A DNA stretch of 64,000 nt from Eremomyces bilateralis CBS 781.70 (Eukaryota > Ascomycota > Dothideomycetes > Eremomycetales > Eremomycetaceae): NCBI RefSeq assembly GCF_010015585.1, contig NW_022985102.1, positions 62,001-126,000 of the forward strand, written 5' to 3'. The notes beneath the pieces were generated by a model that saw nothing but the letters and a program-made list of their open reading frames with translations, searched no databases and was not told the origin of the DNA. The translations under genes were made by a program, and so were the position numbers. Positions within the stretch are counted from its first letter, which is position 1. Every line of letters starts with the position of its first letter. Positions 1 through 64,000 of this stretch are shown piece after piece.

Positions 1-1493
1 ATTGCACATACATTGTTGGCGGGCAGATGGATCCAGCGAAAGGTCGGCTTCGATTTGATATTGCGGACCATGGTGTGCACAGATTGCTTGGAATGCTCAT
101 CATCCCAGCCATAGAGCAACTCATACACACTCCGCTTCTCCACCAGCTGGCCCTTGGTGTTTTCACTGTGCCGCGAACTAGGTGGCAACCCGAAATCGAC
201 GATGGTTGCCTCAAACCCTTTGCAAGCTTCCCTGGCCTCCGGGGACAGTCGCGAGCCATATACCGGGGGCGCAAGCATACGCACAATGTCCAAGTGTCCT
301 TTTTGCGCCGCTCGGAGCATCGGCGTGCTGTCGAAGGAGTCCTTGATGTTCAAGACCGTCCTCGGATCCTTTACCAGGGCCTCCACGATGGCTTCATGGC
401 CGTTCTGTGCTGCCCAGTGCAGCGGGGTCATTCCGCTCGACGTTTCCGCATTGATGTCTGCACCGGTTCGCAGTAACAGGTCGACAATACCAACGTGGCC
501 CTTGTCTGCAGCGTTGTGCAGAGCGGTCCAGTTTCCATCCGATGTGAGAGTCGGGTCCGCACCGCATTCGATGAGCATCCGGACGATGCTTTCATGGCCG
601 CTCTCCGCTGCGAACTGGAGAGACGTCCTCCCTCGAGGATTGACCGCCGAGACATTCGGTCGCCTACTGTCCGACTGGCGAAGCAGCGCGGCAACCAACT
701 CCTCTTTTCCAGTGGAGGCTGCCCATAGGAGTGCCGTGCGTCCGGTACTCTTGTCTCTAGTCTCGAGGTCGATCCCACGATCAATCAAAAGCTGGACGGT
801 ATTATCGTTCCATGGCCCGTTCTTCTCGCTCGCGAGATGAACAAGCACTGACTTCTCCCCTCGATCTAACGCATTGACATTGGCCCCGCAGTTAAGCAGC
901 AATCTCATTACATCTACGTGGCCCTTGTACGCGGCGGCAAACAAAGCTGTTCGGCCTGGCTTATCCCGTACGTCCGGGTATGCGCCGCTGTCGAGCAGCA
1001 ATCGAACGAGCGCAACGTTGCCGCCGTAGTGAGGGGTTTCCCGAGCAACCACCTCTTCGTTGGCCGCATCATTACTGCGCTCCTTCGCAGCGTCCTTTCC
1101 AAGCTCTCTGGTCGTGTCTTTCCGTGCGTCGTGCTCGTTTCCTCCACGCTTCCCACGCCCGCTAGCTTTATCTTTTGCGCGCTCCTGAGCCTTGTCTTTT
1201 GGGCGCTCGCTCTCCCCATCTGTGTCCAACTCACACGCCTTATGCAATGCGCTTACTTCGCCGTCGCTGCCAGGATTGACTTCGGCGCCTTTGTGGATGA
1301 GGTACTGCGCAAGCCCGATGCGTCCTCGAGCGACTACACGTTGGAGGGAGATCCGCAGAATCGTTTTGTCCAAGCGCGAGTGCCATGTTGAGCCTTCGAC
1401 GATCTCGCGAATTCGTTTGTCCTTCAAGTCGAGGGCGGCTTTGAGGAGATCCTTATGTCGGTCCTCCGGTGGGTGCGATCCGATGCTCGACAT
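1..1493 (-). CDS. Ankyrin-repeat protein, 3' end outside window
   Basis: The frame is open from an ATG at 1493 to the left edge, about 497 codons, so the C-terminus is missing. Six or more ankyrin repeats are visible (for example GRTALFAAAYKGHVDVMRLL, TALHNAADKGHVGIVDLLL, TPLHWAAQNGHEAIVEAL). The last visible segment (VYELLYGWDDEHSK, then FRWIHLPANN) matches, from memory, the linker that in many fungal ankyrin proteins leads into a CorA-like membrane domain; that domain would lie outside the window. Between the first and second repeat blocks is a highly charged insert of roughly 50 residues rich in K, D, R and E (about 1050-1230). Such proteins are protein-interaction scaffolds; the substrate or partner is unknown. 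The start could be further upstream if there is a 5' exon. Confidence 0.8.
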   Translation of the reverse strand, partial: MSSIGSHPPEDRHKDLLKAALDLKDKRIREIVEGSTWHSRLDKTILRISLQRVVARGRIGLAQYLIHKGAEVNPGSDGEVSALHKACELDTDGESERPKDKAQERAKDKASGRGKRGGNEHDARKDTTRELGKDAAKERSNDAANEEVVARETPHYGGNVALVRLLLDSGAYPDVRDKPGRTALFAAAYKGHVDVMRLLLNCGANVNALDRGEKSVLVHLASEKNGPWNDNTVQLLIDRGIDLETRDKSTGRTALLWAASTGKEELVAALLRQSDSRRPNVSAVNPRGRTSLQFAAESGHESIVRMLIECGADPTLTSDGNWTALHNAADKGHVGIVDLLLRTGADINAETSSGMTPLHWAAQNGHEAIVEALVKDPRTVLNIKDSFDSTPMLRAAQKGHLDIVRMLAPPVYGSRLSPEAREACKGFEATIVDFGLPPSSRHSENTKGQLVEKRSVYELLYGWDDEHSKQSVHTMVRNIKSKPTFRWIHLPANNVCA

Positions 1494-2475
1494 TGCGACG
1501 CGCCGGTGGAGGTTCGTATGGGTCGGGTCCAAATCATTGTCCTTGGTCGTATGAATGGTAACGATATCTCATGGTGGTGACAACTGCCATGATTCATCCA
1601 GAGGCAATTCGATGTTTCCCGCAATTCGTACGCCGTGGGGGACATGGGCAACATCTTGAGCAGCTTCAGCTGGCCAAAGACACCCATGCTAGCGTTCTTT
1701 GGAGACATCAATGATCGAAACACGACCTTGAGTCTAGTCCGGTCGATTCTCGCTGTGGTCACCATCGAACCTTTTGCATAAGGCTGAACCGCTCGCGGAG
1801 CTGCGCTGCTGTGCGGGGAACTCTCTCACCCAGTTACACAAGACTATCAGCTTGAAGAGTTCACCATAGTGGCTGAGGCTAGTGCGATAGTGCTATTCCC
1901 GCCGACAGTTTGGGTGGCGATAACTTGAATTCTTGGACCTCGATATCGACAAGTCGTGTTTTGATTTGATTAGTTTAGATGAATGAAGGGAATCAACAGT
2001 GCCGACGACAACACCGTCCTAGTGTTTGAAATCCTTGGGCTTTATTTGACTAGTGTACCGGGGAATCCTACAAAAAGCAACACAGAGGACCGAAAGCACC
2101 GAAAGTACCGCAGTGCCGTATGATATAGAACATTCCGTGCGAGGCATTGTAGTTTCGGTCGGGAATTACCTCCATCCGATCGCCCGACGGTCATAGAAAT
2201 ATAGATCCTCGTCGGTTGGTAGGGACATCGGTGTCGAAAAGAGGAGTGAGCATGAAGTGCTTAAGGGGTTATATTGATTGTATGACTCGGAAAGAAAGAA
2301 AAGCGACCCGCTGCCAAATACCCGTCCAGATGCCCACTATACGCCGCAGTGATTCCAACTCTACCATGAAAATCGTCGTCCTCCATGACAAGGTAACCAC
2401 TCGGGAGGAATCAAGCCTCGGTCGCGTGCGGTGTCTTGCACGAAATATATGGGATATCCGCCCTTGGGAAACCGG
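1494..2475. other. Intergenic, 5' flank of ankyrin gene and 3' flank of snf7
   Basis: No convincing coding frame on either strand. It must hold the promoter of the ankyrin gene and the 3' UTR of snf7. A short direct repeat (accgaaagcaccgaaagtaccg) lies near 2088-2111. Nothing else recognised. Confidence 0.6.
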
Positions 2476-3381
2476 TCACATGGCCATCTCCTCCTGTAAT
2501 TTCCGCAGCTCTGCCTCTTCATCTTCCTCCTCCCTTGCTTTCCCTTTGACTATTGAACGCCGGTGGTCAGCAGATGCCTCACGATCCGATGCGGGTGGCT
2601 TTCGACTTACTTTCTCCGGTCGCGACCGCGGGTAATCTGGACACTTCGTCACCAACGGGAACCGGCCCGGTCCTCAACATCTTATTATCCAATTCCTCCT
2701 GCTGTAACGCCTCCAGCTCGCCCTCCAGCTCGTCGTTGTCGATCTGCTGGCCGGCGCCTTGCGTGATGGCATCGCCAATTTCTTCGGCGATGGCGTGTTG
2801 GTCGCGGAGGGTTTCCCTGTCGTATAAAATTTAGCCCATGTGCCCGAAACTGAACCGGGAATCCACCGATCTGGATGTGTGGTACGTACATGAGTTGATC
2901 TACCTTATCTACGGTCAGGTCGCCGTGGATGCCTTTCATTGCGACGCCGGCTTTCTGCATGGCTGCCAGCGTTTCCTTATTGATATTTGCCGACTCGATC
3001 GAATAGATCTGCTGCTCAAGAGTCATCACCTGCGACTGGGTCTGTTCCAGCGCCGTGTCCCATTGCTTCTTCTTCCGCAGTGCCGCCTTCGCCACTAATC
3101 GAGCTGTTAGTACATGTCCATGTTGGTACTCCCGACCTTCCTCGTCTGACACTGGATGGGACTCCATCAGGGAGATGTGGCAGACAGGTGCCCAACATAC
3201 AGTTCTTATTCGAGTTGACGTATTTCCTCGCTATCTGCTCCTGCTCATCAATCTGGGTCTGTAGATGCTTCTCCCGCTTCGACAGCATTTCCAGCTGTGA
3301 TCGCAACCCGAGAATCGCGTCTTTGGCACCATCTTTCTTCTTCCCACCGCCGCCGAACCAGCCCATGCCCCAGCTGGCCAT
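2476..3381 (-). CDS. snf7: ESCRT-III subunit Snf7/Vps32
   Basis: Exons 3201-3381, 3094-2890, 2816-2611 and 2549-2476 give 221 residues, the usual size for fungal Snf7. Every junction has a GT donor (GTATGT, GTACGT, GTAAGT) and an AG acceptor; the first intron has a TACTAAC branch site. The protein begins MASWGMGWFGGGGKKKDG, followed by the long basic helices (LRSQLEMLSKREKHLQTQID; LEQQIYSIESANIN) and an acidic C-terminus EEEDEEAELRKLQEEMAM, the MIM-like helix bound by Vps4 and Bro1-family proteins. Snf7 polymerises on endosomes to form multivesicular bodies; in fungi it also carries the ambient-pH signal through Vps32-PalA. The alternative unspliced reading stops soon after the GTAAGT at 2610 and loses the conserved tail. 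Divergent from ten1. Confidence 0.93.
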
Positions 3382-4154
3382 GTCGATTGTTGATGGTTGA
3401 GAGCCTCGTTTGGTGGTCGGGGTAGCGACGGTGAAGGTCGGGAGAGGAATGAACCAAACGAATACGCCGAACGTGAATGGTGTGCTCTGGCTTGCAATGC
3501 GGGCTTGTCAAACCTCGCGCCACGGAGGCGCCTGGTTGGGATGGGCTATGTAGCTGGCGGAGTGGATGGCGGGGCGATCAGCCTTTGTTCGGGTCGGGAT
3601 TGAGTGGATGAACTGGACCGGAGATGGATCGAGAGTTGAGGAGGATCCCAAGAAGCATATCACGGTGCAAGCAGGTTGGAGGAGGTGATATCAATGTGAA
3701 AGCCTGGGATGGCAATACCGAATATCAGTGCCTGGAGATCGGAGTCCATGAGTGACAGAGGAGAGAGAGAACACGGACGAGTGACGACTGACGTTGTCCG
3801 ATGCACCGCTGCGCCGTTCAGTTGGCAGTGGCCAGCCAATGAGAAGTGACATGCACACACCAGGGTGGGGGCGCCAAGACCAGACACGTGCCCAGGCAGC
3901 CACATCAGATATAGGCATTAGATTACTAGCCAGTCCAGGTGATTAATACTTGTAATAAATATCATGTAATCAATATCAACCTCCATCTCATCCCCCCACC
4001 ATTTGCATTCACTATTCGTCCACCATTGTTCCCGAAACAATACTTACCGTACCTACCAATGCTCAGATCCCCAACAAAAGCCTTGACAATATCCAGTCGG
4101 GTCAGATCGGCTCGGAAATCTAGACAAGCATCGTTTCATGCAACACGTCAATTC
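3382..4154. other. Divergent promoter region snf7 / ten1
   Basis: About 770 bp between two divergent start codons. An upstream in-frame ATG at 3939 precedes the chosen ten1 start but its extension is low complexity and not family-like. No other gene seen. Confidence 0.6.
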
Positions 4155-4609
4155 ATGGCGACCCCCATTCCCTCCCAGCTCATCCTTCTGTCCGATCTAC
4201 CCAAGGTGGATCCAACTGAAAAGGTCCGTTTCCTCAGCTGGTAGGTGACTTGGTCCATTCTTCACTGTGCCCAGATTCACAGAATGCCAGCGTCCAGAGC
4301 TATGATCCGGCAAAGGGCCTTATTCTCGGTCACAATTGCCAATCTCGACTAGGAGCTCAAGTGTCCGCAGTGGTAGAGATATCTCATTTGCTCCCGGATA
4401 TCAGCCCACAACTTCTACAGGTTGGGGAATGGGTCAACGTGATTGGGTATGTGCAGGAAAATCCTGGGAACACTTCCTTCAAACCAGAGCCGCAGCATGT
4501 CCCCATCCAAGCCGTCATGCTGTGGTCGGCCGGAGCAATTGATATTGCAGAGTATGAGCGGGTTGCAGCTGCACGATTTCAACTTTCTCACTCTCGAAAT
4601 GCCACTTGA
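4155..4609 (+). CDS. ten1: CST telomere-capping subunit Ten1
   Basis: Exons 4155-4240 and 4291-4609 give 134 residues, the usual Ten1 length. The 50-bp intron (GTAGGT donor, CCAG acceptor) joins KVRFLSC to VQSYDPAKGLILGHN. The N-terminus MATPIPSQLILLSDLPKVDP and the segment LLQVGEWVNVIGYVQ are typical of the fungal Ten1 OB fold. Ten1 binds Stn1 and, as part of CST, protects chromosome ends and aids lagging-strand fill-in; it acts in the nucleus. The ATG at 4155 is preferred over 3939 because homologous sequence starts here. Its 3' end faces the next gene with only 95 bp between stop codons. Confidence 0.85.
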
Positions 4610-4704
4610 GCACGCATTGATCGATGCATTAGTTGGTGTCATATGGTCACCATGACTGCTATCCGGCGTTGGTGTCGAGGGCCACCTATTCGGCGGCGGC
4701 AGCG

Positions 4705-5982
4705 TCAGCCTGGTTCTCTAGACACCACACTCCCCTCCACGGCCATCAACCACCGGACTCCATCAATCCCAATATCCCATTTACTCCCTTCTAAACGAAC
4801 CACATCTCCTTCGGTAGCACATCGACTCCCCTTCCCCAAACCCAACCCGGTCACAACCCCCACCCACTTCACTTCTTCTCCAACTATCCCCTTCATCAGC
4901 GACAAACCCCCCAACCCAGGCCTCGCCGTCCCTCGCTGAATCTCTCCTACCCGCACCGTCACCACCTTCTCACGCACGCCCCGGTTCCCCACCGCCGCCG
5001 CTGGCTTCCATCCTCTCCACACTGCCTGGCTCTGCCGTGCGCTCGCAGTCTGTTCTTTCTCCCATCCCTCGACAATCCACCCCGCCACCGTCGCCGCCAT
5101 ACCGCCTTCCACGAACCGGTATCCGCGCTTCCGAGGACTGAAGGTCTCGGCACTGGGTTGTGCCTGCTGAGGGGAATCCGCAGGCGGGCGGATGAACGCT
5201 TTCGGTCCAGCCGCCGTCCGTGGTCGAGTGGAGTTGGACGTTGTGGGTGTGCGTTCGGAAGGATGCAGGATAAACCGTGGTTTGGTGGCGGCTGGCGTCG
5301 TGATGGCGAGCGTGTTCCTGGGTTTGTTTGGAAGGCCACGGCGTGGTGGGGGCGGTGCTGGGGTTGGAGGTGGTGAGGAAGCGTGGAAGTTCCGAGCCGC
5401 GGAAAGGGGCGATGTCAACCGCTGCCGCTTACAAGGAGTGAAGGGGTCGATACGGTGACACGGTTTTGTCGAGCTGGACTGGATGGTACTCGAGTCATTG
5501 AAACGGATATTCGAGTCGTGTGCTTCGCTATCAAGTAGCATTTCATCACTATCGGTAGCTTGCCCATGTTCTGCTCGTCCGTCGGTCGCTGGAGGAGGGC
5601 TCCAAGACTCTTCGATACTCTCGACTCTCTTCAATCGCCTTCTATGGCCGCGTTGGTCACCAGAATCAAATTCTCTGATGTCTATGGGATCCGTTTGCAA
5701 CGCACGAGTGTTAATGGCGTCCATAGGGTCCCGCCGCTCACGCCGTTCGAGGTCAGATGCAGGAATCGCATCTTTCTTTCTCAGGGAAAACTTGGGTGTC
5801 CGCGCAAACCGCGCGTGCGATGGCGTAAACTGCTGAAACGGTTTGGCGCCTTTAATTTGACTTTGAAGTTGCGACAACGCTGGTACAGAGAGCGGCGTCC
5901 GAGGTGGTGGCGGGTGAGGGCGTTTGGAAGGCTTCTGTCCAGGTAGTGTAAATCGATGAGGCGATGGGGTTGAGAAATTCAT
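4705..5982 (-). CDS. Conserved-looking disordered protein of unknown function
   Basis: 425 residues from the ATG at 5982 (an upstream TTG is not used). The first two thirds are rich in P, S, R and K and look disordered (PGQKPSKRPHPPPPRTP; PPTPAPPPPRRGLPNKPR). The last 140 residues look folded: RGYRFVEGGMAATVAGWIVE, VVTVRVGEIQ, EEVKWVGVVTGLGLG, GDVVRLEGSKWDIGIDG. The run of short beta-type segments separated by glycines could be an OB-like or SH3-like barrel, but that is inference only. I do not recognise the family. The basic, S/T-P-rich N-terminus suggests a nuclear protein regulated by phosphorylation. It is convergent with ten1. Confidence 0.65.
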   Translation of the reverse strand: MNFSTPSPHRFTLPGQKPSKRPHPPPPRTPLSVPALSQLQSQIKGAKPFQQFTPSHARFARTPKFSLRKKDAIPASDLERRERRDPMDAINTRALQTDPIDIREFDSGDQRGHRRRLKRVESIEESWSPPPATDGRAEHGQATDSDEMLLDSEAHDSNIRFNDSSTIQSSSTKPCHRIDPFTPCKRQRLTSPLSAARNFHASSPPPTPAPPPPRRGLPNKPRNTLAITTPAATKPRFILHPSERTPTTSNSTRPRTAAGPKAFIRPPADSPQQAQPSAETFSPRKRGYRFVEGGMAATVAGWIVEGWEKEQTASARQSQAVWRGWKPAAAVGNRGVREKVVTVRVGEIQRGTARPGLGGLSLMKGIVGEEVKWVGVVTGLGLGKGSRCATEGDVVRLEGSKWDIGIDGVRWLMAVEGSVVSREPG

Positions 5983-6849
5983 CTTCAATGATACGCTCTA
6001 GTAGCGATGGAGCTAGCATGGCATGATGTTGGCTATGATAGAACACGGTAGATCCGTTTCATGGACATAATGTAAACTGAACTGAAGCGGAAGTCTGCGA
6101 AATCTCAAAGTCGCGAAAGTCGCGAACATCGCGTCATGGAAGTGCACGTGGGGCGAGGATGTCGCGTGATCACGTGGTGACGGTCTTGGTTGATTACTAG
6201 TTGTTGCCACAGCGGCAAAAATACTTCTGTTTCTAGTTAGTGCAAGAATCAAGGCATTTCCTATTTAGGCGAATAATAGGTGCCATTTATTGTTGGATAG
6301 CATGATCTTGGTTTAACGGCGAAATCCGTCCCTGGCGGATGACACTGACGTTGTGTCCCTTTCTATCATCACAGAAGATCCCGGCGTTGGAGGGAACCTG
6401 CTCGATTTGTCGTCCGTCAGCGCATATGGAAACCTATTGCGCAGTTATATTTGATGGGTGAATTCCAACCAATGGCTGTGGTTAGATGATATTAGCCATG
6501 CAGTGCCCGGGCGAAGGCGAAAGCCAACCACGGGTCCTGTTTTGCGACTGAAGCATATCTTCCAGAGAACGAATAAGCATCCAACAGATGCAGATGCACA
6601 AGAAAAGAGCTGAATGTTATACAGTGTTGTACATTGATAAACGACAAACATCATATCGTCGGCAAATATCATTGAGCAACAGCCATGAAGTCTCGTACGT
6701 ATCATTCCAATGCCCAACCTTCGTGGGCCATATTCGTCATTTATAGCCATGATCATCATGAAAGGATCGCTAAACAAATGGAGAGGGCCCGACCAGCTTA
6801 GGTTCTCGGAATGCCTCAATAACGCAAGTCCTGGAAATCGCAAAGGAAT
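5983..6849. other. Intergenic
   Basis: Promoter of the 4705-5982 gene and 3' flank of the C2H2 regulator. Only short out-of-context frames; no RNA gene recognised. Confidence 0.6.
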
Positions 6850-9800
6850 TTAAAACCAATCGTCGGCCCATCCCGTCTCACGGAGACGTTGAAGCACACC
6901 CCGACAACCTTCCACCAACTCGCCATCGCCGGTAAGCATGCCTTTGACTTCCTTAAGCATCTCATCCGTCCGACTCTTCAGCTCGACGTGCGCTTGGACC
7001 TCCCTTTTCGAGCCGCCATTCATCGCCGACATCCCCCCATACTGGACCGTCGCGTACGAGCAAGCCCATTTCACCAGCGCTGCAATGTAGACGCCCAGCT
7101 CAGCATCGAAGCTCAGCCGCTCTCCTTTGTCCCTTTCCCCTCCCACGGCACTAGGTTCAGCCAGGGAGCCGATCCCAGCGAATTCAAGCACTCGATCCGC
7201 CATCGTGCTCGCAACACCCGCGGCGCCGGTGTCCACCCACCCACTCACAGTCTGCTTAGCCTCTTCGTACCGCACCGCGCCTTGCCGCGAGTCCGTGGAC
7301 AGGCGGGCGGAGTAGACCCAGCTTTCGCCAGCAACGGCGAGTAGGGAGCGGAGGGGTGAGTTCATGGCGGATAGGGTTGCTGCGAGGACGACGCTGGCGG
7401 AGCGGGAGGGGGATTTGAATTGAGAAGATAAGAGGGAAGCGGGGAAGACGGAAGAGGAGGTAAGAGGATCGGTGACAGCAGCGCTGAGGGTGGGGCAGAG
7501 GGGCGCACAGCAAGCCACGAGTAGGGTTTGGAAGTAGTCGTAGGGGCGTGGAGAGTTGGATTCGGTAGCGTTGGTGGTGGTGGTGGTGGTGGTATAAGTT
7601 TGCATTGCGGATTGGAGGGAAGGCTGAGGATGAGTTGTGTGGCGGAGGAGGGCGTAGAATTCGCCCGCAGATCCGGCATCCCATATCTCGATCGGGACTG
7701 GAAAGGGAAGCGCTCGTTTGGCGAGGATCGAGAGCTTCATGCCGCGGCAAAGGAACGTTGTGTGTTGGGTGTCAAGCATGAAGCAGGCCATGAGCAATCG
7801 CAATTTGCTCTGCTTCCGGACGAACTCCAGCCAGCCCTCCGAGCCCAGATGGTTCGCAATCCCAGCCGCTGGTTCGCATTTGAAGTTTTCAAGTGTTGCG
7901 GTAAGTGCATCCTGGTCACATCCGAGCTTCACAAGGACATCAGCGGGACGGTCGGCAACGAATTGACCTCGGAGACTTACGAAATCGTACACCGTTGTAA
8001 ACTGGACAGAGAGACCACTAGGTGCCCGTCTGGCCTTGAACTGCGCGAAGTACTCCACCAGATACACCACTTGCATTTCCTCAATGGTAAGGGATGCTAC
8101 ATTTGGAGGAAGCTGTGCGTCATAGTCAGCATAGTACATATGAATAAACCATGGAGGAGAAGGGCATGTAGGAAGTCGCATACCTTCAACACTTCCGAGG
8201 AGCACCAATTATGCATAGCTCGGGCGTCGTGAAGCGCGGCCGGTGTCCCAACCATCTCCGCGCCGATTGCCATCATAGCTCCAAGCAGCAACGGGTAAAG
8301 CGGGTGAGAATTGGGAGGAGGGACGGAGGGACGGTGAAGGACTGAAAACTGGGGATGGAAAGACTTCCAATAGGAATCAATATACTGCTGCCGGATGTCC
8401 GGATCAAGGCTCGTAATACCCATAGGAAGCTGTCGATGTTGGTGTTGAGGCGATGCGTGCGTCATGCTCCCGCTCCACGACAATGGATCGGGTGTGAATT
8501 GAGGGCTCTTGGCCGATGGTGTTGGGAAGTCCATTGGGAGTGTGGTGGGAAAGGTGACTACGGATGGAGCAGGCGATACGCTGCTAGATGGAATGTAGGC
8601 AGACCCCTCGGTCGAATTCCAGACTTGTTCTTGCCCCGAGGTTATAGAGACAGGTGACATACTTGCCGATGGATAGTTAGACTGCCACGGCTCTATCATG
8701 GAGGCTGCGCATGAGGAGGGATTGCTAGAAAGGTTCGGAGCGTAAGAGTCGTTTCCGTATGGGAGAGTATAGTTCCAGTTCCAGCCCCCTAGAAGAGATT
8801 CTCCTCCGAGTGGCGGGGGGTTCTCAACCGAGATGCAGACTGACGGGGCTAAAGATACCTCCGGAAGAGGAGTGCCCGGAATGGAGATGCTGCAGGACGT
8901 TCATGTCAGCACTAGGGCCAGCCAGGCGATGGGAATTAATAAACAGAAATATGGTCTATGCTCTCTACAGAGACTCACTTGAAATTGCTTTTTGGAGTAG
9001 TAGAGAATGACTGAGACGGAGACGAAGAAACACCTAATGATTTCAAGAGCTTAAACTGAGAATTCGTGTACCTTGGAGCAGCCATTGACGTAGAGGCGCC
9101 GCCGAATGCAGTAGCCGCAAGAGGGTCAAGGAATGCCGCGGAAGCAAATGTTGGGGATCTTGCAACTGGCATCGTCACCGTGGCAGAAGACGATGAGGCC
9201 GGGAAGTGCCAGCTTGCATCTGAACCCTGCCGAGACTTCGCAGGACTATCGTCAGGCAATAGACTGTAGATATCAGTACTCGTTCGATTGAGATCTAGAG
9301 TAGACATACCACTTCTCTTCATGTCGCTGCAACAGGTCCTGTCGGTGGAAAGTCTTCCCACAACTGTGCTTGCATGGGGTAGTAGATCCATGGTTTTGCT
9401 GGTGCCGCCTGAGACGATTGAGTACAGTCCGACTGGGCAATTGGATTCCACGAACCTAAGATGTTCTGCTCTCGAGTACGTCTTCCCACAACTACAATTG
9501 TGAGCACCTTGCAAGCCTTTCTTTGCTCTGCTAATGCGGCCAGTGCGGGTATAGCTGATTTCACCTAGGGCATGCCGCGGGTGCCTCCCAGACTTGGAGG
9601 TCTCGGGGTGCGAATGTCCACTCATGATGGACGCTTTTCGTTTAGGAGACGACAAGCTCGCACTGAATTCGTTTCTGGTCGACTTCGAAAGCTCGTGAAC
9701 AAAAGTGGAGGTGTCGGAGGAGAGTCCGGATGCACTGGCGGTCCGTGGTGGGGTTAGGGACGTTTTATTAATAGCATCGGAAGGACCATAGTCCTCATAT

Positions 9801-10006
9801 GATGTCGCCTGTGTTCTTGAAGGCATGGATGCATGGGAAGTGTGAGGAATCGCCTGTATATGAGGCTCGGACATAGCCGCACCGCCACGGACACTGCCAC
9901 TTATCCCAGCACTCGATCGGTGTGCTCGTGACAATGACCCCTGGTTCATGAAGACAGGAGTCCCAAAAAAACCATGGGTCGATGGGAATTCAGCCATAGC
10001 AGTCAT
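6850..10006 (-). CDS. C2H2 zinc-finger transcription factor with fungal_trans domain
   Basis: Proposed exons 10006-9456, 9408-9310, 9263-8979, 8889-8184 and 8112-6850 keep frame across four introns (47, 46, 89 and 71 bp) and give about 967 residues. Two adjacent fingers lie near residues 170-216: NCSCGKTYSRAEHLRRHQQNH and PCKHSCGKTFHRQDLLQRH; the first intron falls inside finger 1. After a long Ser/Pro-rich linker comes the middle homology region of fungal regulators (DIRQQYIDSYWKSFHPQFSV, HPLYPLLLGAMMAIGAEMV, WLEFVRKQSKLRLLMACFML). Finger 1 has an unusual C-x-C pair and finger 2 ends in Cys rather than His. Poly-Thr (GGT repeats on + near 7572) is in the C-terminal half. ATGs at 10006 and 9997 are likely starts. 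A GTAAGT in exon 5 near 7978 could mark one more intron. Targets are unknown. Confidence 0.83.
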
Positions 10007-13000
10007 TTGTGATTTAGAAAACTCCGTGGCGCATACACGGCCGAGAGTTGGGACTCTGTTGTCAACGTGATCCGAATTCCTTGGAGTCGTCCGATGTGTA
10101 GTCGATGTGTAGAAGCGACGAATGCACAATACAGGATCTGGATGGGGGTGGCGCTCGACCAGAAGGCCGTCCACTCCAATGCCCACCTTTAATTCATGTG
10201 GTGATAAACCGAACCGACTCCACGGTGATGAGCAGAATGAGTCGGATAGACAAATGATAAGTATTCGTGAGGAAGGGCGGGTCCTGAACGAAAGGAAAAC
10301 AGGTTCTATAGAAACCCTTGCAATGAAGCGTAAATAAAGAAGCGAAAGGATCAGAGGTTGGTAGCCTTGCTCGTTCGTGGAAGAAGACGGAAGGATGCGA
10401 CAGGATACTTGTACTGAGACTAGTATGCGCTACCAGGTATACCAACGGTCCGCATCTCCATGCTAGGAGATTCCACGATGAAGAATCAGCCCTGTCGAAT
10501 GGGTATGACAGGTCTGAATCAAGAACGGTCGACCGTCCTCAGTTTGTAATATAGGTGATGTTGCTCGGTTCGAAAGCCCCAGATGGTCGGCCAGGGGATA
10601 GAGAGAAACAATGCGAAGCATGAGGAGGTGCAGTAGGGTGTATAGCATTCATGTCAGTAATAAGATATTGGGGTGCGGGTGTTTCCAAAAAGTTGGGATG
10701 CCAAATCGTGCCCAGTGGACTATGAATAGCACCTGGAAACCGGGGATTGGAAACCGTAACGAACCTGCATAGTGCATCAGGAACACACCAAGCATTGATA
10801 TATCCGGTTTCTGGACGAACTAATTAGAGGGAAGGCGTAGAAGGTTTGCACACCAGCCGGATGGACCATCATAGTCGTGCGGATTGCGGAACAAACCCTT
10901 GCCTGCAGAATTGTGTGCACGGCCATTCTAGGCTGTGGATAATACGTTAATCATGCATATTCTGTCGTTGCAACGATAATACCAAGTTGGAGATGAACGA
11001 GCGCCGAGAACGCATACTACATACATTCCCTGCAGCCTTGTCGGCCGAAGGCTTGTCGACAGGCTAGAAATCATTGGTTCGGGCCCAAGGGGTGGGCGAA
11101 GGCGAGATGATCATCTTCCGTAGTCTGTTGAAAAGCAACAGCATAAATGTGTTGGATGTTGGCCAACTGCAATTGGAGAGAAGTGGCTGGGCGGCCCGAA
11201 ATGGCTGTGGGGATGATGTGGGGACTATGGAGGGACTTTTGGCAGCCCCGTGGCAGGGGAGGCCCAGAGGCCACAGGGCACCGCATGGCCCATGGGGAAT
11301 TGGGGGATGGGCCAACTGGCCACTGGGGAATGGGGATTGGGGATCCTGATTCCTGTGGCACTGGCATCTGCGGTGGCTACGTCTATGTTCAACTAAGCTC
11401 GAGCCGTGAAAGTAATGAACCTGTTCATGCCACTTCGTGGGATAATGATAGATGGGACGTGGACGGTGGACGAGAATCTAGATGAATGTGCCAAGATGGT
11501 ATGACGATCGGACTAAATTTGGCAGTGAGGGATAGGACCGGATGTTGGAATTCGGATCTCTCGAAAGTCGAACCAAGCCGAAACGGGTGCATAAGATGAT
11601 GAGAGCAACTGCAGCACCAGGGCTGTGCTCTCGCCTCTCATCACACTTATTCACACCAAGATGCTTTCTCGCGATCCGGCTTCCGTCCAGGGTCTCAATA
11701 CTCTGTAATTCAGCGCGGAAGCCCGAAAGTCCAACATCCTTCAATGGCCATACTGATTACTAGCCAATTGGCAATTGCAGACATCATTGGCCCATTCCGG
11801 CCATACTCTGCGACTTCCCAACCATTAAGGAGCATACAAAGTATACTGCGGTCTTGAAACGTCGTACTGGACTTTATGGCTCTATATTTAGCTGTTTCAT
11901 CTTTCCAGTCGGTCTACACCGCAGAAGATACCGTCTTTCAGCTTCGTCCAAGCTCCATAGAAGCGGACTGAGCGATTTTCTGTTGGTTTGCAAGACTACG
12001 GCTAGTGGCGATCACTGCAAGGAAAGAACTGCACAACGATGGTATACAAACCAAAAGAACCGTCGTCCCATTGTCATTCGGTGCGATTGTGTTAAGGCAC
12101 TCGAAGCAAGTTGACTGTGATGTTTTGGTTCTTCGATTTGGCGGCTTCGATTGGTTGTTGGCGATTCCTTGCCAATTTCGTTTAGCGAGATATTAGACTC
12201 TGGTCGACAGACACAGAGCACGACTGCATGAGGAGCTACCCAATGTTCTCTCCGCGATTGGGACCTCAAGGGCTGAACTCTGAAAATGGGATGTAGCGAG
12301 GAGAGGGCGATCATCCAAGGGATCTCTCGTGTCGACCCGTCGTGTTCCCACAATCCCATATTTCAGCCTTGCCGACCTTCGTCCGGTCCCAAGGCCCTGG
12401 TTCATGTCATCTCAATCCCAGCCAGAGTACTGGACCTGCAAAGCGCGACTCAGCCCATTGATGGTAAAATGATGCGAGTATGTTCCATCGGCCAGTACCG
12501 GGGGAGATACCGAATGACACCGTTGGGTTTGGAGGACAGGGTTAGTTTTACACGTAATGCGAATTACCTATAGTTCCATCCAAATTTAGGGCAGATTGTG
12601 GTTTGACCATGCCCTTCAGCCTGCGGGTGACGACTGACGAAGTTCGATGTTTGCATAATTCTCGCACGGTGCGTCAGTGTATCCTAGAGCGGAATTCCGA
12701 AGCTCCATAGTTCCGCCGATGCTTTCCACGCCATGGCAACTAGGAGCCTTGGGCATAATTATGCGGGATGCATGCCAGTGTTTGGCGCTTTGGGCTTCTT
12801 GGTTCCCTCGCTGCGTCCGATCGTGCGTTGACCGTTGGCCGTTGAAACCGATGATGTGCCTAAAGTTCAAGAGCTTCCAAATCAAGCAATCGCGTGAGAT
12901 CAAGACGAACATTGGTCTGCATTCAACCTCCAATCGATCGCCTGCCAAGTCACGACAACCCAGGGAATGAGAGAATATGCGAGGGATTTGGCCATTTAGC

Positions 13001-15805
13001 CTTAGCGACAGAGACAGCATTTAGTAACCTTGTTAGACCAATGGTCCGCGTCCACCGCCTCGAGGGTTCTGCTGACCGCTGCATTTGATCGGATCTAAGC
13101 AGAATTTCCTAATTAGGTAATGCTGAAGGGCGATCGTAGCGGTCGAATTTAAAACCTGTCCACTCCGCCGGCCAGCTATCTAGGGCAGCCTGTCGCCTAT
13201 GTCCAACTCCTTTGCCAACAGACATGTGGATCAAACCAGTATTCTCCCTCATCAGTCATAAACAGGGACAATGCTGACCAACCTCGTTGTACAGTCCCCG
13301 GTTTCGTCTAACAGTGCACCCGAAGTAGTCGAGTCATTGGCAATGCTCAACTGTGAAATCATTTCGCCATTTCAGCTTCGCGTGCGATGTTCGTTAATTT
13401 GCCGAGATGAGGCATTGCTCCGTCAATAATCCCGGTGCGGCAGATTCGTGGCCGAACAAGGCTGAAGCACTGATGACTTCGAAGTCCGAACCGAGCAACG
13501 ACTTCACGTATATTTATTATTTTGGTATTGCACCACGAAACCAACCACCAGTCTTTATGATAATGTAGGAGGCCTTCTATCTGCCAGTCGAGAAGCTGAC
13601 CAAGCAGGTTTTGTCATTCGTCGAGGATGGAATGGGATCGGTAGGCGGGACCCCTGAACTCACTATGCTGTTGTTGGTCCCTTGGCAATGGCTAGCATTA
13701 ATAGAGGTACCCAGGCGAACCACATGCTTTGAATGGAATAGCATGTAACCACCCGGTAGTAAAAAAGGTGGCGGGAATCGGGATGAACAAGGGACCTTTG
13801 AGAGCAAGGTTGATATCTTTGGTGAATGTCTTGGTTAGTGAATAATGATAAGTCCCCTTTTTCTAGTTCCTGACTATCTACAACCAGGGCGACGACTGAC
13901 GACGAACGAGAAATGGGAGTACTACCCAATAGTTCAAATTAGACTCTTGGGTCTCCAACGACGGTGGTCCTGTTTCTATTATTGATCCGCGCGAAGGATC
14001 GTTTACCATCGCTGAAGTCCATGAACGGTGAGTACTAAGTAGCCATTACCGCGCTGCCACGAAGAATGATTTCACATCGACTCGATCATGACCGTATCGG
14101 GGTCTGGACATGGTAGTTGGATGTGTAGCCGTGTCCTAACATGATCATTGAACGATCACACTTGCCCCATGCTTCTTGCTTTTTAAGGTGCGATTCAGTC
14201 TTCTCTCGAACACTTCATCGACTTAGATAGGTTGATTGATGAGCATGATGAAACGAGAATGCAATATGCGGGCACATTCCGCTCCATTAGTCAATAGAGA
14301 CAGTTGAGAGAGACAGTGCTGTCTAACAGGCGTCAGTGCGTGGCTTCGAATGCGTGCGGCCCGAGAGGGTTGGTATTAACTACTAACTACCTTAATTAGT
14401 TAGCGTCTTCACCTCTCCCATGGGTCGTAACTCGTAACCCGTTACTCTCCAGTCTCCACTCACTTGCTTCCCCAAGTGCCCAGTCCCCATGGACCAACGG
14501 ATCCACCATGGTAGGGCGGCAAGCCGACAACACAGTTGCACGCTGCAAGGCCTGCAATCAATCCAACCAATACGACTTCCGAGGTATGATTGCTAGCAAT
14601 TAGAAAGTCGTCCGGGCAGGGGTTCGATGGACGGCTGCGATGATAAGTCCGTTCCAAAAGCCATCACGCTTTTCCGCGTCGGCCACCCCGTCCAGCCTCA
14701 GGGGAAAGGGGCATGTCGCAACTCCCAAGGCTTCCAGTTTGAAGTTTTCAACGTTCAAATTTTTGCGATCGCCTTACGCCTGGACCAATTCTCGGCCCAG
14801 GCATGGAGAAATTAAATGTGGATGCTCCGGGGCCTCTGGACCACTGAGACGGGAGGATCGATAGAGTCGAACCTAGTAGAGACATCGGACCAAGAATGGT
14901 AGCCCGTAGCCGTGAGCCGTCCAGCACCCCTCAGATGATGAGCGTCGCCAAGAGATGTGTGTGGATTGGCTGTCCCGAAGTCTGAACATAAGCACGGAAG
15001 AATACGGATCCCTTTGAGGCCTCGGTTTGCAATGATAGGAGGATCTAGCTATTGGTGACATTACTATTGATGATGTGAATTCACTGAATATAATTTGTAG
15101 TGTAAGACCAGAAATGGAGGGGTTGAAGGGGTGAATTTCTCATGAACTTCCATGGTGACTGAGTCGTCGGTCGTGCATGTGGTATCAGATGATGTTTTCA
15201 AATGTGGACGTCGCGGATGATCGAAAGCCTGGCCAGCGCAACCAGCAAGTCGATGCCTGAGTTCCTCAGGCTGGTATGTCAATGAGATATCAATTAATCA
15301 ATGACTAGACAAGACAAAATTGATACAGTATCAGACATCTGATTCACCAAACTAGACCAGGCAGTTGAGTTTTCCTGTCGATTGGCAACATCATGAAGTA
15401 TTTCAATGACTATAAGCTCTCTCCCCGTGTTGTACTGTATCGAAGGGCGAACTCTAACTGGAATGTATTACCTCTCTCCCAGACGCCGTTCCCATGCTCC
15501 GATTCTGCTAATAAGACAATCCGACAATACCAAACATGCACCCGACACATATCCATCCTCTTTCCCATGATATCTTCCTCCAACAGGCTTGTATCGTCCT
15601 GCAATGTCCCGAGGCGGGATTAGTTGAGAGACGTACATACTGAAAACAGCTCTCAAACACCTACGACCTACGAGAGGCGTCGACCACCCTTCGTGTCTTT
15701 CGCAGCGAACCCATTATTCAGGCTCGTCCTTTCAGGCGACCTCGCACCTCTTCCGGCCGACGAACCGCCCACTTGATGATCCTCTCCATCATCCATCCCC
15801 CATCG
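10007..15805. other. 5.8-kb gene-free region
   Basis: No frame here resembles a protein family, and the longest are 115-134 codons without coding character. The stretch lies between the start of the C2H2 regulator and the 3' end of the Fic1-type gene, so most of it is the regulator's upstream region. A G-rich patch with six runs of three or more G lies at 11293-11343. No tRNA, 5S rRNA or transposon end was recognised. It may hold a long 5' leader, a non-coding RNA or decayed repeats. Confidence 0.5.
11293..11343 (+). repeat. G-run patch, possible G-quadruplex
   Basis: Within 51 bases there are six G-tracts of 3-5 G separated by short loops (GGGGAATTGGGGG at its start, GGGGAATGGGGATTGGGG at its end). 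The preceding 60 bases are also G-rich. Whether it folds or matters is not known. Confidence 0.4.
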
Positions 15806-18800
15806 CTAATACCCGCCAACCCCGACCCTCCTTCCATGCTGATTCCTCCTCCCCACCGCCCCAATATCAATCCGACTCATCTCCGCACTCAACGCCGCCA
15901 AACTCCCACCTGCCCCCTCCCCATCCCCCTCCAACGGCACCTTCGCCGGAATCGGCGGACCGGCATATGATGCTCGGTGCCCTCCGCCCTCATACCTCCC
16001 TCCCCCGCCTCCCACCGGACTCGCTCCTGCAGAGTGATATCCACCTGTTCCCCGCTCCCGGAGATACCCAGGGGGCACAGGCACCGGCGACGACTCTGCT
16101 GAGTGCGTATGGTGCCCCTGCACGACGACCATCGCGCTCTGCGGCCGACTGCGCTTCTGCAGTCGATTGCGTCCCGTGTTGCTGCTCGGCGCGACGACGA
16201 CGTCGGTGCCGGCGACGCTGTTGAGCACACCCCGGGCCGCGAGGGATTGTGGGGTGGACGAGGAGGACGCAGTGCCGGGGCGAGTGCGGGAGCCCGGCTC
16301 ACGGGCGCCGGTGAGCTTCTCGCGTTCGCGGAAGGGCCGTTCTTTGAGGGGAGCTTTGCGCTCGGGTTCGGGAGCCCAGGCGGAGATGGGGAGGTGGTCG
16401 GAGGGATCGATGGGGCGGCCGTGGGCGTCGATGATGGGTTCGGGGGCCTCGTAGGGGTCGTAGGCGGGGTGGGAGACGGAAAGCGGAGAGGGTTTGGGGT
16501 CGAGGGGAGCGGGGCCGGGTACGGATTTGCGGGATTTGCTGGGAGTGGTGTCGTAGTTGTTGGGTCCGCTCGTACTGGTTCGGAACGAGTCGTTGGGGGT
16601 GGAGGGGTTGGAACCGTTGGTAGGGCGCGCGTGGGGGTTGAACGCATCGTAGGAATCGGGTGAGAATGGAAGTCCTCCACGGCTTCCGGTGGAATCGGCA
16701 CTCTGAGGTGGTGGCAGCGGAGATACCGGCCGTCGGCTAGGGGTGCTTCGATTCGTCGGGGGAGTTGGTCGTCCTACTGGACCTCCCGAGTGAGGCGTTA
16801 CTGGGCTCACTGCTCGAGGCTTGATCAAAGGAGGAGTCTCGTAGGCAGACATCGATTGCCGACTGCCATTCGTCTCTGCTCCACGGTAATCTGGAACGGA
16901 GTTGGTTCGGCTTTGATACGGCACCTGGTGGGGAGGGGTGTTGAATGGAGATGTGCCGTGCGATCGAGGGTGTTGCAGAGGCTGAGCAGGCGGAGCACCA
17001 GGATACGTAGGCCGGTGCGCGTGCGGTGCAGCGACGTACCGCTCAGAATTATATGACGGAGGCCTCTCGGACGGTTGAGGCCGTGGCTGCGGTTGGGACA
17101 TCATGGTCTGGTCTCGCATATCACCACCGTTGTGCGATCTACTGAGATCAAGCGGGTTCACAGGATCCCCATCTTCCAGACGGGAAGCCACGACCCGCGG
17201 GGATACGGAAATCCTCTGCTGAGCAGCGCGTTCGCTGTATCGAACTACCCCCATCCCTGGAGAGCTGGGATCTTCGCCATCGTACGGGACTACCGGCTGC
17301 TCCATGGTATTTCGGTTGGAAATTCGAAGTGGAGCAGGAGCTTCGTCCTCCGGTGATGGGACATATGAAGCGCGATGCACCATGCTTTGTGGAGCCCCAA
17401 CTTGCCCTGGCCCGGTACTCCGATGAACAGGAGGCGGAGGTGGCAAGTCACCTGCATCTTCGACCGATGGTTGCATAACATCTCTCGCGGTAGGTTCCGG
17501 CAACTGTCGATGCTCTGGTTCTTGGGAATGATACCGACGTGGCCTTGAGTCCAAGTCGATTCCGCCGTATGCATCTACCTCCTCAACGTAAGGCTGTGGA
17601 GGGTAATGGGAACTTCGTGGTCGTTGTTCAGGAGCGTGTTGCTGCCTATTGTTTCCGTGTTCTTCAGTGAAGTGTCCGTACTGGCTTTGACCCCGCACTC
17701 GATTGCTAGAGTACGCAGTGTCCGCCTGTGGAAGGGGAGGCGGAGGTTGATGCGACATGTCTTCCTGAGTGGGATACTGCGGCGGCCGATAATGGTCGGC
17801 TTCTGGAGGGAAATGACCGTGGCCGAAGCCATGCGGACCAGATTGGCCTGCATCATATTGTGGTGGATTGCTTGGGTCGTGTGGGCCTTGAGTCGGGTAT
17901 TGTTGGTCCCAATGAGGCATTCCGGAAGGGTCGTTGGCGATGTACTCCTCCTCGTCTAGATATGGTCGTGGGGATCGAGATCGAGGGATGGAATGACCGA
18001 CCTCTGGACCAGTCACATCATACTGAGGATGTATCTTTCTCCGGACGGTTCCATTTGGGTAGTCCGCCGAGGCGGCATCGTACCGACTGTTTCTAGTGCT
18101 GGGTGGAGTCTGGTAGCTTCGAGGTCCGGAGGACGGATTCGGCAGAGGTCTTCCATGGTCCACGTCGACATTCGGAGACTGAGAGGCACTCGTGGGATTG
18201 GACGGGAGTGGTCGTCGCTTGATCGGGGTGTCTCGTCTGGGACCGGCAACTCCGGAGTTCACGCGATCGCGTTGTTCGTCGAACTGTTGCTCCGGGTGGA
18301 CCGGCTCCTTTGGTTTCTCGGGCTTTGGTCTTGTGTCGTAGTATGTGATCTCGAGTCGAACATCCCCGGCATATTTCCCTTTGCAGCCGAGATTCTGCCA
18401 CATATCACTCTGCCCTCCGCCAGGCACAACCACGTCGTCCAGGCTGACCCAGGCCTCGCCAATCAGTTCGGTCCTTTTATCATCGTTGAAGACGGAAAGT
18501 TTGAGGCTGTAGTAGTCCGGTGAATCGTGGACGGTAAAGCGTAGCTCTTGATCCCTATTCATGATATTAGCTAACGATTCGACTAGTCAGCCACGAGGAC
18601 TGCTTACCATTTGGGAGTTTGCCCTCCTCGTTTATCCGTCTCGGTTTTTTTTGCTTCTTTCCCTAACCTTGCGGCACAATATGGATCTTGCTTTCCCATG
18701 GACTTCCGGTTGGGGAGATTCTTTGCCCGGTCTATGATGACAACCAGGGTACCAATCTCCGGACCATCGACGGTCATATCGGAGTAGATACCTGCGGCAG

Positions 18801-18843
18801 GACGGCCATGCAACGATGCCACTTTTGACGGTCGTAGAGCCAT
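15806..18843 (-). CDS. fic1: C2-domain ingression protein, Inn1/Fic1 type
   Basis: Exon 1 is 18843-18608 and exon 2 is 18554-15806, joined across a 53-bp intron (GTAAGC ... AATAG), giving 994 residues. The join restores TPKWDQELRF in the middle of an N-terminal C2 domain (about residues 25-145: GTLVVIIDRAKNLPNRKSMG, KQDPYCAARLG, LKLSVFNDD, GDVRLEITYYDT). The remaining 850 residues are Pro-, Ser- and Arg-rich with many PxxP motifs. In yeasts Inn1 and Fic1 link the actomyosin ring to septum synthesis: the C2 part activates chitin synthase and the proline motifs bind SH3 domains of Hof1/Cdc15 and Cyk3. A role at septa is inferred. The protein is much longer than its yeast counterparts, as is common in filamentous species. 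Divergent from sar1. Confidence 0.82.
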
Positions 18844-19784
18844 TGCGGATCAGAAAACAATGATCACAGTCTAGAAGGTCTGTGGAGGGTAGAACGAGAG
18901 AGATGAAGTGTCAAAGAAGCGCCAGAATTGATGGGATGGCCGCGTACGTGTGGCCAAGGTCCTAGAAAGAGTGGATATGGGGAATCATGGAGTAGGTCAT
19001 CTAAGTGAAGGTTGAGCAATTGATTTGATCTCCAAACCCAATAACTGCTGAAAGGGTAGAATGAAGGAATCTAGCAGCAAGAAACGAATGTACAGTCAGT
19101 ACGGAATAGCACTAGATGATAGCAAAGGTAGCTTCGCATGCTTGGGAAACGGGTGGTGGTGGCGGAGGAGGGAGTGCATTGTTTTGATGGATTTGTTTGG
19201 TGGTGACGACGTGAAGGTGGTTGGTGGGAGGCTGGATCCGGGATCGACGCTGCACGCATCCACGCGTCCCAGACGAGTTTCAAGATTCTAGTCACTTCGT
19301 GTCATTGGGGAAATCCCCTGCAATGATCATTTTCTCAATTTCTCAACAACTACCTACTCCGTTCAGCATCGTCTATTGCGATCTCTCGGACTCGGTAGTA
19401 ATCGGTAGAAATGGAGATGGTCGGTAGGGTCACGTGACGGGAGAGTATGACCAGGGTCCCTTGTCGTCGGGCTTGGCGCACATGCTCAAAATCACCTGAC
19501 TGCAGCGAACAACATCACCTGCAATTTATGGTCCAAGCTTGAGCGGTTTACATTAACTTAGCAGTGAGTAATTAGCTGATGAGCAGTGATTGGCTCATGG
19601 CTGAAAGCACGTGACCTGATCACCGCCATCCAACAAGCCAGAATTGCAATGACATCGGTTTGGTGATCTGACAATCCATCATCTCCATCCTCCATAGTCC
19701 CGCAAAAATTGGCCTTGCTGTACTTGATACCTCTCTCATATCCTACAACACATAACGTTCCACTCGTCGGACATTTAAGAAACC
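18844..19784. other. Divergent promoter region fic1 / sar1
   Basis: About 940 bp between divergent starts. Short frames at 19061-19295 on both strands are not family-like. No RNA gene recognised. Confidence 0.6.
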
Positions 19785-21040
19785 ATGTGGATTCTCGATT
19801 GGTACGTCCCATATCTTCTCACAAGCTCCCAACCCATCAAACATGGCGCATCGTCTAACGAGTGGATAGGTGTAAGTCGGCCCTGACCCCCTTGATCCTG
19901 CGTAAACCCGCGGTGTAGCTGCGCAGCAGTGTCCGAGCATCTTCGCGCGCAATATGAGACCAGGAAACTAAAGATCCGTTACGCAGTTTGGGACGTCCTC
20001 GCGTCCCTGGGGCTGATGAACAAGCATGCGAGTACGTCAACCTCCGATAGCATGATCCATGCTTCTCGTTCCCTTCCTTTTCACTGACCAGTCCCCCGTA
20101 GAGCTGCTGTTCCTCGGCCTTGACAACGCAGGCAAAACGACCCTTCTCCACATGCTGAAAAACGACCGCGTGGCAGTCCTTCAGCCGACCCTGCATCCGA
20201 GTAAGCTCAGCCCGAGGAGATATATCCCTACCATAGATGGCAAGAGGCTAACCCCGCTGGCTCGAAAGCATCGGAGGAGCTGAGTATTGGAAACGTGAAG
20301 TTTACGACATTCGATCTGGGTGGTCACGCACAAGCGCGGAGGTTATGGAGAGATGTAGGTGCTCATCGCACAAAACGACATGACCTAGATTCTAACTACC
20401 AGGTCTGCAGTATTTCCCCGAGGTGTCTGGGATCGGTAAGCAACCTTCTGCTGGGGTTCCTCGTAGCCCGTATCCCCAGCTATCCATTCCTAACCCGCCC
20501 CTCCAGTGTTCCTCGTCGACGCGAAAGACCACGAACGACTCCCAGAGGCCAAAGCCGAGCTAGATGCGCTGCTGTCAATGGAAGAACTCGCAAAGACGCC
20601 GTTTGTCATCCTGTAAGTGAACGGACCTTCCTCCGCCAAGCTCATAGCAAAAGCTGACCCGATGCAGAGGAAACAAGATTGACCGTATGCACCAAAACAC
20701 ATGCCCTGCGCATCACTCCGAGTATCCCTGTTGCTGATCTCCCGCTTTATAGACCCGGACGCCATCTCCGAAGATCAACTCCGCGCGACCCTAGGCCTCT
20801 ACCAAACCACCGGCAAAGGCAAGGTCCCCCTCGAAAACATCCGGCCCATCGAGGTGTTCATGTGCTCAGTGGTATGTTTGCTTTCCCATCCGTTCCCAGG
20901 CTTTTCACTCCCTTCAATCATCCCTTTTCTTCAAACCCAACTCCGTCTACGGTGGTTCGTCTGCTCATATCATTTCCCTACGATAGGTTCTCCGCCAAGG
21001 ATACGGCGAAGGCATCAGGTGGCTCAGCCAGTATGTTTAG
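19785..21040 (+). CDS. sar1: COPII small GTPase Sar1
   Basis: Ten exons: 19785-19801, 19870-19871, 19987-20031, 20102-20200, 20269-20354, 20411-20435, 20507-20612, 20668-20684, 20753-20871 and 20987-21040. They total 570 nt, 189 residues plus stop, exactly the usual fungal Sar1 length. G1 (GLDNAGKT), the switch II DLGGH, NKID and the C-terminal GIRWLSQYV are all present. Sar1 is the ER GTPase that recruits Sec23/24 to start COPII budding. Exon 2 appears to be only two nucleotides (GT): splicing exon 1 straight to exon 3 breaks the frame, whereas TG+GT+TTTGG gives WFW, matching the family motif WFxDVL. Both flanking introns have good signals (GTACGT ... TCTAAC ... ATAG, and GTAAGT ... GCAG). 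It is an intron-dense gene, as sar1 genes usually are. Confidence 0.93.
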
Positions 21041-21620
21041 GTCAAGGATGACGCATACAGCATCATCTGCTACGCTGCAATTAAGTACCGAAAACCCCAG
21101 TGCCAGCGTGCGTGCATCACTCCCTTTCGTGGGTGACTACGGTATCATGAAATCGCCGCGTGGGGTCCGCCAACCCACAAATTCAAGCTCTCTGGATCCG
21201 GCGACAACGGTGTTGCGTTGGCGATATGATTTGTTTGCTATTGAATAATTACAATTCGATGATTGGGTCATTAGCGGCATCGACGGGCTTTTTCTTCGCT
21301 GCTGGTCTTTTCGATGGAGATCAACGGCGACGGTATGGCGTCTTCAGTTCTGTTCGTTATAGAGAAATGGAGAACGCTTTACTATATTATGCTGTGCTGT
21401 GCTGCCCTTTACTCCCGTATAATACGCTCAAATGCAGTAGGTAGGCGATGGTAGGATTGAGAACTATGACCTGGAACTTGTGCCATGTTCGGGAAGTAAT
21501 ATTAGTTTCATTTGAGGTTATGGAACTATGGTCGTTAGTCCAGCACGTATGATAAAACATGTCTAGCTAAGAGATATTTTCTTGCTCAGGACACGATCCA
21601 TCCCACCTATCGTTCACTGT
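21041..21620. other. Convergent intergenic region sar1 / copper ATPase
   Basis: 3' flanks of both neighbours. No gene seen. Confidence 0.6.
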
Positions 21621-24578
21621 TCACTGCCCCCACCTCCCCCTCCTCCATCTCCACCTCAACGTCACTGCCACCGCCACCACCGGCAACACGCTCACCAGCT
21701 CCCCCACCGCCGCAAACGCCGGTGGGATCCTCCACCCCTTCCCGCCCCGCACCTTCTCGAACGCCCCCGCCGCCCCCAGCAGCGCCACCACGTTGTACAG
21801 CCCTGCCCACACGAAGTTCAGCACGATGCGCCACCACGCCGACGCGCTCACGTCCTGCAGGATCAGCAGCCCGCGCAGATCCGGATGCACGAGGACGACG
21901 TCGGCGGCGGCGCTGGCGACTTCGGAATTCAGGGAGGTGGAGGCGGAGAGGGTACGGGGAGTAGTAGAGGCTATAGTTGTCGAGGTTATGGGTCGAGAGG
22001 TGCAGGATGGTACGATCCCTGACGCACCGTCTGGTTTGGTAGGGATGGAAAATGTGCGGCTCGCCGTGGTCCTGAGAGGCGGGCTGGTGTATGCGGTCGA
22101 CGACGGCATGTGCACACCAATGCTTGCTAGCCGCAGCGCGGGCGCGTCGTTCGTCCCGTCCCCGCAGAATACGACGATCGGGCCGCCTTTCGAGGTGCCG
22201 TTCCGGCGCCGCTTGGCCTGCGCTCCTGACGACAGGAGATCGCGGAGGTACTCTTGCTTCGCGGCCGGGGATGCTTGCGCCTTCACATACTGCGACAGGA
22301 TGCCGAGCCGACCCGCAACGTCCAGCACCGTTGCACTGTTGTCGCCGCTGACGATATGCACGGTGACGCCGCGTTTCTGAAACGCGCGGATCACCTCGGG
22401 GGCTTCGCGACGGAGAGGGTTCTCGAGGCCGTATACGGCGGCGATGGTGCCGTTGATGGAGAAGCAGAGAACAGAAAGACGCTGCTGGTGGATCGTGAGA
22501 ACGTCGGGGTGTTTATCGGCGCTGAACCATGCAGGATTGCCAGCGAGGACAGGCTTGCCTTGGTATTCGCCTTCGATGCCTTTGCCGGGGACAGAGACGA
22601 TGTTGTGGATATGGGCGGGTAACACACCGTGAGAGCGGAGATGTGTGGCGACGGCTTGCGAGACGGGATGTTTCGAGCCTTCGATGAGTCCAAGGAGGAG
22701 GGATTTCGGTGCTGCGGCGGCGAGCTCATCTTTTGACTCGGGTTTCGATTCGTTAGTCGCCGGTTCGCAACAGGCGTCAGGGCATGTGGGACCGTCCTTT
22801 TCCGCCTCTTTCGTCTTTGCATTCAACAAGTGCTCCGCAACGACGCTCATGTTTTCTTCCGTCAAAGTTCCGGTCTTGTCAAATACGATGTGTTTCATGT
22901 TCCTTGCATTTTCGATGGCGAGTGGATCTTTGAACACCACTCCCATCTTCGCCGCCACTCCACGAGTAATCACGACGACCATGGGCACCGCTAACCCGAT
23001 GGCGCAGGGGCAGCTGACGACCAGTGTAGCGATGGCAAACGTCAGGGCATTCGCTGCAGCCTCTCCACGAGACACCTTCTCAACGTAGACCCTGACAAGG
23101 AATTGAACCAAGAAAACGACGAGCGTGATCACAACAACCAGCGGGACGAACCAGCCAGCTATCGCATCGGCAATCTCCTGGGTGCGAGGTTTCTCGAGCT
23201 CGCCTCGATCGACTAGCGTGGCAATCTCGTGGATGGTGTTTTCGCTCGGAAGTTTGGTCAACTTAACATCCAGCGCCCCGCTGCGGTTGATGCTCCCTGC
23301 AATCACCCGGCTTCCCACACCTTTGGCAACTAATCTCGATTCGCCGGTCACCATACTCTCGTCCACTTCAGAGCCACCGAAAGTCACAATGCCATCGGTG
23401 GTGATTCGGGAGTCAGGTGGCACTCGAAAAAGATCGCCGTATTGCAGCAGTCGGGAATCGATGGATTGCGTATGGCGAGGATCCTCTTCGGAAATGAGGA
23501 GAGCGGATGACTCCTGCAGTGAGCGAATTGAGACCGATTCCGTCGCTCTCTGCCGGGAATACTCGCTGATGAAGCGTCCAAGCATTATCAAGGTGATCAG
23601 TAGCGTGCTGGTCTCAAAGAACTCTCCTGTCTTCAGCGGGTGTCCGCTCAAGTAATGGGCGAAGGCGACTACTGAATAGATATATGCGGCAGAAGTGCTC
23701 AGCGCGATCAACAGTGCTAGCTCAACAATTCGTGAATAGAAGAGATCTCGGAATGCTTTCGGATAGAACTCCCATGCGACCCCGCACTGGATGATTGTCG
23801 CCAGTGCAAATGACGTGCAATTATATGCCAGCGACTGACTCTTGTCCTCTGGAAGCGGAGCCCACGCCATTATCAGAACCGGAATGGTTAACATAGCTGC
23901 ACCGCAGAAGAGTAATCCTTCTTTTTTCACTTGCTTCTTGCCTGCTACGATCGACGGGTCTTGGTTCGGTGGAGCGAGGGCCAGTTCATGTCCGAAGCTC
24001 TGTTCCGCCAGGGTCCTGGCGCCGACAATGTGAGCGTCGAATGAGATTCGAAGGTACCCCTCCGGCGTTGCTGAAATGTCGGTTACTCCATTTGGAAACG
24101 GTTTCTGCGAGATACTGTAGTCCTCGTCCCGTGGCGGCACGACATCAAGGACCTGACCGTCGGCTTGTTCGAAAATTTGGTGGTACTTGTAGGATGTCTG
24201 CTTGTGTAGCCGAGATAGCAGTTCTCCGATGCTGAGCCTGCCGACATCGAGGTCAAATTCGGCGCGGGATAGGACCAGGCTGATCTTGATATTGCCCAGA
24301 ACTTCAGGAGTGCCCTGCAGAGAGCGTTCCAACTGCCTCTCACACCCTGAACATGTCATGCCTTGGACACTGATGACCACATGCTCCACAATTGGAGGAC
24401 CTTTCTCGACGTCTAGGCTGGCGCCATTGAAGGAAACAATACCACCATCCTTTGAGTTGCTGTCCTTGGATGAATGTCCCGAATGTTCCGAGCGTCCTGA
24501 ATGTCCACAGCATGGCGTGCTCTCCTCTACACTCTCCTCTTGGCAACAATGAGTCGCTTTGTCCTTGCAGCAACCCAT
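21621..24578 (-). CDS. Copper-type P1B heavy-metal ATPase
   Basis: A single 985-residue frame from the ATG at 24578. The N-terminus is Cys/His-rich (MGCCKDKATHCCQEE, then CCGHSGRSEHSGHS). One intact HMA metal-binding domain has GMTCSGC (Cys76, Cys79); a second HMA-like stretch (about 165-200) lacks the cysteines. The pump core is complete: TGES at 411, CPC at 523-525 in the transport helix, DKTGT (Asp567), the HP loop SKHPVSQAV at about 635 and GDGTNDAP at 806. CPC with YN in the next helix points to Cu(I) export or delivery, as in fungal CrpA-type detoxification pumps and Ccc2. A Ser/Thr-rich insert of about 60 residues (825-886) replaces the usual NEGTDVAQ segment, and a Cys cluster (CPDACC, 599-604) sits in the nucleotide-binding domain. 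The gene symbol is not assigned. Confidence 0.9.
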   Translation of the reverse strand: MGCCKDKATHCCQEESVEESTPCCGHSGRSEHSGHSSKDSNSKDGGIVSFNGASLDVEKGPPIVEHVVISVQGMTCSGCERQLERSLQGTPEVLGNIKISLVLSRAEFDLDVGRLSIGELLSRLHKQTSYKYHQIFEQADGQVLDVVPPRDEDYSISQKPFPNGVTDISATPEGYLRISFDAHIVGARTLAEQSFGHELALAPPNQDPSIVAGKKQVKKEGLLFCGAAMLTIPVLIMAWAPLPEDKSQSLAYNCTSFALATIIQCGVAWEFYPKAFRDLFYSRIVELALLIALSTSAAYIYSVVAFAHYLSGHPLKTGEFFETSTLLITLIMLGRFISEYSRQRATESVSIRSLQESSALLISEEDPRHTQSIDSRLLQYGDLFRVPPDSRITTDGIVTFGGSEVDESMVTGESRLVAKGVGSRVIAGSINRSGALDVKLTKLPSENTIHEIATLVDRGELEKPRTQEIADAIAGWFVPLVVVITLVVFLVQFLVRVYVEKVSRGEAAANALTFAIATLVVSCPCAIGLAVPMVVVITRGVAAKMGVVFKDPLAIENARNMKHIVFDKTGTLTEENMSVVAEHLLNAKTKEAEKDGPTCPDACCEPATNESKPESKDELAAAAPKSLLLGLIEGSKHPVSQAVATHLRSHGVLPAHIHNIVSVPGKGIEGEYQGKPVLAGNPAWFSADKHPDVLTIHQQRLSVLCFSINGTIAAVYGLENPLRREAPEVIRAFQKRGVTVHIVSGDNSATVLDVAGRLGILSQYVKAQASPAAKQEYLRDLLSSGAQAKRRRNGTSKGGPIVVFCGDGTNDAPALRLASIGVHMPSSTAYTSPPLRTTASRTFSIPTKPDGASGIVPSCTSRPITSTTIASTTPRTLSASTSLNSEVASAAADVVLVHPDLRGLLILQDVSASAWWRIVLNFVWAGLYNVVALLGAAGAFEKVRGGKGWRIPPAFAAVGELVSVLPVVAVAVTLRWRWRRGRWGQ

Positions 24579-26162
24579 GTTTCATTCTTGTTGCGTATCA
24601 ATATGGGTAGATGGGTAGCTGATGGAAAGAAAGCTAATAGGATCCAATGATCAAATATCTGACTTGAGTAGAGGCGATGAGATTATGATTTGACCATGAG
24701 GAAGAAGATAATTATGATCAAGTAGCTGAGAACATTGTGACAAATGAGAGCGGCACTGGGAGGAAAAGCCGACACAACAGGAAGCGAAGCCACTGAAAGC
24801 GAAGTCTACAACAACTAGACAAGATATCAAGACATCATCCAAACCCAAGTCCACAGGATGCTGGCGAGTTTTTCAATTGCGCGCCGTTCTTGCCTAAAGC
24901 GGTTCTCCATTGCTTCCAGGTCTCTTCCGTGTCGCCAACTCCTTTCCAGATTCCCATCAGGTGGGCAGAATGAAGTCAAGGAACCGGAAGGTGACACCAT
25001 CATCGTATGATCCGCACGGAAGTAACGACGAACATAGCGATGATATACATCTAGCAACACCACATCGGCGTACCGGTAAGGGACATGTTCAGTATCACTC
25101 ACTGCAACTTTCGTCTTTGGCTGCATCGACAGCGGCCACGTGCATGTTCCAGCAGATCGATGTCTGGTCAATCCGGCTGCATGTTCCCGGAATGATATAT
25201 GACTTCTTTCTTCGAATATCCGGTGTGGAGCGCCTAGCGGCTGGTATTTGGTTACTGATGTATTTGTCATAACTTCATGGGCGTTTGTGAGGGAGTCGGT
25301 GTGTAGAGCGCATCTGTATTCAGATCGAGGATATCAGATTGCTAAAGCAGGAAACAAACCGGGAGATGTGCGAGACGCGGTGGCTTTCCGCCGCTAATAA
25401 GACGTCTGCATGGTTCCATGCGGAGAACCAGCACCTTGGTTCAGCATCGCTTCCAAGCTCCTTCGTTAGGTGTATCTCCAAGCAGTTTTACCTTTCCTTC
25501 TAGCCGACCAGGACCATTCCAGGATTCTCCAGGCTCTGGATCCATCGCGATACCAAGGAACCATCTACGCGCTCGGATTGATTGGAAGGGCTCGGGTCGA
25601 CGGAACAATGGTGAGAGTGGGAGTGAGAGTGAGAGTGAGAGTGCCACGGTGACCTACGGTACGTTCCACGCAATTGGGTCTGAATGTGAGGATGAAACTA
25701 GAGAGAACCCGTGGCGCCACTCCAAGTGCCGAATGCCCCTGTGGTGGAAGGCCAGGTGCTTCTAGCCATTGTGCTGAGAACATTGAGATCCGAGGCTAGT
25801 AACAACGGTGAGACAGGTAACAAGTAGGGTAACAGTTGTGTCACGAGCACCATCTTGACTGTGGTTACAGACTTACAGATGGATTGATCCGATTATGAAT
25901 CGCGGATGACGGAGTGATGAAAATGGCTGTGGCTGTGGGGATCGTACAGGTAAGGCTGCAAGGCTGTAAGGCGGTAATAACCCGACGCGTTCAACTTCTA
26001 TTTCCACGCGTTCATGAATATTACACTCATGAACATTACGGAGTACACTGATAAATATTACACTAATGGAGGTATCGTGATTAGTGTAGTAGCGACACAC
26101 CCTAAGCATTCTGTACTTCTACATCTTAGCTGATTGTGGAAATCAATTCCCTCATCATATGA
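24579..26162. other. Intergenic, divergent promoter
   Basis: 1.6 kb between divergent starts. It holds one possible small frame (24827-25270, listed separately) and a GAGAGT-type microsatellite near 25612-25645. AATATTACACT is repeated at 26018 and 26053. Nothing else recognised. Confidence 0.5.
24827..25270 (-). CDS. Possible small hypothetical protein
   Basis: An ATG-started frame of 147 codons. The residue mix is plausible (RYADVVLLDVYHRYVRRYF; ENRFRQERRAIEKLAS) but no family is recognised, and the antisense frame is also open for 120 codons. A GTGAGT inside the frame could be a donor. It may be a chance frame. Confidence 0.22.
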   Translation of the reverse strand: MTNTSVTKYQPLGAPHRIFEERSHISFREHAAGLTRHRSAGTCTWPLSMQPKTKVAVSDTEHVPYRYADVVLLDVYHRYVRRYFRADHTMMVSPSGSLTSFCPPDGNLERSWRHGRDLEAMENRFRQERRAIEKLASILWTWVWMMS

Positions 26163-27692
26163 ATGGTCCGGGGCCTCCATTCCGCATCTTCTCGTCTAAC
26201 ATCCCGACTCTCCACACAGCCAACAGGCGCCATGTCCGAATCACGAACGAGATCACGAACACGACCGCAACGTGCCCCAACACGCCCTATCCCCAATGAA
26301 GGCAACATATACACATACGCAAAGCGACCACGTCTGCACCAGCAACACTTCAACTCACCGAAACGCGCCGTCAAGCGCCCGCGATTGTCCCGGACACCCT
26401 CGAGCCTCGACCGGCAACAGACACTGACCCAACTTTTCGACCCCACTGAGGATGTTCAAGACTCCGAGCTCGAAAGTGACGGTCTGGCAGAAATGGGTGA
26501 CGCAGATGTGGACGCAGACACGGAGGAACCCGCAATGCTCCCTCCGAAGTCAAAGAAGAGGAAAAGGGGGAAGTTCGACACGAAGACGGAGAGCCAGAAT
26601 ACGCTGACGCAGCTGAACTTCGTTAATTTGCTAGGGCGGCCATTCCCGAAAGAGGAGGATGACGAGGATGATATCATCTGGCGGGTCCCAGAGAGTCCAG
26701 AGAAAGACGAGCGTTCTCTGCCGGCTCGGGGACGCACTGAATCACGAAAAAGATCGAGACCAAACAGCAAGATATCAAAAGCAACATCCAGTCTCTCCCC
26801 TCCTCCGACGTCGACGAAGGAGCGTACGCAGCGCCGCCGCGTTGCGCTGAGCTCGACCTCTGGAAATTCCGCGCCTCCTCGTAGCCGCCCCCCAACGAAA
26901 CCCGGCACTCCCTCCTGCAAGAAGAGAAAAGTGGCAATTCAATCCCCCGAGCCTGAACCCAAACCCCTCACTCCAATTCCATCCTCTCCCACGCAACGAG
27001 ACCCATTGCCAACTAATAATACCTCCGGCAACACTCAACCGTCACACGCGCGCATCCACAAAGGAGTCGTCTACATTCCCGACTCCGAAGACTCCGAAGA
27101 ATCACCGTTCTCTAGTCCGGAGAAGCAGATGCGGCGGCTGGAGTCGTGGGAGCAGCAGGACAAGTTTCCGTCGTCCTCGCCAGGGGGGACATGGGCTGGG
27201 GCGGAGGGCCAGCCGGCAGTTGAATCCGCACAGCAGCGTCAGCGGCAGCTAGGGTTGGCGGGAAATAGTACCAGGACCGGAGTTCTACCGTATGGTGATC
27301 GGCTGACGAGAAACGCGGGCGGTCGAGGGGTTGTGGCGGATGGGAACCGGTGTCTTGGGGGTGACAGATCTGCGTCGGACGCAGTGGCAGTGGCGGGGTT
27401 TCTTCGGTCTAGCAGAGGTGGAGGAGAGGGTAGTGAGTCGGAGACGGTGCTCGTGCCTAGGTCGCAGCAAGATGAAGATTTCGCGTTCCGTTATGAAAGT
27501 CGGAGTGAGGATAAAGCTATGATGGATGATGGGGCAGAGCTCTTGTTGGCGGAGCTGGACTATGGGGATCTCCGCGCGGGTGTGAATGTGGGTGGATTCA
27601 GGCGGAGATGTCTGGCGGAGCTGCTCTCGGAGTGGATGGATGATACGGTGATTCCTCTTCCGCCAATGTTAGCGTCGGATGCCGTGATGTGA
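26163..27692 (+). CDS. Disordered nuclear-type protein of unknown function
   Basis: 509 residues from the ATG at 26163; a second ATG at 26232 (MSESRTRSRTRPQR) is an alternative start. The protein is almost entirely low-complexity, rich in R, K, S, P and E, with basic clusters that look like nuclear localisation signals (KSKKRKRGK, CKKRKVAI). A short motif occurs twice, RQQTLTQLF (about residue 83) and SQNTLTQLNF (about 145); I have the impression that it recurs in other fungal nuclear proteins, but cannot test that. Only the C-terminus (RRRCLAELLSEWMDDTVIPLPP) looks helical and conserved. The function is not recognised. It is convergent with the forkhead gene. Confidence 0.65.
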   Translation: MVRGLHSASSRLTSRLSTQPTGAMSESRTRSRTRPQRAPTRPIPNEGNIYTYAKRPRLHQQHFNSPKRAVKRPRLSRTPSSLDRQQTLTQLFDPTEDVQDSELESDGLAEMGDADVDADTEEPAMLPPKSKKRKRGKFDTKTESQNTLTQLNFVNLLGRPFPKEEDDEDDIIWRVPESPEKDERSLPARGRTESRKRSRPNSKISKATSSLSPPPTSTKERTQRRRVALSSTSGNSAPPRSRPPTKPGTPSCKKRKVAIQSPEPEPKPLTPIPSSPTQRDPLPTNNTSGNTQPSHARIHKGVVYIPDSEDSEESPFSSPEKQMRRLESWEQQDKFPSSSPGGTWAGAEGQPAVESAQQRQRQLGLAGNSTRTGVLPYGDRLTRNAGGRGVVADGNRCLGGDRSASDAVAVAGFLRSSRGGGEGSESETVLVPRSQQDEDFAFRYESRSEDKAMMDDGAELLLAELDYGDLRAGVNVGGFRRRCLAELLSEWMDDTVIPLPPMLASDAVM

Positions 27693-28241
27693 GATGACGC
27701 CGGTGTTTATGGTTTAGATATTCAGTACCGTAGTTACTACCTGTTTCTCACGAAGCTGTCACGATGCAGATGAAATTTAAGATATTCTCTTCATTCCATT
27801 TTTTAGAACAGCTATCACTGCCTCCGGTACCTATGGTATGTTACTGCTGCGGCTATGCATTAAGCCCATCCACCCTAAAACCCCAAATCTAACAACAGGA
27901 AGCCCCAGAATTGAATTCAACCCAGCAGAAAAAACCCCCAGCAAATAATTTTCCTGGAATAGCAATAAAGCAACTCCAGCAAGCCCGTATGCTTTTTTAA
28001 GGGTGGTGCGAGTGACGCCGGTGTCATGGTATCTGCCTGTCTCGTCCTCATCATGCATTGGGAGACCCAAACCGGTTGCCGTACTGTATCAAAACGCCAT
28101 GCTAATATCAATGCCCGATCGCTGTCCTGGATCGTTCTAAGAAATGTGCCTGTGCATGCCTATGCTCTGTGATTGGGCCATGGAGTCGAAATCTCCGCGT
28201 GAATTGCCGGTGTCGGCCGCGTATTTCTCCCGACAACGGGT
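27693..28241. other. Convergent intergenic region
   Basis: 3' flanks of the 26163-27692 gene and the forkhead gene. No gene seen. Confidence 0.55.
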
Positions 28242-31200
28242 TTATGCGTCCTTCATCACTTCGTCGTGTATGGCGCGGGTGGGTTCATCTTCGTGAGTGC
28301 GTCCGTCTTCGCGGCTAGGTTCGTCTTCGCGGCTAGGTTGGCCTTCGGCGGTGGGTTGACCTTCNNNNNNNNNNNNNNNNNNNNNNNNNNNNNNNNNNNN
28401 NNNNNNNNNNNNNNNNNNNNNNNNNNNNNNNNNNNNNNNNNNNNNNNNNNNNNNNNNNNNNNNNNNNNNNNNNNNNNNNNNNNNNNNNNNNNNNNNNNNN
28501 NNNNNNNNNNNNNNNNNNNNNNNNNNNNNNNNNNNNNNNNNNNNNNNNNNNNNNNNNNNNNNNNNNNNNNNNNNNNNNNNNNNNTGGGTTGACCTTCGAC
28601 GTTGGGTTGACCTTCGACGTTGGGATGACCTTCGACGTTGGGATGACTTTCGACGTTGGGCTGACTTTCGACGTTAGGTTGACCTCCGACGTTGGGTTGG
28701 CCCTCCAAGTTGGCGGAAGAATTGACACTGCGGTGATCTTCGACGTTGATTTGGCCTTCGCCGATACCCTCGCGTTCATGATTGCGTTCGGCTTGGCGAT
28801 TGCGTTCGGCTTGGTGATGGCGCTCGGCTTGATGATGGAGTTCGGCCTGGTGATGGCGCTCGGCTTTTTGACGAAGTTCGGCTCGGTGATTGCGTTCGCG
28901 TTCGTCCATGTATCCCATCGCTTCGTCGTCGGACGAGATGTCCGAATCACTCAACGGCTCGAATCCATGTTCTTCCATGTCGTCCGGTGAATCCACGGTA
29001 ACCTGTCCCGTGGCCCTTGCGCCAACCGTCTGCCCATAGTGATGCTGATCCGCTCCTTGGCCCATACCCGCAGCACCACTCGAACCCGACACGGCTACGG
29101 CCTCCACATCGCCTTTCATCTGCTCCACCAATTTCTCCGCCTCCTTCTCCGCCGCGCCGCCATTCAGGCTCGCCTGCTGCGGCCCCACCTGTCCGGGCTG
29201 GCCTGCCTTGCTCTTATTGAACACGTTCCGAATGACCTTGACCAGTTCGTTCTCCAGCTGCGTGAGGCCCGGGATTGGTAGCGGCTTGTCATTGAAGCTC
29301 TCCGCCATCGCGTGGTCGACTTCCCGCAGGCTTTGGCTCGGGTGGTTCGTGCTATTCTTCACGTACCAGTTGCGGAAGTTCAGGAACCCGACCGCTGTGT
29401 AGTCGGGGAACGTGACACCGAAAAGTCGGAAGAACTGGAGGGACGGGTTCGGAAAGCCGTCGATGGGGGGTGCGAGGTCAGGTTGAATGTGCGGACCTTG
29501 GAAGGGGAGGAGGTGGTTGGTTGAGGCGATGTTCGGAGTCGGGCGGGCCGGAGGTGGGGGTAATGGGCCGGAGGAGGAGGCGTGGGGTGCGAAATGGGGT
29601 GGAGGATGCTGGGCGGGAGGGGGATAATTGTGGTAGACTCTTTGGGGGTATGGGGAGTTTTGAGAGTACGGTGAGCGGTAAGGTTGTCCAGGTCGTGATG
29701 GAGTGCCTGGAGTAGCATCTGGTGCGCTGTCGAGGTGGAGGCTGGCCGGGGGTAGAGGAAGAGCACGCAGTGGTGCCGGACTCGTCTGGACGACGAACAT
29801 CAACTTCTCGTCTGGTGCCACAGGTCGTGGGCCATTGATCCGAGGATTTGGCAACGTTTCTTCTGCACGTCGCTTCCGGTCCTTATCGAATGGTTCGTTT
29901 GGATCGATGCCCCAGAGCCAGCCCTTCCCGTCTTTCTCCACTTTGCGGAAACAAGGATGTTGCGCAAGATTGTGTCGCACACTACTTTGCCAACCATTTC
30001 CATCGACGGAGAATTTATAGTGTGGGTAGCGCATCATAATCCGCTTGTAGATGGACTTCAGGTTCAACGGCTGGGTGGAGGCGCTGAGGACTTCGTAGAT
30101 GATCACGACGTAGGGTTTGCTTGGGGCCTTCAGCTGCTCGGGGGTGTAGTCCGCGAGGCGCATCTCGGGAGATGGAGACCGCTCGCGTTTGGGCGGCTTG
30201 TCGACTTTCGGAATATACCCAGCGGGTTTCTCCACGGGTGGACGAGGTTCACGTGGGTGCTCCTCGTCGGCCTCATTTCCTTCGTCATGGTCACTATCCA
30301 ATCGCTCGGGTGCTGGGGTCACTTCATTGGGATCCAGGCCTTGCTCTTCGCGACGCTTTCGCTCCTTGTACTCTCGCAGCAATTGTTGTTTCTCGCGTTT
30401 CGACAGGAATTCTTTTGAGGGCCGACCTGGTCCACGGGGCCGAGCGGGGATGACGATGCCGATGGGAAGCCCTGGGACATGAACATCGACGCCATTGACT
30501 AGATCACGTTCACGAGAAATGTTTTCGGTGGATGGCAGCATCGCGCTGGGTGAGGCAGCATCACTCTCGTCTGGTGGACTGGACACCGGCTCCTCAGGTG
30601 ACTTGACTTTCGGAGGTGCTGGGCGGCCATTGACCTTGGTCGTGATCTTCAGATTCTTCTTCAACGCCTCTTTCTTCTGCGCTTTCGTCTGCTGCTTCTG
30701 GGGTGCCTGTTTCTCCTGCTTCTCCAGGGCCGTCGATGGCTTTGTCTTGCCGCCTTTGTGCTTCCACCGCGGATCGTGTGTCGGCGGCTTCTCTGGCTCT
30801 TTCTCCTTGATTCGAAGCTTCAGAGGAGGCTTCGCCGGTTTCTTGGTGTATTCGACTTCTCCAGGGGACTCGCTGTCCTCATCTTCCATATCCTCATCCT
30901 CGTTGTCGACCCCATGCTGATCGAGGTCCTCGTCATCATCAAACTCGGCTTGTGAGCCATAGTAATAGTACTCCGGCTGCTCGTATTCTTCTTCGGACTC
31001 TCCGGAGATGTGTGTGTCGATCTCATTCCCTTCCTCGTCTTCAAAGCTGACGCTCATCTTCTCGCTCCGGTTATCATCTTGAACCGTATTCTCCGGCAAT
31101 ATGAAGGAGATCCTAACACCGCCAATTTGCATAATATTACCGCTTTCCAGGACCCTGTCGTCACCTCGTTCGAGGTGAACGCCGTCCAAGAAGGCACCAT

Positions 31201-32215
31201 TAATTCCCAGGACCTCCATTCTCCAAACCTGCTCGGAGATGCTGAAGTATATGGAGAGGTGCTTTCGTGAGATGGCTCCGTGGGATTTCTCGTTGGGCCC
31301 TACCGGGTTGTGAACCGGAACAAATGGCTCTTCGTTGGGGTCGGCGGCAAAGCTCGAGAAGTCGGGAGGGAACTCGCTTGTATGGTTGATGGTGGTGCCG
31401 TTTCGTTTGTCCAGTTGCGCGTCGGCCGCGACACTCGGGGCCAACGGATGGTAAAACTCATGAGTGAGGTTGGCCCCGTCGGAGTTGATGGAATCCTGCG
31501 ACTCGGAGGCGGCATGCCTTGAGCGACGGCTCTTCAGTGCCATTAAGGAGTCGGCAGACGGACCGACGATGCCTCCGCTCTCGCTGATTTGACTTTGTGC
31601 AGCGCTCATCTGCCCCGAGTGACCTCCATTCCCTAGGTCCCTGGCGATCGCCTGGAGAGCATCCTCATTCGAGTTTTCTCTGGATTTGCTCTTGAGCATC
31701 TTATATAGTCTCAAGTCTCGGCCAATATAAACGCGCTTGGTGTTGATATAAAAGTTGCCGTCCGGGAAGCCAAGTTTCGCGAACGCCATAATGGTCTGCG
31801 GGTGCGGAGTGGAATTGCCGCCATGGTGACCATCGCTCGATTGGATGGAGGCGAAGTTATTCGGATCGAATGAGTTGATTCCCGGACTTACTCCCGCGAG
31901 AGCATGGCTGAGCGCTCCGTGCAATGTTCCATCGGTCAATGCGCTTGCGCCTGCCTGGCCAAGGGCTAATGCGGCGGGGTGAACACTACTGGGGGTTTGA
32001 GGCGGCTCCTGTTCGACCGACTGGGGGTTGAGGTCCCAGTTGGCGATGGTCGAGGGTTCGACCGGAAGGTTATGCAGCATATCGAGGGTTGGTCCTGGAA
32101 TTGCCGCGCTGGAGTCGGGATATATGGTGTCGCCATCAGTGGCCATGGTAGTGTCGACACCGTCGGTGTTCAGATGTGAAGGTACTTGAATCGGATGTGA
32201 GGCGAGTAGAGACAT
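28242..32215 (-). CDS. fhl1: FHA-forkhead transcription factor, Fhl1 type (assembly gap in tail)
   Basis: A long single exon from the ATG at 32215. An FHA domain, split by an insert of about 140 residues, runs from FYINTKRVYIGRD (155-167) to SRKHLSIYFS and ISFILPEN (about 316-376). A forkhead domain is at about 697-780 (KPYVVIIYEVLSAS, GWQSSVRHNLAQHPCFRKVE, GWLWGIDP). A GRP AT-hook-like core (PRGPGRPSKE) lies near 594. FHA plus forkhead is the Fhl1 architecture; in yeast Fhl1 with Ifh1 controls ribosomal-protein genes. The tail carries HHQAER and PNVEGQ hexapeptide repeats, then 220 N. The frame that continues the repeat past the gap reads EGQPTAEGQPSREDEPSRED and ends at the TAA at 28242; the frame obtained by counting the N literally ends at 28256 with an unrelated basic tail. 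Confidence 0.88.
28365..28584. other. Assembly gap (220 N)
   Basis: The gap lies inside an 18-bp coding minisatellite. The flanking repeat phase requires a missing length of 5+18n bases; 12 units give 221, one more than the 220 N shown. The copy number is therefore uncertain. Confidence 0.97.
28585..28715. repeat. 18-bp minisatellite encoding PNVEGQ
   Basis: About seven visible units on the + strand of the type TTGACCTTCGACGTTGGG, translated on the minus strand as PNVEGQ and variants (PNVESQ, PNVESH, PNVEGH, PNVGGQ). It runs into the N gap and resumes for two degenerate units at 28335-28364. Confidence 0.9.
28778..28890. repeat. 18-bp repeat encoding HHQAER
   Basis: Five or six hexapeptide units on the minus strand (KAERHHQAELHHQAER, then HHQAERNRQAERNHER) directly upstream of the PNVEGQ array. 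It has the same unit length but an unrelated sequence. Confidence 0.8.
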
Positions 32216-33247
32216 TTCGAGAAATGGGTCATTGTCAGGGCTCCGGGGGTGCGATTGTTGGTCGGATTGTTCGCCGTGATCGGTCCTTTCCTCTCAATCG
32301 GGCGAGTCCTCAGTCTCTTCCTCACTAGGACCTATCACTTCTCTGCGACTGCTGGTGAGGGTCGTCCCGCGGTGATCGCGTCAACCAATGAAGGACAAGT
32401 CGTGAAGCCACAGTAGTTAAGGTGTCTTTTGCGTAGCTTGAGAAGACAACGGTGTCCTCGTGTGGATTGCGTGGGTTGTTGCGCGTGAATTGGCTAAGTA
32501 TGGGTGGGTTGTCTGGATTGTCGGGATGGACTGGAGGGACGCAAACTGCTGCGGGCGGCGATTGTTGGCCTTGGGCCGTTGGGCGGAAGGCGGGAAAGGG
32601 AAAATTTGCGGGGGTCACCACTGCTGGTGTCCACTGCTAGTGTCCGGTTTCCAATATGCTCAGGCCGTGTTCCTTGTCGACGGTGCCCAACCGAACTTGC
32701 ATTCAGTTGCCTGTCGCGGTGATGGTGAGGGGAGATCGGGATTGCCTTGAATCTGCTGAAGGAATCGAGTTGGATGCGGTAAATGACGGATGTGCTGGTA
32801 ATGCAAAAGCTGCGAACCAGGGCGGAACTAGCGGGAAAGGACAGCGGAATGGATTAGGGCGGGGCGGAAGTCCGGTATTGAGAATTATAGGCTTGGCAAA
32901 GAGTACCAAGAATTCATGGCGGAGCTCAAGCATCCGAGAAATCGGGCACGAACGTCCGCATGCAGTACATCCAGTCTTGTGATTCATCATTGATCACAAT
33001 ATTAATGGATCCTGCATCTGATTGTTCTTTTACAACCTACATCCCCAGCTCGAGCAGACAGGGTTGTATTGTTACCTAGCGAGCACTGTGTATTTCTTCA
33101 CGTTTCCGTTCGTCCAAATTCCTTTGCGCGAAGACGTCCATGTGTTTGGTTCCTGGTACGATCGGTTTGGTTGCTGAAAGTTGATCCATCGATTTGCCTC
33201 ATTTCCAAAGGGAAATCCAATTATCTAATATATTCCATGGTTCCAGA
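32216..33247. other. Divergent promoter region fhl1 / 2OG oxygenase
   Basis: About 1 kb between divergent starts; no coding frame with family character. A TTG-initiated extension upstream of 33248 is not supported. Confidence 0.6.
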
Positions 33248-34042
33248 ATGCCACCCAAAAAGAGCAAGGTCAAAAGTCACGATGGTTCAACCGGCTCAGC
33301 GGCCCAAAAGCAACCGAAATATCCTGTCGATTGGCCGCAATTAAACTCCAAGCGCGGATATCATGACCAAAATTTAAGTTTACATCAACTTGTCCCTGGC
33401 CAGATCATTACAATTCCACGGTTTTGGGATCCTGCCCTCTGCAAAGCGTACTTGCAGTTCCTCCCAACCCTCCCCCTCATCACCACCCCGGGAAAGCCGC
33501 GCAAAGGTGACGCGGTTCGAGTGAATGATCGCTTTCAGATCGACGACGCTCAATTTGCGGAAAAATTATGGTTGGAGACTCCATTGAGGGGTCTCATCAC
33601 GGGTACAGGCGAGTCATCTGGGAATGAGATGAGTCCGGAACAGCGACGCGAGCTCTTCGGAGGGGAAGTCGTTGGCTTGAACCCGAATATTCGAATATAC
33701 AGATACACGAAGGGCCAATTCTTCGACTGTCATTACGATGATTCCAACCTGGTCACGATTCCTGGAGACCCTTCGATTCCAGCTCGAACTACATGGACCC
33801 TTCTTCTATACCTGACTTCTTGCTCGGGAGGGGAGACTGTATTTTACCCATCCAGCGAGTCGACGTCGAAGAAGAACAAGTCTTCCAAAGGAGAAGCTCC
33901 TCTGCAGCCGGTCTCCATCGCCCCCGATGCTGGCCTGGCACTTTTGCATCGACATGGTGCAGACTGCATGCTGCATGAAGGTCGAGAAGTGTCAGGTGGA
34001 GAAAAGTGGGTCATTCGGAGCGATTTGTGTGTGAGGAGATGA
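33248..34042 (+). CDS. 2-oxoglutarate/Fe(II) dioxygenase, prolyl-4-hydroxylase-like
   Basis: 264 residues from the ATG at 33248, single exon. A double-stranded beta-helix oxygenase: the iron ligands are His162 and Asp164 (DCHYDDSN) and His243 (MLHEGREVSG), and the 2-oxoglutarate-binding basic residue is probably Arg257 or Lys253 (GEKWVIRSDLC). IRIYRYTKGQFF and TWTLLLYLTSCSGGETVFYP are typical strands of this fungal family. The N-terminus (MPPKKSKVKS) is basic and could be a nuclear signal; there is no signal peptide, so a cytosolic or nuclear protein substrate is more likely than collagen-like ER substrates. The substrate is unknown. Its stop codon is 72 bp from the stop of the convergent adenylating enzyme. 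Confidence 0.87.
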   Translation: MPPKKSKVKSHDGSTGSAAQKQPKYPVDWPQLNSKRGYHDQNLSLHQLVPGQIITIPRFWDPALCKAYLQFLPTLPLITTPGKPRKGDAVRVNDRFQIDDAQFAEKLWLETPLRGLITGTGESSGNEMSPEQRRELFGGEVVGLNPNIRIYRYTKGQFFDCHYDDSNLVTIPGDPSIPARTTWTLLLYLTSCSGGETVFYPSSESTSKKNKSSKGEAPLQPVSIAPDAGLALLHRHGADCMLHEGREVSGGEKWVIRSDLCVRR

Positions 34043-34114
34043 TTTCCAAATGGCTGTCATAGTCAATGGGCCTATCTAGGTGTCGAACGAATTAAATTGA
34101 GTGGCTTTACGAAC

Positions 34115-35829
34115 TCAGTTCCGCATGACTTCGGTCACTGCCGAAGTCACCATGTCGGGCACTGCACAATTCGCATATGCCTTCTCGATCTCTGCACCGT
34201 ACAGATCCAGCGATCTCTTACGAACCACGGTTCCCTTACTCGCTCGCATGAAAGGACTTGAGGCCGATGTGAACAAGATCAAGCTGCGTTGGACGACCGC
34301 GTGCTTGGGTGCCGCCGTATTAGCGGCCTCCACGGAAGCCAAGATACTATCAAGAACCTCCTTTGCCTGGGCCCAGTTCTCCAAGGGGGTGTCCTTCATC
34401 TCGATCAGAAGCCCAGCAGCCATACGTCCGGTGCCGAATACCAGCGCCTCGGAGACATGGTTATTGAGGCGGACATTCTCCTCGAATGAAAGCGGATTAT
34501 GCTTCGCCCCGCTGGCGAATACAACGAGGTCGTCCGTCCGGCCTTGGAACTTCCAGTGGTTCGGAAGGGTTGGATGTTTGGAGTAAAGATCACTCGACAG
34601 ATATTCCTGGCGATCAGGAAACGTGTTGAAGATGCCTTGAATGCGCGCAGCAGCAGGGGTTTGCACGAAGACCAGCTCGTATCTGCCTGGAGATTGCTCA
34701 CGGAACTCGATACCGCTTGCCTCCGGGTCGTACTCGATGTACTCCCAGTCTTCAGGCTTGTGGATGTATTGCAGCCCAGTCACACCCCCTTCTGTGGATC
34801 CCATGATGGAATAGAGGTTGGTTCGCTTTGACACTAAATTACCCGTGACTTTATCGAGTGGGCCTGTGCCGATGTCAGCGATGCTCGCGTTGGAATTTCA
34901 AATAACGAATACTCACCTCCAGAAAATGATGCCGTGTCCATCCGACCGAGGGCATCTAAGCCGCCTTCCGTCATTGCAATCCCCTGTATTGTCACGGGAG
35001 CAAGGACGGCCCTATACACCTTGCCATGGTTCACCGCATCTATGATTGTCTTTGGGGTGGGCGGACTATCCGGGTGATGCCACACCTGCTCCGACTCGCC
35101 GTAGAAGTTCAATAACGGGCCACCGATGAGGATGCCACCGGTATGCCATGGTGGGAAGTTACAATAATATCGCACTTTCTGGAAAAGCAACGAATATACG
35201 TTGTTCCGACCATCTTCTTTCGGCGGATACGCCCCTAGCTCCCTCAAGGAACTCACAAAACCGTTCGTAAGATTCAAAGTCTTGGGCATGCCTGTGCTTC
35301 CGGACGTATGGACAATCACGAACGGCTCATCCCACACCTCCTCGAACGTCTTCTCGTACGGATACTCCCTCGGAGCCTTCCCGTCCGCCAGGAGCGCATC
35401 CAGCAATGGGACCTGGATGCAGTTCATCTCCTTGTCCCCGAGACATGCCGCGATATCCAACCCTTCGCTATGCAACAAGGTCCCGCACTGTTTCGATTCG
35501 AAGATATGCCGATGCATCTGAGGGCTGTTCCGCGGCGCCGAGTACAACCCAACGAACCCGAGTTTCTTCAACGCAAGCGCCACCCAGTGGTACCGGAAGT
35601 CCCATTTTCCAATGTAGCCGATAGCCTGGTGCGTGGTGCTGCGACCGATTCGGGGCTCCAGAGATTCGCACAGGACGTTCACGGCTCTGGCATATCGCGC
35701 GGCGGTGATAGAACGAAAGCCTTGGTTGATGTCGGTGGAGTGGGGGATGTACGCGACGATGCGATCTGGAGTGGTACGAGCGACATGATCGATTTGGGTG
35801 GTCTGACTGCGTTCATTTTTATAGGACAT
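34115..35829 (-). CDS. NRPS-like stand-alone adenylation (ANL) enzyme
   Basis: Exons 35829-34917 and 34863-34115 (53-bp intron, GTGAGT ... CACAG) give 553 residues. The join yields SFSGGPLDKVTGN. ANL-superfamily motifs are in order: VHTSGSTGMPKT (A3, phosphate loop), FPPWHTGG, YSIMGSTEGG (A5), GRTDDLVVFASGAKHNP (A8) and KGTVVRKRSLDLYG near the C-terminus (A10-like). The sequence is closest in style to the A domain of fungal NRPS-like A-T-R reductases, but it ends at DLYGAEIEKAYAN with no carrier (LGGDS) or reductase domain in this frame or immediately downstream. It should activate a carboxylic acid as an acyl-adenylate; the acceptor is unknown. The ATG at 35829 is the first good start; the further-upstream GTG is not used in eukaryotes. 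Confidence 0.85.
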
Positions 35830-36656
35830 AGTGACCACTTGTCTAAAATGTGAAGGAAAATATAAATCGTCGTCTAAGGTATCCAATTGACTTGTGAAAA
35901 CCAGGTAGGATAAGAAATCGACCGGGTTATACACACCCTCTTATATATAATTGAATCACGGCTTGCTTACATCGACGGTCGTCCGCGCCGGGTCTAAATC
36001 GAGAACATCCAATCCACGATAGCACTGTTTCTTTCTTTAATTGACAAATACAACATGGCAAATTCGGAATGGATGCCGTCACAAAGGAATTTCCCTCAAC
36101 TCAGTAAGCATGTGATTAATAGGACTCAAAGAACAGGTAACAGCTTAGAGTGGCTAGGCATCTCCGCATTGGCTCAAAAGAGTTAAAGGAGGGACGATTC
36201 AGCTCTCTCCAGGTGGCTCAACCGGTACCCGATCTACCTATTATGTGGGTAGAGGACATTCGCGGATGATGTTAAGTCTCGTCAATACTAAGAATAGTAT
36301 AGCGCTTCTCGGCCAGACCCTGCTGTCTAATTTTAGCCTTTAGGTATTAATTCATTACTACATGTTGACTACAGGTATGATGGGGTATCCGCGCCCCTGG
36401 TTAGTGGTTTCGTCAGCTGACGCTTACCTCATCCACGATTGTGGACACTAGGGCACGCCCGTCCTCATAAAGTCTTCATGAAATCTAACCCGATTTATTA
36501 GTACGAGTAACAAACGGCTTACGAGTAATGACACACCAACGTCCGATCGGATTGACCACAAGATGGCAAGAATCATCGGCTCACAATGGTCGGGGGTCAA
36601 GGGTCGGGGGTCAAAGGTCGACGATCAGTACTAATATTGATGAGATATTTGAGATA
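35830..36656. other. Intergenic
   Basis: Promoter of the adenylating enzyme and flank of the Fot1-type element. A short GGTCGGGGGTCAA tandem repeat lies at 36588-36620. No gene seen. Confidence 0.5.
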
Positions 36657-38490
36657 GGTCAGCTGATATCTCGACCGTCCACCCCCCATTCCGCCCACCC
36701 AAAATCGGTATCACATCAGTCGCTTTATTGCTTCATCTAGTTGAATCCATACGTTTTTTGGTGGTCTAAAGTTGAAAATTATAAAGACACGACTGGAAAT
36801 AAGCCTCAGTGCTTTTGGCCTCCCCCCCTGCGATGTATTGGTGATCTTCTGCCCGTTTTTCCTCCTCGGCAGCCTCCTTCTCGGCCTGTTCTTTTTCAGC
36901 AAAAATTCGGTCGGCATTCGCATATTTCTCGTTCTGATCGACAGTGATCTTCTTCTGTTTCTTCCGCAGCAGGTCGCCCATATCTTTAATTGTTCTGCTA
37001 AGGCGTTGAACTTCCGCCTTGTGCGAGGCGATTACGGTGTTCTTTTTGCCAAGCGACTTTGCAACCTTGCGCTGGAAACCCCTCCGACCCCTTGCCGTCA
37101 AATCATCCATTTTTGTATCCCATACTTGACTAGGACCATCCGGAGTATGTGATCTACATGTATCAGGCGGCTCCGGTGTAGTTTCAGGGAAAAATATATG
37201 GTTCTCGTTCAATTGGGTAGAGGCCAAGATCTTGTGCTTGTTGAACGGAAACAGACCAGTGCCACGGAACCCCGCCCGTATATTTTCGGCTGACAAGCCT
37301 TCAGGGCGCGCCTTACTATAGATCTCAATGAATCTATGCTTTTTTACAGGCGTATTATCATCAAGCGAACTTAGGAGACGTAGTTCGCGGCGGTATTTCG
37401 ACTTCAAAGGCGAAAAGCACGCGATATCGAGGGGTTGCAAGATATGCGAGCAATGAGAGGGGAGATATAGGAGGAAAACCTTATGGTCTTTACACAGCTT
37501 CATGATCTCAATCGTTGCATGTGACCCATGGCCATCGCAGACTAAGAGGCGCCATTCGTTCTTGTCTTCAGGGGCTGTTTCCGGCAGGAATTTCCTACGG
37601 AGCCAGTTAAGCCCGATTTCGTTGGACGTCCAGGCGTTTTCAGATACTGTGAAGTGCCAATTCCGCCACCCATAAATATGGGCCGGAAACCATGTAGTCT
37701 GCAGGCTGTAACCTTTGAAGATTACAAGTGGTGAGATCGATCTACCGTCTGCAGAAATCGCTTCGATCAGGGAGACCCATTCCCGGCCGCCGGGGGTCTT
37801 AACGTACGTATGGCCCTTCAAATTCTTCTTGCGCGCTGCGACCACTTTCCCATTGGTGCCCATACCGAACATTATCCCATGTTCGTCGAAATTCCAGCGG
37901 TTGCAGGGCTTGATCTTGTAGGTCGTGCAGATATGCCTGTACAGGTCGAGAAAACTAGAAATAGCTTCTTTTGTTGCTCCATTTGCCCGTGAGGCCTCTA
38001 GAGCCTTCCCCACCATAATTACTAGTCACCTGGGGGTTCCGGCGCAAAAAGCCCTGGACCCAATGCTTCCCGCAAGGTTTGTTGTCGCCATTTTCTCGCG
38101 CAATACATTCCGCCATTTGGGTAACGCGGAGATAGGAAGGGGCTCAATTAACGGAATCTTCGGCGACGATCCATTCGACCAGATCCCGTTCTTGATTAGG
38201 TGAGAGTTTCTGCCGAATCTGCAATGTTTCTTTGTGTGAAGGTGTGCCGTCAAGTCGGCCTCGAATCGTGCTCCTTGGAATCTGATAAGCGGTCGAAGCG
38301 GCACGGACAGAAGGATATTTTCCGGTTTTAATATCACCTAGCGCATTTTCCAGCGCTTCCTCTGTATACTTTGGCATTTGTATGAGAAATTGGTAATGAA
38401 ATAGAGTTGATATTGTAGTAAAGAAAATATTACCCGGCATATTTTGAAGTGGGCGGGATCGGGGGTGGGCGGTTAGGGGGTCAGCTGACC
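36657..38490 (-). mobile_element. Fot1/pogo-type DNA transposon
   Basis: An 1834-bp element flanked by TA on both sides (36655-36656 and 38491-38492). The inverted termini begin GGTCAGCTGA and stay alignable for about 45 bp (left and right both continue into CC-rich sequence with CCGCCCAC). It contains one transposase gene reading towards the left. Size, TA target site and DDD transposase fit the Fot1/pogo branch of Tc1/mariner. Confidence 0.9.
36766..38377 (-). pseudogene. Fot1/pogo transposase, two lesions
   Basis: From the ATG at 38377: an HTH_psq domain (LENALGDIKTGKYPSVRAAS, IPRSTIRGRLDG), then a CENP-B-type DNA-binding domain and a DDE_1 catalytic domain with NFDEHG, VCDGHGSHAT and LQPLDIACFSPLK holding the three Asp. 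The C-terminus is a Lys/Glu-rich coiled coil. There is an in-frame TGA at 38144-38146, directly after WIVAEDSVN; the same frame continues with APSYLRVTQMAECIARENG to about 38025. A frame change near 38020 then leads into the intact 416-codon remainder (36766-38016, GKALEASRANGATKEAIS onwards). The two lesions and well-preserved termini suggest a fairly recent insertion, unless one lesion is a sequencing error. Confidence 0.88.
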
Positions 38491-38633
38491 TATCACTGCA
38501 TCCAATCAAGGAAGTCCATCCCTCAGCTACAAATCGGTAATACGTTGGGTATCTAACTTAGTTATACGGAACTCTAACTAGCGGCAGCATCCTCCTCGAC
38601 CCATCCCCTCAGCCATGGCATGACCACGTTCTA

Positions 38634-41600
38634 TTAGAAAAATGCTCTTTCCACTTCTCGTACTCCCCTCATAGCAGCAGCAACATGCCACGGAATCAGT
38701 CCGGACTGCGTCCCTTGCAACCCTCGAAGCTTTCCGAGGAGCCCTAACCCTCGATACAGCACCAACAGATCCTTCAACGTGGTATCCACGTACGCCAGGG
38801 GCGTCGGCAAACCCCCAGGCGATCCATCATTCATCGAGTTACTACTACCACCACCCGAGTTATTATTCCCACTCCCTCCCTGCGTCGTGTGCCCAACTTG
38901 CCATATCCAGACCAGATTCACCGCGACGCACGGGAACTCGTCGCCACCGTCGTCGTCAGCGTAGGAGGACAACTGGTCGCTACCTGCCAGTTTCCCGCGT
39001 TTCACGAGTAGTCCGCTCGCGAGACACGGGCGACATTCCGTGATGCTGTGGGCGTTGCGCAACCGGCGGTTGAGCATGATGCCCCAGGTTTCGTCGCACG
39101 CGTCGATGAGGTGCGCGTCGGGATCGGCCGATGCTTCGAGTGTGAGGTCGCTCGGCGTTGCGGCAGGTGTGGGTGCGTGGGTGTCCGGAGACGGGCCAGC
39201 TTGAGGGGTGGAGACAGGGGTTCCAGTTGCACCGGCAGCGGTGCTCTCTGGAGGGGTGATGGAGAGGTATGGAGAGGCATCGACGGTCACGAGCGTGACC
39301 AATACTTGGAGATGGGATGGTACGAAATGGAACGACCGCCATGCTGGAGATGTGTCAGCTCGACTAGTATCGTTTATGGGTTGATGCTTGCGTAGGTGAC
39401 TGAGCTTACCTTCTGACTCGTCTTGCTCCATCACTCCCGAACGTGCGATGCACAACCGCCAGTTCGACCTCCGAGCGGGTAAGAAGTCTAGAGTCGTCTC
39501 CCATATCTCGCGGATCACTTCAACGATCGGTCGATACTTGTAGAGACAGTAAGAAGCCGTGGTGTGATATTTCCCGGTGTTGTCGGTCCAGACTGCAGTC
39601 ACCCAATTTCCATCCTGACTTTTACTGTATCCGACATGAAGATGCATGTTGTCGTGGAGCAGATCCGTCGGTGGCTCCTTGTCCACCTTGAAAGGAATCT
39701 GTTTCGCGAGTCGCTCTTCAAAATGGATCGAGGGCGCCGAGTAGATTGGAAGATCGAGCTTTTGCTTCCCGTCTTTTCTCGGTGGACATCGATCGTACAC
39801 CTCACGAGCGAGCTTGTAACAAAGGTCTGCATCTGTTGCTGCGGACACTGCGAATCGCGACACCACCTCCAATGGGACGACCTGCAGAACAATATCCGGA
39901 CAGGCGGGCATGGTACGTATAAACGCATTCTTGCGATACTGTTGGAAGAGCGCCCAGAATGAGGAGCAGATCTGACGGAGCGATGAGGTGGTTCCAAAGG
40001 GATCAACGATATAGATCACATAATTGTCCGGCTGGCCTGAGTCGTTGATATTCGATGCGCCCTTTTCTGTTCTCACGGGTAGCTCAGTCGCAGTTCTTGC
40101 CAAACTGTTGCCCAACTGGATGCATATGTCTGGTAGCATCTGCCCATCCGATGATCTTCTGTCAAGACTGTACGGGATGAGCCCGACGGGCTCGAATTGC
40201 GTCGACCTTCCTTTCGAATGTATTCCGAGTTTGAGTGTCTCGTATCCTGCCCCGATGCTATCGATGAAGTTTTCGACAGATTCCGCGACTGAATCCGAGC
40301 CCGATTTTGAGGAGGGGTAAACACAGTGGACGGCTAGGTTTTTCGCCCCACCAGGAGGTGCAAGGCCCAGTGCTTCCCAGAATGACAGAGAGGTTGGCAA
40401 TAAGTCCCATAACGCATCGCATCGTCGCATCCGTACCTGTGGTGGAGGAATAGGGAATACGAGTCCAGATGTATCAATATTCGTGTCCGGCGTATGAATA
40501 GCAGCTCCAGGTGTCCTTTTCACGTGGTTTTTCATATTCGCCAAGCATCCAATCCCAGGGAAGACATCTTGGATCTGGAGATATCTTTGGAAATCGCATG
40601 GCCGACTGGAAGGAAACATGGCATTAACGGAACTTCGAAAGGCGTTCAGGAAGGATTTGTTCGGGGATTTCGATATCCGCCCGGATGGATCGGAACCGGA
40701 TGGTGCCTGAGAAGCACGCATTGAGCTAAACATGTGCTGGCTCGCAATGATCTGGGCTATCGCAATCGTATCTTCGGGGGTGGGGGACTTCTCGTCGTAC
40801 AAAGTAGCAGAACTGCGGGCTTCGGGGTCGGAGGCAGGCAATAAAGGACGGGAGTTCGGATCGACCATGAAGTATTCCGATGCTTTCGTCATTTCATCGG
40901 GAACTGATACACCAGGCGCGCCGGTTTGCGTGGTCGGTGGTTCATTCGAGCTCCCAGGAGTCGCACCGGCTTCACGGTCAACCCCGACGAACTTCCTTTT
41001 GGTACCACGCGGCGGGTCTTCCGTATTTGACCCAAAGAATAACGGCTGGACTTCCGTTACAGTGCGGGCGTCGTCGACATCCGGCGAAGAGCCTTCTGTA
41101 TCGTTCGACTCGTCCGTGGTATCTGGGCTCTCCCACCGCGCTCCCCGTTCGCGCAGCTCCTGCAATTCAACTGCAAGAGGGGGAAAATGCGAAGCAGCCA
41201 TGGCCACCGAAGGATTTCGCGAGGAACTGGTAAAAGCAAACCGCCCATTCATGTTGTATTTGGAATCGGCGGAAAGAAAATCGCTGCTGAAGATGACCGC
41301 TTCAAACGGATTGTCCCGCTTGATGGATGACGCAAAAGGGGATGCAGTGCTCGTTGTGGCATCTTCGACCTCGTGAGGGAACAGCTTGCGCTTGACGAGT
41401 TCAGGGCTCAGTAGAAGCATCTTATTCTCCTTAGAATCCGAATCGGCATGATGATGGTGCGTTTCGATCTCCAATGTGGGATTTGGCCGTGAAAATTCAA
41501 CGGTCGGCGACTCTACGTCACCAGCACTGGTTTCCTCATGCTCTTTCGTATCTGACTTTGACTCGATAGGTAGCGTAACGATGTTATCGATCTGGGTGGC

Positions 41601-43295
41601 TTCCTGTTCATCCGCATCCGGCTTTGCTGAAATATCAGGCATGTCCATCTCGTCGGTAGATTCAGGAATATCAGCCACCGGATCGACATCGGGTTCGTCG
41701 AAAAAACTGAAATCCGCTTCCGTAAGGTCGTTATTCACAAACTCATCGTCATCATCGCCGGCAAACGGTTCAATATTCGAATCCGTGCCTGATGTAGTAA
41801 GATTCTCACGCACAGCACCGGGGCCCGTCGAGAGGACCTCTTCCGGCCGAGCAAACGGCTCGGTCAACGAAGGGTATCCGATCAGGTCCGACGCATGATT
41901 AGATGAATCATTCGCTAGGCCTTGAGGGGCGTGTGCTAAGACAGCATCTGGTGGTGTTGGGTATATACCCGTGGTTCCCGGTGCATCGAACATGGTTCCA
42001 TGTCTCATGTTGAACGGTGAAGATGCATCCAACATGCTCACATCCGCGTCAACCGGCACCTCAGATTCTTCTTCCACTTTTGCGCTTCGGAGGGCTTTAA
42101 TGGCTACATCACGAGCGTCTTTTTGACTTGCCCATTCCTGAGCCTCGTTCAGAACCTCAGATAGCCCATGTGTTCCAAACGCACCGTGGAACGTCAGGGG
42201 CGTGGTCGTCTCAGTCTGATCTTCCTGAGTTCCGGTGGTGTTCGTGTCGAGTGTATCTAGTGCACTTAAGTCACGAGCTCGCCGAGGAGCGAAGCACAAG
42301 CGGGCTGGCCACCACACAGCTCTTGGGTTTCTGGCCCGCCCGCTTCTACCCACTCGTACCCATTGCTCGGGGTCGTCAAGTCCCTCGATCTCAATTCCGT
42401 TGCTCCGTAACCATCTCTGTACCACTGCCTTCCAGCGTTCAGCTCCTCCCCCTTCGTCTGATGTGTATGCTCGCGTAGGATCGTACCGCGCTTCTACTCC
42501 AACAGGAGCGATACGAATCTTGCCACTATAAGTTGAGCCAATCATAGGATCCTGGATCGGCCGCCAACTTCTATTCGAGAGTGGTTTGAATGATATAGAT
42601 AGTGTCCCCGTGTTCGTGAGGTTGGCATCGAGAGCAACGGCGAGAAACCCGGCTCTGCCCGGGCTGGGGGTGGACCTGTTTTCTATTATAGGCTCTGGCA
42701 TGAGGAGTGTGCGGAAATTGAGCGAGATCGCACGATGATCGCGACAGAGGATGTATGTAACCGTCCATATCACTGCGGAGAGAAATGCGGCGTAGACTCT
42801 CGGGGTCTCGAGTTGCGGCCGCTCTGCTGGAGATGCATCTCCCGTCCCGGATTGTCGTGGCGCATTGGCATGCGAAGGCGCCGGGCGCTTCTTCAGGAGT
42901 TCGGATGCGCATAAGAGCCCGCTTGAGATTGCCTGAAACGTATAGCCGTCCGACGTCGGCGGAGCGGGTGTGTAGGTCCCCTTGTCTATTGTTTGATCGG
43001 GTCGCTTAGGAAGAGACTTTCCGAACACCCATACTACCCGCAGCTGGCTATTCGGCAAGGCCACATCTCCACGGTCGATTACCGATGTAGCAGCGTCGAG
43101 GCAAGCGATGACTTGGTCGGAGTTCAAAGGCGCGCGGCGAGGGAGGGATGGATTGCTGCTCGGGATTCCGTAGATACAATAGGGAACGCAAGCACAACCA
43201 TCCTACACGAAGTCAGCATGGTATTTATCGTACTAGACACGCCATCAACATACTATTGACTGGGTACCAGTGTCATAGTGGAGAATCTGGTCCAT
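38634..43295 (-). CDS. med13: Mediator kinase-module subunit Med13
   Basis: Proposed exons 43295-43254, 43202-39410 and 39343-38634 give about 1514 residues. The C-terminal third has the Med13 PIWI/MID-like region (YVIYIVDPFGTT, ACPDIVLQVVPLEVVSRF, LHVGYSKSQDGNWVTAVWTD, RSNWRLCIARSGVMEQDE), followed by the end domain with CLASGLLVK. The middle is long, acidic and disordered. Med13 tethers the Cdk8-cyclin C module to core Mediator in the nucleus and blocks its contact with RNA polymerase II. The 66-bp segment 39344-39409 (GTAAGC ... GCTGAC ... CCAG) is stop-free but interrupts a conserved block and is probably an intron. Exon 1 (MDQILHYDTGTQSI) is a prediction from splice signals; the frame of exon 2 has no ATG near its 5' end, so a start upstream of 43202 is needed. 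Confidence 0.78.
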
Positions 43296-43708
43296 TCCTT
43301 GAAGTTCATGAAGCGCTGGACGAAAGTATTGGATATGAATTCCACATGATAAGCACAGCCATATAGACAATGTATAGGCATCAACACCGGCTCCAGAGAA
43401 GAGTTTTGCGAAACCGAAAGAGTTGATTATGTAGCACGAATGGTGAAGAATGCACGTAAGCAATTCTGTACGGCATACAAGTTGTTGGTTAGCGATTCAA
43501 TGTTGCGATCGCGAAGTCACGACTCGACGATGCACAGTGACCACCGGAGAGACGGGGCCCGGGACACCGGGAACATTGCGCCACTGTCGGCATCCAGTTG
43601 CCGAAAGTCAAATTCGGGCCGAGAAAGCATCTGGGGAAGCCGGCTTACTGTGTTAGGTACGGAACACTCGTAAGTCGTAACTAAGTTAACTTAGTCATTC
43701 TTAATTTA
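43296..43708. other. Intergenic, 5' flank of med13
   Basis: No coding frame with an ATG and family character. It probably contains the med13 promoter; a further 5' exon is possible. Confidence 0.4.
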
Positions 43709-43946
43709 ACGTACTCTACATGCGAGTGGTCAATACAAGCGAGTGCCAGCCCCAGCCAAACCAAACCATTTCAATTAAAGATATCTCTACAACGCCCTAA
43801 TTATATGAAACTCCGATAGAAAAACATTGATCTGTAGTAACTAGACGACCTAAAGAACATGTTTCAGCCCGATTTTGTGGCTCACGGGTGTTTCATGGTT
43901 AGGTTTGACTGCTCGCTTGTACTGACCACTCGCTTGTGGAGTACGT
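43709..43946. mobile_element. 238-bp MITE with TA target duplication
   Basis: It is flanked by TA at 43707-43708 and 43947-43948. The inverted termini begin ACGTACTC and are alignable over roughly 45-60 bp; the best core is GCGAGTGGTCA followed by TACAAGCGAG. Each terminus holds two GCGAG copies in direct orientation, a plausible transposase-binding layout. It has no coding capacity. The termini do not match those of the Fot1-type or Tc1-like elements in this window, so its autonomous partner lies elsewhere. Confidence 0.85.
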
Positions 43947-45976
43947 TACTACTAACTTAGTGTCGCACGTGATGTGCTAAAATGGTTGGGAGTGAGGTGC
44001 TGTTGTTACAGCAGCGAAGTTGTTTGTATTATGTGTTGTGTGTAAGTTGTGTGTTCTAGCTGAATGCCTGGTCCCCCAGCCCTACAGATATACGAGAGTC
44101 ACGGCAAGATTATTAATGCAGTTTGTAGCCTTGGACTCCTAGAGGCTAGAGCTCATGCCTTGGCCTGCGACACTTAGTTATGTATGTTTCCTGCTTACCT
44201 ACTCTTTCAACAGTACTCCTTGTGTGATCCCGTGTTCCATATTCCTATTAGTATTGTTCCTACAGTAGGAAGAGGACTTGATCCTCTTTTGCGCCCAACT
44301 CATGTCTTTTTCCCATCCTTCTTAGTACATCGTGTTTGAAGACATATATGCATATGGGTATTTGAGCCTATGTCGTTTCCGTTACGTTCTTCGCACGCGC
44401 TTTTTCGATCATTCCTACAGTCAGCGAGGGTTGTTTTTTTATGAACAGAACAAGTACGATCCGTGGAAGTGCTTCACGGCCAAATACCGCTTCTTGCCTT
44501 CAACAGTTGCGTTAGATGACTCGGACGTGTAACCGGATGATAGGAATTTATTCTCGTAATACGGTCCAAGACAGTCCTGCAATGTGCGTTCAAAAATGAC
44601 TGACTATTCCTGCTGCCCACCTCGTGGCCTGTATGATTCCAAGCCCCTCTAGGCTTCTAATTTCCTGCCCTAGTCTAATTCTCTGCCCGATCAATATACT
44701 ATTTCGATTCAGCATCACAGTCAATCATGGTTTAGTCCCAGTCCGCAGAGTTTGAAATAATTGAAGATTGATACTTGTCATCCTATGAAGGCTTGCTCTG
44801 GAGAACTAATCAGGAAACCGTGGAAGGATCACACACAATTGTATTGCAACCATTCTCGTGGATATTCTCCGGCACTGGTACCAAAAGTCATGTCTTCCGG
44901 TTATACTAAATTGAGTTCGGGCAAACCATGGAATTGCTATCCATTTTCATCAGTTTCACGGTTTCTAGGTCGGATGTGAATAAACACATAGTCAAGAACT
45001 AAGTTTGGTGGAGTTGGATATGTACTTGGCAAGTCTGGGAGTCTAGGAGTCCGGTTGGATGCCATCTCAGAATCAGCTAAGAATGGTGTTGTAGGTGTCG
45101 AGTTGGGTGTTGAACACCGAGTGTGCCATGACTATCATCTGGCTTTATACCTGGATGGCAGCTTCACTCAGGGGCACCTATGACTGTACAAGTTGAATTT
45201 GACTGGTTATTGTTATCCTACATGACGCTTGCGGTTGAGAGAAGTAGTGAAGGAACAGTGGGAAGATCGCATACCCTCAATTGCAACCAACTATTGAGGA
45301 TTCTGCTTCGGAATACGAAATTATTTCTTTGTTGGAGCTGGGGGAATATATGCCACGGAGTGCCTTGTAGATTGTAGTACGAGTCATTCTTTACTATTGT
45401 CGTGGTTTTCGGGTCCGCATAAAAGAAACACGGTGTGAGCTGCTCAAACCCTCCCCGTTTCACTTACACGTGTCCCTTCGGATGCTAGGAGTAAAAGCTA
45501 GATGGTTGTGTTCTGAGTTCTTGACAGTGAGTTGTTGATATTGAGGCCTTATTGATGGAAAGCATTTCTACGCAGATAATGCCACAACCATCGCATTTAT
45601 ACTTATACTTCATGATCAACGAAGGGAGAGTTGACTGTCCTAGTAACGATATGACTTGGATAAGTGCAGTTGGACATTGACACAGAACTGCTCAGAACCT
45701 TCAATGAGACCGCTCACGAATAGTTCGGCAGTTGTACTTGGAAATGCCAGTACATTTTCCATCACAGCAGACATGAGACTTGCAAGTTCGTTAAATCTTA
45801 GTTATCATATTTAAAAGTTACCTGCACTTCAAGATCCTATACACATATTTGGCAACTGAATAATTTCCGGCACACAGTGCTGGTGTATCCCGGGGAATGG
45901 AATCCTCCCTGGTCATCCGACCTGGAATTGCGGTCCCAGCACCGGTTGACAGATTAGCTATATCGTCCCCCACTAT
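43947..45976. other. Gene-free, AT-rich region
   Basis: Two kilobases with only short frames. It may be decayed repeat DNA, but no ends, target duplications or protein domains could be identified. Confidence 0.45.
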
Positions 45977-47122
45977 TTATGCCCCATGCGAATGACCAGA
46001 AGCCTCTCCGGCGTGGGTGTGACCACCAGTCGCTTCGCCAGATGAGCCAGATGCTCCCGAGGAGCCAGAGGTCGATGTGCTGGAGGAGACCGGAAGGATA
46101 GAGAACCTGGGTTCTTCGGCCCCAACAGACGGGGTGGAAGGAGTGGGGCTTGTAGAATTCGACGGTCCTCCCGGGAGAAGGCTGCAGTTGGGTCCGCTCG
46201 CAGAATCCGGGACGCTGGGTCCCCTGCTTCCCGTGCTGATTGTCGTGGCGCTGGATACGCCCGACGGAGATGCCGCCGAGCCACTATCGCTGCCGGCACC
46301 GCTTGCACTACCAGCGCCGCCGAGGAGGCCAGAAAGTCCGGGCAACGGGCTGCCCTCTCCGCTTCCACCGCTGGCACCACCAAGAAGACCAGCAAGGCCA
46401 GACGACTCGCCGCTCTCTCCACTTCCGCTGCTGGCACCACCGGGGAGACCGGAAAGCCCAGACAATGGGCTGTCCTCACCACTTTCGCCGCTGGCGCCAC
46501 CGGCACCACCTAGGAGACCAGCAAGTCCGGACAATGGGCTGTCCTCACCACTTTCGCCGCTGGCGCTACCGGCACCACCTAAGAGACCAGCAAGTCCGGA
46601 CAACGGACTGTCTTCCCCACTTTCGCCGCTGGCACCACCGGCACCACCTAGGAGACCAGCCAGTCCGGACAACGGGCTGTCCTCCCCGCTCCCACCGCTG
46701 GCACCACCGGCACCACCTAGAAGACCAGCCAGTCCGGACAACGGGCTGTCCTCTCCGCCTTCACCGCCAAGCAACGCGGACAGATCAGGGAGGCCTCCCT
46801 CGGTGCTATTAGACCCTGGGGAACCGGGCTTGCCGGGCCTACCGGGCTTGAAGCCACCAGGTCGGGTATGATTGTGGCCGTGGCTGGAGTTCCTTCCTCC
46901 GTGAAGTTTCTCTAGGAGATCCTTAATATCATGGCCTTCGCCTCCCTCTCGGAGTTTGCCTAACAAGGAGAAAATAGCTTTTAGAAGAGGGGGAAGCGGA
47001 GGGCCGACGGAGAAGCCTGGATCGACGCCCGCAGCTGGATCAGGAGTTGGGGTATCCTGCCGCACAGCCAGAGGCGCGGCGGAGGCCGTTGCTGCGAGAA
47101 GGAGTAGGGTGGAGGGTTTCAT
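45977..47122 (-). CDS. Secreted Gly/Ser-rich protein with 23-residue tandem repeats
   Basis: 381 residues with a clear signal peptide (MKPSTLLLLAATASAAPLA) and possibly a short pro-part ending VRQ. Residues 87-101 form collagen-like Gly-x-x triplets (PGRPGKPGSPG). Residues 123-237 are five 23-residue repeats, consensus GEDSPLSGLAGLLGGAGGASGES, followed by two degenerate copies to about 278. Four N-glycosylation sequons (NSS, NST, NCS, NST), a Ser/Thr-rich region that may be O-mannosylated, and His-rich ends (HGHNHT; GGHTHAGEASGHSHGA) complete it. There is no cysteine-rich fold and no hydrophobic GPI tail. Cell-wall, matrix or effector roles are possible; none is shown. It is not a Kex2-processed repeat precursor, because no KR or RR lies between units. 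Confidence 0.8.
   Translation of the reverse strand: MKPSTLLLLAATASAAPLAVRQDTPTPDPAAGVDPGFSVGPPLPPLLKAIFSLLGKLREGGEGHDIKDLLEKLHGGRNSSHGHNHTRPGGFKPGRPGKPGSPGSNSTEGGLPDLSALLGGEGGEDSPLSGLAGLLGGAGGASGGSGEDSPLSGLAGLLGGAGGASGESGEDSPLSGLAGLLGGAGSASGESGEDSPLSGLAGLLGGAGGASGESGEDSPLSGLSGLPGGASSGSGESGESSGLAGLLGGASGGSGEGSPLPGLSGLLGGAGSASGAGSDSGSAASPSGVSSATTISTGSRGPSVPDSASGPNCSLLPGGPSNSTSPTPSTPSVGAEEPRFSILPVSSSTSTSGSSGASGSSGEATGGHTHAGEASGHSHGA
46412..46756. repeat. 69-bp coding tandem repeat, five units
   Basis: Five nearly identical 69-bp units within the secreted-protein gene (minus strand). Differences between units are few, mostly third-position or conservative, which suggests recent duplication or gene conversion. 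Two shorter, degraded units follow, to about 46289. Confidence 0.85.
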
Positions 47123-49281
47123 GGTGCGAATGAAGGAATGACTTTAACGATTGGACTAAGGAATAGGCAGAAAAGAACGGATACAGAAACAGCGACTGGA
47201 CCAGCGGTACTAACTAAACTGAATGGATGGCTTATGGAAAACGATAGAGGGAATGAGGCCAGAATTTATAGCGGTCGTAATTCTCGAACAACGTCATCTG
47301 CTATCCAAAAACGTGGATCTCGTGCACAACCAGTGATCGATCGGACGAAATACTAAAGGAAGATAAATTAAATGTCATGTATCTGTGAAGAGGATTTACG
47401 GGTCATGAGAGCAAATGCCTAGGGATGCGAATATCATCGCCATGCTGAGATGATTCGAAACAAAAGCGTACAGGATGAAAGTGTGTCAGAGCACAGCTGA
47501 ACCGTTGATCCGATCCTTCAATTGAACAAAACTGGATCGAGTCAATCAAACAACACAGGAACGTGGTGTACTAGGAGAGCTTGCCGTGAATACCGCATGG
47601 AGGCAATTGGTCGCTCCAGGAGGCTCATGCGGGTACCTGTTGGAGATATATTGTTCGCAGGGCCAAGTGGGTTTGCAATCTGGAGATATTACCGCACGCC
47701 ATCGGCAGGAGGGTCCCGAAAATAGATTAAAATTTAAACTGCAAAACTTCTTAGCATACGGCTCGGAGCCTCGTTCATGACGTATCGGAAAACACGAGAA
47801 TGTAAGAAAATGGTGAAGGTGGAAGCGTTTCATCTGGTTTCATCTGGTCTCGTTTGTGTGGGGCAGAAACTCTTTGTACTAGTGATCAAATCTTGAGATG
47901 AGAAATGGAAGGACTTTGCCAATCGACTTGAAGCTACTGGATTAAAATCTGCCTATAGCCTCGATAGATCTAAATTGACAAGACACCTTTGGCATTCGAG
48001 CAATTGTGCCTTGTCGAATTCTGCCGCCCGAGCGTATGATCCAGGAGTCTATCCATCAGGCAGGCTGGACAGAAGTAGGGAATCAATGGATCGTGTCCCG
48101 ATGAACATCTGTTTTCGGGACAGCGTAAAAACTGTCCGTTAGCATGACAGTGAAACTGGACAACCCCTTTTCAACTGCCTTCCTAATGGTCAGTCGCGCG
48201 TAGAATCCATGGACTCGAAAAGGTAATCTATCTCGGCTGGAAGCAATGGATGGTCCTCGATGGATGTCGATGGATGCGCCATTTGATGATGAAAATACAC
48301 AAGAGTACGTTTCCTTACCAATCATCCCCTAATACTACCAACTGGAACATGATAGTGGGCATGGATGATGGATTGAATTGACTGCAGCAGTCCAGATGTG
48401 AGGGAAGTGGGAACCGAGGGTTCACCGTTTTCTGGTTCTACGGGAAGCCCGAGCCGTTCCTCGAAACGACCCCAAAGCCGTTCCAACTAGCATGGGATGA
48501 GCCCACGGGGTCGCCATCGGCTAGTCGCCTTATGTTAGTCCTTACCTTTCGACTTCCATTGCCAAAGTCCCTGGGATTCGTCGCTTGACTTCAGCCACCC
48601 GTCCATCCACACGGCAGCTCCGATGATCGCACAAACACCTTGGACATGCAATTCGTCGGAGGTTCACCTTCATGCTGATGAACATCACGAGGATCAGCCA
48701 TTGTACGGACATGCAAGGGATAGGAGAAGAGGAGGAACGCAACGTCCTGGCCAGGACGGCGTTGAACCGGCGTCATTCGATGCCATTCATGCCATGGACT
48801 CGGCATGGAGCCATGGAGATGCTGCTCGTTCGGGCATTGGTCTAGCGGTATCTGCCGGGGTCGTGCGGATATTCTTAGTCGCCGGCGGGGCAGTGAAAGT
48901 TGATGTTCTGGACACTCGATGGCTTGCGACGAGAATCTTCTAAGTTTTGACTTCTGAGGATATGATCCCCAGTTCGTTGCTGAAGGGTGCCGTCCGGTCT
49001 TCATATTCGCCGTTATCTTCTTCTTTCTCGGTTGAGTCCATGGTCGTGTCTACATTGTGACAGAGTCTTTTGTATCCCCTCCGTGCTGTGATTCTGGTCC
49101 CAAGGGACATCCTTGCTCTTCTCGGACAGAGCGACAGAGTCGGATGCGGCTGAATGTCGAGATATCAAATCGTTGACCCCGTTGCGATCACCCACAGCCG
49201 TTGACAATCATTTAACTCCTCTACCTCTCGGGGATTTTCCACGACCGCATCTCTCATCTCCTCCGCATCACCACCATCACC
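47123..49281. other. Intergenic between divergent genes
   Basis: 2.2 kb. Frames such as 48083-48325 (-), 48591-49004 (-) and 48623-48943 (+) overlap one another and show no family resemblance. The promoters of the secreted-repeat gene and the calpain gene lie here. Confidence 0.5.
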
Positions 49282-52200
49282 ATGCCACACACCATCCGCC
49301 CTTCGGACCGCCACGCCCCCTCCGTACCGCCTTCTCGCCCCAACTCTCCACCAACACGTCCTATTTCTCGAGACGCTTCTCCCAACCCCAACTCCGACGA
49401 CCGCAACCCTCCTCGCGACCAACCTCGTGGCCCCCGCGATCTACCTGCTCGTCGTCCCCCACCACGCCATCGCCGCCCGCAAAAGCGCCAGGAACCCCAA
49501 CGCACCGTCGTCGAGTTCTGGGACCGCTTCAATAGCAAGCACCCGGGCAAGGCATATACCCTACTCCCGGATAACTTCTATGCGACGCGTGCAGCGGGCG
49601 CCCATGCACGTAGGGCCATCCTTCATGGCGTGAATGCGCTCGCGAGTTACGAGCAAGCGGTGGAAGAATGCTGTGCCAAAGTGACGAAGATTGTCGAGGA
49701 GTGCAGGAGAATTAATCAGAAATATCGGGATCCCCATTTCGACATTGAAGCGGACTTGAAGCGGATGATCACGGACCGACAGCCGCCAGATAGTTTGATG
49801 GGCCTGGCGGATACGGTGCTAAAGCTGCGCCCGATGAGTGTGAAGAGGGTCGAGGACATTTTTGAAGATCCGCGGTTTTTCATCGAGGGCGCGACGGCGA
49901 ATGATGTGCGGCAGGGGAAGGAAGGGGATTGCTGGTTCATGAGCGCGCTGTGTACGTTGTCGAACAAAGAGGCGTTGATTCCGAGAGTGTGCGTCGCCAG
50001 AAACGAACAGGTTGGTGTCTACGGATTCGTCTTCCGTCGGGACGGCGAATGGATTTCGGAGGTGATTGATGATAAGCTTTATCTCATCAAGGAGGACTAC
50101 GATGACAGTGCGCTGGAGAGGAACAACTTTCTCCAGCTGCAGAACCGGGCCACCCCGGATGATGAGTATAAGGCGGTGATGCAAACCGGGAGTCGGGCAT
50201 TATACTTTGCGCAGTGCAGTGATCAGAATGAGACCTGGCTGCCATTACTTGAGAAAGCATATGCGAAAGCACATGGCGATTATGCCGCTCTGGAGAGTGG
50301 GTTCGTTGGGTGAGTAGAGTTCCACGTCTCATGTTGTGCCGTCGTCGACAAGACTGACCAAACATAGAGAAGGGATCGAGGATCTTACTGGAGGAGTGAC
50401 GACGGAGGTGTTCTCATCAGATATCTTGGACCGAGACAAGTTCTGGGGAGAGCTGATGAGAGTCAACGAAGATTTCTTGTTTGGCTGTGGGCAAATGGGA
50501 GGAATATACGGATCAAGAAAAGGGATTCTAGAGAAGCATGCATACGGCATCATGGAGGCGAGAGAGATCGAGCACGAAGGCAAAGTCCATCGTCTCCTGA
50601 AGTTGCGGTAAGTCGTGCTGCAACCCAACTTGAAGCAGAAAACTGATAGCGACTAGCAATCCGTGGGGTAATACAGAATGGAAAGGTCCATGGTCCGATG
50701 GAAGTTCGGAATGGACGCCATTCTGGATGGAGAAGCTGAAGCATAAGTTCGGCGATGATGGTGTCTTCTGGATTTCATACAAAGATTTGCTCCGTCACTA
50801 CCAGCACTTCGACCGAACGAGGCTATTCGGACGCGACTGGACTGTCACTCAGCAATGGACCAGCGTACAAGTACCGTGGTCGTCGAATTTCCTCGACACT
50901 CAATTCCGGATCACGGTGGAAAAGAATGTACCGGTGGTCATAGTATTGTCGCAGGTAAATGACTTGTTTCCGCGAAGATAACTTTGCATTGCTGATTCGG
51001 ACAATAAGCTCGATGACCGCTATTTCCGAGGTCTTGAAGGCCCTTATGAGTTTCATCTCCAATTCCGACTGCACCGAAAAGGGGAAGAAGACTACATCGT
51101 TCGCAGCAATGGTGCCTATTACATGCGTCGCTCGGTCAGCGTCGAGCTCACCGAACCGGAGCTGGAAGCCGGCGAGTACACGGTCATGCTCAAAGTCACC
51201 GCAAAGCGGTACTCCGGCGAGCCTCCACCCGAGCAAGTGGTTCAGCAAGTTTGCCACACGCGCCGCGAGAAATTGCTGTCAGTGGGTCTGAGCTACGACC
51301 TTGCACATGCGAAGGGGCAATTCCGGCCGCTGGAAAAAAATCGCTCCCATGCGGAAAAGCGACGCAGACACGAGGAACAGAAGAAGTGGATTCGGAAGAT
51401 GTTTGAGAAAGAGCGAAGTGCAAGAAAACGGGCGAAATGGCGGGCGATCAGGATCGAAGAAAAGAAGTCGCTGAAGGAAGAACAGCGGTATGCTGCACGG
51501 TTGGCCGAACTCGAGCGAATCGAGGAAGAAAGAGAGAAATCAGAGACCGCGGAGAAGCAGACGAAGGGCAACGGTGTATCAGGAGAACCGGATGGTATCC
51601 GCGTTCAACTTGAAGACTTCCGCCTTAGTAATGGCGACCGCTCACCAAACGGCAATCCGCTCGGCATCAACATGAACGGCAACGATGAAGCACCGCAGCC
51701 ACACCCGCTCTCTCAAACCTACCCTCTACCGCACCACAGCAATTCACCACCACATCGCAGCTCCACCCTCCCCCAAGTCTCCCGCGCAGTCCTCAACGAA
51801 GACTATCGCCGCCCCTCCACCCCTCCCATGCGCGGCCACACTCGCCATCCCTCGGGCTCCCCTCGCCCCGAACGCGGTCGTCCTGCCTCCGGCTCCTTTT
51901 CCGGCGCCGGCATAGGTCCGGGCATGCGGCGTTCCCACCGCGACAGCCTCCCCGTCCCGCCGGTCTTCGTCCGGCGCCCCAGCATCACCGGCGTCGACCA
52001 GGAGCACTCCCGACCGGGGACGCCGAGCCTCCATGGAAGGGCTCGAGGACTCAGCGTGAGTGACGTGAGCTCGGACGAGCTCAGCTGGGACAGCGAGATC
52101 GACGCGCCGGAGTTCTCGTCGGATGAAGAGGATGACGTGAGGCATAGTGAGCAAACACGACACGGTGGACATCCACCACCGAACTGGGGGAAGTGGTTTG

Positions 52201-52493
52201 GTGGGATGAATGGGCATGGAGGGAGGGGACCGCATGAGCCGATGCGACCGCATGATGAGATGGGCCCAATTGGAATGGGGCCAGAGGAGGAGGAGATGGA
52301 GGAGGAGCCGTGGAATGCGGTGTGTGTTTTGGGGTTGCGGGTGTATAGTAAGGAGACAGAGGTGAAGATTGAGGTGGTGAGACCAGGAGTCGAGTCGGGG
52401 GAGGAGCAAGAAAAGATATTGGATGTAGATGACAAGGAGGCGGATGCAGCGAACATAGCGAGGACGAAGGACATTTATACGTACAGATATTAG
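49282..52493 (+). CDS. Calpain-like cysteine protease (family C2)
   Basis: Exons 49282-50309, 50368-50607, 50657-50954 and 51009-52493 give 1016 residues, in frame throughout. The catalytic triad is complete: Cys217 in QGKEGDCWFMSAL, His400 in EKHAYGI and Asn424 in RNPWGNTEW, the last created by the second splice junction. A C2-like beta-sandwich follows (TQFRITVEKNVPVVIVLSQ, GAYYMRRSVSVELTEPE). A long basic coiled coil (about 600-690, KRRRHEEQKKWIRKMFEKER) and a Ser/Pro-rich tail ending in acidic and Gly/His-rich stretches come after it. The N-terminal 75 residues are Pro/Arg-rich and disordered. It lacks the MIT domain of PalB/Rim13, so it belongs to the other fungal calpain group. No EF-hands are seen. 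The substrate is unknown. Confidence 0.88.
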
Positions 52494-52751
52494 TTGAGTT
52501 AATGTTCACATACCAATAATGCCAGACAGTAAAAAGCCGGATCCATCCATCGTCTTCACTTCTGGTCCCATCTGTCGTCCAGCGAGCAAGGAGGTTGTTG
52601 CCTTGCAGCCTTGCAGCCTTGTCAGTGTGACCTGGACTGTGGATGCGATTCTGATTCAACGTCAATTGATTGATGCCCATCAACTGATCGACATTTACTC
52701 GACACACCTCGATCCACCGCTTCTATTCCTCCCCTATTTCCGATCGAAACG

Positions 52752-53768
52752 ATGAGTAGGAGCCCATATTCCTCTGCCGGGCGACTATGCTTCCGATGCT
52801 TGCGCGCATCAAAGCAGAGCCGTAGCACACGATCCTTTGCCTCCACTGCAAGCGCCAACCAACCACCCGCAGCTTCACCACGTCCATCCAGCAATGATGC
52901 TGCACCCGCAGACACCACGCATTTCGGGTTCCAGACAATAGCAGAATCCATGAAGGAGTCTCGAGGTATGTCCGCACCCCTCGAGCCACCACATTCAATC
53001 TAACCGCCCTCAGTCGGCGCCGTGTTCTCGTCCGTCGCCGGAAACTACGACGCCATGAATGATTTTATGTCCCTCGGAATCCACCGCCTCTGGAAAGACC
53101 ACTTCGTTCGCTCCCTCGACCCCGGCCATCCATCCTCCATCTCCCCATCCACCCCATCGTCTGGCTGGAAGATCCTCGACGTCGCCGGCGGCACGGGCGA
53201 CATCGCCTTCCGCATGCTCGATCACGCAACCACCATCCACAACGACACCAGCACCTCCGTTCTAGTCGCAGACATCAACCCCGACATGTTGAACGAGGGC
53301 AAGAAGCGTGCGCTTCAGACGGCATATGCGCGCTCGGGGCGCCTGGAGTTCATGGAGGCCAACGCGGAGTCCATCCCATCCATCCCGTCCAACTCTATCG
53401 ATCTGTACACTGTCGCCTTCGGCATCCGGAATTTCACACACAAAGATGCCGCACTGCGCGAAGCGTTCCGCATCCTCAAACCCGGCGGCATCTTCGCGTG
53501 CCTGGAGTTCACGCCTCGGCTCTCCAACCCGCTGTTGAACGCCGTGTACAAGCGGTGGAGCTTCGGGGCCATTCCGATCATTGGCCAGCTGGTGGCGGGC
53601 GATCGGGATAGTTACCAGTATTTGGTGGAGAGCATCGAGCGGTTCCCAAGCCAGGATGAGTGGCGAGGGATGATCGAAGATGCGGGGTTTGTGACTCCGC
53701 AGACGGCGTGGGAGGATTTGAATGGGGGGATCGCCGCGATTCATAAAGGGATGAAACCCTTGCGGTAG
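52752..53768 (+). CDS. coq5: Mitochondrial 2-methoxy-6-polyprenyl-1,4-benzoquinol methylase COQ5
   Basis: Exons 52752-52965 and 53014-53768 (48-bp intron, GTATGT ... CTAAC ... CAG) give 322 residues. The N-terminus is rich in Arg and Ser with no acidic residues for 45 positions, a good mitochondrial presequence. The UbiE/COQ5 signatures are present: VFSSVAGNYDAMNDFMSLG, motif I ILDVAGGTGDIAF (125-137), VADINPDMLNEGK, AFGIRNFTHKDAALRE and FRILKPGGIFACLEF. It performs the SAM-dependent C-methylation in ubiquinone synthesis, within the matrix-side CoQ complex. GGIAAIHKGMKP at the C-terminus is also diagnostic. Confidence 0.94.
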
Positions 53769-54931
53769 CGGAATGGATTGCGGCCTACCGTCTAACATGT
53801 ACGAATAGCAATACACCACAACTCAAAGCATTTTTCTGACTATCCAAGGCAGTGCCCCGCCGAAATGGTGTGCCTCAACCCCCCCGACCAGCACTGTTAC
53901 CTTTAAGAGCCAGGACATATCGAACAGTTTCAATTCAAGGAAGGCCACTGCCAAGGACAAAAAATTGTAATATGATAAGGAGACATGTGAGTGTTGATGT
54001 TGGAAGTGTTTACTTAGCCCCTCTCGCGCCCTTCATTCAGGGGTAATCACGTGAGCCTCTCCCTAGCCCCTTTCGATCCCCCTCTTCATCGCCATAAGCC
54101 CAAATCACTTTTCACTTGATGGCGCTCAAGCACGATCCCTCGAAGTACAGTGTGGGTTACTGCGGCGTCCTGGCATATGGTCTACGAAATGGAGACATCG
54201 ACGTCCACTGCCAAGTCACTCGTTGAATCTCTCCATTCTGAAAGGACGAAATTGAATTCATGGCATGACGCTCTTGACACACCGCCCCAGCCTTCCTGAC
54301 AGAAATCAACATGGCACGCGGGAACTCTTGATATCTAGGCCAGGTAAGATCTGGCATAGGGAATCGTGAACTTTCGAAGCTCTGGGGTATGCTTCCTTAC
54401 ACTTATTTTCGTCCACTATGGGTGCCACATCATCGAGTGATCCAACAACACCGGTAATGCTGCGGCTTCCAGAAGTCTGTTTTCAACGGGCATCCGAAAA
54501 TCCGCGTCGATCAGTTTATAATTCGAGACGTGCTTATCAAGAAATTAGCACCCATGATCCAAGTCCCTGCCGCCCAAGTGTTCACCGATTTCCAGGAGAT
54601 TGCCGTGAAGTTGGGCTTGGGCGAGGACAACCACCAAGCTGAGTTAGAGGGCGGCATCAGAGCCATTGAGGGCAGTTTTAGAAAGCCTATCTCCAATATG
54701 GAGTAAACACGCGCTCCAGATGTCACAGGAAGTGGTACCAAGATCTAATGGTGAACGGCATGATCCGTACGACGAACTCAGCTTTGTCACTGACAATATT
54801 ACTGGAACGGAGCCGTCTTATCCTGTTGATGTTTCCAGCGAGTACAGGCTCCGTCACACCGTTAAATTCAAAGCAATCGGCCAGGCAGCCACTATGGCAG
54901 CCATTCGGTTTGACTCCATCCTAACTTACTA
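53769..54931. other. Intergenic with possible gene remnant
   Basis: The first part is the 3' flank of coq5. From about 54400 there are short frames with coding-like composition (see 54473-54706) just left of the Tc1-like insertion. Confidence 0.4.
54473..54706 (+). pseudogene. Possible exon or remnant of an unidentified gene
   Basis: An open frame after a plausible TTCCAG acceptor reads KSVFNGHPKIRVDQFIIRDV, continues as LIKKLAPMIQVPAAQVFTDF and LGLGEDNHQAELEGGIRAIE, and stops at 54706. The first in-frame ATG (54554) leaves only 50 codons. The composition is protein-like, but no upstream exon joins cleanly and no family is recognised. It may be a decayed gene or an exon of a short transcript. 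Confidence 0.25.
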
Positions 54932-56223
54932 AGCCAAAAGTCTGGGCACAGACCCCATTCTCACCTGAATATCTCTACACCCACCCCTTACTTTGACAAT
55001 CAATAACTTTACCAAAATGAGGTCTTTTGGCACAAAAATAAGTGGTAATCGAGGGCCTAATAAGGAGTTATCGGCCGCTTAAAGAGTTGGAATTGTTCAG
55101 GCTGCTGAAGATGGGAAACCAAAGACTGAAATCGCGCGGAACTTTCGCGTCTCTAGAAGCACGGTGCATGGGACTCTAGAGAGATGGGAAGAACATCAAA
55201 CCACCGTATCTTTACCCCGTGAAGGGTGTCCCCATAAGCTATCACGCCCTGACGAACGGCATATCGTTCAAATCGCGCGTCGATTTCCTAAAATGGAGTA
55301 TGGAGAGCTCCTCGCAGGTATTTCGTACCTCCGCATTTCTAGGAAGACTATCTACCGAACCCTTAAGAAATATCACCTTACGAAATGGCGAGCGAAGAAG
55401 AGGCCTTACCTGAAGCCCCACCACGCAAAAGTCCGCGTCCGATTTGCCCACGAATTTCTTGAATTCGACTTCTCCCGGACCCACTCCACGGACGAGTGCT
55501 CGTATGAGAAGGGGGCGGGCGGTAAGCAGGTATGGGTATGGCGACTGTACCACGAGGCATATGATCCGCAAATGGTCGAGCCTAAGACCTCTGGCAAGGC
55601 CATTTCACAGATGATATGGGGCTCAATCTCGCGTGATGGGAGGTCAGGCCTGGTGATCATGGACCGCGACGAAACCTCCGCAAGACAGGGCTATTCCGCG
55701 AAATCCTACATCGCTACGTTAGAGGAGGGACTTCTCCCTACGTACGAACCCGGGGATGTTGTTATCCAGGATAACGCAAGGATCCATACGGCTAAAATCA
55801 CCCAAGAATGGCTGGAGACGCACGGCATTTGGGTCATCGATTGGCCGGCCAATTCTCCAGACATCAACCCCATCGAGCACATATGGCATCTGTTGAAATC
55901 AAAGGTCCTAGAGCTGCACCCCGAATTGAAGATGATGGGCGCCTCGGAGGAGGCACGGGAGGCCATGAATGCGGCGTTAAAGGAGGCGTGGTGGGCGATC
56001 CCTCAGGAGACGATCCGAGAGCTGATCGACTCAATTCCGCGACGTCTACGGGCGGTAATCAAGGCAAAAGGGTGGCATACGAAATATTAGATATTTCCCA
56101 ATTAAGAAATCAAAAAAGTAGACTGAATTTGCATTTGTATGTGTTTTGCAGCGTATCTCAAGATACGGTGTATAGCGATTAGATTTGGTGATTTTCGGGG
56201 GTGTGTGCAGACATTTGTCTACT
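54932..56223 (+). mobile_element. Tc1-like DNA transposon
   Basis: About 1.29 kb between TA dinucleotides at 54930-54931 and 56224-56225. The imperfect inverted termini share AG, then CAAA or AAAA, GTCTG, GCACA and ACCCC, and stay alignable for roughly 35 bp. It holds a single rightward transposase gene. Size and termini fit fungal Tc1-like elements. The exact ends are uncertain by a few bases because the termini have diverged. Confidence 0.8.
55017..56090 (+). pseudogene. Tc1-like DD34E transposase, one nonsense codon
   Basis: 357 codons from the ATG at 55017. The helix-turn-helix (AEDGKPKTEIARNFRVSRST) is followed by a second basic DNA-binding part and the catalytic core with STDECSYEKG, VVIQDNARIHTAKI and SPDINPIEHIW; Asp and Glu are 34 residues apart (DD34E). 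The only visible lesion is a TAA at 55080-55082 (codon 22, after ELSAA). A 309-codon frame beginning at the ATG at 55164 could still be translated but lacks the first helix-turn-helix. The TAA could derive from CAA by one C-to-T change. Confidence 0.9.
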
Positions 56224-57942
56224 TAGTGTAGCTCTTGGTGGAGGCCCGTCCATGGCGCACAATATTCCTGAGCGTACGAGTCACTCTCAAGTGTAGCCGA
56301 CGAGATCGGCCAGAAATCCAATCCACAAATGGTACTGTCGTGATGAATGTCCTCAAAGCCGTCAGTTAACTTTCCATTTTCGTCGTTGGCCGTATGTCGG
56401 AGTTTTTCAATGGTATTCTCAACCAGCCATTATCTTGTCAGGTTCAAATCAAGCTGAACAATGACACGAACAGTGACACGTTCAACGGGAAGATTGATGG
56501 CATTTCTCGGTATTTCGAGCCAACCATGTCGAATCACTGCAGAGGATATTGGTCACATGGTGTCCAAGGACTTGCTGTTCGGATCAGCAGGAACCAAAAG
56601 CTTTTCGACAGGAACTGGTCTCTACCCGATCGATATTTGAACCGTCATGTCTAGACGGCTCCTCCAAATTTGTCGGAGAAATTGTCGATATATGTGTTGA
56701 GTTGGAGTATTTCATCAAGGAAATCTACAATGCCAAACACGGCAAATGGGACACTACGAAGCTAATGAGGTTCCGCTAGGTATGCCTACCATTTACGCAC
56801 GGAGCAGCTTGTTCGACGCGCCCGATTCGGCATCTCAACGACGACTTCGTTCCAATACCTCTCCCATCAGTGACGTCTTCCATCAGTGGTTCCTAAGCCA
56901 TTCAGTGGAGTCCACTATACAGAACGTCGGGTAAGACTTTGGCCATTCGCACGATCAGGGTACACTCCCTGCGCTCGTGGGTGGGGGCAAGAAGTGTTGC
57001 TCGATGTCTAGGCATTGCGCAATTGTCATAAGAGCATGGACTTGACGGGGTCGGACGAGCCACGAATGCATTCTGAGCAGTGGAGAGCAACCTGTTGCAG
57101 TCATGCTCTCCGAGAAAATGATGTCACACAGCCACCTCCTCAGCTCGCATAATAGAATCAGGTAAGGCTTCTCTCGATCTACGTTTAATTGAAACGATAG
57201 ACCGCAGTCTAGAACATTCATTGCCTTCAATGTGGCTGAGGACGCGTCACGATAGCCTTGCGGCTAAATTTGGGCAACCGAGGAGTCAGTGATGAGCAGG
57301 GAAAGTCAACAGGACAGCACGCTTGCAAATGCGGCTATGCACGCCAGGTAACATCATCCTGAACCGAATAGGCAGTGTACTTATCGCAATATAGGGACAT
57401 TCATTATGGTGTGGTTCGTTTGATACGCTATTCGTTGCACCCCCCCGTCGATTGCGGCAATGGTCTTGGCAGCTCGCTCGCTTCTATTAATTCACACTGG
57501 AGGGTACTGAGTAGCTGCCATTGGGTTTTCTTCATCGTTTGCAGTCGTGAGAAAACGGATAGAAGGTGGCCAACCCGTCAGGGCATCGAAATAAAGTTTG
57601 ACTTGCATCATATGCAATGCGAGAGGGTGGCGCGGAGTGGCTTATGGACGTCGACCCAAGCTGGTGGAAGGCATTACGGTAAATGCTTAAGACTTGCCTA
57701 AACAGAGTTACTTTTTTCATGCGACCACTGCGTCCCGATTGCTCTATACTTCCTTTGCGTACCATAATGACGTAGAAAACCGTTGAAGGTCTTTATCAGG
57801 GCGTGAATTTTGTCCATATAAGTCGATTTCATCATACCCAGGCGTGATGGAATATTCTATCTATCCATTCAATCTCTGCTATTGTCCTGTCACATCTATT
57901 GAATTGTGCCCGTTATTCATTTCGCCATATTAATTTCTCACA
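56224..57942. other. Gene-free region
   Basis: 1.7 kb right of the Tc1-like element. An 86-codon frame at 56394-56654 (+) starts with ATG but has no recognisable relatives, and no splice-linked continuation was found. No RNA gene recognised. Confidence 0.4.
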
Positions 57943-58853
57943 ATGACTTCCATCGACCTGCTAAGTCTCTTCAAGATACCTACTGGTAGCACACAACGAT
58001 GTATCGGATATGCGAGGAGCACCAGCGACGGCTCCTGTGGAAACCGCGTCAAGAGATATGGAGCAGAACAGATTATCGAGCAGTCCCTGGCCGAGCCTTT
58101 GTCCAAACAAAAGCTTCGCCAGGTGCTGGTATCTGTCGCTAAGGCCTCTCTCTGCGGTCGCTACCATAAAGATCAGGCCATCGGTATTGTATACAGATGG
58201 GAAGCCCGTATCAGGATGCATTGCCCCGAGCTTATAGAGCACGACATTGATCGGGATACGTCTATTGATGCCGACGATGCTTCTGCTGATACCGTCTATC
58301 AGTCAATCCCAAACGTAGTAGAACTTACCGTTCCTACCGGAGACCAAATCGATACCGTCACCGATATCCCAGCCGATACCTCTACCCAGCAGACACCTCT
58401 TGTATCACAATGCGGTGCCCACTGCCAGCGCCGCTCAACTGATGAGGATTGCCCTATCTGCACTTCACTCCTGGCAAACGCCCCTCTCTCGTCCTTGACA
58501 TGGTGCAAGGTCCAATGCGGCCACAACCTACACGCCGAGTGCATGGAAGAATGGCTAGGGTCACACAATAACGGTCCAAGCTGCGTCGTCTGGTAAGCTA
58601 CTTGCCCTACAATGCACTGTTTTATTCCCGATCTATTCTGTGGTTACAACGCAATTCTAAGTTTGAAATTTATAGTCGTTCACCATGGTTACCACCTTGT
58701 GAACACGAGACTGCAGAGCCACCCTTCTCGATCTGGACTCAAGACGCAAGCGCATCTGGTCTCGCTCGGTTGTTTGATCCGAAGAATCACGGATTCAATA
58801 TCTGGAACGAGGATTGCCGAATGGAGTTTAGGCTCCTATTTAGCGAGGATTGA
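57943..58853 (+). CDS. Small RING-H2 protein, putative E3 ubiquitin ligase
   Basis: Exons 57943-58592 and 58676-58853 (83-bp intron, GTAAGC ... TATAG) give 275 residues. The splice completes a RING-H2 finger: CPIC, then CGHNLHAEC, then CVVC followed by RSPW; the last zinc ligand is the Cys codon split across the junction. This C3H2C3 layout resembles the fungal RING proteins with WCK-x-x-CG-x-N-x-H. The N-terminal half has a helical basic region (EQSLAEPLSKQKLRQVLVSV) and a short Cys motif (RCIGYARSTSDGSCGNRV); the middle is Asp/Thr-rich. The C-terminus is FNIWNEDCRMEFRLLFSED. Unspliced, the protein ends before the last ligands. The substrate is unknown. It sits alone in a transposon-bearing, gene-poor stretch. 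Confidence 0.78.
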
Positions 58854-59269
58854 CATCGAAGACAAGAGGCGGAATTGAGATGGAATAGCGTTTTATAAGA
58901 AGGAGAAGAGACTGATGGGTCGAATACTGCTTTCAATGTAGTGGATCCGCTTTATATGCCACTGCTTACAGTTGCGATATTGATCCTAGTCGGGATGACT
59001 TTTTGATCCGGAGGTGCTTCGGTGTTTTGGGAAAATGGTTGGGCTGAACTTGTAGCGTTCTATTTACCTAAGAAGTGGATGCCTACGGAGTAATAGTACC
59101 CATTCGGATTGCATGTACACTAGATTCTATCCTCATTTACCTATTGTCCAAATCTATAGCAATGTTTCATAAAATCACTAACCCATTCCTCTCGTTAGAC
59201 CCACAATGATTGAATATCATATTGGACACGCACTCGATCCAGTGAATCTGAATGATTTGGCATGATGAT
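58854..59269. other. Convergent intergenic region
   Basis: 3' flanks of the RING gene and the Rrn11-like gene. AT-rich; no gene seen. Confidence 0.6.
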
Positions 59270-60535
59270 TCATATCAGTTGTTCAGGAGGTCTATGTTCT
59301 TCGACGATGTCCTGCATTCCAGGCCAGACGCTCCCACCGTATCGTTCCGCAGCCATGAAGCACTTCGCGGCCTTCTTCTCATACTCCGCCCACAGTGCTG
59401 CGTTCGCTCCTTCGCGGTATCGATTGCATTCCAGATCGCCCACCCACAGCGCCACCATCCCTCTCAGCTCCCACAGTCCCGGCTGCTGGTCGTACGGAAA
59501 GGTACCCAGCGTCGAGTCCATCCGCATCGCCAGTTCTCGCGCCATCCTCAGTTCCCCCAGCTTGATGGCACGTCTTCTGGCGTCGAAGCCTTCGTCTTCT
59601 TCCGAATACGGTTGGATGGCCTTTTCACTTCTCCGCTGGATTTCGTAGATCCAGAGCGTGAACATCGGTTGGAAGAAGTCGCGAGCGTCGACTCGATCAG
59701 GTTGCTGGACGCGGTAGGGGTATTCGAGAATCAGTATGTCAAGCAGCTCTCGTGCTTTGCGGACTCCGTCTGGAGTGTATAGACCAGGGTTTCCGAGTCT
59801 GTGCCCTTCATGACGAACGTCACTCGTTCCATTGTCATCATCGTCGCTGGGGGTAGTCCGATGGGAATCCCCATCTCTACTACCTTCCGCTCCGCCATCC
59901 TCTTCAACGTCGGTCCATTCGTCGTCACTGCCACGGGATTGTCGTGTTCGACGAGCGAGGATCTCCGCCGCGACGCCCCAGTAGTTGTTCGCCGTGATAT
60001 CCGGGTAGTCCGGTCCAATCTTCGTCCGCAACAGCAATCCAAACGCTTTACTTGCACGATCTATATCTCCTTCCAAGAGCGAGTGGTGGAGGATATCAGA
60101 CATGACAGCGAATTGATGCCGAGGAGCGAACTGTTCCTTTAAGGTGACACGTCTCGCGTCTCGCTGTGGTCGGATCGCAGGATCGAGGTCCGAGAATCCG
60201 CTCTCGGATTCCCCGATGTCGAGCCTTGGTCGCTTCCTCTCGCGCAGCGGTGCATGAGGAAACGGAGCCCCGGGGAAGGGTTCCCCTCTCTTCCAGTGAG
60301 CAGTTTCCAGCTCTTGAAGTTGAGCCGCAGTAAACTCCGTTCTCGGCGGCGTCTTCTTCCTCTCCTCGACATGGTCGACCTCACTCTCCTCCTCATCCGA
60401 CGCCTGGCCGACCTCTCCCTTTCCCTTTTGACTGCGAGGCGATTTTTTCGCAGGGCCTTGGAGACGTCGAGCGCGCTGCTGCTTCGTGTGTTGCGATTGG
60501 CGGAGCGGTAACGCAAACGAATGACGCGATGCCAT
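59270..60535 (-). CDS. RNA polymerase I initiation factor Rrn11-like
   Basis: 421 residues from the ATG at 60535, single exon. A basic, Gln-rich N-terminus is followed by an acidic stretch (DEEESEVDHVEERK) and then a helical-repeat body: HQFAVMSDILHHSLLEGDID, RASKAFGLLLRTKI, NNYWGVAAEILARR, ARELLDILILEYPYR, FFQPMFTLWIYEIQ. The hairpin pattern with LLEGDIDRASKAFGLLLR resembles fungal Rrn11 (Pfam PF04090), a TPR-like subunit of the core factor that recruits Pol I to the rDNA promoter in the nucleolus. The assignment is from memory of the family; another TPR-like nuclear protein is possible. An Asp/Thr-rich insert (about 205-235) interrupts the repeats. Divergent from the RING-H2 gene at 61412. 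Confidence 0.68.
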   Translation of the reverse strand: MASRHSFALPLRQSQHTKQQRARRLQGPAKKSPRSQKGKGEVGQASDEEESEVDHVEERKKTPPRTEFTAAQLQELETAHWKRGEPFPGAPFPHAPLRERKRPRLDIGESESGFSDLDPAIRPQRDARRVTLKEQFAPRHQFAVMSDILHHSLLEGDIDRASKAFGLLLRTKIGPDYPDITANNYWGVAAEILARRTRQSRGSDDEWTDVEEDGGAEGSRDGDSHRTTPSDDDDNGTSDVRHEGHRLGNPGLYTPDGVRKARELLDILILEYPYRVQQPDRVDARDFFQPMFTLWIYEIQRRSEKAIQPYSEEDEGFDARRRAIKLGELRMARELAMRMDSTLGTFPYDQQPGLWELRGMVALWVGDLECNRYREGANAALWAEYEKKAAKCFMAAERYGGSVWPGMQDIVEEHRPPEQLI

Positions 60536-61411
60536 TGTGCATAAAAAGGCGAGAACCGGTGGCTGCTGACTGGTTCCAATAGTGCAGTGACAGCAGCGTG
60601 CAGCGGACGATAAAGTGAAACACCGCCACCGAGATCAGAATGCAGCGGTCAGACGGCCAGACGGTCAGACGGTCGTGCCTTTTGCATCGGACGCCTTTTT
60701 CGGCAGGCTGAGATGCTTAGGAAATGGGAGTCATCCAGGGAAGTATTTAAATATTATGATACTGGGATGATACTGGGGCAGGCGGTAAAAGACGATTATC
60801 CCACGACTTCACCGCCTGATATTGAATGAATCAAACGGAGGTTGTCTTAAATAGCGTCTCGACTGGCCCAAGAGTACATTTGCCATGGTACCGCTGGAAG
60901 ACCGCTGAGAAGTGATACGGAGGGTTTGGAGATGGAGCATGAGAGGAAGCCGATGGATGAGAAGCCGAGCTGGAGCTGGAAGCAAAAGTGGCTTCGTTGC
61001 AGAAATTTGGCATGAGAATTGATGGATCAAATGAATTCAACTTCTTTCTTGCTCACGCTGTATCTTCACAGCACCTACCAAGTACCTACTAGTATTAATA
61101 TTCGTGCACCTATGAATATTGGTGCATGAGGCGGTGGTCTAGTGGCGTTTCGCCTTCTCCCCAGCCGTCACTTCACCTCAACTCGTCATCTCGACATGAG
61201 CCCTGAATGATTCAGTTACCTATTCCTCAACTCCTCCGACCATCTCCTCATGAATCAACTATCCTATCTCTCCTGCTCCCCATTCTTACCTTTACCTAGA
61301 TCCCACTGACCGCTTGTTATCCTCATCGTTTGTTATACCTTCGATCCGGGACCGGTCTCCCATCCGCCAGTCCCCGAGTTTGCCAGGCGCCTCCGCAACC
61401 CTCCACCCGCG
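60536..61411. other. Divergent promoter region
   Basis: About 880 bp between divergent starts. A CAGACGGT-type tandem repeat (10-bp period) lies at 60647-60679, and a palindrome CACCTATGAATATTGGTG at 61108-61125. No gene seen. Confidence 0.55.
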
Positions 61412-63424
61412 ATGGGCTCTGCAGCCTCAAGACAAGACTCTTCGGCGCCTTCGGGCCACGCGCGCCAGTATCGAAGATCCGTATTTCACCAACTGCCGTC
61501 GAGACTCTCGTTTCACCATGCCGCCCCTTCGTCCCAACATACCTTACCCACGTCCTCGACCCCCCGATCCCTATCACGATTGCTCCGGCGTCCTCGACGG
61601 CCAGCGTCGCCCGCTCGACCGGACATGACGGACATTCGACGACACCACCGCTTTTCACTCGCCGGCACGGCTATCTCATCCGGGATTTCTGGTGCCTGGA
61701 GTCGAGTTGCACCACATAGAACACGCCGAACTAGCCTGAGCAACCGGTCTGCGACGCACGATGCTAGGCCGTCGGAAGAGTACCTCGACATTGAGATGCC
61801 GGACGTGGCATTCGACTTCGACGAGCTTTCAGGAACTATGGACACCGCTTCCCCGACCGTTTCACGGAATAGCTCAGATATGAGTCCGAACCTAGCCAGT
61901 TCGTTGCGGAGAAGGGGGCCGCCAATCGTGCGAGGCGAAGATCAAATCGCGATTCTTTCAAGACTATTGTCTGCAGCCGCGGCAATGACGGCGGAAACAC
62001 TACTGGGCAGAGATCATAGAACCGTCACGTCCGATCGAGATGCGTCGGCTGCGGGCGAAGAGGGGTCCTTTGATAACTTCCTCCAATCACTTCGGAGTGG
62101 TCAAATCGCGTCCGCTCTCCGACAGAGTGCGAATGAAACGGATGGTGAAAGTGAGGGAAGCAATCCCGAACAACGCCCGCTGAACTTCTTTCGAATGTTC
62201 CGCTTTGGGTCAGCTGGGCGCCAGGGCAACGATAACGCTGAAGGGAGCCCGGAAGGACGAATGATACCCATCATCATCGTTGGGATTCGGTCTATATCTG
62301 GCGGAAATGACGAGCCGAACATAAATCCTTTTTTCGAAGCCCTATCTGCACATCCGCCCGCCCTACAAGCCCCGACCGACGATAGCTTCACCAGTCTACG
62401 TCGTCAAACGCAGAACGGTCCTCGGGCACACAGTCATCGCCGAACGGCGTCCATGGGTGGCTTTAGGTCAACATCTGGCGCAACCGACTCGGATTCCCGT
62501 GACACCTCATATGAGCGGACCCGTGAAGGCACCCACATCCCCTTATCTCCGATCCCGCCGCCGTCAACTCCAGCAAACGGAGTCCTCCCCGAGCTCACAC
62601 CCAGGACCTCAATCAACAATCCACCGTCTCAACTCCCGTCGGCACCATCCGCGAGTACCTCGTCCACCAGTGATGATTCTCGAAACTTGTCGGTCAGCAG
62701 CGACCACGGCATTGACGGCGACCGATTGGCGCCTCCCCCCTTCACCCGCCGACGACCCCGCGAACGCCCGCACAGCCAACCCGATTTCGGTCGATTCGGA
62801 TCCGGGTCACCCCGGCGCAACGGTGTCATCGCGCCCGACAACCTCGACGAATCGCAATCTTCCCGAAGCTGGATCATCTACGTGTTGGGCGGTAGCTATC
62901 CCGAGAACCATCCGATTCTGACCACCTCGAGCCTCTTCACCGACTCCCCTTCGTACGAGGACATGCTGCTTCTCACATCGTTGCTCGGCCCCGTCAAGCC
63001 TCCTGTTGCCAGCGCCGAAGACGTTGCCGCTGCTCCCGGCATCTTTCGCATCCAGGAGCGTCTTGGAACCCTGCACGCGATCGCGGTGGAAGGTAGCGAC
63101 ATGATCCCAATCAACGCGGGCCAGCGATGCTTGGTGTGTCTGTGTGATTTTGCCATCGACGAGGAGTGCAGGCGACTCGTTGAGTGCAGCCACTTCTTCC
63201 ACCGGGAGTGCATCGACCAGGTAAGTGTGATTTACGACTTCACGAACCGAATGAACGAATTAGTTTTGCTGACGATCTCTTCCCAGTGGCTCACGACCGG
63301 TCGGAACTCATGTCCGCTTTGCCGTGGGCGTGGAGTCGAAGAGACATCGCAGGCCGAGGAGGCTGGTCCGTCTCTAACCGGCGGCGGCGATGCGTCTGCC
63401 ACAGCGTCGGCTTCTGCTGCTTAA
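61412..63424 (+). CDS. Large RING-H2 E3 ubiquitin ligase, likely N-myristoylated
   Basis: Exons 61412-63220 and 63287-63424 give 648 residues. The N-terminus MGSAASRQ fits the N-myristoylation rule (Gly2, small residue or Ser at position 6). A long Ser/Arg-rich disordered region contains the block EGRMIPIIIVGIRSISG, which looks conserved. The C-terminal RING-H2 is CLVCLCDFAIDEECRRLVEC, then SHFFHRECIDQ, then WLTTGRNSCPLCR. Removal of the 66-bp intron (GTAAGT ... GCTGAC ... CCCAG) brings DQ next to WL, as in canonical RING-H2 fingers; unspliced, the message stays open and adds 22 residues there. Lipid anchoring would place the ligase at a membrane (vacuole, Golgi or plasma membrane), but this is inference. 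The substrate is unknown. Confidence 0.86.
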   Translation: MGSAASRQDSSAPSGHARQYRRSVFHQLPSRLSFHHAAPSSQHTLPTSSTPRSLSRLLRRPRRPASPARPDMTDIRRHHRFSLAGTAISSGISGAWSRVAPHRTRRTSLSNRSATHDARPSEEYLDIEMPDVAFDFDELSGTMDTASPTVSRNSSDMSPNLASSLRRRGPPIVRGEDQIAILSRLLSAAAAMTAETLLGRDHRTVTSDRDASAAGEEGSFDNFLQSLRSGQIASALRQSANETDGESEGSNPEQRPLNFFRMFRFGSAGRQGNDNAEGSPEGRMIPIIIVGIRSISGGNDEPNINPFFEALSAHPPALQAPTDDSFTSLRRQTQNGPRAHSHRRTASMGGFRSTSGATDSDSRDTSYERTREGTHIPLSPIPPPSTPANGVLPELTPRTSINNPPSQLPSAPSASTSSTSDDSRNLSVSSDHGIDGDRLAPPPFTRRRPRERPHSQPDFGRFGSGSPRRNGVIAPDNLDESQSSRSWIIYVLGGSYPENHPILTTSSLFTDSPSYEDMLLLTSLLGPVKPPVASAEDVAAAPGIFRIQERLGTLHAIAVEGSDMIPINAGQRCLVCLCDFAIDEECRRLVECSHFFHRECIDQVSVIYDFTNRMNELVLLTISSQWLTTGRNSCPLCRGRGVEETSQAEEAGPSLTGGGDASATASASAA

Positions 63425-64000
63425 GCGGAGTCTTCGATGCGAAACGAACTGGAGGGATGAACTCTCCCCTTCGCTACGATCCCCTTATATGACTCAAAAG
63501 ACCTGATATTTGTTGCGCACCTAAAAGCTCAAATTACGATTTCCTCATGCTCCAGCTCTGGGTTGGCTTTTCACAACAACCTAACTCTCATGTCGAGAGA
63601 TTGGAGCGGCTTTATCCCCTAACGGCCAAGACATTGTTTCTGCAAGGCGTCAAACGGTGGAATCTCATGCGCCTTGCACCGATCTCGAATTGAGCAATCT
63701 TGCTCTCCCTGCCTCCTACTCATTCCTTTGAATTGATTCTCTGTTTAATTGCTCCGTGACGTTGTATTCACCGCGAGTCGTTTAATGAGAGCGAGGAACA
63801 TTGCGCCTCTGAATCTACGGACGACCGTTACGACTCTTATGTTTTGATTCCCCCTCGGCTGCTTCTTGATCATCATGACACTGGTCCGGATCGAGGGGGA
63901 ATGGAAGGCTGGCGTCGGTGTTTATTGTATTTGTTGCCATGTCTTTCGATTCAAGACACCTTTCATTGTTCTTATAAGTCTTCTCAAATTGTACCTGCTT
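63425..64000. other. 3' flank of RING-H2 gene
   Basis: No coding frame or RNA gene seen up to the window edge. Confidence 0.55.

Follow-up and report, generated by a model that had tools for sequence, protein, structure and literature searches.

A candidate two-nucleotide exon in the fungal COPII GTPase gene sar1

Introduction

Exons of one or a few nucleotides have been described in plants and in filamentous fungi, and the accounts of published systems given here follow the available extracts of the papers cited. In the CYP621A genes of Fusarium, a one-nucleotide exon has been reported with 20 orthologues and 18 RNA reads (PMC12940212, Feb 2026). In plants, the one-nucleotide exon of APC11 was documented by cDNA and reporter constructs and is conserved across land plants (PMC4674806), and that of VPS55 is supported by cDNA or RNA-seq (PMC8831610). 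The APC11 study had already put forward intron definition combined with sequential intron removal; when it enlarged the exon to 2 nt (A to TT), correct splicing was obtained in Arabidopsis and not in rice (PMC4674806). Larger examples from fungi include the 3-nt exons of lipS, a lipase gene of Dactylellina (PMC5639578), and the glucose-regulated 20-nt microexon of Trichoderma Xlr2 (PMC11121469). In addition, filamentous ascomycetes are described as splicing by intron definition, and their twin introns show that they cope with consecutive reactions (PMC6616335).

Here, we analyse a candidate two-nucleotide exon in sar1, the gene of the fungal COPII small GTPase, on the forward strand of a 64,000-nucleotide stretch of DNA from Eremomyces bilateralis CBS 781.70 (hereafter the window; the genome comprises 26.63 Mb in 62 contigs). 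An earlier reading of the window made without database searches (the sequence-only reading) had proposed this exon and had placed a length of 2 nt near the lower limit, a view that does not stand, given the one-nucleotide exons published from Arabidopsis and Fusarium in the papers excerpted above. Like CYP621A, sar1 comes from a filamentous fungus and carries its ultra-short exon inside a conserved motif, flanked by AG and GT. As far as the extracts describe it, the outer exons of CYP621A are out of phase and not directly joinable, as are those of sar1, and the apparent intron is long in both genes (139 nt in CYP621A, 185 nt in sar1). The two cases differ in that the CYP621A exon is 1 nt long and backed by RNA reads and orthologues, whereas that of sar1 is 2 nt long and known from the sequence of one genome. 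APC11 and VPS55 resemble sar1 in having an ultra-short exon that lies between two introns and is required for the reading frame, but they are plant genes whose exons, according to the same extracts, have been proved on transcripts and are conserved across land plants, whereas sar1 is a fungal gene read from genomic sequence only. The exons of lipS and Xlr2 are, like exon 2 of sar1, small, internal and from filamentous ascomycetes, but larger.

Materials and methods

Splice signals were scored with a model trained on predicted, not RNA-proven, introns of the same genome. The training input consisted of 29 sequences with 290,658 bases, 4,320 of them N, and matrices from an earlier self-training run (24 introns) seeded the subsequent run. 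The gene finder returned 261 introns in 102 genes, and after three sar1 introns had been dropped, 258 were used for scoring. Two loci (L003 and L008) overlap and 3 introns are therefore counted twice; with the 255 distinct introns, the percentiles reported below for introns 1 and 2 of sar1 stay at 67 and 32.

Joins leading from exon 1 to the GAC codon of exon 3 were enumerated using GT or GC donors, introns of at least 40 nt and a middle exon of at most 60 nt. For the chance test, the native donor and the native final 30 nt were grafted onto 185-nt noncoding segments of the same genome; the 4785 segments were taken at a step of 37 nt and are not independent, because they overlap and come from both strands.

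Results and discussion

The predicted protein matches PF00025, the Arf/Sar GTPase domain, with an E value of 1.8e-63. Its closest solved structure is yeast Sar1 (1m2o_B, E 3.2e-88), whereas Arf chains reach 7.7e-28 or weaker among the best 60 of 87 PDB matches. With an Arf/Sar domain and Sar1, not Arf, as the top match, the protein belongs to Sar1. When introns of 42-199 nt were searched, we found a single set of GT-AG joins that spells a Sar1 protein of 189 amino acids. This solution has ten exons of 17, 2, 45, 99, 86, 25, 106, 17, 119 and 54 nt, which sum to 570 nt with the stop codon. It coincides with the 189 residues in ten exons, including GT at 19870-19871, that the sequence-only reading had put forward, and direct reading of the sequence confirmed all of the exon and intron coordinates given there. 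The modelled features are as follows.

19785-21040, + strand: sar1, fungal COPII small GTPase gene
19785-19801, + strand: exon 1, 17 nt, ATGTGGATTCTCGATTG, encodes MWILDW, last codon split after TG
19802-19869, + strand: intron 1, 68 nt, GTACGT...GATAG
19870-19871, + strand: candidate exon 2, GT, 2 nt, would finish TGG (W6) and open TTT (F7)
19872-19986, + strand: intron 2, 115 nt, GTAAGT...CGCAG
19987-20031, + strand: exon 3, 45 nt, starts TTTGGGACGTC, remainder of the N-terminal helix, homologous to yeast Sar1
20102-20200, + strand: exon 4, 99 nt, single GT-AG solution
20269-20354, + strand: exon 5, 86 nt, preceding intron ends in AAG
20411-20435, + strand: exon 6, 25 nt, single GT-AG solution
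20507-20612, + strand: exon 7, 106 nt, single GT-AG solution
20668-20684, + strand: exon 8, 17 nt, single GT-AG solution
20753-20871, + strand: exon 9, 119 nt, single GT-AG solution
20987-21040, + strand: exon 10, 54 nt including the stop codon

As modelled, exon 2 consists of 2 nt between two canonical GT-AG introns and can be classed, at the level of sequence, as an ultra-short microexon. Besides it, sar1 has small internal exons of 17 nt (20668-20684) and 25 nt (20411-20435). The intron at 20201-20268 has a good branch candidate (GCTAAC) and ends in AAG, an acceptor that scores -1.3 (0th percentile of the trained set) and whose rarity is unproven, because the training cut-off of the gene finder excludes such acceptors.

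To our knowledge, fungal Sar1 proteins start with MWI..WF. When translated with the 2-nt exon, the N-terminus is identical to that of yeast Sar1, the N-terminal helix of which is printed in the available part of PMC4569407, at 10 of 11 positions. The enumeration yielded 179 in-frame open joins, 28 with one intron and 151 with two, and a start of the form MWIxxWFxDV arose from 1 of the 179, namely from the 2-nt exon joined to 19987. The W-F pair of the yeast Sar1 N-terminal helix is likewise present with this join only, which is also the top two-intron join when ranked by the weaker intron (16.8). Exon 2 thus provides both the frame and the conserved residues, whereas the other in-frame joins lack MWIxxWFxDV. 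The claim that sar1 needs a 2-nt exon therefore holds if the family N-terminus is required, but not otherwise, since 28 one-intron joins also keep the frame.

Comparison with solved structures pointed in the same direction. In phmmer searches against yeast Sar1 (1m2o_B), the model with the 2-nt exon scored 298.2 bits, compared with 289.6 and 289.9 bits for two rival N-termini, and it was higher on all 16 Sar1 chains reaching 1e-60, with margins of 0.1 to 8.6 bits; on the two of these chains that start past the helix it was ahead by just 0.1 to 0.3 bits. The hydrophobic moment of the N-terminus did not separate the models (0.20 with the 2-nt exon, 0.22 for each of the two rivals). As the sequence-only reading had stated, joining exon 1 directly to exon 3 loses the frame, and the product of exon-2 skipping stops after 27 residues. 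Retention of intron 1 leads to a stop after 38 residues and retention of intron 2 to a stop after 21. The predicted transcript junctions are GATTG-GT-TTTGGGACGTC for use of the 2-nt exon, GATTG-TTTGGGACGTC for skipping and GATTG-CTGCGCAG for an acceptor at 19918, and the junction sequence GATTGGTTTTGGGACGTC would be incompatible with a single intron 19802-19918. Judged by these comparisons, exon 2 of sar1 is very probably the GT at 19870-19871, joined to 19987.

The splice signals around this dinucleotide are of unequal quality. Both introns had been described as having strong signals, which applies to intron 1 (score 20.2, 67th percentile of the 258 trained introns), but intron 2 is ordinary (16.8, 32nd percentile), with its acceptor at the 9th and its branch site at the 28th percentile. 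The branch candidate of intron 1 is TCTAAC at 19854-19859, whose A (19858) lies 11 nt from the end of the intron, and that of intron 2 is ACTAAA at 19967-19972, whose A (19971) lies 15 nt from the end. In both introns, the acceptor used in the model is the nearest YAG after the branch candidate. A GT exon with both introns at or above the observed scores occurred in 0 of the 4785 overlapping segments and in 0 of 20,000 shuffles; when the threshold was loosened to 11.9, the 5th percentile of the trained introns, it occurred in 7 and 31, respectively. When any non-stop 2-nt exon was accepted, the counts were 0 of 4785 segments and 3 of 20,000 shuffles at the observed strength, and 122 and 693 at the loose threshold.

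The main alternative is a single intron, 19802-19918, without a 2-nt exon. It would give a protein of 211 residues with an N-terminus that is 22 residues longer and lacks the conserved W-F, and we regard it as unlikely. The intron itself scores 19.6 (donor GTACGT, acceptor GTGTAG, branch candidate CCTGAC 32 nt before its end), and the stretch 19919-19986, which this model keeps as exon, is open in frame and coding-like at +3.7 bits, a value to be set beside the 95th percentile of 150 open intronic windows (3.5) and the median of 1660 coding windows (4.4). Scored by the gene finder without homology at three intron penalties, the single-intron parse reached 15.6, 13.6 and 11.6, and the 2-nt exon with acceptor 19986 reached 17.6, 13.6 and 9.6; the two tie at an intron penalty of -13 and the single intron overtakes at -15. 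This near parity is not seen at the protein level, where the single-intron model loses 8.6 bits against yeast Sar1, is lower on 16 of 16 Sar1 chains and would break the N-terminal membrane helix, the yeast form of which is given in the extract of PMC4569407. Moreover, chance produced a one-intron rival of the same quality in 143 of the 4785 segments at its own score of 19.6 (523 at 16.8 and 1183 at 11.9), in contrast to none for a GT exon of the observed strength. A related reading, which we consider still less likely, retains the 2-nt exon and lets intron 2 end mostly at 19929 (or 19926), so that 19 or 20 residues would be added before WDVLASLGL. With acceptor 19929 the gene finder gave 22.3, 18.3 and 14.3, the highest of six parses compared, and a free run on the locus picked the 2-nt exon with this acceptor and not with 19986; the rival acceptor CAGCAG also scores higher (5.1, compared with 4.3 for 19986). 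Use of 19929 or 19926, however, loses the conserved F7, and its branch candidate CTTGAT is weak (2.8), whereas the better ACTAAA (4.6) lies just upstream of 19986.

A splice model without homology thus fails to settle the N-terminus of sar1. At the level of sequence, it is homology that decides between the 2-nt exon and its rivals; splice and coding scores alone leave the 2-nt and the 19802-19918 models about level, with the balance set by the intron penalty. Two further explanations do without the exon altogether. A sequencing or assembly error, in which two bases were lost from an exon edge of a gene whose true structure has a single intron of about 185-187 nt, is very improbable: homopolymer runs at the exon edges are no longer than three, and an error would not account for a well-signalled AG-GT-GTAAGT, complete with branch candidate, whose two bases are precisely those lost (0 of 4785 segments). 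The least credible option is a different first exon that provides the N-terminus and is spliced straight to exon 3, which the sequence-only reading had named as a finding that would overturn its model. Nine in-frame joins to acceptor 19986 do exist from ATGs at 19386-19940, but W-F is restored by none of the nine, and the two best of these first exons (13.2) start with MVVWDV and MEMVVWDV and need introns of 563 nt. The GT at 19870-19871 joined to 19987 is the preferred model of exon 2.

Stretch 19919-19986, which in the preferred model is part of intron 2, is coding-like and in frame with exon 3, and three further acceptor-like sites (19918, 19926 and 19929) mark or closely adjoin its start. 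It may be used in a minor isoform with a longer N-terminus.

The preference of the gene finder for a 2-nt exon was given little weight and not used as evidence, because the program over-calls tiny exons: 14 of the 172 internal exons that it predicted are 15 nt or shorter, including sar1 exon 2 and two of zero length. A ban on the donor costs 7.7 bits for the sar1 exon (111.5 to 103.8) and 0.1 to 13.3 bits for the 13 other tiny exons. Further predictions of this kind are an exon of 1 nt at 8547 of locus L026 (- strand), one of 3 nt at 15665-15667 of the window (- strand) and two of 4 nt, at 2039-2042 of L022 (+ strand) and at 1285-1288 of L002 (- strand); given the over-calling, these are leads only.

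How so short an exon is recognised had been raised as a question by the sequence-only reading, together with ordered removal of the two introns as a possible answer. The question is not new; both it and the answer of sequential removal are found in the extracts of PMC4674806. For sar1, we infer that the cell splices the GT exon as modelled, that splicing in this fungus follows intron definition and that the two introns are removed sequentially. In such a scheme, two ordinary U2-type introns of 68 and 115 nt would flank the GT exon, and the donor, branch site and acceptor of each intron would suffice for its recognition as a unit, so that exon 2 would not have to be detected. The acceptor of intron 1 and the donor of intron 2 lie just two bases apart, which makes simultaneous occupancy improbable, and the introns would accordingly leave successively. 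If intron 1 were removed first, the resulting junction would read GATTG-GT-GTAAGT, in which GTAAGT (7.9) should outcompete the overlapping GTGTAA (1.5), such that the two bases are kept. If intron 2 were removed first, GT would become the start of exon 3. Both orders would yield TGG TTT, that is W6 and F7 in the N-terminal membrane helix. Ordered removal is therefore plausible, but no order is fixed by the sequence, since the sites of both introns are complete before splicing begins; what the sequence would bar is simultaneous handling. A hairpin was considered as an explanation of exon recognition and rejected: the RNA of 19785-20031 folds more weakly than shuffled sequences (z +1.83), 196 of 200 of which were as stable or more so, and we see no role for a hairpin for this reason.

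Two known classes of consecutive splicing resemble this arrangement. The stwintrons of ascomycetes, as described in extracts of PMC6616335 and PMC5639578, share with sar1 nearly overlapping U2 introns that are removed consecutively under intron definition. In a stwintron, however, a splice element of the outer intron is split by the inner one and the order is forced, whereas in sar1 the GTAAGT is intact and the order unforced. We rejected this class for sar1, because no splice element is interrupted: in the pre-mRNA, intron 1 has its acceptor whole and intron 2 its donor, GTAAGT. With the zero-nucleotide recursive sites of long animal introns (extract of PMC13149111), sar1 shares AG|GT at 19869/19870 and the presence of a donor at the junction that the first step creates. 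Unlike at these sites, two bases would be kept in sar1, the introns are short, and the zero-nucleotide donor GTGTAA is weak, with a use that would shift the frame. Zero-nucleotide recursive splicing was rejected for sar1 on score (1.5 for GTGTAA, 7.9 for GTAAGT) and on loss of frame, and sar1 is not such a site because the two bases are kept.

In yeast, sar1 is essential. If such a gene has a 2-nt coding exon, its output would hinge on the retention of two bases in every round of splicing. Exon 2 of sar1 would add a case from a fungal housekeeping gene to the very short list of exons below 3 nt and would allow a clean test of the idea that intron definition in fungi makes no demands on the exon. 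It opens no new mechanism, because 1-nt exons and sequential removal have already been published. Automatic annotation would probably mis-start or mis-extend the Sar1 protein here, and Sar1 models of related fungi therefore deserve a check. There is also a slim chance that exon 2 serves as a regulated control point, at which skipping, with its dead-end product, or use of the acceptors at 19918, 19926 and 19929, which would insert 19 to 22 residues into the membrane helix, determines how much Sar1 there is or how it binds to membranes, and secretion in turn.

None of the titles and abstract openings listed from the open-licence literature showed a 2-nt exon of sar1, and a word search of the Lipomyces paper PMC7138796 returned no small-exon terms. 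When Sar1 orthologues were sought by pattern, 3 stretches matched in viral contigs, none of them a relative, and 15 stretches matched in genome contigs, 2 of which are relatives, both in prokaryote records (39% and 26% identity) and of no use for comparison; neither set contained a Sar1 orthologue. In the genome itself, RF00002 gave no 5.8S rRNA match in the 39 of 941 candidates that were scored.

The window also contains other predicted genes, and its proteins and gene structure point to a fungus. On the - strand, these encode a member of the Snf7 family (2476-3381), a protein with PCA1-type and HMA heavy-metal domains within its first 400 residues (21508-24578) and a forkhead protein (28256-32215), and on the + strand a ubiE/COQ5 methyltransferase (52950-53768). 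Two genes are transposase-like, one at 36766-38016 (- strand) with a DDE_1 match (E 1.1e-34) and one at 55293-56090 (+ strand) with matches to DDE_3 (E 3.8e-15) and a Tc3-type HTH (E 6.2e-10).
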